Origin: Natronoglycomyces albus | GTDB lineage: Bacteria > Actinomycetota > Actinomycetes > Mycobacteriales > Micromonosporaceae | NCBI RefSeq assembly: GCF_016925535.1 | Contig: NZ_CP070496.1 | Coordinates: forward strand, 2,480,001 to 2,544,000 | DNA: 64,000 nucleotides | Direction: 5' to 3' | Shown here: positions 1-64,000 of the stretch, piece after piece | Numbering within the stretch: position 1 is the first letter of the stretch | Layout: each line of letters starts with the position of its first letter | The notes under the pieces: generated by a model | The model's database searches: none | What the model saw: the letters and a program-made list of their open reading frames with translations, nothing else | Told to the model about the DNA's origin: nothing | Position numbers and translations under genes: made by a program

Positions 1-1467
1 TTCCTCGTCGGAGTAGTCACCGCGACCGAGGGTGACGTTTCCTCGCACGGTGTCGTCGAAGACGAAGGCGATCTGGGGCACGAGGGCGATCGATTCGGCC
101 AGTGCGGCGTGGGTGAGCTCGCGGGTGTCGATGCCGTCGAGTTTCACCGACCCGTTGTCGGCATCGGCCAGGCGCACCGCCAGAGAGGCGATGGTGGATT
201 TACCCGAGCCGGTTGCGCCGACCAGGGCGACGGTTTTGCCGCTGGGCACCTCAAAGGTGATGTCGCGCAGGGCGCGGGAGCCGTCTGGGTAGGCGTAGGC
301 CACGTTTTCGAACGTGAGGGTGGCGGGCTCTTTGTTGTCGGTGAGCTTGTCGCCATAGGGCATTTCGCCTCGTGCGGCTAGGACGTTGTTGACACGGTTC
401 CATCCGACCACGGCCACGGGGAGTTCACCCATGACCCAGCCAATGGCTCGGATGGGGAAGGCCATGATGGTGAAGAGGAAGGCGATGGTGACCAGTTGGT
501 CGACGCCGATGTGTCCCGACTGGAGTCGGTACATGCCGACGACGAGGACCAGCAGGGTTCCCATTTCGGGTAGAACCGAGATGGCTGGCTCGAAGACGGC
601 CCGCAGGCGTCCGACTCGGATCATGGCGTCGCGAAGTTCGTCGGCGTCACGGGCGAAGCGTTCGGTTTCTTCGGCTTCCTTGCCCATGGCCTTGACGACG
701 AGGGCTCCGTCGAAGGATTCGTGGCCTGAGGCGGAGACGACCGCTCGCAGCCGTTGGGCGCGGGCGGCGCGCGGGGACATCTTGCGAGCGAAGATGATGT
801 TGATGATCAGCAGGACAGGGAAGAGGGCGAGGGCCACCATCGCCAGCATCCAGTCCATGACGAACAGTGAGCCCATTGCCAAAACCAGCATGGAGAGCGT
901 GCCGACCATGAAGGGCAGTGGCGCGACGGGCCGGAAGGCGGCTTCGACGTCGGCGTTGGCGTTGGACAGCAAGGTGCCCGTCTGGTGTTTTTGGTGCCAG
1001 GAGACGGGCAGGCGTAGGTACTGGTCTGTGACTTTGCGCCGGTAGCGGGCCTGCATGCGGTATTGCATGGAGGCGGCTCCGAGGCGGCGCGTGGCCATAC
1101 CGGTGATGCGTAGGCACGAGACGAGGATCAGCACGCCGACGGCGGCGGCGGTGGCGGCGACGAGGAATCGTTCCTCTTGGGCTGCCGGTATGACGACGCG
1201 GTCGACGATGAGCCCGGTGACGAAGGCGCTGCCGACCAGCATGGTGGTGTGGAGGACTGCGCCGAAGATGGAGATGGTGAACACGCGGGGCTCGGTCTTG
1301 ATGGCGTGGCCGAGCAGCCGCATGCCGCGCCGGAGGGTTTTGTCACCCTTCGTGGAGTCGTATAGGTCGTTGGTGTGAGTCGACGTCGTGTCGCGGTTGT
1401 TCTTCGTAGACCCTGCGGGGGGCGAATGCGACCCGGTCTTTGATGACTCTGCCTTTGTGTCTGTCAT
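1..1467 (-). CDS. ABC exporter, fused permease and ATPase (3' end outside window)
   Basis: Translating the minus strand from the ATG at 1467 gives an open frame of 489 codons that runs off the left edge. The first about 55 residues are polar, then membrane segments follow (for example around AVLHTTMLVGSAFVTGL), and near position 220 there is a Walker A motif GATGSGKST, followed at about 60-30 by a Q-loop region reading FDDTVRGNVTLG. This is the half-transporter layout of type IV exporters (MdlB/MsbA-like), which export drugs, lipids or peptides as dimers. The signature motif, Walker B and H-loop lie beyond the edge. A GGAG ribosome site stands 5 bases before the ATG. An inverted repeat at 1515-1538 in the leader suggests repressor control. 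Substrate unknown. Confidence 0.88.
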   Translation of the reverse strand, partial: MTDTKAESSKTGSHSPPAGSTKNNRDTTSTHTNDLYDSTKGDKTLRRGMRLLGHAIKTEPRVFTISIFGAVLHTTMLVGSAFVTGLIVDRVVIPAAQEERFLVAATAAAVGVLILVSCLRITGMATRRLGAASMQYRMQARYRRKVTDQYLRLPVSWHQKHQTGTLLSNANADVEAAFRPVAPLPFMVGTLSMLVLAMGSLFVMDWMLAMVALALFPVLLIINIIFARKMSPRAARAQRLRAVVSASGHESFDGALVVKAMGKEAEETERFARDADELRDAMIRVGRLRAVFEPAISVLPEMGTLLVLVVGMYRLQSGHIGVDQLVTIAFLFTIMAFPIRAIGWVMGELPVAVVGWNRVNNVLAARGEMPYGDKLTDNKEPATLTFENVAYAYPDGSRALRDITFEVPSGKTVALVGATGSGKSTIASLAVRLADADNGSVKLDGIDTRELTHAALAESIALVPQIAFVFDDTVRGNVTLGRGDYSDEE

Positions 1468-1961
1468 TCACACTCCAGGGGTCAGGCGCTATGCGCTTCT
1501 TTGAGACACCGACACTTACTTGCCAGCCGACAAGTAAGGATATAGGCAATCATGACTCACTGCCTCAGCGGGAACAAACGATTTTTGCGGCTTAAATGCC
1601 TGAATATGCCCACATCACAACCAATAAACAGGCGAGAAAATTTCTCCTGTGTGACAACTCACGCCCCAAATTTTGCTTGTGCTGCCGCTCCGAGGGCCCC
1701 GCGCGCCGGTAGATCCGACGCGCGAACTTCACTGCTTTGAGCGACCGAAGGGCCGGTCACAACTACCCCTTTTTTCACAAGACCACTTCCGATGAGCAGG
1801 CTCTTTCAGCCTAGAGGCTGGGCATGACATCGTCGCCCGCATAAAACCGATCGACCAATATCGTGTCGTTTCTTCACATCCGCGAATATTCTGGCAAGTG
1901 GTATGTGTCGCAATGAGCTAAATTGGAAGATGCCTCCCCTCCCCTAGCTCAAGGAGCCCCC
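1468..1961. other. Intergenic region between divergent genes
   Basis: This stretch of about 490 bases separates the exporter (-) from the small membrane protein (+). It is AT-rich at 1570-1680 compared with its surroundings and should contain both promoters. The only clear structure is the inverted repeat at 1515-1538. The short open frames inside have no ribosome site and no recognisable protein. Confidence 0.6.
1515..1538. promoter_or_regulatory. Operator-like inverted repeat before the ABC exporter
   Basis: CTTACTTG (1515-1522) and CAAGTAAG (1531-1538) are perfect 8-base arms with an 8-base spacer, about 48 bases upstream of the exporter start. The geometry fits a dimeric repressor such as a TetR-family protein, which commonly controls exporters; no such regulator gene is in the window, although one could lie left of it. 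The repeat itself is seen directly, its function is inferred. Confidence 0.5.
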
Positions 1962-2459
1962 GTGACCGCGGGAACCATTTCGAGTCCCACCGGCATGCCG
2001 CCAGCACCCAGCTCACCTGGAGCGCTCGCCTCCCCTCACGAGGAATCCGGGCGCGGCGGACCCATTCCCACCCCGACGCGCATCGCCATTGCCAAGATCT
2101 GGGTGTGCTCGGTCTTCGCCGCCTCCATAGCGATCATCGCTTGGGCCTCTGCCTTCACCGCACCCCTGCCTGTGAACTGGATCGACATACCCGGCGGAGT
2201 GTGGGCCGCATCGTTGAGCACCATCGTCGCGGTCAGTCTCAAGACGGTCGCGCTAGGGCTGCGACGCGGCAGCGGCTGGGCCAGACGACTGGCCATCGAC
2301 TTCTGTTGGATCGCTCTAGCCGCCATCCTGTGCGGCAGCCTCATCGAGCAAGACCTCCTCATGCTCATCGCGCTGCTGTACCCACTGGTGCTACTGGGAT
2401 TGCTTCTTCATCGCGCATCACGGCGGTGGTGTACCGCTGAGCAAGCATCGGGGGCCTAA
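1962..2459 (+). CDS. Small membrane protein, unknown function
   Basis: This 165-residue protein starts at a GTG preceded 5 bases upstream by a perfect AAGGAG, which is why I prefer it to the TTG at 1923 in the same frame. The first about 55 residues are Pro/Ser rich and probably disordered and cytosolic. Four hydrophobic segments follow at roughly residues 60-80, 90-115, 125-142 and 145-160, with a short charged loop (RRGSGWARR) before the last pair. No catalytic motif is visible and I do not recognise the family. It is convergent with hisF. Confidence 0.7.
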   Translation: MTAGTISSPTGMPPAPSSPGALASPHEESGRGGPIPTPTRIAIAKIWVCSVFAASIAIIAWASAFTAPLPVNWIDIPGGVWAASLSTIVAVSLKTVALGLRRGSGWARRLAIDFCWIALAAILCGSLIEQDLLMLIALLYPLVLLGLLLHRASRRWCTAEQASGA

Positions 2460-2530
2460 GCCTTTCTCGTCAGGAAGGCGGATTAGCTGCGGGCGACGGT
2501 GTCATACAGACGAGACGTGCCTCATGTCCT

Positions 2531-3298
2531 CTAGCGCCGGACGGGATACCCCGCACTTGCCAAAGAATCCTTGACCTGTGAAATCGCCACTTCTCCGAAG
2601 TGGAAAATACTAGCGGCCAGCACCGCGTCGGCTCCAGCGGCGACCGCTGGAGGGAAGTGCTCGGCCCTACCGGCTCCACCCGAGGCGATAACCGGTACCT
2701 CGACGGCGGCGCGAATCGCGGCGATCAGCGGCACATCGAAGCCTGATTTGGTCCCGTCGGCGTCGATCGAGTTGACCAATAGTTCGCCCGCGCCCAAATC
2801 CGCACCTTGACGTGCCCAGTCCACAGCGTCAATGCCGGTTCGTCGGCGACCACCGTGAGTGGTGACTTCCCAACCCGAGGGCGTATCCGCGCCAGAGGCG
2901 ACATCGAGACTCAAGACGGTCACCTGGTTGCCAAAACGGTTGGCCACCTCGCTAATGAGCGCGGGGCGTTTGATCGCGGCGGTGTTGATGCCGACCTTGT
3001 CAGCACCCGCTCGCAGGAGAGTATCCACATCGGCAACAGCGCGGACCCCGCCGCCGACGGTCAACGGGATGAAGATCTGTTCGGCGGTGCTGGCCACCAC
3101 GTCAAGCATCGTGGCACGGTCATCGGTCGAGGCCGTGACATCAAGGAAGGTGACCTCGTCGGCGCCTGCGGCATCGTAGGCCCGGGCCAACTCGACGGGG
3201 TCTCCCGCGTCCTTGAGGTCTTGAAACTTGATGCCTTTGACGACCCGACCGGCGTCGACGTCCAGGCAAGGGATCACACGCACTGCAACACTCACCAC
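2531..3298 (-). CDS. hisF: Imidazole glycerol phosphate synthase, cyclase subunit
   Basis: HisF pairs with HisH: ammonia from HisH glutaminase is channelled through the HisF barrel to turn PRFAR into imidazole glycerol phosphate and AICAR. The 255-residue protein opens with [17 protein letters not shown], placing the first catalytic Asp at about residue 13. It keeps the phosphate loops ([21 protein letters not shown]) and the second catalytic Asp in the segment LSLDVASG. The length matches the family. Two GTG codons are possible starts (3298 and 3295). It is the last gene of the his operon, about 250 bases after ridA. Confidence 0.97.
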
Positions 3299-3550
3299 CC
3301 CAGCCTAACCGGTGCCGCTGCGGTGGTGAGCACGGTCGAACCGGTGTCACGTGCCAGGACGGGAAGGGGCCGACCGAAGTCGATGAAAACGGATCGCTAG
3401 TCGCGGCGCAATCACTGCCAACCATTGCCCTCGCCCGTGGATCTGCGCGGCTGAACCCAGATGCTCGCTTCCACTGTCGGCAAGCTACCAGTCGCCCGCA
3501 CCTCGCACTACTTGACTGGACCCACAATGGCACGTGGCCCCCCAGCGCCA

Positions 3551-3946
3551 TCATTCCCTCCAACCGCGAAACGCCTCCAGTTCCACCGCCACCAGCTGTT
3601 CGGGATGGGTCAGACAATTGACGACCACGACCGTAGCCGTTGGGCGCACAACCCCGAAGAGCTCACCGTGTGCCAAACCCACGGCCTCGGCATGTTCGGG
3701 GTTGACGATGTACATGCGGGAACGGACCACGTCACCGATCCCGGCACCGGCTCGCACCAACGCGTCCAGCGCCGACCGAAACGCCTCCTTGGCTTGCGCA
3801 CCTGGGTCGTCAATCATGGAGGGTCGCCCGTCAACGGCGGCGGCGCACGCACTAGTCATCACCAACGGCCCCACCGCCACCGCCTGCGAGTAACCGAAAA
3901 GCCCCTCCCACTTGCCGCCAGAGGACACACGTTTCACCAAAGCCAT
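3551..3946 (-). CDS. RidA family protein (reactive imine/enamine deaminase-like)
   Basis: The ATG at 3946 gives a 131-residue protein starting MALVKRVSSGGKWE. The segments LFGYSQAVAVGPLVMTSACAA, VVRSRMYIVNP and VRPTATVVVVNCL are the YjgF/YER057c/UK114 fold signature, including the Arg that binds the substrate carboxylate in RidA. Such proteins hydrolyse reactive 2-aminoacrylate-type imines made by PLP enzymes. The gene lies between priA and hisF, a position I recall for RidA genes in other actinobacterial his operons. An upstream ATG would add 14 residues. The exact subfamily and substrate are not determined. Confidence 0.87.
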   Translation of the reverse strand: MALVKRVSSGGKWEGLFGYSQAVAVGPLVMTSACAAAVDGRPSMIDDPGAQAKEAFRSALDALVRAGAGIGDVVRSRMYIVNPEHAEAVGLAHGELFGVVRPTATVVVVNCLTHPEQLVAVELEAFRGWRE

Positions 3947-4104
3947 GAACCACACCCCAGGTCGCGGGCACGCCAAAGGCGCACCCATTCACATCATTCG
4001 AAGTGAGGCAAAGAATTTCCGCCCAGCGCACGAGCGCGCCGACGCGGCCACATGATCCGCGTGGTTCCCGGCGACAGCAAGTACCCCCAAAAACGGAGGA
4101 GTTC

Positions 4105-4830
4105 TCAACCTCTCAAGAGGTTCAACGCTTCAGCGACCGTAAAGTTACCCTTGTACAGCGCCGTGCCGACGATAGCTCCCTCGACTCCTTCGGCGCTCAG
4201 AGCGCTCAATGCCTCCAGGTCAGCCAATGAAGAGATCCCACCGGAGGCGATGACAGGCTTGTCGGTTCGCGCGCACACTTGCCGCAGCAGGTCAGTGTTG
4301 GGACCGCTGAGCATCCCATCGGACTTGACGTCGGTGACGACATAGCGTTCGCAACCAGCGCGCTCCAGACGTTCGAGCACGTCGAACAATTCCCCGCCCT
4401 CGTGCGTCCAGCCGCGAGCGGCTAGACGGGTCCCTTTGACATCCAGACCAATGGCGACCCGGTCACCATATTCGCCGCACACCCGATCACACCACTGCGG
4501 GTTCTCCAGGGCGGCAGTGCCAATGTTGACCCGGCGAGCCCCAGCGGCAAGTGCCGCCTCCAAGCTCGCATCGTCTCGAATACCGCCTGAGACTTCGACA
4601 TCGATGTCGAGTTTGCCAATCACATCGGCCAACAGCGTGGAATTCTTACCGCGCCCAAACGCCGCGTCCAGGTCGACCAAGTGAAGCCATTGCGCTCCTT
4701 GACGCTGCCATTCGAGAGCCGCGGCCAGCGGATCGCCATATTGGCCGCCAGTGCCAGCGACACCCTGTACAAGCTGCACCGCTTGACCTTGGGCGACATC
4801 GACGGCGGGCAGCAGCTGCAAAGTGGTCAT
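4105..4830 (-). CDS. priA: PriA-type phosphoribosyl isomerase (HisA, probably also TrpF)
   Basis: HisA opens the ring of ProFAR to give PRFAR, the substrate of HisHF. In many actinobacteria the single enzyme PriA also does the equivalent TrpF step in tryptophan synthesis. The 241-residue barrel starts [23 protein letters not shown] with the catalytic Asp at 11, has the second Asp in IGLDVKG at about 128, and ends with the phosphate site VIASGGISS and [11 protein letters not shown]. The ATG overlaps the hisH stop as ATGA (4827-4830), so translation is probably coupled. Bifunctionality is inferred from taxonomy; no trpF is in this window. Confidence 0.95.
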
Positions 4831-5441
4831 GTGATTCCTTTGATCCAGTTGGCGAGGACGGCGGCACCGGCGTCGCTTGACTTCTCCGGGTGGAATTGGC
4901 AGGCCGACACGGCATCGCGTTCGATGGCGGCCACGAACGCATGGCCGTGGTGGCCGCGGGCGATCCGGGCCCCAGCGACCGGAGGCACCGCAGCGTAGGA
5001 GTGCACAAAGTAAAAGCGAGTATCGGGTTCAATTCCGGCAAACAGCGACATGTCCGCATCGGGTTCAACCGTGTTCCATCCCATGTGCGGAACCCGAGGC
5101 GCTTGCAGAGAATCAACAGTGCCGGCGAAAATACCTAGGCCCTCTGTGTCGATACCGTGTTCCCGTCCCCGTTCGAAGAGCACCTGCATTCCCACACAAA
5201 TGCCCAACACCGGCGATGAAGAGGCGACTCGTTGGAGAATTACCTTGTCAAGCCCGGTGTCACGGATGCCCTTCATGCACGCGGTGAACGCCCCCACGCC
5301 GGGCACCACGAGCCCATCGGCTTGACGGGCCTCATCGAGGTCACAGGTGAGCGAGGCGTCGGCCCCAGCTCGCTGCACGGCTCGCAGCGCCGAACGCAAA
5401 TTACCGCTGCCATAGTCGAAGATCGCGACAGTCTTACTCAT
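4827..5441 (-). CDS. hisH: Imidazole glycerol phosphate synthase, glutaminase subunit
   Basis: HisH hydrolyses glutamine and passes ammonia to HisF. The frame is open far upstream, but the protein begins at ATG 5441 ([17 protein letters not shown]), 204 residues, preceded by an AGGTGG ribosome site. It carries the oxyanion strand VPGVGAF, the nucleophile Cys in [11 protein letters not shown] and the His/Glu pair in FHPEKS, the class I amidotransferase triad. The start lies 8 bases beyond the stop of the small upstream gene, and its own stop overlaps priA. Confidence 0.96.
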
Positions 5442-5449
5442 GAGACCAC

Positions 5450-5608
5450 CTAATAGATGAGGAAGATGCCGTAGGCGAACAGAACCAAACCGACCAGTCC
5501 ACACAGCAGCGAAGCGAGCGTTTTCCCCTGCTGGCGCAGGGAATAGGACCCGCCACCGAGAAGCCCGGCGACGAGCATGACGAGCATGGGGCCAAGGAAC
5601 TCGCTCAC
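5450..5608 (-). CDS. 52-residue membrane protein inside the his operon
   Basis: Between hisB and hisH the minus strand encodes a 52-residue frame starting at GTG 5608 (reading [19 protein letters not shown]) and ending with TAG at 5450. The start overlaps the hisB stop as GTGA (5605-5608) and the stop lies 8 bases before the hisH ATG, so it is packed exactly like a translated operon gene. The protein has two hydrophobic helices (about residues 4-20 and 30-51) joined by a polar turn SLRQQGKT, so it is a hairpin-like membrane protein. I recall similar small unannotated frames at this point in other actinobacterial his operons, but no function is known to me. Confidence 0.75.
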   Translation of the reverse strand: MSEFLGPMLVMLVAGLLGGGSYSLRQQGKTLASLLCGLVGLVLFAYGIFLIY

Positions 5609-6219
5609 AGCTGCCCCTTCGTGGAGGGGATGCCGCGCTGCGTCTCATCGAGGCGGCACGCGCCCTTAAGCGCCCTGGCCAGCGCTTTGAACTGGGCTTC
5701 CACCACATGGTGGGCATCGGGCTTTTGGCCATGGTTGCTGGCGCGCAGCACCGACACGTGCAGGGTGATGCGCGCGTGGAAGGCGAACGACTCCAGCACG
5801 TGGCGTGTCAGCGAGGTCGGGTAGTCCGCTCCGATGGTCGGTGCGAGATTTTCCGGTTCCTCGTGCACCATGTAGGGGCGACCCGACAGGTCGACCACGG
5901 CGCGGGCCAACACCTCGTCTAGGGGGACGGTCGCGTCGGCGAAGCGGGAAACTCCCGACTTGTCCCCCAGAGCTTTGGCGAAGGCCTGGCCTAGGGCGAT
6001 GGCGGTGTCTTCCATCGTGTGATGGGCGTCGATGTGCAGGTCGCCCTTGGTTTTTACGCGCAGGTCAAAGCCACCGTGCTTGCCCAGTTGGTGCAGCATG
6101 TGATCGTAGAAGCCGATGCCGGTGGACACGGAGACTTCACCGGTGGGCCCGTCGAGGTCGACGAACACTTCCACAGAAGTCTCGGCCGTGGAACGGGAAA
6201 CGGAACCGTGGCGGCTCAT
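5605..6219 (-). CDS. hisB: Imidazoleglycerol-phosphate dehydratase
   Basis: HisB dehydrates imidazole glycerol phosphate to imidazole acetol phosphate, using two Mn ions per site in a 24-subunit shell. The 204-residue monofunctional protein has the paired metal-binding signatures [16 protein letters not shown] (about residues 64-79) and [17 protein letters not shown] (about 167-183), and [10 protein letters not shown] near the start. There is no fused phosphatase domain, so histidinol-phosphatase must be encoded elsewhere; none is in this window. Its ATG overlaps the hisC stop (ATGA) and its stop overlaps the next small gene (GTGA). Confidence 0.97.
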
Positions 6220-7337
6220 GTGGACTCCTTAGTCGATGACGTGTGGTCGAACAGTTCGGGGTTGACCGTCTGCACCGCTTGCAGCGCGGCGAGGAACGCG
6301 GTCGTTTCGGACTGGGTGCCAGCGGTGACCCGTAGCCAGCCCGGTAGTCCGTTGTCCCGGATGAGGACGCCACGGTCAAGTAGTTTCTGCCAGACGGCCG
6401 GGGCGTCGGCCATTCCTCCGAAGAGGACGAAGTTGGCGTCTGAGTCGGCTACTGGCAACCCTTGGGCGCGAATAGTGGCCACGATGCGGTCCCGCTGTAT
6501 CCGGATCTCATCCACTGTGGCCAGCAGCTGTTTAGTGCCGGTGAGCGCTCCGCGCGCCGCAGCCTGCGTCAGGCTTGACAGGTGATAGGGAAGTCGTACC
6601 AGCAATAGCGCACTGATCACGTCGGGATGGGCCGCCAGGTATCCGAGGCGGGCCCCGGCCAAACCGAAAGCTTTGCTCATGGTCCGGGTGACGACCAGCC
6701 GCTGATGATCGACCAGGAGCCGCACAGCGGTGTTTTCGGGCTCGCGGGCGAACTCGGCATAGGCCTCGTCCACGATCACCATTCCCCGGCACGCTTCGAC
6801 GGCGGCGACGATAACCTCCGCGTCGAGCGCGGTTCCGGTCGGGTTGTTCGGCGAGCACAAGAAGACCACGTCGGGGTCGTGCTCGGCGATCGCGGCCCGG
6901 ACGTGCTCGGCACTGAGGCCGAAGTCTGCCTCTCGTAGCCCATCTGCCCACTGGGTGCCCGTGGAGGAGGCGATGATCGGGTGCATCGAATACGAGGGAG
7001 TAAACCCGAGCGCGGTACGGCCTGGGCCGCCGAAGGCTTGCAATAGCTGCTGCAATATCTCGTTGGAACCGTTGGCGGCCCACACGTTGTCCACGCTGAG
7101 GTCATGCCCTAGATAGGCGGCTAGATCCCTTCGCAGGTCGACCGCGTCACGGTCGGGGTAACGGTTGAGTCCGCCCACCACTTCGGCCACGTGTCGTTGA
7201 ATCGCCTCGGCCACGGTGTCGGGCAACGCATAGGCGTTCTCATTGGTGTTGAGTGCGACCTCGACATCCAGTTGCGGGGCCCCATAGGGCGTCTTGCCAC
7301 GCAGGTCAGCGCGGAGCAGAGAATCAATGTTAGTCAT
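6216..7337 (-). CDS. hisC: Histidinol-phosphate aminotransferase
   Basis: HisC moves an amino group from glutamate to imidazole acetol phosphate. The ATG at 7337 ([21 protein letters not shown]) gives 373 residues; the open frame upstream overlaps hisD and is not used. A purine-rich GGGGAG run precedes the start. Fold type I PLP landmarks are visible: NTNENAY for the substrate, [28 protein letters not shown] with the Asp for the pyridine nitrogen, and the Schiff-base Lys in [17 protein letters not shown]. It starts 16 bases after the hisD stop and overlaps hisB by 4 bases. Confidence 0.97.
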
Positions 7338-7353
7338 GAGCTCCCCTCTCCTC

Positions 7354-8658
7354 TCACGCTTCGAATCGGACGGACACGGCCTCGCCGTGCGAGGGAAGGT
7401 CCTCCGAATTGGCAAAGGTGACGACGTCCTCGGCAACCGCGGCCAAAGCCGACTGCGAATAGTTGACCACATGGATGCCGCGCAGGAATGAATGCACGCT
7501 CAGCCCCGAGGAGTGGCGCGCGCAGCCACCGGTGGGAAGAATGTGGTTGGAGCCAGCGCAGTAGTCCCCCAGGGAAACCGGGGTATAGGTACCCACGAAG
7601 ATCGCCCCGGCGTTACGGATACGCATGGCGATGTCAGCCGCGTCGACGGTGTGAATTTCGAGGTGTTCGGCGGCGTAGGAGTCGGCGACGCGCACGGCGG
7701 CGTCGATGTCGTCTACCACGATCGTGCCCGACTGTTCCCCGGTCAACGCGGTGTGAATTCGGGCGTGGTGCTTCGTTAGTGGCACCCGCTTGGCCAACTC
7801 GTTGTCCACCGCGTCGGCCAGCGCCACGGAATCGGTGATGAGGACGCTGGCGGCGGCTGGGTCGTGTTCGGCTTGGCTGATGAGGTCGGCGGCCACGTGC
7901 GCGGCGTTGGCCTCCGCATCGGCGATGATGGCGATCTCGGTGGTTCCGGCTTCGGCGTCGATTCCCACCAAGCCGCGTACGGCCCGCTTCGCCGCGGTGA
8001 CATAGATGTTTCCCGGGCCGCAGATCATGTCAACCGGGTCGCATTCGTCGGTGCCGTAGGCGAACATGGCCACGGCTGCGGGTCCGCCGACGGCATAGAC
8101 TTCCTCGAGACCCAGCAGGCCGCACACGGCCAGAATGCCCTCATCGGGCAGTCCCGTGTCCTTCTGCGGCGGCGAGGTGACGGCCAGCTGTTCGACGCCA
8201 GCGATTTGGGCGGGTACGGCGTTCATGATGACGCTGGAGGCCAACACGGCCAATCCGCCGGGCACGTAGAGACCAACTCGATTGACCGGTACGTAGCGTT
8301 CGGTGATGTAACCGCCGGGCGCGACCTGGGTGTGGATGTCGGGTAGGCGCTGGGCGGAGTGAGCCTGGCGTACGCGGTCGATGGCGGTTTGGTAGGCGCG
8401 GCGGCGGGCCGGTTCCAGTTTCTCCACAGCGGCGTCGATGGCTGCGGGGTCCACTCGCAGGCGTTCCAGTTCAACCTGGTCGAACCGGGCCACGGCGTCG
8501 GTGACGGCGGGGGTGCCTCGCTGGGCGATGTCGTCCAGTAGCGGCTGGATTTGATGGAGGGCCGCGTTGACGTCAAAGGTCGCGCGAGGGAGCAGATCCC
8601 GTAGCTCGCTCGCGGAATAGTCGGTGATCGTTCCTTGGAGACTCAGTCGTCGAAGCAC
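7354..8658 (-). CDS. hisD: Histidinol dehydrogenase
   Basis: HisD oxidises L-histidinol to histidine in two NAD-dependent, zinc-dependent steps. The 434-residue protein starts at GTG 8658 and is of family length. Recognisable pieces are the region [13 protein letters not shown], the strongly conserved [17 protein letters not shown], the metal-site motif [12 protein letters not shown], and the C-terminal AEHLEIH followed by [18 protein letters not shown]. It is the first gene of the his operon, and the roughly 120 bases upstream should hold the promoter. I see no run of His codons or terminator-like structure there that would suggest a his attenuator. Confidence 0.97.
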
Positions 8659-8782
8659 CCCTTAAGGGTAATTGTCCCAGCACACGGGAGGCGACAGCGG
8701 CCCAATAAAGATAGGTCACACTGAATGTCGACGCCTGAACTGAGGTTGATCACAGCGTCGCGTGGCACGCCCCGGTTCGTCC

Positions 8783-9499
8783 TTAGCGCTCCTGGAAAAA
8801 GTCGCTGGGGCGTTCTCGCAGGTAATAGCCCCGCGACCAGCCCGCGCACATGGCGTAGGTAAAAGCTGCGGCCAAGGCCATCGTGGCGAGGACGCCAAGC
8901 TGTAGGTGATCAGTCATGAGGGCGAAGTCTCCGCCGCTGAGGGCGCTCCATGCCTGGTAGAGGTCAATGTCGGCCATGCGCACTTGTGCTGGTCTCATAA
9001 AGGTCCAGCCGGGTTCGCCCGCGTGGACGGCGTCCCAAAAGGCCTCCCAGTGGCGGCTGCCGAATCGCCATGCCACGATTTGGCAAGCGAGGGAGCCGAC
9101 TACGAGCCCGAATAGGATGATGGGTCCACGTCGGGCGCGCAACGCATTCCACACCAAGATGGCCGCGATGATTCCGGCGATGAGTCCGATGGCGGCGAAG
9201 TTGAGGTCAGCTAGCACAAAGCCCGCTGGATCGAGTTCGGTCGGTGCCCAGGAGCGTTCGGTGCGGACGATTTCGACGCGAGGGGTGAGGGCTTGCCACA
9301 GCACCGCCAGCGGTAGCCCGAAGAATCCCAGCACCACGGCGAGGAGGGCCGCGGCCCTGGTATCGGCGGCTAGCGTCTTACGCGCGGCATCTGGTGGCGG
9401 TGACTTTTCAGGCGAGGGTTCATCTGCGAAGTCAGAGCTGGGCTCCGGGTGCTCGCCAGTGGCGCGGGTGTTCTCGCTGGCGGTCTCTTTGCGGTCCAC
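8783..9499 (-). CDS. Membrane protein, probably DUF2567 family
   Basis: The 238-residue protein has a disordered acidic Pro/Ser-rich N-terminus (about residues 1-45), then four hydrophobic segments at roughly 48-68, 92-114, 125-142 and 205-225. The conserved-looking loop after the first helix (WQALTPRVEIVRT) and the segment GLVVGSLACQIVAWRFGSRHWEAF resemble the actinobacterial DUF2567 family from memory. No enzyme motif is visible. It is transcribed in the same direction as hisD but ends about 125 bases from it, so it may or may not share a transcript. Function unknown. Confidence 0.62.
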   Translation of the reverse strand: MDRKETASENTRATGEHPEPSSDFADEPSPEKSPPPDAARKTLAADTRAAALLAVVLGFFGLPLAVLWQALTPRVEIVRTERSWAPTELDPAGFVLADLNFAAIGLIAGIIAAILVWNALRARRGPIILFGLVVGSLACQIVAWRFGSRHWEAFWDAVHAGEPGWTFMRPAQVRMADIDLYQAWSALSGGDFALMTDHLQLGVLATMALAAAFTYAMCAGWSRGYYLRERPSDFFQER

Positions 9500-9531
9500 G
9501 GTGCCGATCTTCCCACACCTGCCCTGTGTCG

Positions 9532-10650
9532 CTACAGGCCTTCGAGAATCGTGGCGGCCGCGCTCATCCAGGCCACCCGCGTGGCATCACGGAGGGCGGA
9601 GAATTCGATCTTCGCGCCCGGTTCAAGCGCTGGGTCGTATGGCACCACGGCAACTGAGCCGGTTCGGCTTTTGAAGTGGCGGGTGAAGTCGTTCAGTAGT
9701 GGCCCCGGGTTGGGGGTCGGGCAGGACAGAAGCGTGACCGCTTCGGAGACGAGGTGACCGTATCCGTTCTCTTCCAACAGATCCAGCATCCAGTCGGCCG
9801 CGAAGGCGGCGTCTTCGCGGGGAACCGTTGTCACCACGAGTCGGTCTACTGAGGAAACAACTGTGCGCCAGTTCGGACTCTCAACGTTGTTTCCCGTGTC
9901 GATGCAAATGATGTTGTGGGTGCGAGTGAGAATGTCGAGCACTCGCAGCACCGTTGACGGGTCGAGATGGCGTTGCAGTTTCGGGTCCTCGTCACCGGCG
10001 AGGACGTCGAAGGAACCGTCGGAGGAATGGCGCAAGAATTCGTCGAGATGTTCGGGCAGATGTACGCCAGCGGCCTCCACCTGCGGCAGATGCTCGACCA
10101 GGTGGCGAATAGTGCGGGCGTGGCGAGCCGTACCGGCGCGCAAGCCCAAGGTGCCGCGCAACTCGTTGTCGTCCCAGGCGATGACGCCGCTGCCGCGAGC
10201 GGTACCCAGCGCTGCGGCGGTGAGTACGGTGGCGGTGGTCTTGTGCACGCCGCCCTTGGGGTTGATAAAGGCGACGACCTTGGATCGGCTAAGCGGGCGA
10301 CGCAGCCTCTCCATGATCTGCGGATCTGGCGCGGCTGGACGCAATTGTTGCGGCGGTACACCACGTCGCGGTTGGGACGGCGCGCTTTGACGGCGTGATT
10401 CGGCGCTCGGATAGTTCTCAACGGGCGCGCTGCGGCGCTGGGCAGGAGGAGCCGCTGGCGGTTGCGACTGGTACGGGGGTGGGGCTTGGTGCGGAGGCGG
10501 CGGGTTGCGGCGTGGGTATTGAGTGTGCTCGGGCGGGGGTGATGGGGTTGGTGGGGCTTGGGTACCGCGTGTTCGACTGCGTCCCAAGAGGCTGCGCCAA
10601 CGCGAACCAGACTCGGGACGGTCGCCACTCCACCTATCCGGCGATCCCAC
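9532..10650 (-). CDS. ParA/MinD-like ATPase with Pro-rich N-terminus and altered P-loop
   Basis: The start is a GTG at 10650 with AGGAGG five bases upstream. The first about 115 residues are Pro/Gln/Ser/Arg rich and likely disordered. From about 120 a SIMIBI ATPase domain begins with VVAFINPKGGVHKTTATVLTAAALG, a deviant Walker A of the ParA/MinD kind in which the usual Gly before the second Lys is His. IICIDTGNN is the switch II region. ATPases of this shape occur in actinobacteria in partitioning, polar growth and type VII secretion (EspI-like). There is no parB or ESX gene nearby, so its target is unknown. Confidence 0.8.
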   Translation of the reverse strand: MGSPDRWSGDRPESGSRWRSLLGRSRTRGTQAPPTPSPPPEHTQYPRRNPPPPHQAPPPYQSQPPAAPPAQRRSAPVENYPSAESRRQSAPSQPRRGVPPQQLRPAAPDPQIMERLRRPLSRSKVVAFINPKGGVHKTTATVLTAAALGTARGSGVIAWDDNELRGTLGLRAGTARHARTIRHLVEHLPQVEAAGVHLPEHLDEFLRHSSDGSFDVLAGDEDPKLQRHLDPSTVLRVLDILTRTHNIICIDTGNNVESPNWRTVVSSVDRLVVTTVPREDAAFAADWMLDLLEENGYGHLVSEAVTLLSCPTPNPGPLLNDFTRHFKSRTGSVAVVPYDPALEPGAKIEFSALRDATRVAWMSAAATILEGL

Positions 10651-11144
10651 GTATACCTCCTCGTTTCGCGGCGATTCTGCTCACGCACGTGACCTGGGCA
10701 AAGTCTATGGGTGTCTCGTTGAGGTCACCACGGGGCAGTTTCTTTCTGCACCGCTACCGCCAGCGACCGCGAGGACACAATTTTTCTTCACTCAGCCTAC
10801 GGAATCACCTAGACGCCCCCGCAGCCACCCGTGAGATCTGACACTTCATCGTGAAAATTTCTCAGATGGGCTACCGGGGCCGTCAGTTGTCGGGTTCGTT
10901 CCCGAAGACTTTCGCGAACACGTCTGCTCATCAAGTATGGCCCGCAAACCGTCAGGATAAAAGGCGACCGCGCCACATCGGCGGTGATGCGTCTACCAGT
11001 GAGAGACCCTTCGTCCGAGCCAGCGACGGCACTGCGTCGCCCCCGCGCTTTCGCAGGAGCCCAGCTAACGCAGTCTCGACGTGGCCGCAGAAGGATTGAC
11101 CTGTCGTAACACCCTTATCGGGTGAACCGCCTTGAGATGGTTCC
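10651..11144. other. Intergenic region, nothing recognised
   Basis: About 490 bases upstream of the ParA-like gene and downstream of the next minus-strand gene. I checked both strands for tRNA folds, riboswitch-like cores and coding frames with ribosome sites and found none convincing. A motif CAGCTAACGCAGTC at about 11063 recalls part of a c-di-AMP riboswitch, but its surroundings do not fit and there is no gene downstream on that strand. Confidence 0.5.
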
Positions 11145-12011
11145 TCAATCAGGGGTTCCTTCATCCAACGACGCAGAGGGGGTAGAAGTTGTGGGTTCAT
11201 AAGTTGGCAAAAGGGGGACAAATGTCACCGAGTCCGCGTCGACTCCTATTGGAGCCGGGTGAATGAGTCGCACTTGCGGCTGCTCTTGCAGCCAATACAG
11301 TGTCCCTGGGGTAGCCCGCACCACGGCCCCATAAACGCATTCGCAGCCCTGGCGGTAGGCGTGAGCTTGAGTAGCGGCCACCATACTGTCGTTGAGGTAA
11401 CGGTCGCGTTGCTCAGCCTCAGCTGAGCTGTCGCCTGTAAGCGACTCCGAGAGTTCAAACAAATCCCTCGCCTGCGACTCGCGCCGGTCGGCCAGAAGCT
11501 CCATCGCCTTGGACAAGCCGCCGGGCATCTCTCCTACCTCGATTTCAACCCCAGTCACCTCAATGTCGGCCGGGGGCGGGCGCAGGAAAGCCCGTTGGGT
11601 TTCCACCGTGGGCCCAAAAAGGTCCGCCAATTCCTGCGGAGTGGCGAAAGACTCCAGAGAGACCACCGCCCACACATCCTCGACCTCTCCAGTGGCTCCC
11701 TCGATAGACAGCAGCTCGTTCATCTCCCGCCGCACATGTTCGACATAGGCCTGCGACGTCGTTCCCGGCGGAGGACCGATCAACATTCCCGACCCGGCAA
11801 TGCCACCACCGGCGTCAGCGGCCCGCTGCGTGGCGTGGTCGCCAATTCCAGCGTCCCACCACAATGCCACGATGACGGTCAGCGCCAAAGCCGACAAAAG
11901 CCCCAATCCGAGCGCGCGACTGGCCCGCGAGATGAGGGCCCGGTGAAGACGAGACCCCAGCCGCGGCACTACCACCTCGTCCAGACGCGAAAAACGCTTG
12001 CCCACACTCAT
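11145..12011 (-). CDS. Single-pass membrane-anchored extracytoplasmic protein, unknown
   Basis: The 288-residue protein has a basic cytosolic start (about 1-30), one membrane helix at about 32-50 (ALGLGLLSALALTVIVALWW), and a large soluble part outside the cell. The ectodomain is acidic, with a predicted helical stretch around LSKAMELLADRRESQARDLFELSESL and two cysteines in QGCECVYG that could form a vicinal or intermolecular disulfide. The C-terminal tail is Thr/Ser/Pro rich. I do not recognise the family. It follows the pseudouridine synthase gene by 207 bases on the same strand. Confidence 0.65.
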   Translation of the reverse strand: MSVGKRFSRLDEVVVPRLGSRLHRALISRASRALGLGLLSALALTVIVALWWDAGIGDHATQRAADAGGGIAGSGMLIGPPPGTTSQAYVEHVRREMNELLSIEGATGEVEDVWAVVSLESFATPQELADLFGPTVETQRAFLRPPPADIEVTGVEIEVGEMPGGLSKAMELLADRRESQARDLFELSESLTGDSSAEAEQRDRYLNDSMVAATQAHAYRQGCECVYGAVVRATPGTLYWLQEQPQVRLIHPAPIGVDADSVTFVPLLPTYEPTTSTPSASLDEGTPD

Positions 12012-12218
12012 GCTTCCCCCACGTCAACTCACAGGCGCGCTGGAACCAACCGAAATCCCAACCCCGGCCGGGTGCACACCCACCTGCCCTGCAACCAGGC
12101 CGCGTCGGTCGCGATACACATGACAAAGCCGCTGTGCGCCTATATCCCGGCAGCCAAATGCGCCCGTTGGACAGGCTGCGATCGCGGGATGGGAGGCGAA
12201 CAGGTAAGACCGAGTCGG

Positions 12219-13154
12219 CTACTGGCCCTCGCGCAAAATCTCTAGCGCATACGCGAGATCTTTAGGGTAGTCCGATTCGAACGAAACCTGTTGACCTGAC
12301 GAAGGATGCGTGAAACTTAGCTGGTAGGCGTGCAGCCACTGGCGTGTCAGATTCAGCCGTTCGGCCATGGTCGGATCGGCACCGTAGGTCAAATCCCCCA
12401 CGCACGGATGGTTCAACGCACTCATATGCACCCGGATCTGGTGAGTACGGCCAGTCTCGAGGTGAATGTCCAACAGTGCCGCACCCGGAAACACCTCAAG
12501 CGTGTCGTAATGAGTGACCGAGGCCTTCCCATCGGCGATGACGGCCCACCGATAGTCATGCCGAGGGTGGCGGCCAATCGGCGCGTCTACAGTGCCCGAA
12601 AGTGGATCGGGATGTCCCTGCACGATGGCACGATATCGCTTATCGACCGTACGCTCCTTGAAAGCCCGCTTCAGTTCCGTATAGGCGCGTTCGCTCTTGG
12701 CGACCACCATGACCCCCGAGGTCCCCACATCGAGGCGGTGCACAATGCCCTTGCGTTCATCAGCTCCATGCTCGCTGAGCCGATGCCCAATGGCCAATAG
12801 TCCACTGGTGACGGTCGGGCCATCCCAACCAGGGCTCGGATGGGCGGCGACGCCCACCGGCTTGTCCACCACCACGATGTCGTCATCGGCAAACACCACG
12901 TTCAGGCCATCGACGGCACGCGGCGGTTCAGCCTGGGCCGCCTGCGGCGGCTCCGGCAGCGTGACGTCGAGCCATTGGCCGGAGGTGAGCCGGTCAGACT
13001 TAGCGCACGTCGCGCCGTCCACGGTCACATCGCCCTCGGCGATCAGCTCGGCGGCAACGGTGCGAGAAAGGCCAAGCAGCCGCGAAAGAGCTTGATCGAC
13101 ACGCTGGCCCTCACAGCCCTCTGGCACGGGCAGGGAACGCTGGGGACGGGTCAT
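12219..13154 (-). CDS. RluD-family 23S rRNA pseudouridine synthase
   Basis: Such enzymes isomerise specific uridines of 23S rRNA (RluD: helix 69). The 311-residue protein has an N-terminal S4 RNA-binding domain (about residues 15-75, [21 protein letters not shown]) and a catalytic domain with the family signature [19 protein letters not shown], where the Asp is the nucleophile. Also conserved are [17 protein letters not shown] and the late motif [12 protein letters not shown]. The ATG overlaps the lspA stop (ATGA, 13151-13154), the common actinobacterial pairing. The exact target uridines cannot be told from sequence alone. Confidence 0.94.
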
Positions 13155-13822
13155 GGTCGTGTCTCACCACTTTCTGAGTCGGAGGCCGCTGGAGCGGACA
13201 ATGTCGCGTCGTCGACATCGGAGGCATTGTCAGCCTCAGCATTGGTATCGGCCCGGCTGTCCTCGGCCGGAGGTTCCGAAAAGGGACGCCCGGTGAATTC
13301 CAAAAGAACCACCAGAATGACACCGACAACCAACGAAGAATCGGCCATGTTGAAGATCGGGAAAGCCCGCCCGGCCGGGTCGAACACGCTCACGAAATCG
13401 ACGACGTGGCCCTGCATAAAGCCCGGCTCGCGGAAGATGCGGTCCACCAGGTTGCCCGTGGCCCCACCCAACACCAGACCGAGGGCGAACGCCCAGGGTA
13501 GATTGCGTATCCGCGTGGACAGAAACAGCAACACGCCGACGACAATTGTCGCGATAATGGCCAACACCCAGGTGTAATCGGTGGCCATGCTGAAAGCCGC
13601 GCCTGGATTGCGGGTCAAGTTCAAGTACAGGACGCCATTGAGCAGTTCCTTTGGCGGAGCATCGGTCAACCAGTGAACGGCGGCGACCTTGGTGAGTACG
13701 TCGATGAGCACTGACACAGCCGCCACTGACAAGAACGTGCTGACCAGAACCCTGGTGCTACGGCTCTTGCGGCGTTGCGTGCCGACAGACTCAAGTGTGG
13801 GGTCTGGCTGAGCGGTGTTCAC
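13151..13822 (-). CDS. lspA: Lipoprotein signal peptidase (signal peptidase II)
   Basis: LspA cuts diacylglyceryl-modified prolipoproteins before the lipid-bearing Cys. The 223-residue protein has four membrane helices (roughly 27-45, 85-103, 110-128, 150-170) and both catalytic Asp motifs: [12 protein letters not shown] and [17 protein letters not shown] is also family-typical. N- and C-terminal acidic extensions make it longer than the usual about 165 residues; the C-terminal 45 residues are Asp/Glu/Ala rich and likely disordered. Several substrates are encoded in this window (MalE-like, TAXI SBP, L,D-transpeptidase, DUF1850). Confidence 0.96.
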
Positions 13823-14264
13823 GAGTGTTGGTCTCTCCTGTGTGCCTGTTTATTCGACTGTCTGGGTGCAATGCCTATCCGGCGCGGCGCCACCGGGCCC
13901 CGGCGACGAGGAGCATGCCCGAGGGACCAATACGACCTCATCCAGGGAATACGTACCGCAAAGCCGTCGGCCCCGGGCCCGGCCCCCTATCACTGGTTGG
14001 GTGAGGACACCCACATCTGAGCCCGACCTTCGATAAGGGTCGAGCAACCCGGCTTTCACCAGCGCATACGCTGGGAGGATTCAGCCCGACTAGCTTAGCC
14101 TGACATGCCAGGAGAGCACGGGAGCGGCCGGGAGGGCTCACAGTGGCGGGGCCGCCACCGAACCCCTAGCTAGGGGTTAGATTGCGCCCCAGGTCAGCCT
14201 CATCACATACGCGCCTCGCCCCAAGAATGGATGCGGACTGTTGGTTAAATGAACGGCACCGCTG
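13823..14264. other. Intergenic region with hairpins near 14143-14178
   Basis: A 440-base gap between the DksA-like gene and lspA, both on the minus strand. It contains the two palindromes listed separately. An open minus-strand frame at 13850-14059 looks partly protein-like but lacks a ribosome site and any recognisable family, so I do not call it. Confidence 0.5.
14143..14178 (-). terminator. Paired hairpins downstream of the DksA-like gene
   Basis: GTGGCGG/CCGCCAC (14143-14158, 2-base centre) is followed by the 18-base perfect palindrome AACCCCTAGCTAGGGGTT (14161-14178). They lie about 90 bases after the stop of the minus-strand DksA-like gene and could end its transcript. There is no U-run, so this is only a candidate. 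Confidence 0.35.
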
Positions 14265-14855
14265 TTAGCGACGCTCATCGAGCTGCTTGCACGCCACGCA
14301 CTGAGTCGCGGAAGGAAAGACAGCCAAACGGGCGGCCGGAATCGGCTTTCCGCACCGTTCGCAGATGCCCCAGTCCCCCACGTCAAGCCGGTCCAACGCC
14401 CTTTCTACCTGGTAGACCTTCTCAGCGATGGTATTGGCGACCGTGATTTCCTGCTCATGTTCAATCGTCTTTGAACCTGAATCACCTTGATCGTCCCCGG
14501 CCGAATCAGCCAGCCGCTCACGCTGCAAGGTCTCCATTTCAAGCACAACGCGGCGATGTTCCTCCCGCAATTCCTCCAGCCGCTCGTTGAGGGCCTCTCG
14601 CAGCTCAGTCTCTTCCTGGGCCGACCGCGTTTGCATGGTCGGCTTCGCCGGAGGCTCCGAGGCTGGCTTTGCCGCGCTCGACTTCTTGGCTACGACTTTC
14701 TTCGCCGCCTTCTTAGTAGCCGTGGCCGCAGATTTCTTCACAGTGGACTTGGCACCCACTTTCGAGGTGGCAGTAGTTTTCTTCGCGGCGGCCTTCTTAG
14801 CCGCGGCTTTTTTGGCGGTCGCCTTCTTGGCGGTGGACTTCTTAGCTGGAGTCAT
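14265..14855 (-). CDS. DksA/TraR zinc-finger protein with histone-like Lys/Ala tail
   Basis: The 196-residue protein has two parts. Residues 1-70 are repeats of AKK/AAKK/TAKK type, rich in Lys, Ala, Thr and Ser, like histone H1 tails or the tails of actinobacterial HupB. After a helical coiled-coil-like part (about 80-150, EETELREALNERLEELREEH) comes the DksA/TraR C4 zinc finger at 165-189 with Cys pairs CERC and CVAC. DksA proteins enter the RNA polymerase secondary channel and modify the ppGpp response. The tail suggests added binding to DNA or nucleoid. An unlinked DksA family member beside lspA is common in actinobacteria. Confidence 0.9.
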   Translation of the reverse strand: MTPAKKSTAKKATAKKAAAKKAAAKKTTATSKVGAKSTVKKSAATATKKAAKKVVAKKSSAAKPASEPPAKPTMQTRSAQEETELREALNERLEELREEHRRVVLEMETLQRERLADSAGDDQGDSGSKTIEHEQEITVANTIAEKVYQVERALDRLDVGDWGICERCGKPIPAARLAVFPSATQCVACKQLDERR

Positions 14856-15616
14856 AGCAAGCCTCTATGGGGGTTAGGCAGGCAGTCCTGGCACAACATG
14901 GACACCGAGAGCGCCGTCTTGCCGATACCGGTGACGGCATGGCAGTACTGGCCGCCACGCGAGGCTACTCTCACGTTCGTGCCCCGGACGATGGTCATTG
15001 CCATAATCTCGGCTCCCGTACTACTCGGCGCGGGTTCTCCGCGCCGTCTCAAAAACACTGGTGAGAGACGGTCGCTCACCACCGTCTTAGAGACAGGTCT
15101 CTAAAGGTCAGTGCCTGTACATGATCGACGTTGCCCGCTAGACCGCAGCGAAGTTCGACCCTTTTTCATTGCGACACCACACCGCATTATGCCGTTAATT
15201 ACCGCACACCTGGGTCGTTCAGCCCAAAGGTTCGGATCGGCGATGATGACTCGGATCTGTTGAGAACAGTCTCTTCGGATCGTGCCTTCGCACAACAGCC
15301 ACGCCCCGCACCGCTTCCCGAGCTACACCACAGTCACACAAGCCTCCTGGTCAAGACGGGCCTACGCGGCATAAACCGCGCAAGGTAGCACATAGGATAC
15401 GCGCCACGGACTAGGTGGTCAATCGCAACTCGCAAACCAGTTCCCAAATGCCCCTGGAACTGGGCGGACGCATCGGAAAGCCACGAAAGAGCCTAGGTAG
15501 GGCGGGGAATGTGCTTCCAACGGAGACTTTTGAGACGAGCGCGAGCGCCACGATGCGGCACCACGCCCACTACTTCGATGCCAAAACCACTCGCTCGCCA
15601 AGCCAGGGGGCACTAA
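14856..15616. other. Long intergenic region with orphan inverted repeats
   Basis: Of its 761 bases I can assign only the two adjacent inverted repeats at 15066-15104. In related actinobacteria this segment typically holds ileS, which is not present here. A minus-strand frame of 76 codons (15082 down to 14852) starts just after the repeats and would overlap the DksA-like ATG as ATGA; I treat it as unproven and discuss it in the findings. Confidence 0.5.
15066..15104. promoter_or_regulatory. Two adjacent inverted repeats, operator-like
   Basis: AGACGGT and ACCGTCT (15066-15072, 15081-15087; 8-base spacer) are directly followed by the palindrome TTAGAGACAGGTCTCTAA (15087-15104, 8-base arms, 2-base centre). 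The two share the AGAC/GTCT element. This looks like a tandem site for a dimeric repressor upstream of a minus-strand transcript leading into the DksA-like gene. No repressor gene is adjacent. Confidence 0.4.
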
Positions 15617-16885
15617 TCAATGCAGGGCCGGGGTCGCCGATAGATTTCCAGCCGGGTCGCACTGGACGCATGGAGTGAAGCCCAACTCAATGGCCTCATT
15701 GATCTCCAAAGGCTCTTCGTCACGCCCCAGCAGGTGCGAACAGCTAGAGAGGTGGAATCGCGGCCGACCATCGATGACGTGAACAGTCGCGTCCAAGCGC
15801 ATCAGCGAAGCCGCCTCCACGGCCGTCAGCGAACGGCCAGAGGGTTCATCCTCCGGAATTTCCCAATCGGCATGAGCGGGTGCCTCCTCGGCCCAATCGC
15901 GGGCTCGTTGAACTGCAGCACTATCTCGTGGGGCCCCGGTGGCCTGCTCACTTTGAGGAGGAAGGGGCGCTTCGCCGGCGCGAAGCCCATAGGCGTTAAC
16001 GCCACTCGTACCGTCGCCCTGGTGGCCGTTGGCTCCATGCGCGCGGCGTGGGTCCGACAGTTCCCACTCTTCCCATTGCGGCGTAGCCGGTGAATCGACC
16101 TCGCCGGGCAAAGGTGCCTCCGGAGCCGAAGCACGGGCCTGATCTGGGTGCCCAGACCAATGTGGATCATCGTCTTGCCAGGCGGGGAACGAGTCATAGT
16201 CGGAGGACTGCGATGGCTGAACGCGCCGCGGATCGACAAACGGCAAGTCTCCCGACGATGGTTCAGCCGCGTCGCGTTGCGAGGGAACGGACTGGGGTCC
16301 GCCTCCGGGCTCGGTTCGCGGTGGCAGGCCAAAGCTCGTATCCGCACGGCGGCCGGGCGCATCGGAGCGCGAGCCAGGCGGCACAGCGCCGCCGGACCGA
16401 AACTCCACCGCCGGGGGCTCAAAGCCATCGCGAATCAGAGGAATCTGGGAGGTGGGGGCGTCGTCACCGCGCAACCGCGGATCATTCGAACCCGGGACTA
16501 TCGGAACGCCGCCCCTGGCAGGATGCCCCCCACGACCACGCTGGTCAGGATCGTGACTTCGGTGCTGATCGCCGGGCCCCGTTGGCGCCTGCGCCACCGG
16601 CGGCGTCAGACCCTCGCCCACATCGAGCAGCTCAGTCTCAGCTTGGGTCGGGTCGCTTACCTTCGAGGCCCGCGCGGCGCGCCGTTGAGCGCTACGACTG
16701 GCATAGGAGGACTTCGACTTCTCTTTGGCTCGTTGGGCGCTGGCCCGTGCCCCCAGGAACAAAGCCACACCAGCCAGGAGACTGGCCACAATTGAAGCGA
16801 CGAGCAGGCTGTTTTGGTCCGTGATCACACCGAACGTCAGCAGCCCCAAGGCGGCTAGCAGAATTAGCAAACTGCTGACGATCAT
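15617..16885 (-). CDS. Membrane protein with long disordered region and C-terminal Cys/His domain
   Basis: Starting at ATG 16885 the 422-residue protein has two membrane helices at about 1-20 and 24-43, a basic cytosolic segment rich in Arg/Lys/Ser, and about 280 residues of low-complexity Pro/Gly/Ser/Asp-rich chain. The last about 55 residues fold again: VHVIDGRPRFH, then CSH, then PCVQC, giving a His-Cys-His-Cys-Cys set (about 378, 382, 384, 406, 409) that could bind a metal ion. From memory the same C-terminal block occurs in proteins next to divIVA in Micromonosporales. A GTG 21 bases upstream is an alternative start. Function unknown; the setting suggests polar growth. Confidence 0.68.
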   Translation of the reverse strand: MIVSSLLILLAALGLLTFGVITDQNSLLVASIVASLLAGVALFLGARASAQRAKEKSKSSYASRSAQRRAARASKVSDPTQAETELLDVGEGLTPPVAQAPTGPGDQHRSHDPDQRGRGGHPARGGVPIVPGSNDPRLRGDDAPTSQIPLIRDGFEPPAVEFRSGGAVPPGSRSDAPGRRADTSFGLPPRTEPGGGPQSVPSQRDAAEPSSGDLPFVDPRRVQPSQSSDYDSFPAWQDDDPHWSGHPDQARASAPEAPLPGEVDSPATPQWEEWELSDPRRAHGANGHQGDGTSGVNAYGLRAGEAPLPPQSEQATGAPRDSAAVQRARDWAEEAPAHADWEIPEDEPSGRSLTAVEAASLMRLDATVHVIDGRPRFHLSSCSHLLGRDEEPLEINEAIELGFTPCVQCDPAGNLSATPALH

Positions 16886-17422
16886 GTCGAGCCTTCTCCC
16901 ACCCACGACCGGCCCCGAAGGTCGGTCTACTCGCTTGTATCACTGGTGGCGACACGTCCCCGCGAAGGGAGGTAAGGGTCAACATGATCTCGATCGCATA
17001 ACCCGGACAAAAACGTCAGACCGAGGCCGTCGCGGCGCTGCGCTGGCCATTTCGCTCCGAGAGCTGTCTGAGACAGCGTGTTCGCGTGGCGTATGCGCTA
17101 CAGCGTCGTTTCGGCGTTGCCGGGGCAACAGTGCTGACAATTATGCCGTCCTACGGATTCTTTCCGAAGACACGCTCTCGAAAAGCCGGTCTTGAGCACC
17201 CTGTCGTGAAAGGTTAGGGGCTCAGGACGTGTAGTCCGGGTCATCGGCCATAACGGGGTCTACGACAGTGGGCGGCCGATTAACCTGCTCCACGTCGACG
17301 ACATCCGTTGGTTCCGACAAATACCTCGACCCGCCGACGGCGTGCACGAAGATCCCAGTACCAATGTCGCTGTATAGAACAACGACAAACCGAGCTTGCA
17401 GTTATGGCCGATGCGAACAGTT
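16886..17422. other. Intergenic region after divIVA
   Basis: About 540 bases. The only structure I see is an open minus-strand frame at 17222-17401, in frame with divIVA beyond its stop (see findings). The rest, 16990-17220, shows neither a gene nor strong repeats. Confidence 0.45.
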
Positions 17423-18196
17423 TTAGGAAAGTTTTCCGTATCCACCGACACCGGCGGCCTGGGGAATGTCGGCATCAGTCTGCGGCATTTCCGGCTCGTC
17501 GCCCTCACGGCTACGGCCGTCAAGGTCACGGAGCTGGCTTTCCAGGTATGCCTTCAAACGGGTGCGGTAGTCACGCTCGAACGTCTTCAGCTCTTCGATG
17601 TACTTGCTCAACGTCGCGCGCTCGGTCTCGAGGGCGCCCATGATCTCCTGATGGCGCTGCTGAGCGTCACGCTCAAGGCGCTCGGCCTTGCTGCGAGCCT
17701 GCGCGACCATGTCCTCAGACTGGCTGCGCGCCTCGCCAAGCACGGTTTCGGCTTCGCGACGAGCGTCTTCGAGGTGGTCGTCTGCGGTACGTTGCGCGAC
17801 CATGAGCAGACGCAAAGCCTGCTGCTCCCCACCTTCGGCCCCGGCGGCGGCTTGCTGCATCGCGCCCGAGTTCTGCTGGAGAGCGACCTCAGCCTGGTGG
17901 CGAGTCTCTTCCAGATCGGCCTCAAGCACGGCAATGGCATGCTCCGCGGCAGACTTCTCACGCTGGACGCGCTCCAAAGCGGCGGCCATCTCGGCATGGT
18001 CGGCCACACCTGGCGCCGCGCCGGCGCGCAGGTTCTCCACCTGAGAGCGCAGCTCGCCGTTCTCTTCGTTAAGTCGGATCAGCTCGCGTTCGACTTCATC
18101 GAGGAAGCCGTCAACTTCGTCCTCGTCGTAGCCACGCTTGCCGAGCATAGGTTTCTTGAACGTGACGTTGTGAACGTCAGCGGGGGTCAGCGGCAT
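17423..18196 (-). CDS. divIVA: DivIVA/Wag31 polar growth scaffold
   Basis: DivIVA coats negatively curved membrane at the poles and recruits the elongation machinery in actinobacteria. The 257-residue protein has the N-terminal lipid-binding domain ([35 protein letters not shown]), with the hydrophobic/basic membrane-insertion loop around residues 12-21. Two coiled-coil regions follow at about 30-60 and 130-235 (Glu/Arg/Ala heptads such as [18 protein letters not shown]). The C-terminal tail is short. It is the last dcw gene in transcription order, after yggT. Confidence 0.97.
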
Positions 18197-18269
18197 CGAA
18201 ACTCCTACATTCAGCTGGTGGTCGCAGGGACCACAAACTCAAAATTTCGCCTAGCGTCCGTTCTACGTT

Positions 18270-18560
18270 TTACATCATGTTGCCCAATACTCCGTGCAAC
18301 AAGATGGATACTCCGATCAAGAGCACCAAGAACGCTAGATCAATCGCAACGTTACCAAGTCTCAACGGTGGAATCACCTTCCTCAACCCCTTCAGGGGCG
18401 GGTCGGTCACTGAAAACACAGTCTCCAGCCACACCGCCGAACGGCGCCCAGGTTCCCAAAAACGGGAAAAGCGCAGCGTAACGCCGAAAACCAAGCGCGC
18501 AAGCATGCACAGATAAAACGTGAACAAGACCAAATAAAGAATCTGCACGACCAGTGTCAC
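18270..18560 (-). CDS. YggT family membrane protein
   Basis: This 96-residue protein matches the YggT family in length and layout: a first helix (about 5-25), a conserved amphipathic middle part with SVTDPPLKGLRKVIPPLRLGNVAIDLAF, and a second helix (about 72-92). The family is found beside sepF and divIVA in actinobacteria and firmicutes and has been linked to membrane integrity or division-site work, with no biochemical role established. It begins 15 bases after the sepF stop and is probably co-transcribed. Confidence 0.93.
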   Translation of the reverse strand: MTLVVQILYLVLFTFYLCMLARLVFGVTLRFSRFWEPGRRSAVWLETVFSVTDPPLKGLRKVIPPLRLGNVAIDLAFLVLLIGVSILLHGVLGNMM

Positions 18561-18575
18561 AGTTGTGAGTATCCC

Positions 18576-19214
18576 CTATCCGTTGGACGAGAAGAACCCG
18601 CCCTCGGCAATCTTGGCTTTGTCCTCAGCTGTCACCTGCACATTAGCCGGTGAGAGAAGGAACACCCGATTGGTGACCCGTTCGAACGATCCCCGCAGCC
18701 CGAAGATGAGACCTGCGGCAAAGTCGACCAGACGCTTCGCGTCCGCTTCATCCATTTCCGAGAGGTTCATGATCACCGGAGTGCCATCGCGATAGCATTC
18801 GCCAATCGTGCGGGCCTCGGTATAAGTCGTCGGATGCAGCGTCGTAATGCGATAGTTGGGTTTGCTGTCCTCCTGTGGAAGCGACCGGGCAGTAGCAGTC
18901 GGTTGCTGCGGAGCCACCGACAGGTTCTCCCGATTAAGCGAAGCCACGGAGGGCGAGGTGGAGGTCCTGCTCGCGGAGCGCGCCTCGGAGCGCTCCACCG
19001 AACGCAACGTCGCAGGCTCACCGCCCGCGCGTTCGAGCCGGCGCACCCGACTAGCGCTGGCCGAGGACGTCCGCGAGGATGTCCTCGCGACAGGAGTGTC
19101 CTCCTCGTCGCTGAACTCGTTATCGTTCTCAGAGTAGGCGTTGCGACTATAGCTCCGGTCCTCTTCTTCTTCTATGAGGCCGAGCCACACGCCAGCCTTC
19201 CGCATGGCACCCAT
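18576..19214 (-). CDS. sepF: SepF, membrane anchor of the Z-ring
   Basis: SepF binds the C-terminal tail of FtsZ and ties it to the membrane; in actinobacteria, which lack FtsA, it is the main anchor. The 212-residue protein begins with an amphipathic membrane-binding helix ([18 protein letters not shown]), has a Ser/Arg-rich linker (about 30-125), and ends with the globular SepF domain ([32 protein letters not shown], then [15 protein letters not shown]). A purine-rich GGGAG lies upstream of ATG 19214; a second ATG three codons on is possible. An AT-rich stretch near 19270-19300 may hold its promoter. Confidence 0.96.
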
Positions 19215-19466
19215 CGACTCTGCTCCCTCCCGGCCGGTAGCTGGCCGCTACCTCATCCTAGCGCCTAATACTTACACGCATGTTATTTTTATCCGTTTTG
19301 CCAACCCGCTCGGGCGCGATCCCTTAGGGGGCAAGCCATTCGTCGTCATGTCGCTTGAGATTTTCTCTAGATTACGTGACGACGTCAGTGATGTGTGTGC
19401 TCCACCTCGCTCAAGTGGAGACTGCGGGCCCGAGGTGACATTTCCAACAGGGCCCTCACCGGGTTC

Positions 19467-20192
19467 TCAGTGGGGACGGTCACGGCGGCCAAGTAGTTTG
19501 CCGCCCAAGCGAATCATCGTCGCACCACAAGCGATGGCCTCCTCGAAGTCTCCACTCATACCAGCAGATATCTCGCTGGCATTCGCCTCGATGCGGCGCA
19601 CCCTGTGCGAACATTCGGCCAAGAGGTCGAAGGCCTCTTTGGGCTCCCATTGTGGAGGCGCGACGCCCATGACACCACTCAACGTCAATGAAGAAGACTT
19701 GGCGACGCTCTCGGCCAACGCAGCCACATCGGACACCGCCACTCCCCCACGGCCTGGCGCTCCGTCAAGATTCACCTGCAAGAGCACCCGTGGCCGTCTC
19801 CCATGTTCGGCCGCGGCACGATCGAGAGAACTCACCAGGCGATCTCGATCGACCGAGTGAATCCAATCGGCAAACCTAGCCACAGAACGAGCTTTGTTGC
19901 GCTGAAGTTGCCCGACAAAGTGCCATGCGACCTCAACCCCACTCACCGTAAGCTCCGCGGCTTTCGGTGCCGCCTCTTGTTCGCGGTTTTCACCTATGTC
20001 AGTGATACCCGCGCGTACCAGTGCCACCGCGTCGACGGCGGGAAAGGTCTTAGTGATGGCTACGAGCCTGACCGATTCGGGTGAGCGGCCTGCGGCCCGG
20101 CAAGCATGTGCGATAGCTTGCCGGGCCGCAGCCACGTTTTCGTCAATGTCGGCTTGTCGCGACTTCGTCGGTGTCAGGGAGGGCGGTAGCAC
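19467..20192 (-). CDS. yggS: YggS/PLPBP family pyridoxal-phosphate homeostasis protein
   Basis: This 241-residue PLP-binding barrel protein, related to the N-domain of alanine racemase, buffers free PLP. The Schiff-base Lys lies in LVAITKTFP (about 48), and GENREQEA, WHFVGQLQRNKA and GVMGVAPP are family motifs. The C-terminus reads IRLGGKLLGRRDRPH where most relatives end with a motif like VRxGTAIFG, so the phosphate-loop end is changed. A GTG at 20192 is the start. The laccase-domain gene pgeF, often between ftsZ and yggS, is missing. Confidence 0.92.
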   Translation of the reverse strand: MLPPSLTPTKSRQADIDENVAAARQAIAHACRAAGRSPESVRLVAITKTFPAVDAVALVRAGITDIGENREQEAAPKAAELTVSGVEVAWHFVGQLQRNKARSVARFADWIHSVDRDRLVSSLDRAAAEHGRRPRVLLQVNLDGAPGRGGVAVSDVAALAESVAKSSSLTLSGVMGVAPPQWEPKEAFDLLAECSHRVRRIEANASEISAGMSGDFEEAIACGATMIRLGGKLLGRRDRPH

Positions 20193-20233
20193 TCGTGTCC
20201 TTCTGTTCTGGCTCGATTATCCCGACATCAGGT

Positions 20234-20267
20234 GAGCCTTACCCAAGCGAAGGCTTGGATAAGGCTC
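20234..20267 (-). terminator. Hairpin after ftsZ
   Basis: A 15-base stem with one mismatch (GAGCCTTAcCCAAGC against GCTTGGaTAAGGCTC) and a 4-base loop lies in the 92 bases between ftsZ and yggS. It may end or weaken the ftsZ transcript, or protect its 3' end. There is no U-tract. Confidence 0.55.
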
Positions 20268-20284
20268 GTGATCTCGACCCCCGT

Positions 20285-21412
20285 TTAGGATCCGTTCTTC
20301 AAAAAGTCAGGGACGTCCACGTCGTCGAAGAGCACCTTACGCTGTTCGGGCTGAGTGGTGATCGTCGCGCTGGGATCGCTGGCCTCATCGGAGGCCTTTG
20401 CCGTCACATCCGGTTCCTTCTCAACCGGTTTGATTGGTTTTTGCTGAGCCAGCTCGAAATCACTGTCCTCGGCCTCAAACCCGGCGGCGATGACAGTCAC
20501 GCGGGCCTCTTCGCCCAAGGCGTCGTCGATGACGGCGCCGAAGATGATGTTGGCATCCGAATGCGCACAGTCGCTGACCAACTCGGCCGCGTCGTTGATC
20601 TCGAACAGACCCAAATCCGAACCACCGGCGATGGACAGCAGCACTCCGCGCGCGCCCTCCATACTCTGTTCCAACAGTGGTGACTCGATGGCCGCTCGTG
20701 CCGCCTCAATGGCCCGGTTCTCACCACGAGCGGCGCCGATTCCCATCAACGCCGATCCAGCACCTGACATGACGCTTTTGACATCGGCAAAGTCCAGGTT
20801 GATCAAACCCGGTGTGGTGATCAGGTCGGTAATGCCCTGCACACCGGAGAGCAATACTTGATCGGCCAAGCGGAAGGCATCCATCATGGAGATGGAACGG
20901 TCTCCCAGATGCAAAAGCCGGTCGTTGGGAATGACGATCAAGGTGTCGCACTCGTTACGCAGGTCGTCTATGCCCGACACTGCTTGTGTCTGACGGCGAC
21001 GCCCTTCAAAGGAGAACGGACGCGTCACGACGCCTATGGTCAAAGCACCCAATTTTCGCGCAATATTGGCGACCACAGGGGCACCACCGGTTCCGGTGCC
21101 ACCACCCTCACCACAGGTCACAAAAACCATGTCGGCGCCTTTGAGGACTTCCTCGATCTCGTCGCGGTGGTCCTCGGCGGCCCTAGCCCCCACGTCCGGG
21201 TTCGCTCCGGCCCCCAGGCCTCGCGTCAATTCCCGACCCACGTCCAATTTCACGTCCGCATCGGACATCAGCAGGGCTTGCGCATCGGTGTTAATAGCAA
21301 TGAACTCAACGCCTTTCAAGCCCGCTTCAATCATGCGGTTGACGGCATTGACACCGCCGCCGCCGATTCCGACGACCTTAATGACGGCCAGATAATTGTG
21401 CGGTGGTGTCAT
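20285..21412 (-). CDS. ftsZ: Cell division GTPase FtsZ
   Basis: FtsZ polymerises with GTP into the ring that organises septation. From ATG 21412 the protein has 375 residues: [20 protein letters not shown] starts the nucleotide fold, the tubulin signature GGGTGTGG lies at about 103-110, and the T7 synergy loop is [13 protein letters not shown] variable linker precedes the conserved C-terminal peptide [12 protein letters not shown], which binds SepF and FtsW. An upstream frame extension of 8 residues is unlikely to be used. The 198 bases up to ftsQ may contain its own promoter, common for ftsZ. Confidence 0.98.
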
Positions 21413-21610
21413 CGAGAGACTGCCCTTCCTTCCCATTTACGCCGCGCCGGGGATGTCCGTATGGAACCGTTTGCGGCGACGTACCAGTATTCCCGATCCG
21501 GAAACTATGCCTTCTCGGTCGTACTGACCAGCAGGCGGATCGGCGTGTCGTTAATCTTCTCAAACATCAGTCTCTAGGCCAGAGCTCGGCTCACTTATCC
21601 TTCCCATACG

Positions 21611-22342
21611 CTAACTCACTGAGGGAGCGTTTGGGGCGCTGACATCGAAATGCTGATGATCTTGGGACAACAGTAGCAACGTGACCTGAGATTTCTTTTC
21701 GTTTTGGTCTGCGTCACCCCATCGGATGCTCTGCCCGCCTTCCAAATGCAGCACAACCCCTGCCGCCGTGGGAGATTCGACACGTTCCAACTGGTCACGT
21801 AGTTCGCGTGGCAAATCTTCCAAGATCTCCAGGGTGGACTTAGTCGCCCGGTCGTGTGGGCCGGGATCGTCTAGCTGCACTTGCAGCAGAGCCGGATCGC
21901 TTTCCTCCAAGTGCTGATACGGAACGCCTTCGCGATCGATGACCCAGAAAGAATCGTCCGATTCCGGCACCAATAGATAAGGTCTACGTTCAGTGATCTC
22001 TATTCGCAATCCGCGCGGCCACGAACGAGACACGGTCACCGACTCCACTGCGGCAATGGCACCAATGGCACTCTCGGCACCGACCAGGTCGATCCGTGGT
22101 AGAGGCACGTCGATTTGTTCGGCAACGGCCGCATGCACTTCCTCGTTTGAAACCAAGGAGTTTCCCTGAATTTCCAGATCGCGGGTGGCAAACAACGGGG
22201 TCGTCCACGCTACGGCGACTCCCATGCTCATCACAACCGCCACGGCGAGGACCGACCATAGAAGCCGACGCGAGGAAGTGATGCGAGAAGCCACTCGTAC
22301 CAGTTGCCATTCCCGCCGAGACGATCCACTGTTGCGCATCAT
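21611..22342 (-). CDS. ftsQ: Cell division protein FtsQ
   Basis: FtsQ is a bitopic divisome protein that holds FtsB/FtsL. The 243-residue sequence has a short basic cytosolic part (1-28), one membrane helix (about 29-48), then the POTRA domain starting ATRDLEIQGNSLVSNEEVHAAV and the beta domain with ITERRPYLLVPESDDSFWVIDREGV. Late sequence is typical but weakly conserved. It lies between murC and ftsZ, as in most actinobacterial dcw clusters. No ftsL or ftsB is next to it. Confidence 0.93.
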   Translation of the reverse strand: MMRNSGSSRREWQLVRVASRITSSRRLLWSVLAVAVVMSMGVAVAWTTPLFATRDLEIQGNSLVSNEEVHAAVAEQIDVPLPRIDLVGAESAIGAIAAVESVTVSRSWPRGLRIEITERRPYLLVPESDDSFWVIDREGVPYQHLEESDPALLQVQLDDPGPHDRATKSTLEILEDLPRELRDQLERVESPTAAGVVLHLEGGQSIRWGDADQNEKKSQVTLLLLSQDHQHFDVSAPNAPSVS

Positions 22343-22477
22343 GTCTCCATCATGGCAGGCCGATGCTCGGTCGGACGCCTCCCGACACGAATAAACTCAG
22401 CCCAGAACGTCTACCCGTTGCGGTACGCGCCCAGAGTGCAAACGACCAAACCTCGGGCACCACCGCAGGCGCGAAAG

Positions 22478-23899
22478 CTATCTCGCCAACAAGTCGTCAG
22501 GCATCAACGAGATGGGGGGCGCCCCCATGGTCACCACAATGTCGCCCTCGCGAGCAAAACCGTCGACTACCTCCGGCACGTCTTCCCACCGCTCAACGAA
22601 GACCTTGTCCTCGTCCGCCTGCGGCAGCGCCTCGGTCAACGCGGCTCCACCCTCCCCAGGCGGAATCGTCTCGCCGGGGCCAAAGATCTCCATCACTACC
22701 ACCTTGTCGGCCAAACCCAAAGCGGCGGCGATCTCGGAGCGCATCTCAATCGTGCGATAGACGCGGTAGGGCAAGAACACCGCGATGACCCGACCCTCGG
22801 TGAGGTTTCGCAGAGTCTTCAAGGCCTCGGTCATCGCGGTCGGATGGTAGGCGTACTCGTCGTAATAGCGCACCCCTTGGCGCACTCCACGCAGTTCGAA
22901 ACGGCGCTTGACGCCGCCGAACGAGGCCATGCCCGCAGCGATCTCCTCGACCGTTAGCCCCAGCCTGTGACACACGGCGATAGCCGCGGCCGAGTTCAAC
23001 GCCAGATGTTCGCCGGGAACCGGCAGACGGAAGCGACCGAGTTCCTCACCTTTCCACCACGCGGTGAAATCCACCCCGGCCGTTGATGAAACGAAGTCGC
23101 CAACCCGCAATGTCGCATCGGTGCCACGCCCATAGGTGACCACGTCGCGGCCCTCCAGTTGCAGACGCTCAGCCAGCGAGGCGGTGCCCTCATTGTCCTG
23201 ACACAGCACAGTAAACCCGCGTTTTTCGACGTTGCGGCAAAAAGTCTCGAAGCCGCGGCACAGCGAATCCATATCGCCATAGACGTTGAGGTGGTCGGCG
23301 TCGATATTGGTGACAATGCCGACAGTGGGTCGGTACCGAAGAAAGGACCGGTCCGACTCATCGGCTTCAGCCACAAAGTGGTCGCCAGTACCGTGAGCTC
23401 CAGAGTGCGCGCCAATGATCTCGCCGCCGTTGACGTACGAGGGTGCTCGCCCGGAGTGCTCCAAAATCTGGGTAAGAATCGCGGTAGTCGAGGTCTTGCC
23501 ATGAGTGCCGGTGACCACGATCGAGGTACGACCGGTCATGGCGGCGGCCAAGGCCTCTGAACGGTGGAGAACGGGGATGCCCCGTCGCCGAGCCTCGGCG
23601 ACTTCGATGTGCTCATCGTTGATGGCCGTGGATCGCACAACCGTGTCGATGCCATCCAAATTGGATGCCTCATGTTGACGGTGCAGCACAACACCTTGCG
23701 CGACGAGTTCAGGTAGCGAGGGCCAATCTTTGTATTCGGAGCCGACCGTCGCCAGCCCACGGGTGGCCCACAACCGAGTGAGCCCACTCATGCCTACCCC
23801 GCCCACACCGATGAAGAGGGTGCGGCCCAGATCCTCGGCCGTGATCCCCTTGTCGATGGGCGAGGGCAGATTCTCGTCGCGGCCAGTGTGGTCAGGCAT
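22478..23899 (-). CDS. murC: UDP-N-acetylmuramate--amino acid ligase MurC, unusual active-site motifs
   Basis: MurC adds the first residue (normally L-Ala) to UDP-MurNAc. The 473-residue protein has the Rossmann start GVGGVGMSG (31-39), the ATP loop GTHGKTS (131-137), EADESDRSF (178-186) and the expected three domains. Two motifs that are nearly invariant in typical MurC differ here: DDYxHHPTEV is DEYAYHPTAM (347-356) and the FQPHxYxRT region is FLPYRVYRT (375-383), so a His is Tyr in each. These lie by the incoming amino acid in known structures as I recall. It overlaps the murG stop by 8 bases. Its identity is supported by position and overall fold. Confidence 0.93.
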   Translation of the reverse strand: MPDHTGRDENLPSPIDKGITAEDLGRTLFIGVGGVGMSGLTRLWATRGLATVGSEYKDWPSLPELVAQGVVLHRQHEASNLDGIDTVVRSTAINDEHIEVAEARRRGIPVLHRSEALAAAMTGRTSIVVTGTHGKTSTTAILTQILEHSGRAPSYVNGGEIIGAHSGAHGTGDHFVAEADESDRSFLRYRPTVGIVTNIDADHLNVYGDMDSLCRGFETFCRNVEKRGFTVLCQDNEGTASLAERLQLEGRDVVTYGRGTDATLRVGDFVSSTAGVDFTAWWKGEELGRFRLPVPGEHLALNSAAAIAVCHRLGLTVEEIAAGMASFGGVKRRFELRGVRQGVRYYDEYAYHPTAMTEALKTLRNLTEGRVIAVFLPYRVYRTIEMRSEIAAALGLADKVVVMEIFGPGETIPPGEGGAALTEALPQADEDKVFVERWEDVPEVVDGFAREGDIVVTMGAPPISLMPDDLLAR

Positions 23900-25007
23900 T
23901 CTGAGAAACCGCCTTCAACGTGAACTCTCGCAGAGCCTCATCCCCATCGCGGCGGCCAAAGCCAGCCGAGGCGGCAGCCATCTCGGAGAGTCGGTGACGA
24001 TCAGTGATAAGCGGGATGAGACTGCCATCGATCCACGAAGGGGTCAGATCCTCGTCGTCGCAGAAGATCGCGCCCCCTGCGGCAACAACCGGACCGGCTG
24101 TACGGTACTGCTCGCGGTTGCCCCACGGCATAGGCACGAACACCGTCGGCAGCCCCATCGCGGTGACCTCGGCGACGGTCATAGAACCCCCTCGGGCCAT
24201 CACCATGTCGGCGGCGGCATAGCCCAGCTCCATCTCATTGAGATAGGGCATCGTCACATAGCGGGCGGCCAGATTGTCGGGAATGACCACCGGCTCCTCC
24301 CGGCGGGCTCCGATGACGTGCAGAACTTGAATGCCGTTGTTGGTGAGCGATTCCGCCGCACCCGAGACAGCGTCATTGATCGACTTGGCCCCCTGGGAGC
24401 CGCCATAGACGAACAACGTGGGCCGGGAAGGGTCGAGTCCAAAGTGAGCGCAAGCCTCCTGGCGGCGGGCCGCACGATCCAACGTCGCGATCGAGGTGCG
24501 CAGCGGCACTCCGGTGACATGTCCATCGGCCAACAACGGAACGGCCTGAGGCAAGTGCGGGAATCCCAAGGCCAGATTGTCGGAGAACTTAAGCGCCAAT
24601 TTGTTGGCGACTCCGGGCGGGTCGTTGAACTCGAAGACGACCATTGGGGTCTTGCGGCGCCACGCGGCCAAGTAGGCGGGGACGGCGACATAACCGCCGA
24701 AACCGACCACCGCGTCAGCGGCGACCTCGTCGAGGATATTGCGGGTGGCCTTCATCGCCTTCAACATGCGCGGCGCGGTCAAGAGGAGGTCAAGGTTGAC
24801 CTTCCGCGGCAGCTGATGAGCGGGAACATTGCGCAACGTGTATCCGGCTTTGGGGATGAGCTCATTTTCCAGTCCCTTTTCGGTGCCCAGACACGTGATG
24901 CGGATGTCGGGGTTGTGTCGCCGCAGGCAATCGGCATAGGCCAACAATGGGTAGATGTGGCCGCCGGTTCCGCCGCCCGCGAGGACGACTGAGTTCAGTT
25001 GAGACAC
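23892..25007 (-). CDS. murG: MurG, lipid II-forming GlcNAc transferase
   Basis: MurG transfers GlcNAc from UDP-GlcNAc to lipid I on the inner membrane face. The 371-residue GT-B protein has the N-terminal glycine loop GGTGGH (12-17), a second loop GFGGYVAVPAY, and the donor-side GGSQGAKSIN and ARGGSMTVAE with the Glu that holds ribose. The motif usually HExNxxPGxxN reads FEFNDPPGVAN here (125-135), losing a His, and the RSGA motif reads RGGS. GNREQ keeps the uracil-side Gln. These changes travel together with those in MurC. Confidence 0.94.
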   Translation of the reverse strand: MSQLNSVVLAGGGTGGHIYPLLAYADCLRRHNPDIRITCLGTEKGLENELIPKAGYTLRNVPAHQLPRKVNLDLLLTAPRMLKAMKATRNILDEVAADAVVGFGGYVAVPAYLAAWRRKTPMVVFEFNDPPGVANKLALKFSDNLALGFPHLPQAVPLLADGHVTGVPLRTSIATLDRAARRQEACAHFGLDPSRPTLFVYGGSQGAKSINDAVSGAAESLTNNGIQVLHVIGARREEPVVIPDNLAARYVTMPYLNEMELGYAAADMVMARGGSMTVAEVTAMGLPTVFVPMPWGNREQYRTAGPVVAAGGAIFCDDEDLTPSWIDGSLIPLITDRHRLSEMAAASAGFGRRDGDEALREFTLKAVSQNA

Positions 25008-25086
25008 GTTACTTCTTTCCTGGTATTAGGGACTCATCGCCCCGTTTCTCAAGCCGTTCGAGCTCAAGCGCCGGGGCCGGGGAGGA

Positions 25087-26418
25087 CTATTTCTTGGCGT
25101 CGCTACGCCGTCTCGACGTGGTCTTTTGCCCAGGGGTCGAGCGTTGGCTCGGGCCGCCTGTGCGAGACGACCCTGGCTCGCGGGGTAGTGGCGGGAGCGG
25201 TGCCCACAACAGCCTAGTCAGGCGCGAGGGGTTACGCGCCCGCAGTGCCCGTGCGGCGTCAGGTTCAGCACGGGCAAAGGAGGCGAGCATCCCGACTGCG
25301 GCCAAGACCATCACCAGCGCGGTGCCGCCGTCGGAAATGAAGGGTAGAGGCACCCCGGTGATGGGGAGCAAACCAATGACGCCGCCGATATTGATGACCG
25401 TTTGGCCGGTTAGCCACACCGTACAACCGGAGGCCACCACCCGGCGGAAGGGGTCCTCCACCCGGCGGGCGATGCGGAACCCGGCGTAAATGACGATGCA
25501 GAACAACCCCAGCACCACCAGACAGCCGAAAACGCCCAATTCCTCGGCGATGAGGGCGAAAATAAAGTCATTGTGCCCGTTGGGTAGCCACTCCCACTTT
25601 TGCCGGGACTCGCCCAGGCCAACCCCGAACCAGCCTCCGTCGGAGATGGCGTAATAGCCCTGGATGGCTTGCCAACCCCACGTGTCCTGGTACTCCTCCG
25701 GGTTGCGGAACGACAAGATGCGTTCCATGCGCCGGGAGGCGGCGAAGATCAAAAAGACCGACCCGACAAACGCCAGGGTCAACAAACCGGTGATGATGCG
25801 CAACCTGACACCAGCGGTAAACAGCATGGCTAGGAACATCAGCACCATGATCAGCATGGTCCCCAGGTCGGAGTAGCCGACCAAGACCATGAGCACCCCC
25901 GCGATGGGAAACAGCGGGACGGCGAGGTCACGCCAACTTCCCAGCCGAGGACCAGCTTTGACCAGAATGTCGGCGGCCCACAGCAGAAGGGCGAACTTGG
26001 CGATCTCGGAGGGCTGCAACTGGATGGGCCCGATGTAAATCCACCGGTCATAGGTGGAGACCGCCGCTGATTGGCCCGCGTAGGGAATGAGTACCAGGAT
26101 CAAACCCAGTACCAACGACAGCACCAGCATCGGGCGGGCCAGCGAGCGATATGTGCGCACCGGCAGCCGCTGCGCCACCCAGAAAGCGACCAAACCGATC
26201 GCGGCCCAGGTAGCCTGCTGCACGATCACGGCAAAGGCGTTGCCTTCCCGCGCATAGGATTCGACCATCGTGGCCGAGAACACCATGACCAGCCCGATGC
26301 ACAGCAGCAGACCCACTGCGGACAGCAGCAGGTAGTACGACGCGAGAGGTCGCGCCATCAACCCATGAAGAGGGGCGAAGAGCCGGTTTTGATCTTGCAT
26401 ACGCATCGATTCTTGCAC
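25087..26418 (-). CDS. ftsW: FtsW, SEDS-family peptidoglycan polymerase
   Basis: FtsW polymerises lipid II at the septum together with a class B PBP. The 443-residue protein has about ten membrane helices between residues 28 and 385 and the SEDS signatures: the extracellular segment with DRWIYIGPIQLQPSEIAKFALLLWAAD, the loop WGWQAIQGYYAISDGGWFGVGLGES, LPNGHNDFIFALIAEELG, and GLLPITGVPLPFISDGGTAL. The C-terminal about 60 residues are basic and Pro/Ser rich. GTG 26418 and ATGs at 26406 and 26400 are alternative starts. The partner ftsI is not in this cluster. Confidence 0.96.
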   Translation of the reverse strand: MQESMRMQDQNRLFAPLHGLMARPLASYYLLLSAVGLLLCIGLVMVFSATMVESYAREGNAFAVIVQQATWAAIGLVAFWVAQRLPVRTYRSLARPMLVLSLVLGLILVLIPYAGQSAAVSTYDRWIYIGPIQLQPSEIAKFALLLWAADILVKAGPRLGSWRDLAVPLFPIAGVLMVLVGYSDLGTMLIMVLMFLAMLFTAGVRLRIITGLLTLAFVGSVFLIFAASRRMERILSFRNPEEYQDTWGWQAIQGYYAISDGGWFGVGLGESRQKWEWLPNGHNDFIFALIAEELGVFGCLVVLGLFCIVIYAGFRIARRVEDPFRRVVASGCTVWLTGQTVINIGGVIGLLPITGVPLPFISDGGTALVMVLAAVGMLASFARAEPDAARALRARNPSRLTRLLWAPLPPLPREPGSSRTGGPSQRSTPGQKTTSRRRSDAKK

Positions 26419-26441
26419 GAGGAAGCTGGGTCCGCCGACTT

Positions 26442-27824
26442 CTAGCGGTGTTTCCGCCGTGTCAACGCGGCGGCAAAGGCCTGGCCACGTTCGGCATAGC
26501 CCGCATACATGTCGAAGGACGCGGCCGAGGGAGCCAGAAGGACTGTATCTCCCGGACTCGCCACCGCGTCGGCGGCAGCCACCGCTTCATCCATCGCCGA
26601 GTGCTCAACACTGTCCACTATCGCAACCGGTACTCGCGGAGCGTATTCGCGCAGCGCCTCGGCCACCAGGCCCCGATCCTGACCCAACAGTATGGCCGAC
26701 TTCAGGCGTGGGGCCACAGCCTTCACCAATGGTGCGATGTCGACACCTTTCAACTGACCGCCCGCGATCCACACCACGTCGTCGTATGACTCCAGAGAAG
26801 CCTGGGCCGCATGCGGATTGGTGGCCTTGGAGTCATCGACCCACCGCACCCCGTCGTATTCGGCGATCGTGACATTGCGGTGTGGCTCCGGGCGGTACGC
26901 GCGTAGTCCCTCGGCCGCCGAGCGCGGGGTGGCTCCGACCTGATAGGCCAGGGCGGTCGCGGCCAGCGCATTGGCCACGTTGTGTAGCCCAGAGGGGCGG
27001 ATGTCGGTGGCGGGGCAAATGCGTTCGCCGTTGGCGTCGATGAGCCATCCTTCGGCCAGTCCGAACTGGCCCTTGTCAGGTGGGTTGAGGGTGAAGCCGA
27101 TGATGTCGAGGTCGGGGTTGGTGTGAGCTTGGTAGTGCCGTGCTGCGGCGATAACGGCCCGGTCGTCAAGGTTGACGATGGCGGTTCCGGATCTCCAGAT
27201 GTGGGTCTTGGCCTCGACGTAGGATTCCATGCTGCCGTGCCAGTCGAGGTGGTCGGGAGCGAGGTTGATGATCGCCCCTGCTTGGGGGGCCAGTGTGTGG
27301 GACCAGTGGAGTTGGTAGCTGGACAGTTCCACGGCCAGGACGTCCCAGGGGCCGTTGGCGACACTGACCAGTGGTAGGCCGATATTGCCTAGGGCTTGGC
27401 TGCGCAGTCCGGCGGCGGTGAGGATCGCATGCAGCATCGTGGTGGTGGTGGTCTTGCCATTGGTTCCTGTGATGCCAAGCCAACTGGCGGCCTCGGGTGT
27501 TCGAAGCCGCCAGGCCAGCTCGGGTTCGCAGTAGACGTCGATGCCGCGTATGGCCGCTGCCGTCACGATGGGGTGGTGGGGGGCGAAACCAGGTGAGACC
27601 AATAGCTGGTCGATGTCGTCTAGTAGGTTCGGCGGCGCATTGACGCCGATGATGATGCGTGCGCCTTGTTTTTCTAGTGTGCGCAGATTTTCACAGTCGC
27701 GGGCGTCGTAGACGGTGACGTCGCGGTTCATGGACAGCAGCGTGGTCGCGGAGGCGGTTCCGGCGATACCGGCTCCTGCCACCAGGATGCGTTGGGCGAT
27801 GGTCGCTGATATGTCGGCGTTCAT
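26442..27824 (-). CDS. murD: UDP-MurNAc-dipeptide D-glutamate ligase MurD
   Basis: MurD adds D-Glu as the second residue of the stem peptide. The 460-residue protein has an N-terminal nucleotide fold with VAGAGIAGTASA, the ATP loop GTNGKTTTT (120-128), ELSSYQL, NLAPDHLDWHGS and the C-terminal domain with WVDDSKATNPHAAQASLES, which includes the carbamylated-Lys neighbourhood and catalytic DSKATN. LLAPSAASFDMYAGYAERG ends it as usual. It begins 6 bases after mraY and is followed after 23 bases by ftsW. Confidence 0.97.
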   Translation of the reverse strand: MNADISATIAQRILVAGAGIAGTASATTLLSMNRDVTVYDARDCENLRTLEKQGARIIIGVNAPPNLLDDIDQLLVSPGFAPHHPIVTAAAIRGIDVYCEPELAWRLRTPEAASWLGITGTNGKTTTTTMLHAILTAAGLRSQALGNIGLPLVSVANGPWDVLAVELSSYQLHWSHTLAPQAGAIINLAPDHLDWHGSMESYVEAKTHIWRSGTAIVNLDDRAVIAAARHYQAHTNPDLDIIGFTLNPPDKGQFGLAEGWLIDANGERICPATDIRPSGLHNVANALAATALAYQVGATPRSAAEGLRAYRPEPHRNVTIAEYDGVRWVDDSKATNPHAAQASLESYDDVVWIAGGQLKGVDIAPLVKAVAPRLKSAILLGQDRGLVAEALREYAPRVPVAIVDSVEHSAMDEAVAAADAVASPGDTVLLAPSAASFDMYAGYAERGQAFAAALTRRKHR

Positions 27825-27830
27825 GGTCCT

Positions 27831-28934
27831 TTAGCCGGCGATACGTAGGAAGTCGGCGAAGAAGAATCCCAGGCCGATGGCGATTCCGATTCCGGCGATG
27901 ATCCAGAATCGGACGACGATGTTGACCTCGCTCCAACCTTTGAGTTCAAAGTGGTGTTGCAGGGGAGCCATGCGGAAGACGCGGCGGCCGGTGAGTCGGT
28001 AGGAGGTGAACTGGATGATGTTACTCATCGTGATGATGACGAAGAGGGCACCCAGGATCGGTAGCAGCATGATGGTCTTGGTGGACATGGCCATACCCGC
28101 GATGAGTGCGCCAAGTCCCAGAGAGCCGGAGTCACCCATAAAGATTTTCGCCGGTGAGGTGTTCCACCACAGGAACCCGAATAGTGCTCCGGCTGCGGCT
28201 CCGGCTATGAGGGCGATTTCGAGGGGATCTCGCACGTCGTAGCAGTAGTTCGCTGTTTGCAGGTCCTCTGAGGAGCCGCACCAGTGACGGTATTGCCAAA
28301 AGGCGATGACCAGGTAAGCGGTGAAGACCATCATGGAGGCGCCGGTGGCGAGGCCGTCGAGGCCGTCAGTGAGGTTTACGCCGTTGGTGGTGGCGAGGAT
28401 GACGAAGATGAACAGCATGACGGCCCCGACTTTGGTCAGGTCCAGCCAGGGAACGTCTCGGGTGAATGACAGGTATTCGCTGCCCACGGTTTGGCCGATG
28501 GAGCCGGTGTAATAGAAGGCGATGACGCCGAAGATGGCCGCCGAGATGAACAGGCCCAGCATTTTCATGCGGGCGGAGATTCCGCCGGAGTGTTTGCGTC
28601 GGATCTTGAGCCAGTCGTCTATGAATCCGACGAGGCCGCAGGCGAGCATGAGCCCGATCAGGACAATTCCGGTGGCGGTGATGCCACGGGGGCGATCAAA
28701 GCCTTCGGGCAGGGCGATGAGGACGAGGTGTCCTGCGATGTAGGCGATGACAGTGGCGAAGATGAACACCACTCCCCCCATGGTGGGGGTGCCCGCCTTC
28801 TGGAAGTGGGTTTGGGGGCCGTCGGTGCGGATCGGTTGCCCGGCTTTGAGTCGCCGGAACAGGCGGGCCGCCAACGGTGTCAACACCATGGTGATGGCGA
28901 AGGCCACGAATGCGGCGACGATAACTGCTCTCAC
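27831..28934 (-). CDS. mraY: MraY, phospho-MurNAc-pentapeptide translocase
   Basis: MraY joins UDP-MurNAc-pentapeptide to undecaprenyl phosphate to make lipid I. The 367-residue integral membrane protein has ten helices and the family motifs PTMGGVVFI, the Mg-binding Asp pair in [20 protein letters not shown] with NGVNL before it, and [14 protein letters not shown]. The C-terminal [10 protein letters not shown] is diagnostic. The GTG start overlaps the murF stop (GTGA, 28931-28934), implying translational coupling. Confidence 0.98.
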
Positions 28935-30325
28935 GAGTCAGAGTCCTCCTCGCTGAGGGTGGGAAGGCGCAGAAAATCGGCGATGTCCCAAGTGCGGTAG
29001 CGCGAACCTTTGACGAGCACAGCGTCGCCGGGTCGCAGTTGTTGGCGCAGAATGTCGATGGCGTCGCCCTGTTGGGGAACGTGCGTGGCGGTTATGGAGC
29101 CTGCCGAGGATTGGGCGCCACGGATGATCGGTTGGGTACCGTCGCCTACGGCGATCACATGGTCGATGCCTTGTTCGGCGGCATGCTTGCCAAGTTCATG
29201 GTGGCATTCGTCGGACAAGTCGATGAGGTCGGCCATGAGGCCGAGGACCGCGAAGCGACGTCCGGTGGTCGGCACGTTGGCTAGGGCGTGGATGGCTGCG
29301 GTCATGGAGGCAGGGTTGGCGTTGTAGGAGTCGTCGATGACGGTGATGCCGTCACCGCGTCGGTAGAGGTCCATCCGTCGTTCGCTGAGCCGAGCGACGC
29401 GACCGAGTTCGGCGGCGATGTGTTCGGCACTGGCCCTCAGGGTGTGGGCGACGGCGGCGGCTGCCAGCGCGTTGGAGACCTGGTGGGTGCCGTACAGCGG
29501 AAGTTCGACCTGTGCTGTGCCCGATGGGGTCACGAGGGTGAAGTGAGGGCGGCCCTGTTCGGTGTGGAGTTTCTCGGCTCTGACGTCGGCGGGGCTGTGT
29601 ATTCCGAAGGTGAGTACCTCGGCGGCGGTCTCGGAGGCCATGGCGGCGACACGGTGGTCGTCGGCGTTGAGGATGGCGGTGCCTTCGGCGGGAAGGAAGC
29701 GTGGTAGTTCGCCCTTGACGTGAGCGGTGTTCTCTATGGAGCCGAATCCGTCGAGGTGGGAGATGCCGACGTTGAGCACGACTCCGATGTGGGGTGGGGC
29801 GATGTGGCAAAGCTGGGTGATGTTGCCCTTGAAGCGGGCCGCGGTTTCCAAGACGAGGTATTGGGTGTCTGCTTGGGTGCGGCAGACGGTGTAGGGGTGT
29901 CCTAGTTCGTTGTTGAAGTTAGCTTCGGTGGCCACCGTTGGCCCTAGGGAGGCGCATAGCTGCCCGATGAGGTCTTTGGTGGAGGTTTTGCCGTTGGATC
30001 CGGTGACGGCGATGACCGTTGCTTGGCTGCGGCGGAGGGTTTCGCTGGCGAGGTCGGCTAGGGCGGTGAGGCCGTCGGCGACGTAGATGGCGGGTCCGGC
30101 CACCTCTTGGGTGGCGATGGTGGCCACTGCTCCCAGTTGGTGGGCTTTGGCGGCGTAGTCGTGGCCGTTGACTCGTTCACCTGGGAGTGCCACGAAGAGG
30201 CCGCCGGTGGTGACTTTGCGCGAGTCGTATTCCACGGTCGCGGTGACGGTGGTGGACGCGTCTGTGTTCGGGCTAAGTTTGCCGCCGGTTGCGGCCGCCA
30301 CCTCAGCCAAGGTCATCGCGATCAC
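28931..30325 (-). CDS. murF: MurF, D-Ala-D-Ala adding ligase
   Basis: MurF adds the D-Ala-D-Ala dipeptide to UDP-MurNAc-tripeptide. The 464-residue protein starts at GTG 30325 (reading [14 protein letters not shown], close to the conserved MurF opening), has the substrate loop [21 protein letters not shown] loop [10 protein letters not shown] (109-118), and the C-terminal domain with [11 protein letters not shown] and [12 protein letters not shown]. It follows murE after 83 bases on the same strand. Confidence 0.97.
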
Positions 30326-30408
30326 AGCAGGTGAAACCTCCTCTTGTTTTCCTGGGGTGGGTGGCCGTTGGTGTCACGTCCGGCATCGACCAGGCGCGAT
30401 GGATGGAC

Positions 30409-31956
30409 TTAGACCGCAGCGGGTGTGACCCATCCGGCGTCTGCGAGAGCGCGAGCCAGCAGCACCCGGTCATCACATTCGATCACTCGGTCGGCCAACT
30501 CTTGCGTGGTCTCGTGCCCTTTGCCCAGCAGAGCTATCGTATCGCCCGGCGCGGCCATGGCGACCGCTTCCCGCACCGCCACTTCCCGACCGGAAATATT
30601 ACGGCAGGGGACTGCCTGAACCGCACTGGCCACCTGAGCCCGAATGGAGGCGGGGTCCTCGGTGCGGGGATTGTCGTCAGTGATCATGACCAGGTCAGCG
30701 GAGGCGGCGGCCGCACGGCCCATGAGGGCGCGTTTGCTGGCGTCCCGGTCGCCACCGGCCCCAAGAATGGCAATGACCCGGCCCGGTGTGGTCTCTTGCA
30801 AAGAATCGAGTACGGCCGAAATCGCCTCCGGCTTGTGGGCGTAGTCGACCACACCGCGCACCGGCGCGGTTCCGGAGACCAGCTCCATTCGCCCGGGAAC
30901 GCCCGGGCAGGAGGCGACACCGGAGGTCGCCGTGTCCAAGGGCACGCCGACTGCGGAGAGGGAAGCGTATGCCAGCAGCGCGTTGGCCATGTTGTGTCGG
31001 CCGGGCATATGCAAGGTGGCCTCGGTGGTCCCTTCGGGCCCGGTTACAAAGAAGTGCTGGTCGAAACCCTCTCGGGCGGTCGAGGCGGCGTACCAGGTCG
31101 CGCGCGGGTCGGTCAACGAATAGGTGACCGTCTCGGGCTTGGCCAGCGAGATCACCCGTTCATCATCGGCGTTGAGGATCTCGACCGTGGCGCGACCGTC
31201 GAACAGCTCGGCCTTGGCCTGAAAGTATTCGTCCAGGTCGCGATGGAAATCGAGGTGGTCGGTACCGAACATGGTGTATCCAGCGACAGCGAAGCGGCAA
31301 CCGCCCACCCGCCCTAGGGTCAATGCGTGGCTAGAGACTTCCATGACCACGTCGGTGACACCGCGTTCCAGGGCCACGGCCAAGAGCGCCTGCAACTCAG
31401 GGGCTTCGGGAGTGGTGCGCTTGGAAGGGATGGTCTCCCCGGCGATGGTCGTCTCGACGGTGCCAATGATGCCCGTGGTGCGACCGGCGTGCCGCAGCCC
31501 AGCTTCGATCAAATAGCAGACTGATGTCTTTCCGCTGGTACCGGTAATTCCGATCAGATTGAGGTGCTCGGAGGGCCGCCCCCAGATGCGAGCGGCTATT
31601 TCACCGGTGAGCGCTCGAGGGTTTGTGGCCAAAAGCAACGGTATGCCAGCCTCGGCCGCGTCCTCAGCCGCAAGCTGAGCCCCGCGTTCATCGGTCAGGA
31701 TCGCCACGGCGCCACGTTGAATGGCCTGAGCGCTAAATTCGGCGCCATGCCGATTCGCGCCCGCCAAGGCCGCGTAGATGTCACCGCGCTGCACCAGATG
31801 GCCAGCCAGGGAAATTCCGGTGGCGTGACCGCCCAATGAGGCCGCCAGGTTGTCCGGCTCGACCGTGGTGCCACCATTGGTGGCACCGGTCAGTAGATCG
31901 GCCAGTTTTGCCAGCGGAAGCGGTTCGGTATTCGTGGGACGGGGAAAGTCAAGCAC
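30409..31956 (-). CDS. murE: MurE, meso-diaminopimelate adding ligase
   Basis: MurE adds the third residue of the stem peptide. The 515-residue protein shows ATP loop GTSGKTS (139-145), TTPEAPELQ, MEVSSHALTLGRV and the C-terminal motif DDNPRTEDP; DNPR marks meso-diaminopimelate rather than lysine specificity, in line with actinobacterial walls. Residue differences include GTDHLDFH where GQDHLDFH is usual. Start GTG 31956; a purine-rich GGCGAGG precedes it. It is the first wall-synthesis gene of the cluster here, since ftsI is absent upstream. Confidence 0.96.
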   Translation of the reverse strand: MLDFPRPTNTEPLPLAKLADLLTGATNGGTTVEPDNLAASLGGHATGISLAGHLVQRGDIYAALAGANRHGAEFSAQAIQRGAVAILTDERGAQLAAEDAAEAGIPLLLATNPRALTGEIAARIWGRPSEHLNLIGITGTSGKTSVCYLIEAGLRHAGRTTGIIGTVETTIAGETIPSKRTTPEAPELQALLAVALERGVTDVVMEVSSHALTLGRVGGCRFAVAGYTMFGTDHLDFHRDLDEYFQAKAELFDGRATVEILNADDERVISLAKPETVTYSLTDPRATWYAASTAREGFDQHFFVTGPEGTTEATLHMPGRHNMANALLAYASLSAVGVPLDTATSGVASCPGVPGRMELVSGTAPVRGVVDYAHKPEAISAVLDSLQETTPGRVIAILGAGGDRDASKRALMGRAAAASADLVMITDDNPRTEDPASIRAQVASAVQAVPCRNISGREVAVREAVAMAAPGDTIALLGKGHETTQELADRVIECDDRVLLARALADAGWVTPAAV

Positions 31957-32072
31957 GAAGTGACATTACCTCGCCCCGATAGGTCGATTGTGTCACTCCC
32001 GGGATGTCACCGAGGATGGCCAAACGCCGAGCGAACGCGGCGACCCCGGGCGGGGAAAGTGAGGCTGGCGGG

Positions 32073-32567
32073 TCATTCCTCGGCTTTGAGCTTTTTCTGC
32101 CAGCGGCTGAGAATCTCAGTGAGTTGGTTGGCCTCCTCGCACGTGAGGTCTGCGAACACCAGACGCTTGACAAGGTCAAGGTGACAGGGGGCGACTTTAC
32201 TCAGCAGCTGCTCGCCATCAGAGGTAAGCCGCACATAGGTGGCGCGGGCGTCCAAGGGACAGGCGAAACGTTCGATGAGCCCGGCTTTACACATTTTCCC
32301 GACCTGGTAGGTCACCGCGCTCTTGGCCGTCACAAGGTTTTCGGCAAGATCGGACATGCGAATGGCCCCGTCGGGAGAGTCGGCCAGACGCACCAAGATC
32401 TCATACTGGGTGTGCGACAGGCCATGGTTGGCCTGCAAATGGCGCTCCAACTTCTGTTCGAGCTGGTGAGTGACGGTGAGGAAGTGCGCCCACACGTCAG
32501 CGGCGGCCGGTTCGAGCCACGTTCTTTCGTAATTTGTCCGCTCTTGGCCTTGGGCCTGGGCTTCCAC
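32073..32567 (-). CDS. MarR-family transcriptional regulator
   Basis: The preferred start is GTG 32567, preceded by AGGAGGAGGGG at good distance, giving 164 residues; an ATG at 32618 is open but lacks such a site. The fold is typical MarR: dimerisation helices at both ends, winged helix with IRMSDLAENLVTAKSAVTYQVGKMCKAGLIERF and the wing DARATYVRLTSDGEQLL. It has three cysteines, in MCKAG, FACPL and APCHL, which could make it redox-responsive. It stands 116 bases upstream of murE on the same strand, so it may be co-transcribed with the wall cluster or just be its neighbour. Confidence 0.87.
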   Translation of the reverse strand: MEAQAQGQERTNYERTWLEPAAADVWAHFLTVTHQLEQKLERHLQANHGLSHTQYEILVRLADSPDGAIRMSDLAENLVTAKSAVTYQVGKMCKAGLIERFACPLDARATYVRLTSDGEQLLSKVAPCHLDLVKRLVFADLTCEEANQLTEILSRWQKKLKAEE

Positions 32568-33377
32568 GTCCCCTCCTCCTATTGTGACGGCATGGCAAGT
32601 GGTGTTTTGGGACGTCATCGGCTGGAGCCGTCGTCACAGACGCCAATCCGTTTACGCGAGATTTCAGCCATGCGCCCAAGCGCGTGACCGATCCCGCCGG
32701 GTGTGCCGTCCCAGCCGATGGTTTGTCTAGAAGACTACCGCTCCATGCAATTTAGTGACCTATTGCACATAGGCACCCACCTCTGCAAACCCTAACCCCC
32801 CACCGCAAGACCATTCAATATTGAACAATATTAGCAATGTTAACCCCAAGTAACGACCCGCTTCCACCACCGGCCAGGAAGACCCGACCCCCTTTCGGGC
32901 TCCATCACCGGCAAACTGGCGACACTCGCCACAAGCGCTGTCGCCGAAATCACCGCCAACACCCGTAAGATCCGAACCTGGACACACGGACCCGCACCCG
33001 GGCAAGACACATCGCGAACAGGAGGCTACCAGGGGTAACACCCCAGCCCCCCGCCTTGCAAGGACCACAAAGGGGGCTTAAGCTAGGTCGCGTCCACGCT
33101 CGCACCTCGCGCCGGTCCCCCGGCGCCGAGCCACGACGACCGACCTGCCAGCACCCAACGCCGCTGGACGGGGCATTCCGGACTGGAGCGCCAAGGCCGC
33201 TTCCTCCTGGCCTGAGCCCTCCCAGTTCCCCGCAACCGTTAACGGCACGCCAGGTGACCCGCACACGTCGGTATCAGCCAGCCCACGCAGGAAACACCCG
33301 CGAACAGCACCGCTGCTACCGGCACGCAGACGTCACCGGCCCTACGGCAGACGACATTGGAAGGGCTACCCCACAAC
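32568..33377. other. Long intergenic region between MarR gene and secreted peptidase-like gene
   Basis: About 810 bases between divergent genes. The part at 32740-32850 is AT-rich and has palindromic elements (listed separately). The part 33050-33377 is very GC-rich and would be a long leader for the plus-strand gene; I looked for a c-di-AMP (ydaO) riboswitch, known for actinobacterial wall-hydrolase leaders, but cannot match its conserved core. Confidence 0.5.
32745..32825. promoter_or_regulatory. AT-rich palindromes upstream of the MarR gene
   Basis: TGCAAT (32745-32750) and ATTGCA (32762-32767) form an inverted repeat, and TTCAATATTGAA (32814-32825) is a perfect 12-base palindrome, followed by another CAATATT. 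MarR proteins usually bind short AT-rich palindromes near their own promoter, so these are candidate autoregulatory sites. Function is inferred. Confidence 0.35.
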
Positions 33378-34457
33378 GTGACTGAGGCAGGCAACAACCG
33401 CAACCGCTCCCTCAGCGGCGCCTCCCCCGAACCGCGCCACAACGCCGCATCCGAGGTGCGCCGCGCCAGTGGCCAAGGCCTGCGCAAGCTTCCAGTCATC
33501 GCGCTGGCCGCGCTCCTCCTCGTCACCACTCCCATCGGTAACGCTGTGGCCGACCCGCCCGGAGACGACTCCGCCTCCAGCGAACTGTCCAGCGCCATCG
33601 AGGACTTTCTCAACGCCGAAGACGAACTCGCCGCGCTCAAGCAAGAGGAAAAAGACCTCGAGAGAGAACTCGAAGACTCCCGCGAAATGGTCGAAGAACT
33701 CGAAGCGGAACTCGGCGAGTTCGCGGCCCTGATCTTCACCACCTCCGACCTTCACTCCACCTCTGCGCTGTTGTCCTCGGAGAACCCCGAAGACATGATT
33801 CACGCCCTCACCACACTGGACTTCCTGGGCGATTCGAGAGCCCGCCGTATTGACGAGTTGACCGAGGCACTGGCAGATTTCGAAGCCCGCCAGGAAGCTC
33901 TGGACGACATCATCGCCGAACAGGCCGACATCCTCATACAAATGGAAGACGCGCGCAACGCGGCCGCCCGCGAACTAGCCGCCTCCGGCGGAGACGCGGC
34001 GCAAGGCCCCTCTCCAGGAGATTTCCGTCGAGCCGACCCGGTGCCTCGCAACCCTGACGGCAGCCTGCCATACGAATCGTGTTCGATGAACGACCCCACG
34101 ACCAACGGGTGCCTCACACCGCGCACGCTGCACGCCCTAGAACAAGCCACCATCGCCGGTTTCGGCCGCTACACCGCGTGCTTTCGCCACGAGGCATCTG
34201 GAGAACACCCGCAGGGGCGAGCATGCGATTTCTCAGCTAGCCCCAATAACTTCGGCGGACACGCTTATGGAGACGACAAGGCCTACGGAGATAACCTCGC
34301 CGCCTGGTTTGTGGAGAATTCCAACGAGTTGGGCGTGCAATACGTGATCTGGTATCGGCAGATCTGGTTCCCCAGTTCTGGATGGCGGCACTACAACCTC
34401 GCCTATGGAGACCCCAACACCGACCACACGAACCACGTTCACGTCAGCATTCGCTAA
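33378..34457 (+). CDS. Secreted coiled-coil protein with peptidase-like C-terminal domain
   Basis: Start is uncertain: GTG 33378 (359 residues) or TTG 33357. After a basic N-terminus comes a signal-like helix LPVIALAALLLVTTPIGNAVA, then an acidic coiled coil (about 55-200, repeated Glu/Leu heptads such as EEKDLERELEDSREMVEELEAEL) as in RipA/RipC and PcsB-type wall proteins. The C-terminal about 120 residues contain CDFSASPNNFGGHAYGDD and end THNHVHVSIR-like (HTNHVHVSIR), with Asp and His residues set out as in D,D/L,D-peptidase folds; I recall this as the ARB_07466-like domain. It is probably an exported wall-associated factor. Catalysis is unproven. Confidence 0.8.
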   Translation: MTEAGNNRNRSLSGASPEPRHNAASEVRRASGQGLRKLPVIALAALLLVTTPIGNAVADPPGDDSASSELSSAIEDFLNAEDELAALKQEEKDLERELEDSREMVEELEAELGEFAALIFTTSDLHSTSALLSSENPEDMIHALTTLDFLGDSRARRIDELTEALADFEARQEALDDIIAEQADILIQMEDARNAAARELAASGGDAAQGPSPGDFRRADPVPRNPDGSLPYESCSMNDPTTNGCLTPRTLHALEQATIAGFGRYTACFRHEASGEHPQGRACDFSASPNNFGGHAYGDDKAYGDNLAAWFVENSNELGVQYVIWYRQIWFPSSGWRHYNLAYGDPNTDHTNHVHVSIR

Positions 34458-34725
34458 TGTGGCGGCGCTGCCTTCCAGGTGGACCCAACCGCATCGGCTA
34501 GATCTCGGGCGGGCCGCCGGAGACCGTTAAGGCCCCGCTCCGTTGCCCAGTGGGGGTTCTTCGCACCTTGCCCAGTGGGTTCCACCCATCCTGACCACCG
34601 GCGGCTCCCCTCCGCCGCCCACATGCCCTTATCAGGGAAAATGCTGACCGAATGCGCTGGCGCGGCGTTCGTTAACCTACTCACGAAAGTGGGATTGGCC
34701 CCGTGGAGGTCGATACGCTCGATCC
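34458..34725. repeat. Intergenic stretch with 12-base direct repeat
   Basis: TTGCCCAGTGGG occurs at 34543-34554 and again at 34568-34579, 25 bases apart. The rest of the region has no gene. Whether the repeat is a binding site or chance is unknown. Confidence 0.4.
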
Positions 34726-35682
34726 GTGTCCGTCTCATCATCACGCACCGTCGGAATCGGTGTGGCACTCATCCTGTTCGCCTCGGTTTCCTTTGGCATG
34801 GCGGGGCCTTTCGCCAAGCCGCTCATGGAAGCGGGCCTGTCGCCGTTCGAGGTCACATGGATGCGAATCGTCGGCGTCAGCGTCTTGCTGATCGCGCTAG
34901 CCTGGCCTCAACTGCGCAGACTCGACTACTCACACGTGCCGTGGAAACCTTTGGCCGCGTTTGGCGTCTTCGCCATCGCCGGCGTCCAATCGGCCTATTT
35001 CTTCGCGGTGTCACTCATCCCGGTCGGGATCGCCCTGTTGCTACAGTTCCTGGGGCCGATCATTGTGGTCGCCTGGGTACGCCTCATACGCCGCGTGCGA
35101 CTGCCAGCCAGCGCCATGACAGGAGCCTTGATCAGCCTTACTGGCCTGGCCATCGTGGTCGAAGTATGGTCGGGGCTGCAACTTGACGGGCTTGGCGTCA
35201 TGGCCGGGCTCATCTCGGCGATGTGTCAGGCGGCGTACTACCTCGTCGGCGAGGAACTGACCGAAACGATGGACACCCGGGTGATGCTGGCTCTGGGCTT
35301 TGTCATCGGCTCTATCGCGATGACTGTGGTCGTTCGGCCGTGGTCCAGTGACTGGGCAACGCTGTCGACCCAAGTAGAACTGTCCGGGACCTCAGTTCAC
35401 GCCCTAGTTCTGGCGACCGTGGTCATCGTTTGCACCGCAGCCGGGTATGTGGCGGGAATCGCGGCCCTGCGGCGTTTGTCGGCCCCGGTAACCGGCGCGA
35501 TGGGATATACCGAAGTGGTGGCGGCCGCTCTGGCCGCGTGGCTGGTGTTGAATGAGGCGCTGTCGGTCGCGCAGATCGGGGGCGGGATCGTCGTCATCCT
35601 TGGCGTGGCGATCGCCCAGCGGGCAGCCCATCGACGTGAGGAGATTCCCGCCCCACCGTCGGTTGTTAGTGCAGCGCATTAG
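34726..35682 (+). CDS. EamA/RhaT-family (DMT) metabolite exporter
   Basis: This 318-residue protein has ten hydrophobic helices in two five-helix EamA repeats (about 8-125 and 145-290). Landmarks are FGMAGPFAKPLMEAGLSPFEVTWMR, YFFAVSLIPVGIALLLQFLGPIIV and, in the second half, GYTEVVAAALAAWLVLNEALSVAQIGGGIVVILGVAIAQR, characteristic of the family. Members export amino acids, purines or other metabolites across the cytoplasmic membrane. Start is GTG; the nearest GGAGG lies rather far upstream. No neighbour hints at the substrate. Confidence 0.9.
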   Translation: MSVSSSRTVGIGVALILFASVSFGMAGPFAKPLMEAGLSPFEVTWMRIVGVSVLLIALAWPQLRRLDYSHVPWKPLAAFGVFAIAGVQSAYFFAVSLIPVGIALLLQFLGPIIVVAWVRLIRRVRLPASAMTGALISLTGLAIVVEVWSGLQLDGLGVMAGLISAMCQAAYYLVGEELTETMDTRVMLALGFVIGSIAMTVVVRPWSSDWATLSTQVELSGTSVHALVLATVVIVCTAAGYVAGIAALRRLSAPVTGAMGYTEVVAAALAAWLVLNEALSVAQIGGGIVVILGVAIAQRAAHRREEIPAPPSVVSAAH

Positions 35683-35720
35683 CTTCAGGGCCTTCGCCAA
35701 GAGTGTGTACTGTGGGAGCC

Positions 35721-36950
35721 ATGGGATTGGGACGAAAAAAACTCACACGTCGCTCCGCTCTCTCGGCGGGCGCAGCCCTCGGCGTGGGCACCATCGCAGC
35801 GTGCAGCTCCGATGACGGTAGCATCTCCTCCCCCGCCAGCGAACCCGAAAGCAACGCCACGGTCACCATCACTCCCGAGGATGGCCTCAGCGGAATCGCG
35901 GTGTCGGCCGAGATGGCCTGGGAAGTCGAAGACGGCGAGTTTCAAGAGTTCTCGCTGACCGATGCGGCGGGAGAGGACATCCCCGGCGCCATGCACCCCG
36001 ACGGCACCACCTGGGTCCCCTCTTCGCCGCTGGCGTACGACACGACCTACACCGCCGCGGTCAAAGCCGTGGACGATGAAGGCCTAGAAGGCACCTTCAC
36101 CGCCGAGTTCACGACCATGTCCTCACCGGAAAACCGGGTCGAGATCGCCGACTATCTCCCCGGAGATGGCGCGGTGGTGGGGCAGGCGGGTGTCATCGCC
36201 TTCGAGTTCATCGGCTTCGATGTGCCCCAAGATAGGCGGCGAGAGGTTGAGCGCCGCCTCTTTGTCACCTCCGAACCCGCTCAAGAAGGCGCGTGGCATT
36301 GGCACAACGGCCACAAGCTGGAATATCGCCCCAAAGAGTACTGGGAGCCCAACACCGAAATCTCGGTGCGGCTGGCGCTTGGCGGCATGCCCTTGTCCGA
36401 GGATCGGTTCGGCCAATTCGACCTGACTCGGTCGTGGTCGACCAGCGGCGAGCTGCGACTCATTGAGGTCGACAATGACACCAAGCAAATGCGCGTCTTT
36501 CGCGATGGAGCGACGGTCAACACCTTTGACATCTCGCTCGGCGAAGAAGGACAAGACCCTGACCAGCGTTCTTTCTCCGGTCACATGACAATTATGAGCC
36601 GGGAACGAGAGGCCGTGTTCGGCTCCGAACAGTTCGGATACGAGGATTTGGACGTGGAGTGGGCGATGCGCCTAACCTGGAGTGGGCAGTATATTCACGC
36701 CGCTCCCTGGGCCCGCAATCACTTGGGCAGCCGTAACGTCAGCCACGGCTGTATCAACCTCGATGACGATGACGCCGAATGGCTGTTCGAGTTCGTGACC
36801 TGGGGCGACCCCATCACGGTCTCCCACACCGGCCGATCACTGCCAGCCGGGGATGGATTCACGACCTGGGACCTAAGTTGGGAAGACCATGTCGCGGGCT
36901 CATATGCGTATGAGTCAACCGCCTCCGAAGAAGACGACAGCGAAGACTGA
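35721..36950 (+). CDS. Lipoprotein L,D-transpeptidase (YkuD)
   Basis: Start ATG 35721 (409 residues). A twin-arginine-like signal (KKLTRRSALSAGAALGVG) ends in a lipobox IAAC with Cys at 28. Two Ig-like domains follow (about 45-135 and 140-240), then the YkuD domain with the catalytic motif VSHGCINLD, Cys near 344. The layout matches mycobacterial LdtMt-type enzymes, which make 3-3 crosslinks between diaminopimelate residues. A short Trp-rich C-terminal segment and an acidic tail close it. It is likely a surface wall-remodelling enzyme and ends near a bidirectional hairpin at 36984. Confidence 0.93.
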   Translation: MGLGRKKLTRRSALSAGAALGVGTIAACSSDDGSISSPASEPESNATVTITPEDGLSGIAVSAEMAWEVEDGEFQEFSLTDAAGEDIPGAMHPDGTTWVPSSPLAYDTTYTAAVKAVDDEGLEGTFTAEFTTMSSPENRVEIADYLPGDGAVVGQAGVIAFEFIGFDVPQDRRREVERRLFVTSEPAQEGAWHWHNGHKLEYRPKEYWEPNTEISVRLALGGMPLSEDRFGQFDLTRSWSTSGELRLIEVDNDTKQMRVFRDGATVNTFDISLGEEGQDPDQRSFSGHMTIMSREREAVFGSEQFGYEDLDVEWAMRLTWSGQYIHAAPWARNHLGSRNVSHGCINLDDDDAEWLFEFVTWGDPITVSHTGRSLPAGDGFTTWDLSWEDHVAGSYAYESTASEEDDSED

Positions 36951-36983
36951 GACCGGTCGCCCAGCGGTGGTCGATCCATAGTG

Positions 36984-37007
36984 CGGGCCCTCTGCTGTGA
37001 GGGCCCG
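36984..37007. terminator. Bidirectional hairpin between convergent genes
   Basis: CGGGCCCTC and GAGGGCCCG form a perfect 9-base stem with a 6-base loop, 33 bases after the L,D-transpeptidase stop and 26 bases after the DUF3817 stop on the other strand. Confidence 0.7.
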
Positions 37008-37033
37008 TTAGTCTCAAAGCAGCCGAGGCGGCC

Positions 37034-37384
37034 CTACTCGGCCGCTGCCCTCTGGAGGGGTTCCTGGGCTGCTTCCTGGCTGAGATTCTCGGCAACAACC
37101 GTGCGGTGCACCCAACGTTCGACGATGAACGACACGACCGGGACGGTGCCGCTCAGGAGGACGCCGACGGTACGAGGCCAGAACGGCCATTCGGCGCGAC
37201 GGGCAAGGTCGAAACCAAGCACCAGGTAGACCATGAACATGAAACCATGCGGCATGCTCACAATCGGAATGAGCGAGTCGTCGCCCCAGATGTACTTCAT
37301 CGGCATGGCCACGAACATCAGGGCGATCAGCAAGGTTCCCACGATCCAGGCGACAATGCGGAAACGTTTGAGTGCGCCTTCCAT
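37034..37384 (-). CDS. DUF3817 membrane protein
   Basis: The 116-residue protein has three membrane helices (about 8-25, 40-60, 70-92) and family-like text MEGALKRFRIVAWIVGTLLIALMFVAMPMKYIWGDD and MPHGFMFMVYLVLGFDLARRAEWPFW. DUF3817 proteins are small integral membrane proteins of actinobacteria with no known job. The start lies inside the 3' end of the preceding gene (58-base overlap), which suggests coupling or that the upstream gene ends in non-essential sequence. Confidence 0.85.
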   Translation of the reverse strand: MEGALKRFRIVAWIVGTLLIALMFVAMPMKYIWGDDSLIPIVSMPHGFMFMVYLVLGFDLARRAEWPFWPRTVGVLLSGTVPVVSFIVERWVHRTVVAENLSQEAAQEPLQRAAAE

Positions 37385-37827
37385 AAGTTCCTCTCGGCGA
37401 GCGGGGTCTCATCGGTCGGGTGATCGGCCGGGACTGTCTGCTCAGAGGTATTCTCCTCTTCGCTGACCGCAGTGCCAGTTTCTCTGGGGGCTGAGACCGA
37501 GTCGCCCACGTAGTTGACATTGCGGCGCGTCGCCACTATGTCAGACTCGAACGGCGAGGTCATCGGCGCTTCCTGTGCCCGCTGTTGGGGACGTCGCCGC
37601 TGTGGTTTATCGGGATCCGCGCCGCGCAATTCCTGCACGACCTCACGAATCCACACAGCCAGGACGAAGACGGCGAAAATGGGCCATTCGAGAGAATACG
37701 CCCAGCTGATGGCGTTACCAGCTTGGGCTCGTTCAAGCTGCCAGAGGCCCAGCCACAAGAACACCACGATGAGCACCACGGCAATGACGTGGCGAGCGAT
37801 CCAAGCGGGTGTGAGAAACCGGCGCAC
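37327..37827 (-). CDS. Small membrane protein resembling the SURF1 N-terminal region
   Basis: A GTG at 37827 gives a 166-residue protein, reading VRRFLTPAWIARHVIAVVLIVVFLWLGLWQLERA. That start resembles the first helix of SURF1-type proteins, but the rest is not SURF1: a second helix (about 45-63, LEWPIFAVFVLAVWIREVV) is followed by a disordered polar tail. The same short form occurs in other actinobacteria, as I recall, always before a DUF3817 gene. The open frame continues far upstream without sense. The tail overlaps DUF3817 by 58 bases. Confidence 0.62.
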   Translation of the reverse strand: MRRFLTPAWIARHVIAVVLIVVFLWLGLWQLERAQAGNAISWAYSLEWPIFAVFVLAVWIREVVQELRGADPDKPQRRRPQQRAQEAPMTSPFESDIVATRRNVNYVGDSVSAPRETGTAVSEEENTSEQTVPADHPTDETPLAERNLWKAHSNVSALSPGSWEPC

Positions 37828-37906
37828 GGCTACAGGATATGGGGCCACATTGGCGAGGGTGAACCCGGTCGCATGACGGTGATCTGAGTCGTGATGACAT
37901 AGGGAC

Positions 37907-39079
37907 GTGAGCAACTCTTCCGAATGGGCTGCCGGACAGTCGCCGAGCCATTCCGCCGCCGAGGCGGACCAAAAGCCGCTAGGTGACCTCGAAGCCCCTC
38001 CCGCGATGGAGTCCGGCCTCGTTGAGGGGAAAGCCGCCGAGGCCAAGCTCCGAGCCACCAGGGTCGCCCGGAGCTTGGGCTGCGACCCCGAATCGACCCG
38101 CCGGCTGATCGAACTGTCCCAGCGACACGACCCGGCCGATTTCCCGCTCCCGACCGCGGCGAATTTGCGGGCCATCCTGTTGGATTTCTGCGACGCCAGC
38201 CACGAGGACGCGCGGTCGGTCGCCGCGGCACGGCCAGAACCGGGAAGTGACCTGTGGTGGGTGGCGTCACTGTGTTATCAGGACCTGCTGTGCGATATGG
38301 GAGGAACGGGGCTGCTGCGCTGGCCGGTTCCGCCGCGCCACCTGGGGCCAACTGGGGCACTTGTGACCTTGTATCCCATTCTGGCGGCGATTCCGCTTAT
38401 GCGCGATTGGCACGCCGAACGTGGAATCACCGAGGCTCAATCGAAACTTGTGTGCGCCGATATCGGAGAGAAGCTCCGCTTCAATCGGCGACTGTTCGGC
38501 ATGCCAAGCCTAGATGTGGCGTTCTGGTTCTCCACGCATGTGCGCGGCTCGCTATATCAGCTGGGGCGACTTCAATTCGATGTACACCGAGGAATGGGCG
38601 GGTTTCGCCTCGGCATTCACATTCGCGCCGAAGGCGGCCCCTTCACCAAAGAAGCCTGCGAGGAATCAGTGGCCCAAGCGCGCGAATTCTTCCCAGCTCG
38701 ATTTCCACAGTGGTTTGGACCAGACCAACCCGTGAAGCTCAACTGCACGACGTGGATGTTGGACCCGCAGCTGGCCGACTGGCTGCCACCGGAGTCCAAT
38801 GTGGTTCGCTTTGGCGATTTCTTTCGTCTCACCGCGCCCTCCGCTGACGCGCAGCGCAACGCGGTGAAGGACATTTGGCGGTTCGTCTACGCCACCGTCG
38901 ATGGCGAGAACCCCACTCCGGTGGCGAGGTTGCCCCGGGATTCGCGGATGCGCAAGAGGCTGGCCGAAGCGATGGATTCAGGGGTGCGATTTCAGGTGCG
39001 AACCGGGCTGTGGATCAACGAGTCCTTATCTCTTGATCACCGATGGATGCCGGTCGCATATCCCCTGTGTCCTCCGTGA
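37907..39079 (+). CDS. GNAT-like acyltransferase domain protein (NAT_N plus GNAT_C type)
   Basis: The 390-residue protein starts at GTG 37907 with AGGG just upstream. After a disordered start its N-terminal half (about 45-190) is helical, and the C-terminal half begins with the recognisable GSLYQLGRLQFDVHRGMGG, followed by GIHIRAEGGPFTKEACEESVAQAREFF and LNCTTWMLDPQLADWLP. I recall this pair as the acyltransferase domains now called NAT_N and GNAT_C; the substrates are unknown. It is divergent from the small membrane protein gene and ends before the strong hairpin at 39099. Confidence 0.72.
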   Translation: MSNSSEWAAGQSPSHSAAEADQKPLGDLEAPPAMESGLVEGKAAEAKLRATRVARSLGCDPESTRRLIELSQRHDPADFPLPTAANLRAILLDFCDASHEDARSVAAARPEPGSDLWWVASLCYQDLLCDMGGTGLLRWPVPPRHLGPTGALVTLYPILAAIPLMRDWHAERGITEAQSKLVCADIGEKLRFNRRLFGMPSLDVAFWFSTHVRGSLYQLGRLQFDVHRGMGGFRLGIHIRAEGGPFTKEACEESVAQAREFFPARFPQWFGPDQPVKLNCTTWMLDPQLADWLPPESNVVRFGDFFRLTAPSADAQRNAVKDIWRFVYATVDGENPTPVARLPRDSRMRKRLAEAMDSGVRFQVRTGLWINESLSLDHRWMPVAYPLCPP

Positions 39080-39098
39080 GTCGCAACAGCGTGCTGGC

Positions 39099-39144
39099 TT
39101 GCCCGCCGATCAGCTGGCACTTGTGCCAGCTGATCGGCGGGCAA
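39099..39144. terminator. 22-bp perfect hairpin between convergent genes
   Basis: TTGCCCGCCGATCAGCTGGC plus AC pairs perfectly with its complement 2 bases further on, giving a 22-base stem between the acyltransferase gene (+, stop 39079) and the first VOC gene (-, stop 39153). It probably terminates both. There is no U-tract. Confidence 0.75.
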
Positions 39145-39152
39145 CGACGACC

Positions 39153-39569
39153 TTACTTTTCCCCATCGCTGGGAGACCAGGCATATAGATCCACGCTGTT
39201 GCCGTCAGGGTCCCTCAGACAGGCATAACGCTGGCCCCACGGGGCGTCCCACGGAGCGACTGAGCCAAACCCCGCATCCGCCATCCGTTGATACAGCTCA
39301 TCGACCTGCGCGGGTGTGTCAAGTTGCCAAGCGATCGCGATGCGGTGCGAGTCCGTCGGCTGTTTCCACTGTGGGTGGATGGACTTGATCAGCTCCACTG
39401 TGTCGAAAGCCAGATGCATCCCGTTGTCAAAAGTGACATCGACGTGGTCTTCCCCCGCCGCGGGCTGGGGAATATCCACCCCCAAGAGACGATAGAAGTC
39501 CAGTGAGGCGGTCAGATCGCCCGAGACTATACCGACGAAATTGAAGCGTGGATTCAAAGGTGTCGTCAT
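39153..39569 (-). CDS. VOC (glyoxalase/bleomycin-resistance) family protein
   Basis: From ATG 39569 the protein has 138 residues with the vicinal oxygen chelate beta-alpha-beta-beta-beta repeats: FNFVGIVSGDLTASLDFYRLLGVDI begins the first and IAWQLDTPAQVDELYQRMADAGF the second, ending WGQRYACLRDPDGNSVDLYAW. Members bind metals, drugs such as bleomycin, or reaction intermediates. It is a close paralogue of the next gene, so the pair arose by tandem duplication. The function cannot be read from sequence. Confidence 0.88.
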   Translation of the reverse strand: MTTPLNPRFNFVGIVSGDLTASLDFYRLLGVDIPQPAAGEDHVDVTFDNGMHLAFDTVELIKSIHPQWKQPTDSHRIAIAWQLDTPAQVDELYQRMADAGFGSVAPWDAPWGQRYACLRDPDGNSVDLYAWSPSDGEK

Positions 39570-39673
39570 GGTGGGAACCCTAGCCTCGGACAGTGACATT
39601 TCCAGGCACATAGCGCGCTAGGACTCCCACAGTGCCGCAGGCCGATGTCCAACCCGCGACTATTCGAATCCGC

Positions 39674-40075
39674 CTAGTCGGAAGTCAGCGGCGCGTACAG
39701 GTCGACGACGTTTCCGTCCGGGTCCATCAGACACGCATAGCGTTGCCCCCACATCGCGTCCCACGGCTCGGTCTTGCCATAGCCTGCCTCAGCCATGTAC
39801 CGATACAGCTGGTCGACCTCCGATGGAGAGCCCACCTCAAATGCCATGCCCTGCCGGAAACCGCCGCTGGGCGGGGTCCGGTCCGGGTGAATTTCCTTGA
39901 CGACATCAGCGCGGTCCCAAGCCAGGCGCACCCCATTGTCGAATTGGATGTCGACGTGCACCTCATGGTCCGCCTCGGCGGGAATGTCAAGCCCAAGCCG
40001 ACGATAAAACGCCAGCGAAGCGGGCAAATCAGATGGAAAGAGAGCCAAGAAGTTCAACGTTGGTGTGATAGTCAT
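39674..40075 (-). CDS. VOC family protein, paralogue of the neighbour
   Basis: ATG 40075 gives 133 residues, reading MTITPTLNFLALFPSDLPASLAFYRRLGLDI and ending WGQRYACLMDPDGNVVDLYAPL. Alignment by eye with the previous gene product shows about half of positions identical, including the FDNG, IHP and PWDAxWGQRYACL segments. It precedes the paralogue by 104 bases on the same strand. Frame continuing upstream overlaps the terminator and malG and is not coding. Confidence 0.88.
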   Translation of the reverse strand: MTITPTLNFLALFPSDLPASLAFYRRLGLDIPAEADHEVHVDIQFDNGVRLAWDRADVVKEIHPDRTPPSGGFRQGMAFEVGSPSEVDQLYRYMAEAGYGKTEPWDAMWGQRYACLMDPDGNVVDLYAPLTSD

Positions 40076-40099
40076 CGGCCCACCGTAGCGATTGAGTCC

Positions 40100-40133
40100 G
40101 ACATTCTGGGCCCATCGATGGGCCCAGAATGTC
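40100..40133 (-). terminator. 34-base perfect palindrome after malG
   Basis: Bases 40100-40133 are completely self-complementary (halves GACATTCTGGGCCCATC and its complement). The palindrome lies 28 bases after the malG stop and 24 bases before the VOC gene start, so it is the likely 3' end of the malEFG transcript. Confidence 0.7.
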
Positions 40134-40161
40134 AGACCATGGCAGTCGGCAGGCATGGTGT

Positions 40162-41112
40162 CTAACCCTTGACCGCGCCTCCAGTCAAGCCCGAGACGAT
40201 ATAACGCTGCAAGCTCATGAACACCGTCACCGTCAATACGGCCGTCAGCAGCGTCCCCACCGCGAACATGCCCCACTGGCTGGCCCGGACGTTCTCCACC
40301 ACCATCGAATGCAGCCCCACCGCCAAGGTCATACTGTCGCGGTCAGTCAGGAACAGAGAGGCGATGATGAAGTCATTCATCGTCCCGACAAAGGCCAGCA
40401 GCCCGGAGATGGCGATGATCGGCGAGGCCAACGGCAGAATCACCCGGAAGTAAATCTGCGCGTGCGTCGCCCCGTCGATATAGGCCGCCTCATCCAAAGC
40501 CTTCGGAATGGTGTCGAAAAAGCCCTTCATCAACCAGGTCGACACCCCAAGCGCACCGCCCATATAGACCAAAATCAGTCCCCAGGCCGAGTTAAGCCCG
40601 AAGGCCGGGAAGTACTCCCCGATCGACCCCACGATCAAAAACAGCGCCACAATCGCTAGGAAGTTGGGGAACATTTGGATGAGCAACAACGTCAACAGGC
40701 CAACGCGCCGACCGTGAAAGCGGAACCGGCTAAACGCATAGGCGGCCAGCGACGAGATCAGGATCGAGATGAACGCCGCGGTGAAGGCGATCATGATCGT
40801 GTTTCCATACCAGCGCATGAACGGAATGTTCGGATGTGTGAACAGGTCCCGCACATTGTTGAGGCTGAACCCTTGCGTCGGAATGAGCGATGTCGAGCTC
40901 AAGGTCCCTATTGGGTTGAACGCCGCCGAGACGACGAAAACGATCGGGATCAACGAGAACACGCACATGATCCAGGCAAACGCGTGCCGCCATCCCTTCT
41001 CCAGCACCCAGCGGCGAAACTTCGTGCCTTTGGAACGCTGCCGCATCAGGTGTTCACGGCCCGCGATCAGACTGGTGTTGGTGAGGTCCACCCTTCGCTT
41101 CAACAACGTCAT
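40162..41112 (-). CDS. malG: Maltose/oligosaccharide ABC permease, MalG type
   Basis: The 316-residue inner-membrane subunit has six main helices and the ABC importer coupling loop EAAYIDGATHAQIYFRVILPLASP (EAA motif, about residues 215-240). It starts by overlapping the malF stop (ATGA). A basic N-terminal part precedes the first helix. The C-terminus QRYIVSGLTGGAVKG is the standard MalG ending. With MalF and MalE it forms an importer; the ATPase (MsiK-like, often encoded elsewhere in actinobacteria) is not here. Confidence 0.93.
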   Translation of the reverse strand: MTLLKRRVDLTNTSLIAGREHLMRQRSKGTKFRRWVLEKGWRHAFAWIMCVFSLIPIVFVVSAAFNPIGTLSSTSLIPTQGFSLNNVRDLFTHPNIPFMRWYGNTIMIAFTAAFISILISSLAAYAFSRFRFHGRRVGLLTLLLIQMFPNFLAIVALFLIVGSIGEYFPAFGLNSAWGLILVYMGGALGVSTWLMKGFFDTIPKALDEAAYIDGATHAQIYFRVILPLASPIIAISGLLAFVGTMNDFIIASLFLTDRDSMTLAVGLHSMVVENVRASQWGMFAVGTLLTAVLTVTVFMSLQRYIVSGLTGGAVKG

Positions 41113-42626
41113 CGGAATGTCTCCTCCTGATGTCGAGTCAGATAGAAACTCACTGCCGAAATCGTGGCCACAATGAGGAAGATGAACGTCGAGATCGCTG
41201 CCGCGAAACCGTATTCGGCCCCAGTCCCACCAAAGGCGAGCCGGAAGGTGTACGTGATCAACAAATCAGTGCCGCCGACGGTTTCCCCAGCTGGGAAGGG
41301 GTGCCCCGCCGTGGTCAGTTGAATGGCGTTGAAGTTGTTGAAATTGAACGCGAACGAAGAGATCAGCAGGGGCGTGAGCGCCACCAGCAGCAACGGCAGA
41401 GTGATCGTGCGGAAGGAACGCAGCCCCGAGGCCCCGTCGATCCGCGCCGCCTCCAACGTGTCCCGGGGCAACGCCTGCAGCGCGCCCAGCGCGATCAGGA
41501 ACATGTATGGGAAGCCCATCCAGGTGTTGATCAGCAACGCCATGAATCGCGCCGCCCACACTTCGCCAAACCAATTGATGCCCAGGCCCAGCATGTCGTT
41601 GACGATCCCAAAGTCCGGGTTGAACATGTCTCGCCACACCATGAGCATCGCGAAAGCGGGCATGGCATAGGGCAGGATCACAATCGCCCGATAAATGCGC
41701 GTACCGCGCATATTCGCGTGATTCAGTGCCATGGCCGTTCCCAGACCCAAAACAAACGTGAATAGCACGCTTCCCAGCGCAAACGCGAGGTTCCAGCCAA
41801 ACACCTTGGCAAATGGACCCCGGATGTCCGGGTCGGTGACCACGGCGGTGAAGTTGTCCCATCCGACGTTGACGCGCCAACCTACCAGGGCTGGGTTTCC
41901 CTCTTCGGTGACGAACAGTCCAGCCTCGTCGTCGGCATACCAGACGATGTCAGCCGCGGTATCGGTGATGCAGTCGCACGCCTGGTCGTAGGAGCGGGTC
42001 GAGATGCCTTCAAAGGCCGTGGTCAGGTTGAGGAAGCTAATGCCGGAATTATCCGAGGTGGGCACGGCCAACTCAGAGATCTCCGCCGAGCGGGCACCCA
42101 CTTGGTCCAAGCTGAGCACCTCGAAGCCATCGGCCTGGGTAATACGCCCGGTGGGGTCGGCAGTGACCGCCGCGGCGTCCAACCGTTCCAAACCGGTGAT
42201 GGAGCCGACGTAAAACTCTTGCGCAATAGGGTCGGTCAGAAGGAAAACAATCTCACCGTCAGGCTCTTCGCCAATGGCAAGGATGTATTCGGGGGAATCG
42301 GGTGCCTGTTGCACCCCGGCAGCGATAATCGCCGCGATGGCGTCGTCCTTGTCGCCTCGATGGCCGTCGCCGTAGTTGGTGAACGCCGTCCCCACCGTCA
42401 AAATGACGGGAACAATCTGAAACGCCACCATCAGCATCGTCCCCGGAACCAGATACTTCAACGGCACATGCTGCTTTTGCAAGTACACATAGAAGACAAC
42501 GGCGACGATGACGGCCTCGATACCGAGTCCGAACCAGTTCCCGGCGCTGGCCAACGGCACTGCCGCCCAGACGGCAATGGCCGTGACCAGGCCGAGAACT
42601 GCGATCTTGATGAATTGACCGAGCAA
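41109..42626 (-). CDS. malF: Maltose/oligosaccharide ABC permease, MalF type
   Basis: At 505 residues this is the long MalF form with a large periplasmic-type insertion (about residues 85-270) between helices, as in E. coli MalF, here facing the outside. Near the C-terminus the EAA loop ARIDGASGLRSFRTITLPLLL marks it as the permease. There is an additional pair of N-terminal helices. It follows malE by 17 bases and overlaps malG by 4. Confidence 0.92.
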   Translation of the reverse strand: MLGQFIKIAVLGLVTAIAVWAAVPLASAGNWFGLGIEAVIVAVVFYVYLQKQHVPLKYLVPGTMLMVAFQIVPVILTVGTAFTNYGDGHRGDKDDAIAAIIAAGVQQAPDSPEYILAIGEEPDGEIVFLLTDPIAQEFYVGSITGLERLDAAAVTADPTGRITQADGFEVLSLDQVGARSAEISELAVPTSDNSGISFLNLTTAFEGISTRSYDQACDCITDTAADIVWYADDEAGLFVTEEGNPALVGWRVNVGWDNFTAVVTDPDIRGPFAKVFGWNLAFALGSVLFTFVLGLGTAMALNHANMRGTRIYRAIVILPYAMPAFAMLMVWRDMFNPDFGIVNDMLGLGINWFGEVWAARFMALLINTWMGFPYMFLIALGALQALPRDTLEAARIDGASGLRSFRTITLPLLLVALTPLLISSFAFNFNNFNAIQLTTAGHPFPAGETVGGTDLLITYTFRLAFGGTGAEYGFAAAISTFIFLIVATISAVSFYLTRHQEETFR

Positions 42627-42643
42627 GGGCCAGGCTTTCGAAG

Positions 42644-43885
42644 TTATTCCAGCTCGCTGCGGATGGCGTCCGCGGCGGTACTGGCGGCCTCGTCGCCGTC
42701 GACGCTGGCGTCAATGGCGTTGGCCTGGGCGCGGCCGAAGGGTTCCCAGATGGCGTTCATCTCCGGGATGTTGGGCATGGGGATGGCGAACTCGCCGGCG
42801 GCGGCGAATCCCTCTAGGTCGGGATTGTCCGCGGCGAAGGCTTCAGCGGCGCCGGTGTGGGCTGGCAGGCGACCGCCGGCTTCGGCCAGCAGCAGCTGAA
42901 GTTCCTCGTCAATGACAAAGTTGGTGAGGAATTCCATGGCGAAGACCTCATTTTCGGCCTTGCTGGATAGGTAGAAGCCCTGCACACCCAGGAACGGCGC
43001 GGCGGGTCCCTCTCCTTCGAAGCCGGGGATGGCAGAGACTTCGTAGTTGATACCACCAGCGGCAGCGTCACCCAGAGCCCACGGCCCCGAGATCAGGAAC
43101 GGCGCGTCGCCTTCGGCGAAGAACGGAATCGTGTTGTCGCCGCCCATGCTGGTGGTCAGAATTCCTTCTTCACCCAGCTGTGCAAACTTTTCAAAGGCAG
43201 CGATGCCGCCGGGTGAGTCAATGCCGATGTCGGTGGTGTCGAAGTTTCCCTCGTCATCGGTTCCGAACAGGTAGCCGCCGAAGCTACTGAAGAGGGGAAA
43301 CCCGTGGTAGGGGTCGCCGTTGGTGGAAACCGGGATGGCTAGAGGGTGGTCGACTTCGCCAGCGTCGACAAGGTCCTGGCCGACCTCGATCATTTCTTCG
43401 AACGTCTCGGGCGCATCGGGGGCCAGGTCGGTGTTGCGGATAAGCGCAATGTTTTCAGTGGCGTAGGGAACGGCATATGCATTGCCGTCAATGGTGAACG
43501 CGTCCAGGGTCGAGGGGTCGAACTGCTCGCGCTGCGAGTCGGTCAGTTGCAAGGGGCTGACCATGCCGTCACGTGCAAGTTCCCCGGCCCAGTCGTGGGC
43601 GCCAACGAGGATGTCAGGGCCTTGTCCTTGCTCCGTGGCGGTCACATAGGTCTCGCGAAGTTCGTCGGCGTGCTCTTGAATGGTGACGTTGACGCCGTAC
43701 TCTTCCTGGAATTTCTCAGTGTATTCCTGCAAAATGGGGGTGCGGGTTTCGTCGGCCCAGATGGTTAGGCTGCTGCCGAAGTCGACGTCGTCATCGTCGC
43801 CTCCGCCGTTGTCACCGCTACCGCAGGCCGTGACCACAAGAGCGGTCGCCGCGAGAGCAGCCGGAGCAAAATGCCGCTTCTTCAT
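42644..43885 (-). CDS. malE: Maltose/oligosaccharide-binding lipoprotein, MalE type
   Basis: ATG 43885, placed 8 bases after GGAGG, gives a 413-residue lipoprotein: MKKRHFAPAALAATALVVTACGSG with the lipobox VTAC. Then the type 1 sugar-binding fold: SLTIWADETRTPILQEYTEKFQEEYGVNVTI at the start and ALGDAAAGGINYEVSAIPGFEGEGPAAPFLGVQGFYLSS further on. An acidic low-complexity stretch (Gly/Asp) follows the lipid anchor. It captures the sugar outside for MalFG. Confidence 0.93.
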   Translation of the reverse strand: MKKRHFAPAALAATALVVTACGSGDNGGGDDDDVDFGSSLTIWADETRTPILQEYTEKFQEEYGVNVTIQEHADELRETYVTATEQGQGPDILVGAHDWAGELARDGMVSPLQLTDSQREQFDPSTLDAFTIDGNAYAVPYATENIALIRNTDLAPDAPETFEEMIEVGQDLVDAGEVDHPLAIPVSTNGDPYHGFPLFSSFGGYLFGTDDEGNFDTTDIGIDSPGGIAAFEKFAQLGEEGILTTSMGGDNTIPFFAEGDAPFLISGPWALGDAAAGGINYEVSAIPGFEGEGPAAPFLGVQGFYLSSKAENEVFAMEFLTNFVIDEELQLLLAEAGGRLPAHTGAAEAFAADNPDLEGFAAAGEFAIPMPNIPEMNAIWEPFGRAQANAIDASVDGDEAASTAADAIRSELE

Positions 43886-43926
43886 CAGGTTCTCCTCCAT
43901 CGATTTTCACCAGCGCCTCATGAGGC

Positions 43927-43968
43927 CTAGTGTTCAACACCTCACCGTGCTGAGAAGTCGAACACTAG
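43927..43968. promoter_or_regulatory. 9-base inverted repeat between malE and lacI-type gene
   Basis: CTAGTGTTC (43927-43935) and GAACACTAG (43960-43968) are perfect complements separated by 24 bases. They lie upstream of malE in the divergent promoter region and could be a two-half-site operator or a transcript hairpin. Confidence 0.45.
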
Positions 43969-43982
43969 CAACAAATTGCACC

Positions 43983-44015
43983 CTTGTAAATTTCTTGCGG
44001 CCATCTTGTTACCTT
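43983..44015. promoter_or_regulatory. CTTG elements spaced 11 bases apart, operator-like
   Basis: CTTG occurs at 43983, 43994 and 44005, exactly 11 bases apart, so the three copies face the same side of the helix. They stand directly before the LacI-type gene. I recall CTTGCAG-type direct repeats from Streptomyces maltose and amylase promoters controlled by MalR; the match here is partial. Candidate site for the neighbouring regulator. Confidence 0.45.
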
Positions 44016-44041
44016 CTTTCATATGCGCTAGTCTGAACTTC

Positions 44042-45037
44042 ATGCGCCTTCGACTCTCAGACATCGCTGGACAGGCGGGAGTCTCCGAGGCCACGGTTTC
44101 CCGTGTCCTCAACGAGAAGCCCGGCGTCGGAGAAGACACCCGACGCGCAGTCCTGACCGCCCTCGATGTCCTTGGCTATGAACGCCCCCAAGCCCTTCGC
44201 AAGCACGCCATGGGCCTCATTGGCCTGATACTTCCCGAGCTGGAAAACCCCATCTTCCCGCTCTATGCGCAAACCATCGCCACAGTGCTGGCCAATTCCG
44301 GCTTCACACCCGTGTTGTGCACACAGACCCCCGGTGGCGTCACCGAAGACGAATACGTCGCCATGCTGCAAGAACGCGCAGTCGCAGGCATCATCTTCGT
44401 CTCCGGAATGCACGCCGACACCAGCGCCGACACCAGCCGCTACCACGCGCTACAAGAAAAACGACTACCGATGGCCTTCATCACCGGCCATCCCGGCGAC
44501 ATCAGCGCCCCATCGTTCTCCTGCGACGACACCGCGGCCGCCACCATGGCCGTCGAACACCTCAGCGGCCTGGGCCACAAGAAAATCGGCATCATCTCCG
44601 GCCCCGAGCGCTACCGCCCGGTCAAACGCAAACTCGAGGGCTACCGCAAAGCCATGGCCGGAATCGGCGAAGAACTCTCCGAGTTGACAATGTTCGGCGA
44701 GCAAGGCGGCCACGCCGCCGCCGCCCGCCTCATCGACCGAGGAGCGACCGCGATCCTTTGCGGATCCGACCTCATGGCCTTGGGCGCCATCCGAGCCGTC
44801 CACGAACGCGGCCTATCGGTACCAGAGGACATCTCCGTCATCGGCTACGACGACTCGCCACTGATCGCCCACACCTCGCCGCCCCTGACCACAATCCGGC
44901 AGCCAGTGCGTGACATCGCCACCGCCGCCGCCCGCGCCCTCCTGGATTCGATCAACGGACAGGCACCGCCGACCTCCGAATACCTCTACCGGCCCGAACT
45001 CGTGGTGCGAAAATCCACCGGCATGGTCCGCAGCTAA
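44042..45037 (+). CDS. LacI-family regulator of the maltose locus (MalR-like)
   Basis: ATG 44042 gives 331 residues beginning with the LacI headpiece: MRLRLSDIAGQAGVSEATVSRVLNEKPGVGEDTRRAVLTALDVLGY, with the hinge helix after. The rest is a periplasmic-binding-protein-like sensor domain with RPVKRKLEGYRKAM, AILCGSDLMALGAIRAVHERGLSVPEDISVIGYDD and PPLTTIRQPVRDIA, typical of sugar repressors. The frame is open 22 codons upstream but with no ribosome site. It is divergent from malE and upstream of the glucosidase gene, so maltose or its oligomers are its likely inducers. Confidence 0.92.
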   Translation: MRLRLSDIAGQAGVSEATVSRVLNEKPGVGEDTRRAVLTALDVLGYERPQALRKHAMGLIGLILPELENPIFPLYAQTIATVLANSGFTPVLCTQTPGGVTEDEYVAMLQERAVAGIIFVSGMHADTSADTSRYHALQEKRLPMAFITGHPGDISAPSFSCDDTAAATMAVEHLSGLGHKKIGIISGPERYRPVKRKLEGYRKAMAGIGEELSELTMFGEQGGHAAAARLIDRGATAILCGSDLMALGAIRAVHERGLSVPEDISVIGYDDSPLIAHTSPPLTTIRQPVRDIATAAARALLDSINGQAPPTSEYLYRPELVVRKSTGMVRS

Positions 45038-45175
45038 ACAGCCGCCCGGTCCACGCCTCGCGCAACGGCCACCGGGCTGCACACCATCACCCCCTGCGGC
45101 AAGCACAGCCAACACCCCGCCACACACCTAGACAGCGACCAAATTCCAAAACCCACCTCTAGGAAGGGCTACTCC

Positions 45176-46759
45176 ATGCCACAAGACACCGACACCGCGC
45201 CAACCCAGACCTCACTCTCCGCGATCGACTGGTGGCGCAACGCCGTGATCTATCAGGTCTACCCGCGCTCATTCGCCGACGGCAATGGAGACGGGATGGG
45301 CGACCTACCGGGCATCACGTCCCGCATCCCCTACCTGCAACGGCTCGGTGTCGACGCGATCTGGCTATCGCCCTTCTACTCCTCTCCCCAAAACGACGGT
45401 GGCTACGACGTGGCCGACTACCGCGACGTTGACCCTCGCTTCGGAACCTTGACCGACTTCGACAACATGCTCGCCGCCGCCCACGAGGCCCACCTGCGCG
45501 TCATCGTCGATCTGGTCCCCAACCACACCTCCTCAGAGCACGCGTGGTTCCAAGCCGCCCTCGCCGCCGAGCCAGGCAGCCCCGAACGCGCCCGCTACCA
45601 CTTCGCCGACGTCGACCCCGCCAAACCAGATACCCCACCCAACAACTGGCGCTCCATCTTCGGCGGCGACGCCTGGTCGAAGACGCCAGACGGCAAACAG
45701 TGGTACCTGCACCTCTTCGACTCCACCCAACCCGACCTCAACTGGAATAACGAAGAAGTTCACACCGAAATGGAATCAGTCCTGCGCTTCTGGCTGGACC
45801 GAGGCGTCGACGGGTTCCGCATCGACGTCGCCCACGGCATGGTCAAAGCCGAAGGGCTTCCCGACGCACCCGACACCGGTATGGAAATGCTCGGCACCAC
45901 GCTGGCACCATTCTTCGATCAAGACGGCGTACACGAGATCTACCGGCGCTGGCGGCCAATCGTCGACTCCTATCCGGGCGATCGCATCATGGTCGCCGAG
46001 GCCTGGGTCGACTCGGCCCAGCGCCGGGCGCTGTACCTGCGAAGCGACGAAGTCCACCAGGCTTTCAACTTCGACCTGCTGACCGCCCCCTTCGAAGCCG
46101 CGCAGTTCCGCCGGTCCATTAACGAAGAAATTCAATCCAATTCCGCGGTCGGAGCCCCGTGCACCTGGGTGTTGTCGAATCATGACGTGCAACGGCCGGT
46201 GACTCGCTACGGAGACGGCCAGCGCGGACTTGACCGGGCTCGGGCGGCGCTTATGCTCACCCTGGCATTGCCGGGCGTGTGTTACCTGTATCAGGGCGAG
46301 GAGCTGGGCCTCAATGAGGTTCTCGACATCCCCGGTGAACTGCGTCAGGACCCGACCTTCCACCGCACCGGCGGCGAGCAGGTGGGCCGCGACGGTTGCC
46401 GCGTGCCACTGCCGTGGGAAAAGGACGGTCCGTCCTTGGGCTTCGGGCCGGGCGGCAGCTGGCTGCCCCAGCCTGCACACTGGTCTGCCTCCTCGGTCGC
46501 GGCGCAGTCTGGGGCTCCCGACTCGACCCTCGAACTGGTGCGGGCCGCTTTGGGACTGCGGGCGACTCATCCGGCCCAGTACGTGACATGGGTGGAGACC
46601 GGTCAGGCGGACCTCTTGGCGTTTACGAATGGCTCACTTATTTGTGTTACGAACTTTGGCGACCAGCCCGCGCCCTTCGACGGGACGGTGAAACTGGCGT
46701 CAAGTCCGGTCGATGATGGACTTATCCCGCCCAACGCGACCGCGTGGATGGAACTGTAG
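45176..46759 (+). CDS. GH13 alpha-glucosidase
   Basis: This 527-residue cytosolic enzyme (no signal peptide) cleaves terminal alpha-1,4 or 1,6 glucose units of imported oligosaccharides. GH13 regions are all there: VDLVPNHTSS (about 111-120), GFRIDVAH with the nucleophile Asp at 217, VAEAWV with the acid Glu at 275, and SNHDVQRP with His335/Asp336. It starts QVYPRSFADGNGDGMGDLPGI, typical of the oligo-1,6-glucosidase/AglA group. AGGAAGG lies 8 bases before the ATG. The strong hairpin at 46769 ends the transcript. Confidence 0.95.
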   Translation: MPQDTDTAPTQTSLSAIDWWRNAVIYQVYPRSFADGNGDGMGDLPGITSRIPYLQRLGVDAIWLSPFYSSPQNDGGYDVADYRDVDPRFGTLTDFDNMLAAAHEAHLRVIVDLVPNHTSSEHAWFQAALAAEPGSPERARYHFADVDPAKPDTPPNNWRSIFGGDAWSKTPDGKQWYLHLFDSTQPDLNWNNEEVHTEMESVLRFWLDRGVDGFRIDVAHGMVKAEGLPDAPDTGMEMLGTTLAPFFDQDGVHEIYRRWRPIVDSYPGDRIMVAEAWVDSAQRRALYLRSDEVHQAFNFDLLTAPFEAAQFRRSINEEIQSNSAVGAPCTWVLSNHDVQRPVTRYGDGQRGLDRARAALMLTLALPGVCYLYQGEELGLNEVLDIPGELRQDPTFHRTGGEQVGRDGCRVPLPWEKDGPSLGFGPGGSWLPQPAHWSASSVAAQSGAPDSTLELVRAALGLRATHPAQYVTWVETGQADLLAFTNGSLICVTNFGDQPAPFDGTVKLASSPVDDGLIPPNATAWMEL

Positions 46760-46768
46760 GCAGCCTTC

Positions 46769-46808
46769 AGGCGGGGTCGGTGCGGAATTTCCCGCACCGA
46801 CCCCGCCT
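46769..46808 (+). terminator. 17-bp perfect terminator hairpin after the glucosidase
   Basis: Perfect 17-base arms (AGGCGGGGTCGGTGCGG and its complement) with a 6-base loop begin 9 bases after the stop. No T-run follows except a short TTT, typical for high-GC actinobacteria. Confidence 0.8.
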
Positions 46809-46866
46809 GGTTTATGTCTTGGACAAGGCGGGCAGTATGGCGGCCACCATGGCTTAGGCTTGATGT

Positions 46867-47751
46867 ATGCGAATAGTTATGGCTGGTTCATCCGGATTTC
46901 TGGGTACCGCACTAACCAATGCGCTGCGGGAGGACGATCACCACGTCATCCGTCTCGTGCGCCACCCCGCCCGATCCAAAGACGAAGTCGAATGGAACCC
47001 CTATCAAGGAGATCTCAACCCATCCATTGTCGAGGGCGCCGAGGCGGTGGTGAATCTGTGCGGCGTCTCGATTGGCGGCAAACGTTGGAACTCGGCCTAT
47101 AAGCGTCGAATTCAAGTCAGCCGGGAGATCCCCACCAAGGTTCTCGCCCAGGCTATTGCCGAGGCGGGAGTGCCAACCATGCTGAGTGGGTCGGCCGTGG
47201 GTATCTATGGGGGGCGCGGTGAGACTCCCGTGGACGAGAACGCTCCCGCCGCTGGCGATTTTCTTGGAACGACTGCCAAACAGTGGGAGGAGTCGACTGC
47301 TGAGGCGGCCAGCTCCGGATGCCGCGTCGTCAATTTGCGTACTTCGCACGTCTTTGGCCCCGGCGCGCTCATGTTGCAAAAACTTGCGCCCGCATTCAAA
47401 GTCGGCCTGGGCGGCTACTTCGGCAATGGTCAGCAGTATCTGCCTTGGATCTCCCTGCGCGACTGGGTCAGAGCTGTCACGATGCTGATGAACAGTGAGA
47501 TTTCGGGCCCGGTCAACTTGGTTTCACCGACACCCACACGCAACAAGGAGTTCACCAAGGCGCTAGGGCGTCAGCTCAATCGCCCGGCTGTGTGGCCGAT
47601 TCCTGGATTTGCCGCCCGTATCGTCGCCGGCGAAGCCGCCGTGGAGCTGTTGCGGGGATCAAAGATCATCCCTTCGGTGCTGCGGGAGAACGGCTTCGAA
47701 TACCTCGACCCGACCATTGACAGCGCGCTAGCGTATTCGCTGACCGATTAG
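46867..47751 (+). CDS. TIGR01777-family epimerase-like protein (SulA-like)
   Basis: A 294-residue member of the short-chain dehydrogenase group with an N-terminal Rossmann motif (GSSGFLGTAL, about 7-16). Then NLCGVSIGGKRW, SGSAVGIYGGRGE and the late motifs WISLRDWVRAV and GPVNLVSPTPTRNKEFTKALGRQLNRPA identify the TIGR01777/YfcH/SulA family, nucleotide-binding proteins of unclear substrate, often annotated as cell-division inhibitors. No SD is obvious. It stands alone with a 300-base gap after. Confidence 0.9.
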   Translation: MRIVMAGSSGFLGTALTNALREDDHHVIRLVRHPARSKDEVEWNPYQGDLNPSIVEGAEAVVNLCGVSIGGKRWNSAYKRRIQVSREIPTKVLAQAIAEAGVPTMLSGSAVGIYGGRGETPVDENAPAAGDFLGTTAKQWEESTAEAASSGCRVVNLRTSHVFGPGALMLQKLAPAFKVGLGGYFGNGQQYLPWISLRDWVRAVTMLMNSEISGPVNLVSPTPTRNKEFTKALGRQLNRPAVWPIPGFAARIVAGEAAVELLRGSKIIPSVLRENGFEYLDPTIDSALAYSLTD

Positions 47752-48059
47752 GCGGGCATTTGCCTTACCGCAGCCTAGCTCAGGAGAACGTAGGACGCGG
47801 CCACCTTAGACCGTTGCGTATCGGGATAACGCTAGGTCGAAGATGGCCGCGCCGCCATATGGAGACGGAAGCCTTCTCATTGGTGGCCAAGGTCGTGGGT
47901 GCCTACTCCGCTTCGCCCCTGCGGGTCACGTGCGGCCCGGCGAGGTCGAGGCAAGGATGTGCACCAGTCCGTTCGACGGCAAGCCTGCCCCCAAGCCAAC
48001 CCATATGAGTCCGTGCTCGTCACCGGCCAGACACCTGGGAGGGGATCGAGGTGCCTGCG
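47752..48059. other. Intergenic region, nothing recognised
   Basis: About 308 bases between convergent genes. No long hairpin or gene is visible; open frames here have no ribosome site and odd composition. Confidence 0.45.
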
Positions 48060-48470
48060 CTAACAGCTGCGAAGCTCGGGAGACTGGTTGAGCAGTTGCG
48101 CTCGTGGCGAGATGAACGTGGTGTAGGTGTCGGAACCCACCTCGCTGAGTGGGAACGCGGCAACGCGGTGACAGTTTTGGAACACCAGCTTGACTTGGAA
48201 GTGTTGTTCCAACGCCCCCTTGATGGAATCAGACGCGAGCGCACGCAATAGCTGGCCCCGGGTGGCTTCGTCTGGTGGTTCGGTGGTGTTGTCGGCGAAC
48301 TGGGTGCTGCCGTTGGAACTGGGGACTCCGTCTTTTAGATTTCCGGCCACCCGGCTGACGGTTTCATATGCGTAGGGAAGGGATTCCCGGATGCAGGCGA
48401 CGAAGTCGGGTAGGTCGACCTGACCGCGTTCGGCCTTCTCCATGACCTCAGGTGGAACATCGAGCGACAT
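48060..48470 (-). CDS. Conserved actinobacterial protein of unknown function
   Basis: ATG 48470, with AGGAG 6 bases upstream, gives 136 residues, reading MSLDVPPEVMEKAERGQVDLPDFVACIRESLPYAYETVSRVAGNL. The second half contains FADNTTEPPDEATRGQLLRALASDSIKGALEQHFQVKLVFQNCHRVAAFP and ends SPRAQLLNQSPELRSC. I recognise the block RGQLLRALASDxIKxALExHF and QNCHRV from other actinobacteria as a conserved unknown. Mixed helix, no membrane segment, ending in Cys. An open frame upstream has no SD. Confidence 0.8.
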   Translation of the reverse strand: MSLDVPPEVMEKAERGQVDLPDFVACIRESLPYAYETVSRVAGNLKDGVPSSNGSTQFADNTTEPPDEATRGQLLRALASDSIKGALEQHFQVKLVFQNCHRVAAFPLSEVGSDTYTTFISPRAQLLNQSPELRSC

Positions 48471-48676
48471 TCGATTCTCCTCTCGGTACGGTGTCATCGA
48501 TTCTTCCGGCCCGGGGAGAGCGGGTGTGTCGGCAATTGGACTGGAAATGATTCTCTTTTCCGACAACACGCGGTCGGGATGGCTTACCAATGGTCCATCG
48601 TGGCTACGGCGGATGACTCGTTTCCGTCGCGGCACTCCTGCCCCACCGCCGACTTCCCAATCGCTCCAGGAATATG

Positions 48677-48720
48677 CCAGGGGCCGGACAGGCGAGGATC
48701 GCTGCCTGTCCGGCCCCTGG
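48677..48720 (-). terminator. 17-bp perfect terminator hairpin after the TRAP permease gene
   Basis: Arms of 17 bases (CCAGGGGCCGGACAGGC and complement) with a 10-base loop lie 28 bases after the permease stop. Confidence 0.8.
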
Positions 48721-48747
48721 CACGTTCAACCTCCGGTGAGGTCAGGG

Positions 48748-51177
48748 TTAGGCCCCAGCGGATTCCTTGGCGGACTCGCTGGACTCCTGGGAGTTCTTCA
48801 CCCCGACTAGGCGGCCGATCGAGGGATACCGCACACACGCCTGTCGGAACAACACCGCGATGGTGAGCCCGATTCCGATAAGCGTGATGAGGTAGTTCGC
48901 GGTCAACAGGAACATCCCGGCGATGAACAACAAGACGCGTTGTACCGCGCTGAGCTTGGCGTAATACCAACCGGCCATGGCGATACCGAGAATTGTCACC
49001 CCGATGATCGCGGTGATGACCACAACCCCCACACGCACCCAGTCGTCGCCCATCAGCAGCAGTTCCGGGGCGAAGACGAAGATGAAAGGCACCAGGAACG
49101 CGCTGATGGCCACCCTGACCGCTTGCACACCGGTCATGATTGGATTACCGCCGGAAATCCCAGCAGCGGCGTACGCGGCCAGACATACCGGTGGAGTGAT
49201 GTCGGCCATGACTCCGAAGTAGTAGACGAACAAGTGGGCAATAATGGCCAGCTGGAAGACCTCCAGGCCCATGTCGTCGTAACGCAACGTCACCAAGGGC
49301 ACGATCGCCGGTGCTGCCACCACTGCCATGACCACATAGTTGGCCGTGGTCGGCAGCCCGATGCCCATGATCAGGCAGGCCACCATGGTGAAGATCATGA
49401 CCGTCAACAAAGTGACACTGTTGAAGTCAATGTGCTGGGCCAGGAATCCGGGCATCGCCGATTCGAATCCACTCGAGATCGTCTCGCCCAAACCAATGAA
49501 CTCGCGTCCGATGTTCAAACCGAGAGCGGTCACGTTGATCGCCCCGGAGATGATGCCTGCGGCCGCGCACGCGGCCACGATCGGCAATGCCATCTTGGTC
49601 GCGTCGTAGAGAGCGTTGAGGAAGGCCATCGGGGTTAGCTTGTCGGGCATTTCCTTCCAGCCCTGGATTCCCTTGAACGCTAGGTACATGGCCTGTACCA
49701 GCAGGTTTAGACCGATGGTGACGATGATGGCCCAGAACGCGGCGAACATCGGGGTGCGGCCCGAGGACAGGATGAGGATGATCGCGATCAGCGGAATCAG
49801 CAGGTAACCGCGCCGGACTAGCAGCGGCCACAGACGCGGCAGGGCATCGGCGGGCAGGCCCATGATTCCGAATCGTTTCGACTGGAAGTGCACGATGATG
49901 AACTGCGCGGTGAAGAACAAGATCGCCGGGATCAGCGCGGCTTTGAGAATGTCGAAGTAGACGATGCCGCCACCGATGATTTCCAGCATGATGAACGCCG
50001 CGGCACCCATCACCGGGGGCGCGATTTGCCCTCCGGTGGAGGAGGCGGCTTCCACGCCTCCGGCGAACTCTCGCGAGTAACCGGATCGACGCATCATGGG
50101 AATAGTGAAAGCCCCGTTGGAGACGGTGTTGGCCACGGAGGACCCGGTGATGGTTCCCGAGAAGGCCGAGGTGATGATGCTGACCTTGCCGGTGGCACCG
50201 ATTTGCCTTCCGGCCAGCCCCAGCGCCAAGTTCGTGAAGAACCGCTCCATTCCGGTGCGTTGCAACAGGGCCGCGAAGATCATGAACAAGAAGATGAACG
50301 TCGACGAGACTTGAATGGGGGTGCCAAAGATTCCCGAGGTGCTCAAGAACGAACCGGTCACGATGGTTTCGGGGCCGAACCCGGCGTTCTGTAGGAAGCC
50401 TGGCATCTCGCGCCCGTACAACATGAAGCAGAACATTGACAGCGCGATGACAGTCAAGGCGGTGCCGACGGCCCTCTGCGCGGCCACGAGGACCAAAATG
50501 GTGCCGATCGTGGCGGCGAGGACACCCTCTACGGGGAAGTTTCCTCCCACATAGCGGTTGAAGTCCGAGGCGTTGTTGACCACCCACATCGCCGCCCACA
50601 CACCGCCGGCGGCCAGCAGTACATCAGCTAGGGGCATTCCACCGAGGCTCACGTTCACAAAGCGGGTGATCTGCAAAAGGATCAGCACGACGATGCTGGG
50701 CACCAGGATGATCGTGCTGGCTCCCGCAGCCGAACCCAGATAGGCGATGACTCCCATCCCGATGGCGGTGACAAAGATGCCGTTTGCCCTCTGGTACCCC
50801 AACTTGTTGTAGAGGGAATCCAGCGGTGGTATCGCGCCTCGCATCTTTAGGTTGAGCCGCCCCGCTTCCTTTCGGCGACGGGGAAGGTACATCAGGAAGA
50901 CCAAGCCCAAACCGAAGGCCAGGTGAATCCCGCCCTGACGCAAGGTGGGCAAGGTTCCCGAGTAGGCGGTCCACAAGTGGAACAGGCCCATAGACACCGC
51001 GAACGACCAAGTGATCCAGTGCCAGGCGGGGTGGAGGTCCTCACGTTTACGGACCGGGCCTGCTACGTCGGTAGTGGGGCTCGCATCGGCGAATTCTTTA
51101 ACGTCGGCGGCCGCTTGTTGCTTGTCATAAGCAACGTCTTGCTCGGGGGCTGCCACATCCTTTCTGTCTTCCGACAT
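48748..51177 (-). CDS. TRAP transporter fused permease (TAXI type)
   Basis: This 809-residue protein joins the small (DctQ-like) and large (DctM-like) membrane subunits, the rule for TAXI-TRAP systems. After a soluble acidic N-terminus (1-50) about 18-20 hydrophobic helices follow. Family signatures in the DctM part are FIFLFMIFAALLQRTGMERFFTNLALGLAGRQIGATGKVSIITSAFSG and GSSVANTVSNGAFTIPMMRRSGYSREFAGGVEAASSTGGQIAPPVMGAAAFIMLE, with the second repeat LIMGIGLPTTANYVVMAVVAAPAIVPL. It is driven by ion gradients and uses the SBP encoded upstream. The ATG 51177 is preferred over 51195. Confidence 0.94.
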   Translation of the reverse strand: MSEDRKDVAAPEQDVAYDKQQAAADVKEFADASPTTDVAGPVRKREDLHPAWHWITWSFAVSMGLFHLWTAYSGTLPTLRQGGIHLAFGLGLVFLMYLPRRRKEAGRLNLKMRGAIPPLDSLYNKLGYQRANGIFVTAIGMGVIAYLGSAAGASTIILVPSIVVLILLQITRFVNVSLGGMPLADVLLAAGGVWAAMWVVNNASDFNRYVGGNFPVEGVLAATIGTILVLVAAQRAVGTALTVIALSMFCFMLYGREMPGFLQNAGFGPETIVTGSFLSTSGIFGTPIQVSSTFIFLFMIFAALLQRTGMERFFTNLALGLAGRQIGATGKVSIITSAFSGTITGSSVANTVSNGAFTIPMMRRSGYSREFAGGVEAASSTGGQIAPPVMGAAAFIMLEIIGGGIVYFDILKAALIPAILFFTAQFIIVHFQSKRFGIMGLPADALPRLWPLLVRRGYLLIPLIAIILILSSGRTPMFAAFWAIIVTIGLNLLVQAMYLAFKGIQGWKEMPDKLTPMAFLNALYDATKMALPIVAACAAAGIISGAINVTALGLNIGREFIGLGETISSGFESAMPGFLAQHIDFNSVTLLTVMIFTMVACLIMGIGLPTTANYVVMAVVAAPAIVPLVTLRYDDMGLEVFQLAIIAHLFVYYFGVMADITPPVCLAAYAAAGISGGNPIMTGVQAVRVAISAFLVPFIFVFAPELLLMGDDWVRVGVVVITAIIGVTILGIAMAGWYYAKLSAVQRVLLFIAGMFLLTANYLITLIGIGLTIAVLFRQACVRYPSIGRLVGVKNSQESSESAKESAGA

Positions 51178-51182
51178 GGCGG

Positions 51183-51731
51183 TTAACCTTTCCAAAGATT
51201 AGTGGTGACTTCGACGGGGGTGCCGAAATCGGCGATATCCAAGAGGGGCTGCGAATGTCCATCGGCAAAGTGAAGAGTGCGGGCTCGGTCGGGTCCACCG
51301 ACCACAATGTCGAAGGTGGGCAGGGGGTGCGAATGGTGCGAGACGAAAACTTCGCCGCCGCGGACTTCATAGGTGGTCGTGTAATCGGGATATTCCTCAG
51401 GCCCGGCGGGAAGATTGGCACCGTGTTGGTCGAACCACAGCTCTTCCATGAGGATTTCTCCCGCCTCTGAGACCGAGAACGTTTCGCGCACCGTTCGTTC
51501 GGTCAGGGAGTGAACGTGAGTCATCGTGAATTCTTCGCCAGGCTCGATGACGCGGCTGTAGAGCACATCGTCGCCATGAAGGATTTCCAATTTCAAAGGT
51601 TCGTCGGTGGAGCAACCTGCGGAAAGGCCCGCCGACAGCAAAAGCACCGGCAGGGCCTTTCCAGACCACCGCGAGCCGGCACCTGGCCGGCTCGCGGAGG
51701 AAGGTGAGTGGAACTTAGGCCGGGATCTCAA
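51183..51731 (-). CDS. DUF1850 lipoprotein of the TAXI-TRAP operon
   Basis: The reading frame is sure, the start is not. TTG 51731 would give 182 residues with an acceptable signal (RSRPKFHS... then ALPVLLLSAGLSAGC, lipobox LSAGC) but overlaps the TAXI gene by 17 bases. The next in-frame start candidate, a GTG just before the LLLSAG stretch, would leave almost no n-region. The mature domain reads EILHGDDVLYSRVIEPGEEFTMTHVHSLTERTVRETFSV, the DUF1850 pattern. DUF1850 genes usually sit between TAXI SBP and permease; role unknown. Confidence 0.82.
   Translation of the reverse strand: MRSRPKFHSPSSASRPGAGSRWSGKALPVLLLSAGLSAGCSTDEPLKLEILHGDDVLYSRVIEPGEEFTMTHVHSLTERTVRETFSVSEAGEILMEELWFDQHGANLPAGPEEYPDYTTTYEVRGGEVFVSHHSHPLPTFDIVVGGPDRARTLHFADGHSQPLLDIADFGTPVEVTTNLWKG
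51669..51697 (-). promoter_or_regulatory. Intra-operon hairpin after the TAXI gene
   Basis: A perfect 12-base stem (CCGCGAGCCGGC with GCCGGCTCGCGG) and 5-base loop begins 18 bases after the SBP stop. Such elements partly stop transcription or protect the upstream mRNA, so that binding protein exceeds permease, as known from other transporter operons. Confidence 0.55.
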
Positions 51732-52698
51732 CGCCCTGTTCCTCGTAGTACCGCTGGGCGCCAGGGTGGAGCGGAATACCACCCAGACCGTCCAGCGCGG
51801 TTTCCAGCTGGATCTCCGCGGCCACACCGTGCTGCACTTCGTCGGCGTGGTCATACAGGACGCGGGTCAGGTCGTAGACGAGCTCATCGTCCATTCCCGG
51901 CGCCACATAGAAGGTGGCCCAGTTGGTCACCGTGAGAACATCGTCGTCAATACCGTCATAGGTGCCACCGGGGATCTCCATCGTGGTCAGCGACGGGTCG
52001 TTGGCGATCAACTCGTCAATACCCTCGTCGGTGAAGTTCACCAGGTTGATGTCAGTGTTCTGGGCAACCTCGTCGATCGACGTCGCCGGCAGCGCCAAGA
52101 GAGCGAACGAAGCGTCGATCTGACCGTCACGCAGCTTGTCGGCCGCGTCTCCGAAGCCGTCCTCGAACGTGGTCACATCGATGTCGTAGCTGTCTAGGAT
52201 GTTGTCGGCCATGATCGCCGTGGCGGAGCCGGGCGGACCGATGGCAACGCGCTTACCGTCGAGGTCAGTGATGTCCTCGATTCCCGAGTTAGCCGTGGCC
52301 ACGACCTGGAGAACTTCGGCGTAGATGTTGCCCACGGCCACAAAGTCGTTTTCGAGGCCATCGTCGCCCGCGAAGGCACCAGTACCCTCATACGCCTGAA
52401 CAGCGGTGCCGTTTACGGACATGATGATCTGAGCGCGACCGCTGTCGAGCAGACGCAAGTTTTCAGCCGAAGCGTCACTGGACTGCGGGTTAACCGTCAC
52501 GTCAAGGTGTTCGTTCCAGACAGAGGCAATGGCATTACCCAGCGGGTAATAGGTGCCACCGGTCGAGCCGGTCGGCAGCACCAGACCACCATTGTCGCCT
52601 CCATTGTCGTCGGCGTCGTCCGACGCTGGCGAGCAGGCAGCGGTGGCGGCCAAGGCAAGGGCCGCCAGCGGCGCGAGAATGCGCGCGGCTTTGCTCAT
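51715..52698 (-). CDS. TAXI-family TRAP solute-binding lipoprotein
   Basis: The 327-residue lipoprotein has signal MSKAARILAPLAALALAATAAC with lipobox at the Cys, an acidic Gly/Asp linker, then the TAXI fold: LPTGSTGGTYYPLGNAIASVWNEH is the diagnostic opening, followed by SDASAENLRLLDSGRAQIIMSVNGTAVQAYEG and VAIGPPGSATAIMADNIL. TAXI proteins bind glutamate, alpha-ketoglutarate or related acids in characterised cases. First gene of the operon, with a 550-base upstream region. Confidence 0.94.
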   Translation of the reverse strand: MSKAARILAPLAALALAATAACSPASDDADDNGGDNGGLVLPTGSTGGTYYPLGNAIASVWNEHLDVTVNPQSSDASAENLRLLDSGRAQIIMSVNGTAVQAYEGTGAFAGDDGLENDFVAVGNIYAEVLQVVATANSGIEDITDLDGKRVAIGPPGSATAIMADNILDSYDIDVTTFEDGFGDAADKLRDGQIDASFALLALPATSIDEVAQNTDINLVNFTDEGIDELIANDPSLTTMEIPGGTYDGIDDDVLTVTNWATFYVAPGMDDELVYDLTRVLYDHADEVQHGVAAEIQLETALDGLGGIPLHPGAQRYYEEQGVEIPA

Positions 52699-53251
52699 AC
52701 TGTGAGTCTCCGTTCAGTGGATGAAGACTGCCACGAGGGTAGTGGCCATCTTCGGTTGCTTTTGTGGACGTGCGTCACCGGCCGCACACGGCAGCCGAAT
52801 ACGTACTAGTCCTGGGCCGCCCAGACGGTGGGCACTGCTTTCCTACCCTGATGCACCAGCGTCGTAACGTCCCAGTTGGCGATATCCTATGGCACAGAAG
52901 CTGCGCTCAGAGAGGCACCTGTGACCTAGAGCCGAGTCGCCGGTCACACTACCGACTTCACAGCACTGTACGGCGGGCCTGCCACCCAGACCCCACCAAA
53001 AGCCGTTCCGTACCCAAACCGTTACGTTTTCCCACCGTATCGAGATAATCGCCGACTCCACGCTGTAACTAAAGCCACACCAAACCGGTCGATTCAATCG
53101 CACAGAGTGCAACCAAATCGTGTCAGGATGCGTCTTAATGTTTATGACCGTTGAGCCGATGCCCCGTGCCCAGATATCAGTGAGTCCCAAACGCGTGAGC
53201 GGCAACGCAAAAGTTAACGGACGCACCCCTTGGCGGACTATCGTCGAATAT
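52699..53251. other. Intergenic region between divergent TAXI and lipB genes
   Basis: About 550 bases with no supported gene, presumably both promoters. The part 52940-53130 is A/C rich. No clear repeats. Confidence 0.45.
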
Positions 53252-53926
53252 GTGAACGCTGCGAATGATCCCGAGATTGACGTGCCCGCCCACAAGCTCG
53301 TCATCGAAAAACCCGGCATGGTCGACTACAACTCCGCTTGGCAAGCCCAACAGCAACTCCAAGAAGAACGCATCGCCGACCGGATCGACGACACCGTCTT
53401 GCTCCTGGAACACCCCAGTGTCTATACCGCTGGGCGACGGACCGAGAAATGGGCCCTCCCCCAGGACGGCACACCGGTGGTCACGACCGACCGGGGCGGC
53501 CAAATCACCTGGCATGGCCCCGGCCAACTCGTCGGATACCCCATTGTGAAACTGCGTAAACGCATCGACGTGGTCGCCTACGTGCGCCGCATCGAAGACA
53601 TGATCGTGGCGGTATGCAAAGAATTTGGCATCAACTCGGCCAGCGGACGTATCAAAGACCGCACCGGCGTATGGCTGCCCGCAGACGACCGAGGCCCCGA
53701 ACGCAAAATATGCGCCATCGGCGTGCGCGTACGCTGGGCTGTCACCATGCACGGCTTCGCCCTGAACTGCAACCCCGACATGACCTTTTACGACCGGATC
53801 GCACCTTGCGCCATCACCGACGCCTCCGTCACGTCGCTAAGCCAGGAACTGGGCCGTGACGTCACCGTGGACGAAGTTCTCCCAGTCGTGGAAAAACACC
53901 TACCGCTGATTTTGGAGCGCGACTAG
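53252..53926 (+). CDS. lipB: Octanoyl (lipoyl) transferase LipB
   Basis: LipB moves octanoyl from acyl carrier protein to lipoyl-dependent enzymes (E2 subunits, GcvH), before LipA adds sulfur. GTG 53252 gives 224 residues; earlier starts in the open frame lack a ribosome site. Motifs: [15 protein letters not shown] (the HPxVYTxGRR box), [20 protein letters not shown], the catalytic Lys in [22 protein letters not shown], and the catalytic Cys in [13 protein letters not shown]. LipA normally follows lipB in actinobacteria; here the next gene is a convergent hydrolase. Confidence 0.95.
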
Positions 53927-53964
53927 TCAACAATCGACCAGCCCGCGCTGAGGCAGCACGACGA

Positions 53965-53989
53965 CAAGCCCGGTCTCAGGCCGGGCTTG
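53965..53989. terminator. Hairpin between lipB and the DUF1023 gene
   Basis: CAAGCCCGG and CCGGGCTTG with a 7-base loop form a 9-base stem, 38 bases after lipB and 36 before the convergent stop. Confidence 0.65.
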
Positions 53990-54024
53990 CGCGTATCCAG
54001 CCCCATCATGAGAAGCCACGGGAC

Positions 54025-55287
54025 TCACGAACAACCCGGCCACGGCTGAGGCTGCTGCGGATGTGGCTGGACCTCGTCGCCGACAAAGACAGCCAACAGG
54101 TTGTACCAGGCATCCGAATAGGGAATGAAAATCTCCGAATGCGAGTGAGTGCCCTCGATGCGAGATCCAGAGATACCCAACTCCACCAAATCCCGGCCAA
54201 TATCGTCCACCGCGCCCGGCCAATCGGGAGTCTTACCGGTCTCCAACCGCACCATTCCCGGAAAATGGTCTGGGTGCGCGCCGTGCCCGACCATAGGCAG
54301 ATCCCACAAACCCTGCACATACGAAATCGGGTCCCCCGGCGCCGTCATCGAGAAGCGCTCCCGACAAGGGTCCGAATAATGGTCCGGACTAGAAACCCCG
54401 TGTCCCGTACCCGGCGACGCGATATGCACGACGCGATCGGCCTGAAGATCATGCTTCTCAGCCAGACCAATGGTCGCGCCGCCATATGAATGGCCCGCCA
54501 GCGTCAACAAGGCCTCATCCCCCGCTTGCCGTCGCACATCCCCCACGAACGCCGACACCTCATCGGCCGCCCGCTGCGACCACGCCGCGAACGACTCCTG
54601 AATCCACCCGGCCGGGGATGGCGACTGCGCCCAGATAAACACCGCCAGATCATCGGCCTCCTCGACAAACGTGCGAGCTCGCAGATAGTAGCGGTCGAAG
54701 TTGTCCGAGGAAATATAGGCACTTCCACCTGGAACCATCACTACCACGTTCGCCGCGTCGGCCCGGCCGACCAGCTCAATCCAGGAACCATTGCCCTTGT
54801 TTCCGCGCAGGTCCAAGCCAATGAGCTGACGCTCGCCAGCTGGCAACTTGGCCAGGTCCTCCCGCGGCGGCCGCTGCTGACCATGCCACGGGCGCTGAGG
54901 CCCAGGAATCAGCGTCGATTCCTCAATGGCCTCATGCAACCTCATGCGATTGGCTTCAATGCGCTGGGTAAAGGGCGCCCCGCCCAAATTTCCGACAATG
55001 TCGGGAAACTGCCTGGTCAACCGGTCGATGGTGGTGGCATCAAGTTGATCGTAGAAGTCGGCCACCGTTGACCAGTCCGCCCAACCCTCCTCCACCAGAT
55101 CCGCCAAACGCAACAGGGAGGCATCCACTTCCTCGGGCTGATTTGCGGGGTCTGCCACCACCGGCGCGGCGATAGGCGGAGCGTTATTGAGCACCGTCGG
55201 GTGCTTAAAGGTCGTAAGCGTCGCCAACAGCGCCACCGCCGTGAGGACCACGACACCGCGACGCAGGCGAGGTGATCGCCTCTTCAC
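54025..55287 (-). CDS. DUF1023 alpha/beta hydrolase, secreted or anchored
   Basis: GTG 55287 gives about 420 residues beginning VKRRSPRLRRGVVVLTAVALLATL, a signal or anchor helix; other starts upstream are possible. The C-terminal half is DUF1023, an alpha/beta hydrolase fold: the nucleophile elbow is LAGHSYGGATIG, upstream comes VVVMVPGGSAYISSDNF, and a later His region is SGSRIEGTHSHSEIFIP. The N-terminal half is helical with DWSTVADFYDQLDA. DUF1023 proteins are common surface proteins in actinobacteria with unknown substrates. Confidence 0.85.
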   Translation of the reverse strand: MKRRSPRLRRGVVVLTAVALLATLTTFKHPTVLNNAPPIAAPVVADPANQPEEVDASLLRLADLVEEGWADWSTVADFYDQLDATTIDRLTRQFPDIVGNLGGAPFTQRIEANRMRLHEAIEESTLIPGPQRPWHGQQRPPREDLAKLPAGERQLIGLDLRGNKGNGSWIELVGRADAANVVVMVPGGSAYISSDNFDRYYLRARTFVEEADDLAVFIWAQSPSPAGWIQESFAAWSQRAADEVSAFVGDVRRQAGDEALLTLAGHSYGGATIGLAEKHDLQADRVVHIASPGTGHGVSSPDHYSDPCRERFSMTAPGDPISYVQGLWDLPMVGHGAHPDHFPGMVRLETGKTPDWPGAVDDIGRDLVELGISGSRIEGTHSHSEIFIPYSDAWYNLLAVFVGDEVQPHPQQPQPWPGCS

Positions 55288-55424
55288 CTGAGAGTCAGTC
55301 CTTCTGTCGTTACCTACCGATACGGCCCCTGGTGGGCCACTCCATAGCGCAACTGTAGCCAGTTTGGACACGACCGTGGGGCCACATCCGCCGCTTAGCT
55401 TCCCTTCGGGTGGCCACACTGCCT

Positions 55425-56258
55425 CTACGCATCGCCTAACAGCGCAGATGTGGTTTCAGATAAGGCGGCTTGGGCGGTATAGCGTTCGTTGAAACGGGTC
55501 AGACCCAATGACAAGCCGAACGTTGTCGACAATGTCTGACTGGTCAACGCCTCTTCGATGGGTCCTGACGTCACGACTTGCCCTCCGGAGAGCAGCAGCG
55601 CATGCGTGAAACCTGGCGGGATCTCCTCAACGTGGTGGGTGACGACCACCATCGCCGGGCTGTTGGCGTCTTTGGCCAGCGCCGCCAACGCGGCGACCAT
55701 GCCTTCGCGGGCTCCCAAGTCGAGCCCGGCCATGGGCTCATCGAACAAGAGCAGCTCCGGGTCGTTCATGATGGCGCGAGCGATGTGGACCCGCTTGCGT
55801 TCGCCTTCGGAGAGGGTGCCGAAGGTTCGTTCGCTGAGGTGGGCGATGCCCAGCCAGTCCAGCAGCTGCATGGCTCGGTCGGTGTCGACCTCGTCGTACT
55901 CTTCCCTCCAGCGGCCTACAACCGACCAGGCGGCGGTCTGGACGACGTTGACGGCGGTCTCGTCGGCGGGGATGCGGTCGCTTTGCTGGTCTGAGGTGAG
56001 GCCAATGCGCGGGCGTAGTTCGAATACGTCAGTGCGGCCGAGTTTTTCCCCGAGGACGGTCATGGTGCCCTTGGTGGGGTGCATGAGGGCCGCGGCGAGG
56101 TTCAAGAGGGTGGTCTTACCGGCTCCGTTGGGGCCCAGTACAACCCATCGCTGATCGGAATTGACCTGCCAGTCGACGTTGCGAAGCAAAGCGTTTGTGC
56201 CGCGCTGGACGCTGAGAGCCTCGGCCGAGATAACGGTGTCTGTAACGGTAGTTGCCAC
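55425..56258 (-). CDS. Lone ABC ATPase
   Basis: The 277-residue ATPase has Walker A GPNGAGKTT (about 42-50), Q-loop segment SDQQSDRIPADETAVNVV, signature LSEGERKRV (about 150) and Walker B LLFDEPMAGLD. It lacks any nearby permease gene. The long region between Q-loop and signature (WREEYDEVDTDRAMQLLDWLGI) and the C-terminal extension LSTTFGLSLGLTRFNERYTAQA recall the ATPase group often annotated as iron-siderophore or molybdate-like ModF in actinobacteria. Possibly works with distant partners. Substrate unknown. Confidence 0.88.
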   Translation of the reverse strand: MATTVTDTVISAEALSVQRGTNALLRNVDWQVNSDQRWVVLGPNGAGKTTLLNLAAALMHPTKGTMTVLGEKLGRTDVFELRPRIGLTSDQQSDRIPADETAVNVVQTAAWSVVGRWREEYDEVDTDRAMQLLDWLGIAHLSERTFGTLSEGERKRVHIARAIMNDPELLLFDEPMAGLDLGAREGMVAALAALAKDANSPAMVVVTHHVEEIPPGFTHALLLSGGQVVTSGPIEEALTSQTLSTTFGLSLGLTRFNERYTAQAALSETTSALLGDA

Positions 56259-56589
56259 GGTCCCATCAAATCATGTGCCGGCGGGCTTTGACCACCTGGA
56301 CGCACCATAGGTGACGAGTCTGGGTAGTCTCGGAGCAGACCTACTCTTCACCCGACCCCGATTCGCCGCGGTTCTCTCTGGTCGGCCTGGTGTCTGTTAT
56401 GCACAGACGCTCATCCGAACTCTTATTGGCTGGTTCCACAGGCGGTCCACTGCGAGTTGGTGCAGTTACGAGGCTGAGGCGCCGCTGCGGTTGCACGACT
56501 GCGGGAGAATGAGTTCACGCAGGTGAACGGGCTGATGAGTATGCGGACGTCGCTTTTGCGCCCGCCTCAATGACTAAAGACGAGGATTC
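56259..56589. other. Intergenic region between divergent ABC genes
   Basis: 330 bases with the two promoters; no clear motif beyond the GAGGA ribosome site (about 56582) of the plus-strand ATPase. Confidence 0.45.
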
Positions 56590-57546
56590 ATGACCCCAGT
56601 TATCGAGATTTCGGGTCTGAGAAAGACCTATCGCTCGTTGTTCGGCAAGACTCATCATGCCGTCGACGGCTTGGATATGAGCGTTGAACCCAACCAGGTT
56701 CACGGATTTTTGGGCCCCAATGGCTCGGGAAAGACCACGACGCTGCGGTCACTTTTGGGCCTGGTGTCGGTGCAGGGCGGGACGATGCGCGTATTCGATC
56801 GGCCGGTGCCCGATCGGCTTGCCGAGGTCGTCCCTCTGGTCGGGGCGGTGGTGGAGGCTCCGCGGTTTTTCGAGAAGTTCTCCGCGTTCACGACGTTGCA
56901 GCTGTTGGCCACCAGCGTTGGGATGCCGACGCAGCGGGTTCACGAGGTGCTAGAACAGGTCGGGCTGACCCATTACGCCAATTTCCGGGTGGGGTCCTTT
57001 TCGCTGGGAATGAAGCAGCGTCTAGCAGTGGCCCAGGCACTCATCAAGCGTCCGCGACTGTTGATTCTCGATGAGCCGGCCAACGGATTGGACCCGGCCG
57101 GTATTCATCAAATGCGTACTTTGCTGCGCACGCTGGCAAAGGACTTTGACACGACGGTGCTGGTGTCCTCGCATGTCCTCAGTGAGGTGCAGCAACTGTG
57201 CGACACGGTGACGATTATTTCGCACGGTAGGCGAATTCAGGCCGGTTCGGTAAAGGACTTGATGTCGGCGGCGGCTAGTAACGAGCTGTCGGTGAGCGTG
57301 GCGCCAGAGGAGATCACTGCGGCTTTGGAGGCACTGCACGCCCACGAGGGTGTGGTGGCCGCGCATGTGGATGGACAACTGACGGTGACGGGCGCTCCCG
57401 ACCCCTCATGGGTTACCAAGACTCTGGCCGACCACGACATCTATCTGAGCGGCTTGTCGCGTCGCAGTATCAACCTCGAAGAGGTTTACCTGAAGCTCAC
57501 CGCTCAAGGCGGTCTCGAAGACGTGCACGAAGGCGGCCAAGAATGA
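56590..57546 (+). CDS. ABC ATPase of a BcrA/DrrA-like exporter
   Basis: The 318-residue ATPase has Walker A GPNGSGKTTTLRSLLGL (about 42-58), signature FSLGMKQRLAVAQAL (about 137), Walker B LLILDEPANGLDPAGIHQM and an H-loop VSSHVLSEVQQL. The long C-terminal tail (after 220) with GRRIQAGSVKDLMSAAA is typical for ATPases of type V exporters of the BcrA/DrrA family that handle peptides, antibiotics or lipids. It overlaps the permease start (ATGA at 57543-57546). Confidence 0.93.
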   Translation: MTPVIEISGLRKTYRSLFGKTHHAVDGLDMSVEPNQVHGFLGPNGSGKTTTLRSLLGLVSVQGGTMRVFDRPVPDRLAEVVPLVGAVVEAPRFFEKFSAFTTLQLLATSVGMPTQRVHEVLEQVGLTHYANFRVGSFSLGMKQRLAVAQALIKRPRLLILDEPANGLDPAGIHQMRTLLRTLAKDFDTTVLVSSHVLSEVQQLCDTVTIISHGRRIQAGSVKDLMSAAASNELSVSVAPEEITAALEALHAHEGVVAAHVDGQLTVTGAPDPSWVTKTLADHDIYLSGLSRRSINLEEVYLKLTAQGGLEDVHEGGQE

Positions 57547-58334
57547 ACTTGCTCAAAGCTGAAATCAAACGTTGTTTGCGTCGTCGACTCGGATGGATTC
57601 TCGGGTTGACCCTGGTGGGGTTCCTCTTGTTGTCGGTGGGTGTGGTCGCTGCCCAGTCCAGCACGTCCGACTACAACTTTTCGCTCCAACGAGAAATGCC
57701 CACGTTCTTTGAGGCATGGCTGCTGGTGTTCGGATTTGTCGTCCTGGTGTGGGCGGCGAGTGTCATCGGGGCTGAGTGGTCCTCGGGGAACATGTCGAAC
57801 ATGTTGTTGTGGCATCCCAACCGGATGACGCTGTGGGCGGCCAAAGCCACGGCTATCGTGGCGGTCGCTGTGGTCGCGACGCTGGTTCTCTTGATGCTGA
57901 CCTTCGGGCTGTTTGCCTCAGTTGGGCTGATCTTTGGTGAAACCGGGGAGCTATCGGGCTCATGGTGGCTTGATTTGGCCGCTTTGACTGGCCGATGGTT
58001 GGTGTTGATTGTTTTCATGGCCTTGGCGGGGGCTGGGATCGCGATGTGGGGTCGGCACACTGCCGTGGCCACCACTGTGGTCGCCGCCTATATGATCTTG
58101 AATCCGATTTTTACCTGGGGGGTTCTAGGTGGGGTCTTTTCGGTCACGTACCCAGGCTTGTATTCGCTCCTGACCTATGCCGATGCCTGGCTTCAAGGCG
58201 GGGTCGCGGTCAGTTCGATCTTCTTTGACAGTTCGACCCAGGTCTCTGCCGGAAGCGGCTTCTTTGTCATGTTTACGGTGATCGCTGTGTTGATGACGGC
58301 GGCGAGTGTGTCGTTCCAACGCCGGGATATCTGA
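57543..58334 (+). CDS. ABC-2 type permease
   Basis: From ATG 57543 the protein has 263 residues with six membrane helices: about 17-38, 57-80, 101-125, 145-165, 172-195 and 240-258. The opening MNLLKAEIKRCLRRRLGWILG and SVIGAEWSSGNMSNMLLWHPNRMTLWAAKA are typical of BcrB/YhcI-type ABC-2 permeases. It is coupled to the ATPase gene before it, and a strong hairpin follows. The substrate is not known; a role in self-protection is possible. Confidence 0.88.
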   Translation: MNLLKAEIKRCLRRRLGWILGLTLVGFLLLSVGVVAAQSSTSDYNFSLQREMPTFFEAWLLVFGFVVLVWAASVIGAEWSSGNMSNMLLWHPNRMTLWAAKATAIVAVAVVATLVLLMLTFGLFASVGLIFGETGELSGSWWLDLAALTGRWLVLIVFMALAGAGIAMWGRHTAVATTVVAAYMILNPIFTWGVLGGVFSVTYPGLYSLLTYADAWLQGGVAVSSIFFDSSTQVSAGSGFFVMFTVIAVLMTAASVSFQRRDI

Positions 58335-58348
58335 GCCCGAAAGTGTTG

Positions 58349-58375
58349 CTGGGCCCAGCCTTCGGCTGGGCCCAG
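58349..58375. terminator. 12-bp perfect hairpin between convergent genes
   Basis: CTGGGCCCAGCC and GGCTGGGCCCAG with a TTC loop, 14 bases after the permease stop and 21 bases after the ROK gene stop on the other strand. Confidence 0.75.
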
Positions 58376-58396
58376 TGTGGTTTGTGGTCGCGGTCT

Positions 58397-59569
58397 TCAG
58401 TCTTCGAAGAGCGTCTCTTCGACCTTGTCGAGACCGACTCGGATGCCACCGCGAATGACCGGGTCTTGTGATACCTCGCCGGGTTGCACATTGGGGCTGA
58501 CCGGGGCGATGCGGGTGGTGGCTTCGGCGACTTGGCTGGCCAGTGACTCACCACCGGCGTAGCCAACCGGACCGCCCAGGATTACCCGCGAGGGGTCAAG
58601 CACGATGCAGGCCGAGGCGACGCCGAGGGCCACGCGGGTGGCGATCTCGGAGAGACATTCGCGTCCCAGGTCGCCGTTTTCCAGAGCCTGGGTGACAATA
58701 CCTTCTGGAGTGCTGCCGGTGAAACCGTACTTGCGCCCGATTTCGATGATCGCCTCTCCACCGGCCACCATCTGGAATGAACCCTTTTCGGTGCGGGATT
58801 GCACCTCCGTGTGGGACAGTTCGACCCCGGAGACGGGAAGGAATCCGGCTTCGCCAGCGGCTCCGGTCGCCCCCCTATAGAAGCGTCCGCCAAGGATGAC
58901 GCCGAATCCCAGGCCACGCCCGAACCATGCGTAGACGAAGTCGTCCACGCCACGGCCCGCCCCGAATCGCTGTTCGGCGACGGCGCCCAGATTCACGTCG
59001 TTCTCGATGGAGACCGGGACGTGGAGAGTGCGGCGTAGCTCTTCGCGGATACCCGCGTGCCAGTTGGGTAGGTCCCATGAGAAGCCGACATCACCAGATT
59101 TGGGGTCGATGACTCCCGGGGTACCGACGACCACGCGATGCAAATCGCCCGGGTCGATTCCAGCGTCGGTCACAGCCTCATCGACGAGCTGTTTGACCAC
59201 CGCCGCCGGTCCAGAGTTTTCCTCGGTGGAGAGGGTGGCGCGCCCGATGATCTGGCCGGTGAAGTCCGCGCAGGCGGCCCGCACGTGTTCGGGCCCAACC
59301 TCGATACCGACGACGTAGGCGTAGGACCCCACGGCGGCGTACAGCGAGGCGTTGGGGCCTCGGCCACCTGATTTGGTTCCCACGGCCTTCACCAGTCCTC
59401 GGTTTTCCAGCCGTTCGACCATTTGCGAGGCGGTCACCTTGGACATGGAGGTGCGCTCAGCCAACTGGGTGCGAGTTTGCGGGCCTTCTTCGAGCAACAG
59501 GCGCAGCGCGGCCTTGTCGTTCAGGACTCTCAGCAGTTTCGGCACACCGGGTTTGCGGCCTTTGTTCAT
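58397..59569 (-). CDS. ROK-family transcriptional regulator
   Basis: ATG 59569 gives 390 residues: a winged helix (residues 1-80, TRTQLAERTSMSKVTASQMVERLENRGLVKAVG) and a sugar-kinase-like fold. The ROK zinc motif CxCGxxGCxE is absent, and the GHxxx segment of active kinases reads EAGFLPV here, so a kinase role is unlikely; it is probably an XylR/NagC-type sensor repressor of sugar genes. IENDVNLGAVAEQR and GVILGGRFYRGATGAAGEAG are family landmarks. Its target operon is not adjacent. Confidence 0.9.
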   Translation of the reverse strand: MNKGRKPGVPKLLRVLNDKAALRLLLEEGPQTRTQLAERTSMSKVTASQMVERLENRGLVKAVGTKSGGRGPNASLYAAVGSYAYVVGIEVGPEHVRAACADFTGQIIGRATLSTEENSGPAAVVKQLVDEAVTDAGIDPGDLHRVVVGTPGVIDPKSGDVGFSWDLPNWHAGIREELRRTLHVPVSIENDVNLGAVAEQRFGAGRGVDDFVYAWFGRGLGFGVILGGRFYRGATGAAGEAGFLPVSGVELSHTEVQSRTEKGSFQMVAGGEAIIEIGRKYGFTGSTPEGIVTQALENGDLGRECLSEIATRVALGVASACIVLDPSRVILGGPVGYAGGESLASQVAEATTRIAPVSPNVQPGEVSQDPVIRGGIRVGLDKVEETLFED

Positions 59570-59977
59570 TGCACTCTCCACCTCCGCGAGGACGAGCATC
59601 GGCTCGACACCGTTCTTTTGAACACGGTGTGTCCGGCAGCGCTCTCCGGGGGTTCGTTAATCGATGCGCAAGGAAAACTCGCGCATTCTAAGGGTTGACA
59701 GATTCAACTAGATAGCTCACTCAGCAGTAACTGAAATGATAAGTAACCTTACCCGGACGCGGCGATCAGGCCCGCGTAGTGGGTGAACCCCACCCCGATC
59801 ATCTCCCTCGACGTAGATGCGACCTCAGGCGGTGTACTCCCCCGCCGAGTGCGATGCCGCCCCATGGGCTCCATGGCCCAGTCTCCTCGGTGAGGCCTCA
59901 GTTCAGTCCTCTGCCTCTACATAGCCGGGGCTCGGTCGAACGCGGTTTCGACCGAGCCCCGGCTATGAGCACTTTTC
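59570..59977. other. Intergenic region between the ROK gene and GDH 3' end
   Basis: About 400 bases; both flanking genes are on the minus strand. 59690-59760 is AT-rich and likely contains the ROK promoter, with a GTTGA/TCAAC inverted pair at about 59694-59708. The strong hairpin at 59920-59967 belongs to the GDH transcript end. Confidence 0.5.
59920..59967 (-). terminator. 21-bp perfect terminator hairpin after GDH
   Basis: Bases 59920-59940 pair perfectly with 59947-59967, loop of 6, starting 11 bases after the GDH stop. Confidence 0.8.
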
Positions 59978-62900
59978 TCAGGTGTTGGCCTCGACCAGCG
60001 ACCGGATATGACGCAGAATCACCGAAAGAATCGCCAGGTCCTCCTGGCCATGCCCTGCCTCGGCCACGCCGCTGACCACCCGATCCAGCGAGGCGACGTT
60101 TGCCGCCTCCCACTCTTCCAGCGCCGTTGCCGAGACCTTGCCGTCGCCTGCGGAGATGACCGTGCGGGTCAGAGCCGCCAACGCTCCGTACAAGTCGTAT
60201 CTCAGCGCCAGCCGGGCGAGCGTCTGCCAGCGCGAAGCGCGCGGCAGCACCGAGATCTGGTTGAGGATCTCATCGCCGTGAATGCGGGCGGCGATCTGAT
60301 AGTACAGATCGGCGACGTCTTCGACGTTGTTGTTGGTCTCGCGGGCGACCTCGACGGCATCGAGTAGTCCGAAGCCGTAGATGCAGCTGACGACGTCGGT
60401 GGCGAGTTCGGCCGGTACTCCGTCCTTTTCGAGGCTGGTGACGAAGGTGGCGAAGTTGTCAGCCTCGATGCCACGCAGCATATTCGGCAGTTGTGGTAGC
60501 AGCGTGGTCATGCCTGGACGCAGGCGCACCAGGTCGCTGGTGATGTCGAGCGGGGCCCGCCGGTGCTGGATGAGCCAACGCACTCCACGGTCCATGACGC
60601 GGCGGATGACCAGTTGCGCGGAAATCTGGGCGTTTTGTGGGGCTCGGTTGTCCAGGGCCTCGACCCGCCTAAATTGTTCGTTGAGACCGAACACGTCACG
60701 GACGATCAGGTAGGCGCGAATGACGTCGATCGGGTCGGCCCCGGTCTCATCGGCGACGCGGAAGACAAACGTGGTGCCTCCGCGGTTGACGACCTCGTTG
60801 ACCACGGCCGTGGCGACGATTTCCCGTCGCAGCGGGTGCTCGGCCATGAGGTCGGCGTAATCTTCGCGCAGCGGTTCGGGGAAGTAGTTGCGCAAGACCG
60901 GTTCGGTCCAGTCTTCGTCGGGTAGGGCCGAGTCGAGCACGAGCCGCTTGAGGTGAATCTTGACGTACGACAAGATCACGGCGAGTTCGGGCTCGCAGAG
61001 GCCTTGGTCGACAGCGGCCCTGGCGTTGAGGTCCTTGTCGTTGGGTAGGAACTCCAGTTCGCGATTGAGCTGAGCGTTTCGGCCCAGGTATTTGATGAGG
61101 CGGCGGTGCACTCCCAGCAGTCGCCCTGCTTGGCGGCTGGCGTTGGCCAGGGCGAAGTTCTGCTGGTAGTTGTCGCCCAGCACCATGGTGGCCACTTCGT
61201 CGCTCATGTTCATAAACAGCTGGTCGCGCGCGGCAGGTTCGATGCGGTCTTGCACCATCGCTGAGGCGAGCAGGATCTTGATATTGACCTCGTGGTCGGA
61301 GGTGTCGACGCCAGCGGAGTTGTCGATGAAGTCGGTGATGAGGCGTCCGTGGGATGCCTTGGCACGGACTCCGTCGCCGTCTTCGAGCAATGCGTCGGCC
61401 CCGCGTGGAATCTCGTTTCGGGCAATTTCGATCCGACCCAGTTGGGTGAGGCCAAGGTTGCCACCTTCGCCGATGACGCGACAGCGCACGTCCTTGCCGT
61501 TGACGCGCACGGCGTCATTGGCTTTGTCGCCCACATCGGAGTTCGCCTCGGAGGTGGCCTTGATGTAGGTGCCGATGCCTCCGTTCCACAGGAGGTCGAC
61601 CGGCGCCTTGAGAATGGCCTGGATGAGCTGTTGTGGGTTGAGCGTTTCTGTCTTCTCGTCAATGCCCAGGGCGTGGCGCATTTGCGGGCTGATGGGAATG
61701 GATTTCGCGCTCCGTTCCCAGACTCCACCGCCGGAGGAGATGAGCTTGGGGTCGTAGTCGGCCCAGGTAGAGCGCGGCAGGTCGAAGAGGCGCTTACGTT
61801 CCTGGAAGGAGGTGGCCGGGTCGGGGTCGGGGTCAACGAAGATGTGCATGTGGTTGAACGCGGCAACCAGCCGGATGTGTTCTGAACACAGCATGCCGTT
61901 GCCGAAGACGTCCCCGCCCATGTCGCCGATGCCCACGACGGTGAAGTCTTGGGTTTGGGTGTTGTGGTCCATGGCGCGGAAGTGGCGCTTGACGCTTTCC
62001 CAGGCACCGCGGGCGGTAATACCCATCTTCTTGTGGTCGTATCCGACCGAGCCACCGGAGGCGAAGGCGTCACCGAGCCAGAAGCCGTATGCGGCCGAGA
62101 CTTCGTTGGCGATATCAGAGAAGGTGGCGGTTCCCTTGTCCGCGGCGACGACCAGGTAGGGGTCGTCGCCGTCGTGGCGGACGATGTCCCGTGGTGGGAC
62201 GACGTTGCCTTCGGCGTCACGGTTGTCGGTGACGTCCAGCAAGGAGGAGATGAACATCTTGTAGCAGGCGATGCCCTCCTCTTGCCGCTCTTCACGATTG
62301 GCGAAGTCGGTCCGTTTGACGACGAATCCGCCCTTCGAGCCCACCGGGGTAATGACGGTGTTCTTCACTTCTTGGGCCTTGACTAGGCCGAGGATTTCGG
62401 TGCGGAAGTCTTCGCGCCGATCGGACCAACGCAGCCCGCCTCGGGCGACCTTGCCGTAGCGCATGTGGACGCCCTCCATGCGCGGGGAATACACGAACAC
62501 CTCGAAGGACGGTCGGGGCTCGGGCAGGAAGTCGACGGCGCGGGCGTTGATCTTGTAAGCGACGTAGTTCTTGAGGCGACCGGCTTTGGTGCGCTGGTAG
62601 TAGCTGGTGCGCAGGGTGTTGAGGATGAGAGTGAGGAAGGATCGCAAGATGCGGTCGGCGTCCAGGGATGGTACGTCCGCTAGGAGAGCTTCGACGTGGT
62701 CCAAGCAGGTGGCCGCTAGTGCGTCGCGGTCGCCCTCGATGCTTGGTTTGAAGCGAGCTTCGAACAGTTCGAGCAGCCCGGCGGCGATGTCAGAGTGGTC
62801 GATGAGCGTTTGGGCGATGAAGTCCTGGGTGTGGATCGTGCCCGCCTGCTGAAGATACTTCGCATATGAGCGCAAGACGACCACTTGCTGCCAGGTGAGC

Positions 62901-64000
62901 TTGGCGCAAACGACCAGTTCGTTAAACGGGTCGTGTTCGGCTTCGCCCATCCAGGCGGCGCGGAAGGCGTTTTCGACCCGGGAGCGCAGCTGGGGGACCT
63001 GCTCGCCTTCGGGGCATTGCATGCGCAGCCCGAAGTCGTGCATGTAGATGTTGCCGTCGGAGCGTTTGACCACGTACGGGCGCTCCTCGGTGGCTTCGAG
63101 TCCTAGACTTTGGAGCACCGGGAGAGCTTTGGACAAGGTGATGGCCTTGCCGAAGTTATAGATCTTGAACCGAACGCGCGCGTCGTCGTGATTGACCCGG
63201 AACAGGTGCAGTGCCATGTCGCCGGGGGCGGAGACGAGTTCCAGCTTGGCGATGTCTTGAGCGGCTTGGAGCGGCGTGTGTTCGGCTTTGTAGGTGTCGG
63301 GGTAGGCCGCGTGGTATTCCTCGTAGAGGCTGCGAGCTTGGCCCTGCCCAATGTGGTGATCCAGCTGCAAGGCCAGGTCGGCGTCCCAGGAGCGAGTGGC
63401 TTCGGACAGTTCGCTTTGGATGCCCTCGACGTCGATGAATTCGGGAGTATTGGCCGGGTCTAGGCGCACGATGAAGTGCAGTCGCGCCAGTACCGAGTCG
63501 GAGACGCGGGTGGCAAAGTCTACGCCGATGCCGCCGAGCCGGTTGACCAGGATGTTCTGGATTTTCAGCCGGTTTGCGGTGTTGAAACGGTCGCGCGGAA
63601 GGTAGACCAGGCAGGAGACAAAGCGGCCGTAGTTGTCCCGGCGGACGAACAGGCGCAGACGGCGGCGGCCACGCAGGCGCAGCACCCCCATCACGGTGGA
63701 GTAAAGGTCGTCGGTGCGAGTTTGGAACAGTTCGTCGCGCGGGTAGGCCTCCAGGGCTTGGACGAGGTCCTTACCGGCGTGAGAGGTGAGGGTGAGACCG
63801 GATCGCTCGATCACCTCGGCGACTTTCCGCTTCACGACCGGGAGCACCTTGACCGACGCTTGGTAGGCGGCGGTGGCGAAGAGACCCAGGAAGCGCTGTT
63901 CACCGATGACATCGCCGTTGTCGTTGAACAGTTTGACGCCGATGTAGTCCATGTAAGTGGTGCGGTGAACGGTGGAGCGGCCATTGGCCTTGGTGATCAT
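59978..64000 (-). CDS. gdh: Large NAD-dependent glutamate dehydrogenase, 5' end outside window
   Basis: The open frame covers 1340 codons to the right edge without a real start. Relatives (180 kDa class, about 1600 residues, as in Mycobacterium and Streptomyces) would have about 270 more N-terminal residues. The enzyme turns glutamate into 2-oxoglutarate and ammonium with NAD. Motifs are the substrate Lys loop [11 protein letters not shown], the region [60 protein letters not shown] in the nucleotide part, and [10 protein letters not shown]. The first visible residue, Met, is internal. Long helical N- and C-terminal parts are presumably regulatory. Confidence 0.96.
   Translation of the reverse strand: [1340 protein letters not shown]

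Follow-up and report, generated by a model that had tools for sequence, protein, structure and literature searches.

The murC gene of Natronoglycomyces albus encodes the housekeeping MurC of an actinobacterium with a glycine-type cell wall, and its amino-acid pocket carries tyrosine at two positions that are usually histidine. The first of these tyrosines is fixed in every sampled member of the clade to which N. albus belongs. The loss of the editing factor PgeF (YfiH) is common to both glycine-wall lineages, the Tyr clade and the Microbacteriaceae. With moderate confidence, we attribute the glycine wall to the loss of PgeF editing combined, in the Tyr clade, with a remodelled MurC pocket. All coordinates refer to the window, which is the whole 64,000-nucleotide stretch of N. 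albus DNA that was analysed.

The genome assembly comprises 4,012,379 b in 3 contigs, with a G+C content of 62% in the window; the published genome of strain ACPA22 has a chromosome of 3.94 Mb, two plasmids (59.8 and 14.8 kb) and a G+C content of 61.5%. The murC gene is part of a division and cell wall cluster with the order murE, murF, mraY, murD, ftsW, murG, murC, ftsQ, ftsZ, yggS, sepF, located entirely on the minus strand (Table 1). Its product scores 393.4 bits against TIGR01082 over residues 29-467, and the curated equivalog cut-off is 335.1. The AlphaFold model (mean pLDDT 94.1) superposes on Haemophilus influenzae MurC (1p31/1p3d) with a TM-score of 0.89-0.92 (0.90-0.92 against 1p3d) and an rmsd of ~2 Å. 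The three-domain fold and the Mur-ligase catalytic residues are present, and K135, E178, H203, N302, R332, R379 and R382 are all kept. Since score, fold and catalytic residues agree, the protein is a variant that is still a MurC.

Table 1 Features of the N. albus division and cell wall cluster (window coordinates).
Feature	Position	Strand	Basis and remarks
sepF	18576..19214	-	PF04472
yggS/ylmE family PLP protein, directly after ftsZ	19467..20192	-	TIGR00044, 158 bits
ftsZ-yggS gap, 92 bp; site of pgeF/yfiH in sampled f8 and f16 genomes	20193..20284	.	PF02578 search; layout comparison
ftsZ	20285..21436	-	TIGR00065, 421 bits
ftsQ	21611..22342	-	PF08478, PF03799
murC, UDP-N-acetylmuramate--amino acid ligase, 473 aa	22478..23899	-	TIGR01082, 393 bits; single copy; AlphaFold model
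Motif FLPYRVYRT, residues 375-383 (usual FQPHxYSRT)	22751..22777	-	Tyr378 codon 22766-22768 = H. influenzae His376
Motif DEYAYHPTAM, residues 347-356 (usual DDYAHHPTEV)	22832..22861	-	Tyr351 codon 22847-22849 = H. influenzae His348
murG	23892..25007	-	TIGR01133, 246 bits, just below curated cut-off of 250; PF03033, PF04101
ftsW	25087..26418	-	TIGR02614
murD, must accept the MurC product as substrate	26442..27824	-	TIGR01087
mraY	27831..28934	-	TIGR00445
murF	28931..30325	-	TIGR01143
murE	30409..31956	-	NF001124, TIGR01085

Alignment to H. influenzae MurC places Tyr351 and Tyr378 at His348 and His376, so that both histidines are replaced. A sequence-only reading of this DNA had reported the two motifs with Tyr at the usual His, and both the minus-strand ORF and the alignment bear this out. 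It had also stated that the motifs flank the incoming substrate. This was right, since PMC3060825 names His376, Arg377, Arg380, Tyr346 and His348 of the H. influenzae enzyme as presumed contacts of the incoming amino acid. The sequence-only reading did not give the strand, and it missed the loss of PgeF. Arg377, Arg380 and Tyr346 (H. influenzae numbering) are retained in N. albus MurC, and the pocket is further changed by Glu352 to Ala and Ser379 to Tyr. Position 352 is Ser or Ala in the Tyr clade and Glu or Lys in all other MurCs sampled; Ser379 is replaced by Tyr in 32/34 Tyr-clade MurCs, and Asp345 by Glu in the GTDB family of N. albus and in Cryptosporangium-like genomes. Seven of the 10 clade-fixed positions fall in the C-terminal, amino-acid-binding domain (p = 0.015). 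The N-terminal UDP-binding domain also contains clade-fixed changes, V35 and W59. Position 35, in the Gly-rich loop, has Val for Ala and position 59 has Trp for Ser; both lie off the two motifs. At residues 459-462 (window 22514-22525) the GAGD end motif reads GAPP, which is likewise clade-fixed.

Tyr351 is found in all 34 clade members of a 97-row MurC tree and in none of the 63 others, and is therefore not a chance occurrence. With the motif columns left out, the Tyr-type sequences form one clade (SH-aLRT 100), and on this tree the signature is of single origin. The clade comprises Micromonosporaceae together with Glycomycetaceae, MAG families, and genomes resembling Cryptosporangium and Fodinicola. 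This fits published work that groups Cryptosporangium alongside Glycomycetales and Micromonosporales. All 25 genera first sampled of the GTDB family of N. albus have Tyr351, as do further species, and it is common to three more families of the order: f13 (Cryptosporangium-like), f5 (G028, Fodinicola-like) and f11 (G034). In the class sample, the Tyr pattern occurs in 3/297 genomes, all three from the family of N. albus, and no Tyr351 MurC was found outside the clade in the genomes surveyed. The positions of the Tyr pocket are invariant or nearly so across ~50% sequence divergence. Position 378 is Tyr in 30 clade members and Leu in 4 of the 34, so the expectation of Tyr at both sites does not hold strictly.

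A scan of named GTDB genomes with the N. albus MurC as protein query gave no match. The corresponding DNA-pattern scan returned 6 records, four of which are Tyr-type MurC loci, all in MAGs; the Glutamicibacter and Halieaceae records have no MurC match. Two MurC fragments, L060 (genome G037) and L066 (G035), are identical though assigned to different families, and contamination probably accounts for the second MurC of G037.

In Micromonospora, glycine occupies position 1 of the peptide stem. The published composition of N. albus peptidoglycan is Gly:Glu:mDAP:Ala 1.02:1.0:1.08:0.74, type A1gamma' with Gly at position 1; these literature values, with Gly:Glu:mDAP near 1:1:1 and Ala about one or less, are those expected of A1gamma'. 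LC/MS of Fodinicola acaciae peptidoglycan lists mDAP, D-Ala, D-Glu and Gly, with no L-Ala. Both Tyr-clade organisms whose wall data were examined, N. albus and F. acaciae, have glycine. Outside the clade, Rhodoluna lacicola (Microbacteriaceae) yields Mur-Gly and Gly-D-Glu on partial hydrolysis. A named Microbacterium MurC carries DDYAHHPTEV and QQPHTYSRT, that is, His/His, and His348 and His376 are kept in 13/13 genomes of family f46, identified as Microbacteriaceae by 62-81% identity to named Microbacterium MurC. A Tyr pocket is therefore not required for a glycine wall. Moreover, because the signature arose only once, its correlation with glycine amounts to one event. The proposal that Tyr tracks glycine walls consequently survives in part: N. 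albus and F. acaciae have Gly and Tyr351 stays within the clade, while the single origin and the His/His of Microbacteriaceae count against it. Its stronger form, Tyr in all glycine-wall lineages, is contradicted by the Microbacteriaceae, which keep both His and show Mur-Gly in Rhodoluna. The sequence-only reading had itself named the absence of Tyr from lineages with Gly as a refutation, and as worded this is what the Microbacteriaceae show.

All 13 Microbacteriaceae (L101-L113) have Gln or His in place of Phe373, a pocket-side residue of the second motif. The mycobacterial-type MurCs examined are His/His; in PMC8844914, M. tuberculosis and M. leprae MurC are cited as using Gly and L-Ala about equally.

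According to PMC8844914 (2022), MurC specificity alone does not explain the species-specific first residue, and the E. coli amidase YfiH/PgeF has UDP-MurNAc-Ser as its best substrate but acts on UDP-MurNAc-Gly too. PF02578 (PgeF/YfiH) has no match anywhere in the N. albus genome, nor in any of 347 genomes from 42 genera of its GTDB family. Comparison of gene order places pgeF between ftsZ and yggS in the f8 and f16 genomes examined; it is not there in the Tyr-clade, Microbacteriaceae and f35 genomes compared. The order sample has PF02578 in 104/150 genomes, and the remaining 46, derived by difference from the list of matching genomes, comprise the complete set of 33 Tyr-clade genomes, the 12 genomes of family f2 without exception, and the draft assembly G089. 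The class sample has it in 274/297, the absences including the three genomes of the N. albus family, 11 of f46, three f35 MAGs, G202, G346 and G357. Among the Microbacteriaceae (f46) the count is 0/13, including G392 and G413, which are not among the matches. In nearly all other actinobacteria tested, pgeF is present. Its absence alone is no proof of glycine, since it is also absent in f2, f35, G346 and G202, which lie outside the lineages with established glycine walls.

Two of these pgeF-less lineages have altered MurC at position 376. In f2 (L062, L065, L131-L140), which may be Jatrophihabitantaceae, the second motif is FQPGT(Y/F)SRT, with His376 changed to Gly in 12/12 and PgeF absent in 12/12. 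The f35 MAGs (L121, L125, L126) have DDYAHHHTEL and FQPLRFTRT, with His376 changed to Leu in 3/3 and PgeF absent; Pro is replaced by His in their first motif. In the order sample, the FQPH motif occurs in 102/102 pgeF-bearing genomes with an assembled MurC and in 1/46 without pgeF, a contrast that is not a count of independent events, so that its Fisher values were set aside; one further pattern match, in G028, lies far from murC. FQPH is apparently absent in many pgeF-bearing class genomes, and this was discarded as a sign of His376 loss, the sequences read showing FQAHHYYRT, FQSH, YQPH or IQPH with His376 kept. Among the pgeF-bearing genomes examined, all those with one MurC keep His376; the sole departure is an extra MurC copy in G415. 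On the MurC tree there are six pgeF losses and three His376 changes, and a sign test of the two on supported branches has 2 usable pairs and no power (p = 1). With so few independent events, the tie between pgeF loss and His376 change is suggestive and not proven.

Family f30 contains divergent MurCs of other kinds. Genome G415 (L190, L200) has two adjacent, divergent MurC copies with PgeF present, and one of these carries DDYANHPTKI and FQPELYSRT, with both His changed (Asn, Glu). Three others (L195, L197, L198) are very divergent, at ~34-36% identity, with LQPH, IQPH or IEPH and motifs ending in SRL or SRF. These three would fit Frankia and the published plant-type MurC2 (PMC7231273).

We propose the following route to the glycine wall. 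The N. albus MurC would attach glycine to UDP-muramic acid, and it almost certainly makes UDP-MurNAc-Gly in the cell. With the editing amidase PgeF lost, the glycine precursor would survive: UDP-MurNAc-Gly would no longer be hydrolysed to UDP-MurNAc, and would accumulate and be used by MurD. We hold with good confidence that PgeF loss was part of the switch to glycine. In the Tyr clade, rebuilding of the MurC pocket (H348Y, H376Y or L, E352S or A, S379Y; H. influenzae numbering), with catalytic residues and both pocket arginines unchanged, would shift MurC usage from L-alanine towards glycine. A shift of MurC specificity towards glycine by the Tyr pocket seems to us somewhat probable. Bulkier residues at 348 and 376 could leave less room for the L-alanine methyl group; a single steric rule is probably too simple, since f2 has gone the other way, from His to Gly. 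We infer that the substitutions alter MurC kinetics and that PgeF loss is a cause, not a consequence. A more general form may apply, in which the pair of MurC pocket and PgeF editing sets the first stem residue, and actinobacteria have repeatedly moved to glycine, or to some other residue than alanine, through PgeF loss, usually with a change around MurC 348-376. We regard this as a real possibility, short of probable.

The disappearance of two conserved active-site histidines could instead mean that the protein is a MurC-like paralogue, degenerate or turned to another use. This reading has practically no chance of being right: the 4.01 Mb genome encodes no other MurC, the remaining matches being neighbouring Mur ligases, the ORF lies inside the division and cell wall cluster, and it combines intact catalytic residues with a high-confidence MurC fold. 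An essential gene present as a single copy refutes it. The pocket may also have adapted to another feature of the substrate, for instance N-glycolylmuramic acid, which occurs in many Micromonosporaceae; the clade-fixed V35 and W59 of the UDP-binding domain would suit such a role. Mycobacteria have N-glycolylated muramic acid as well, yet keep His/His. The muramic acid of F. acaciae is N-acetyl, yet the Fodinicola-like genome is of the Tyr type, and we rejected N-glycolylation as the driver. Both residues are also on the amino-acid contact list in PMC3060825, and adaptation to a feature other than glycine is quite improbable.

A more serious alternative is that PgeF loss and high cellular glycine alone give the glycine wall, the Tyr changes being a neutral or compensatory lineage marker. 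The Microbacteriaceae, with glycine walls, no PgeF and His/His, are as this would predict; the single origin of the Tyr signature agrees with it, as does the equal use of both amino acids by M. leprae and M. tuberculosis MurC described in PMC8844914. However, the substitutions fall at positions reported to contact the amino acid, and these positions are invariant, or nearly so, over ~50% sequence divergence. The pgeF-less f2 (Gly) and f35 (Leu) have also altered position 376, whereas the pgeF-bearing single-MurC genomes examined keep His. We therefore consider it unlikely that PgeF loss acted without the pocket in the Tyr clade, and prefer the combination of lost editing and remodelled pocket.

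MurC and PgeF are known families. What is new is the fixed Tyr pocket of the glycine-wall clade and the loss of PgeF in two glycine-wall lineages; the literature searched contains no description of a fixed Tyr pocket in a whole glycine-wall clade, nor of a PgeF loss common to two such lineages. The literature has not settled how bacteria come to use L-Ala, Gly or L-Ser as the first stem residue. In a known glycine-wall clade, the distribution of two genes follows the wall type, murC being altered and pgeF lost, and pgeF loss also follows a second glycine-wall lineage of independent origin; together, an altered MurC and a lost PgeF could explain the origin of glycine walls. The first-residue question is now directly testable with purified enzymes and single gene transfer, and the MurC pocket and pgeF offer a possible genome-based predictor of wall type. 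They also flag taxa whose walls deserve re-examination. If the general form proposed above is true, f2 and the MAG family f35 have unrecognised non-alanine walls.

The N. albus enzyme shares with TIGR01082 MurCs (H. influenzae 1p3d, M. bovis 7bva) the fold, catalytic residues, gene neighbourhood, the two pocket arginines and Tyr346. It differs from them in His348 and His376 (Tyr), Glu352 (Ala, with Ser or Ala across the clade), Ser379 (Tyr) and the end motif (GAPP for GAGD), and, judging from the wall, in having glycine rather than L-alanine as its physiological residue. The Tyr clade is unlike PgeF-bearing genomes in lacking throughout the editing factor (PF02578) that acts on the MurC product and is located between ftsZ and yggS in f8 and f16. 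The M. leprae stem is of the glycine type, with Gly for L-alanine at position 1 as in N. albus; its MurC is described as using Gly and L-Ala about equally, with no special pocket reported in the literature searched. The Microbacteriaceae, with group B peptidoglycan, resemble N. albus in having Gly at position 1 and no PgeF. In contrast, their MurC keeps His348 and His376 and has Phe373 changed to Gln or His.
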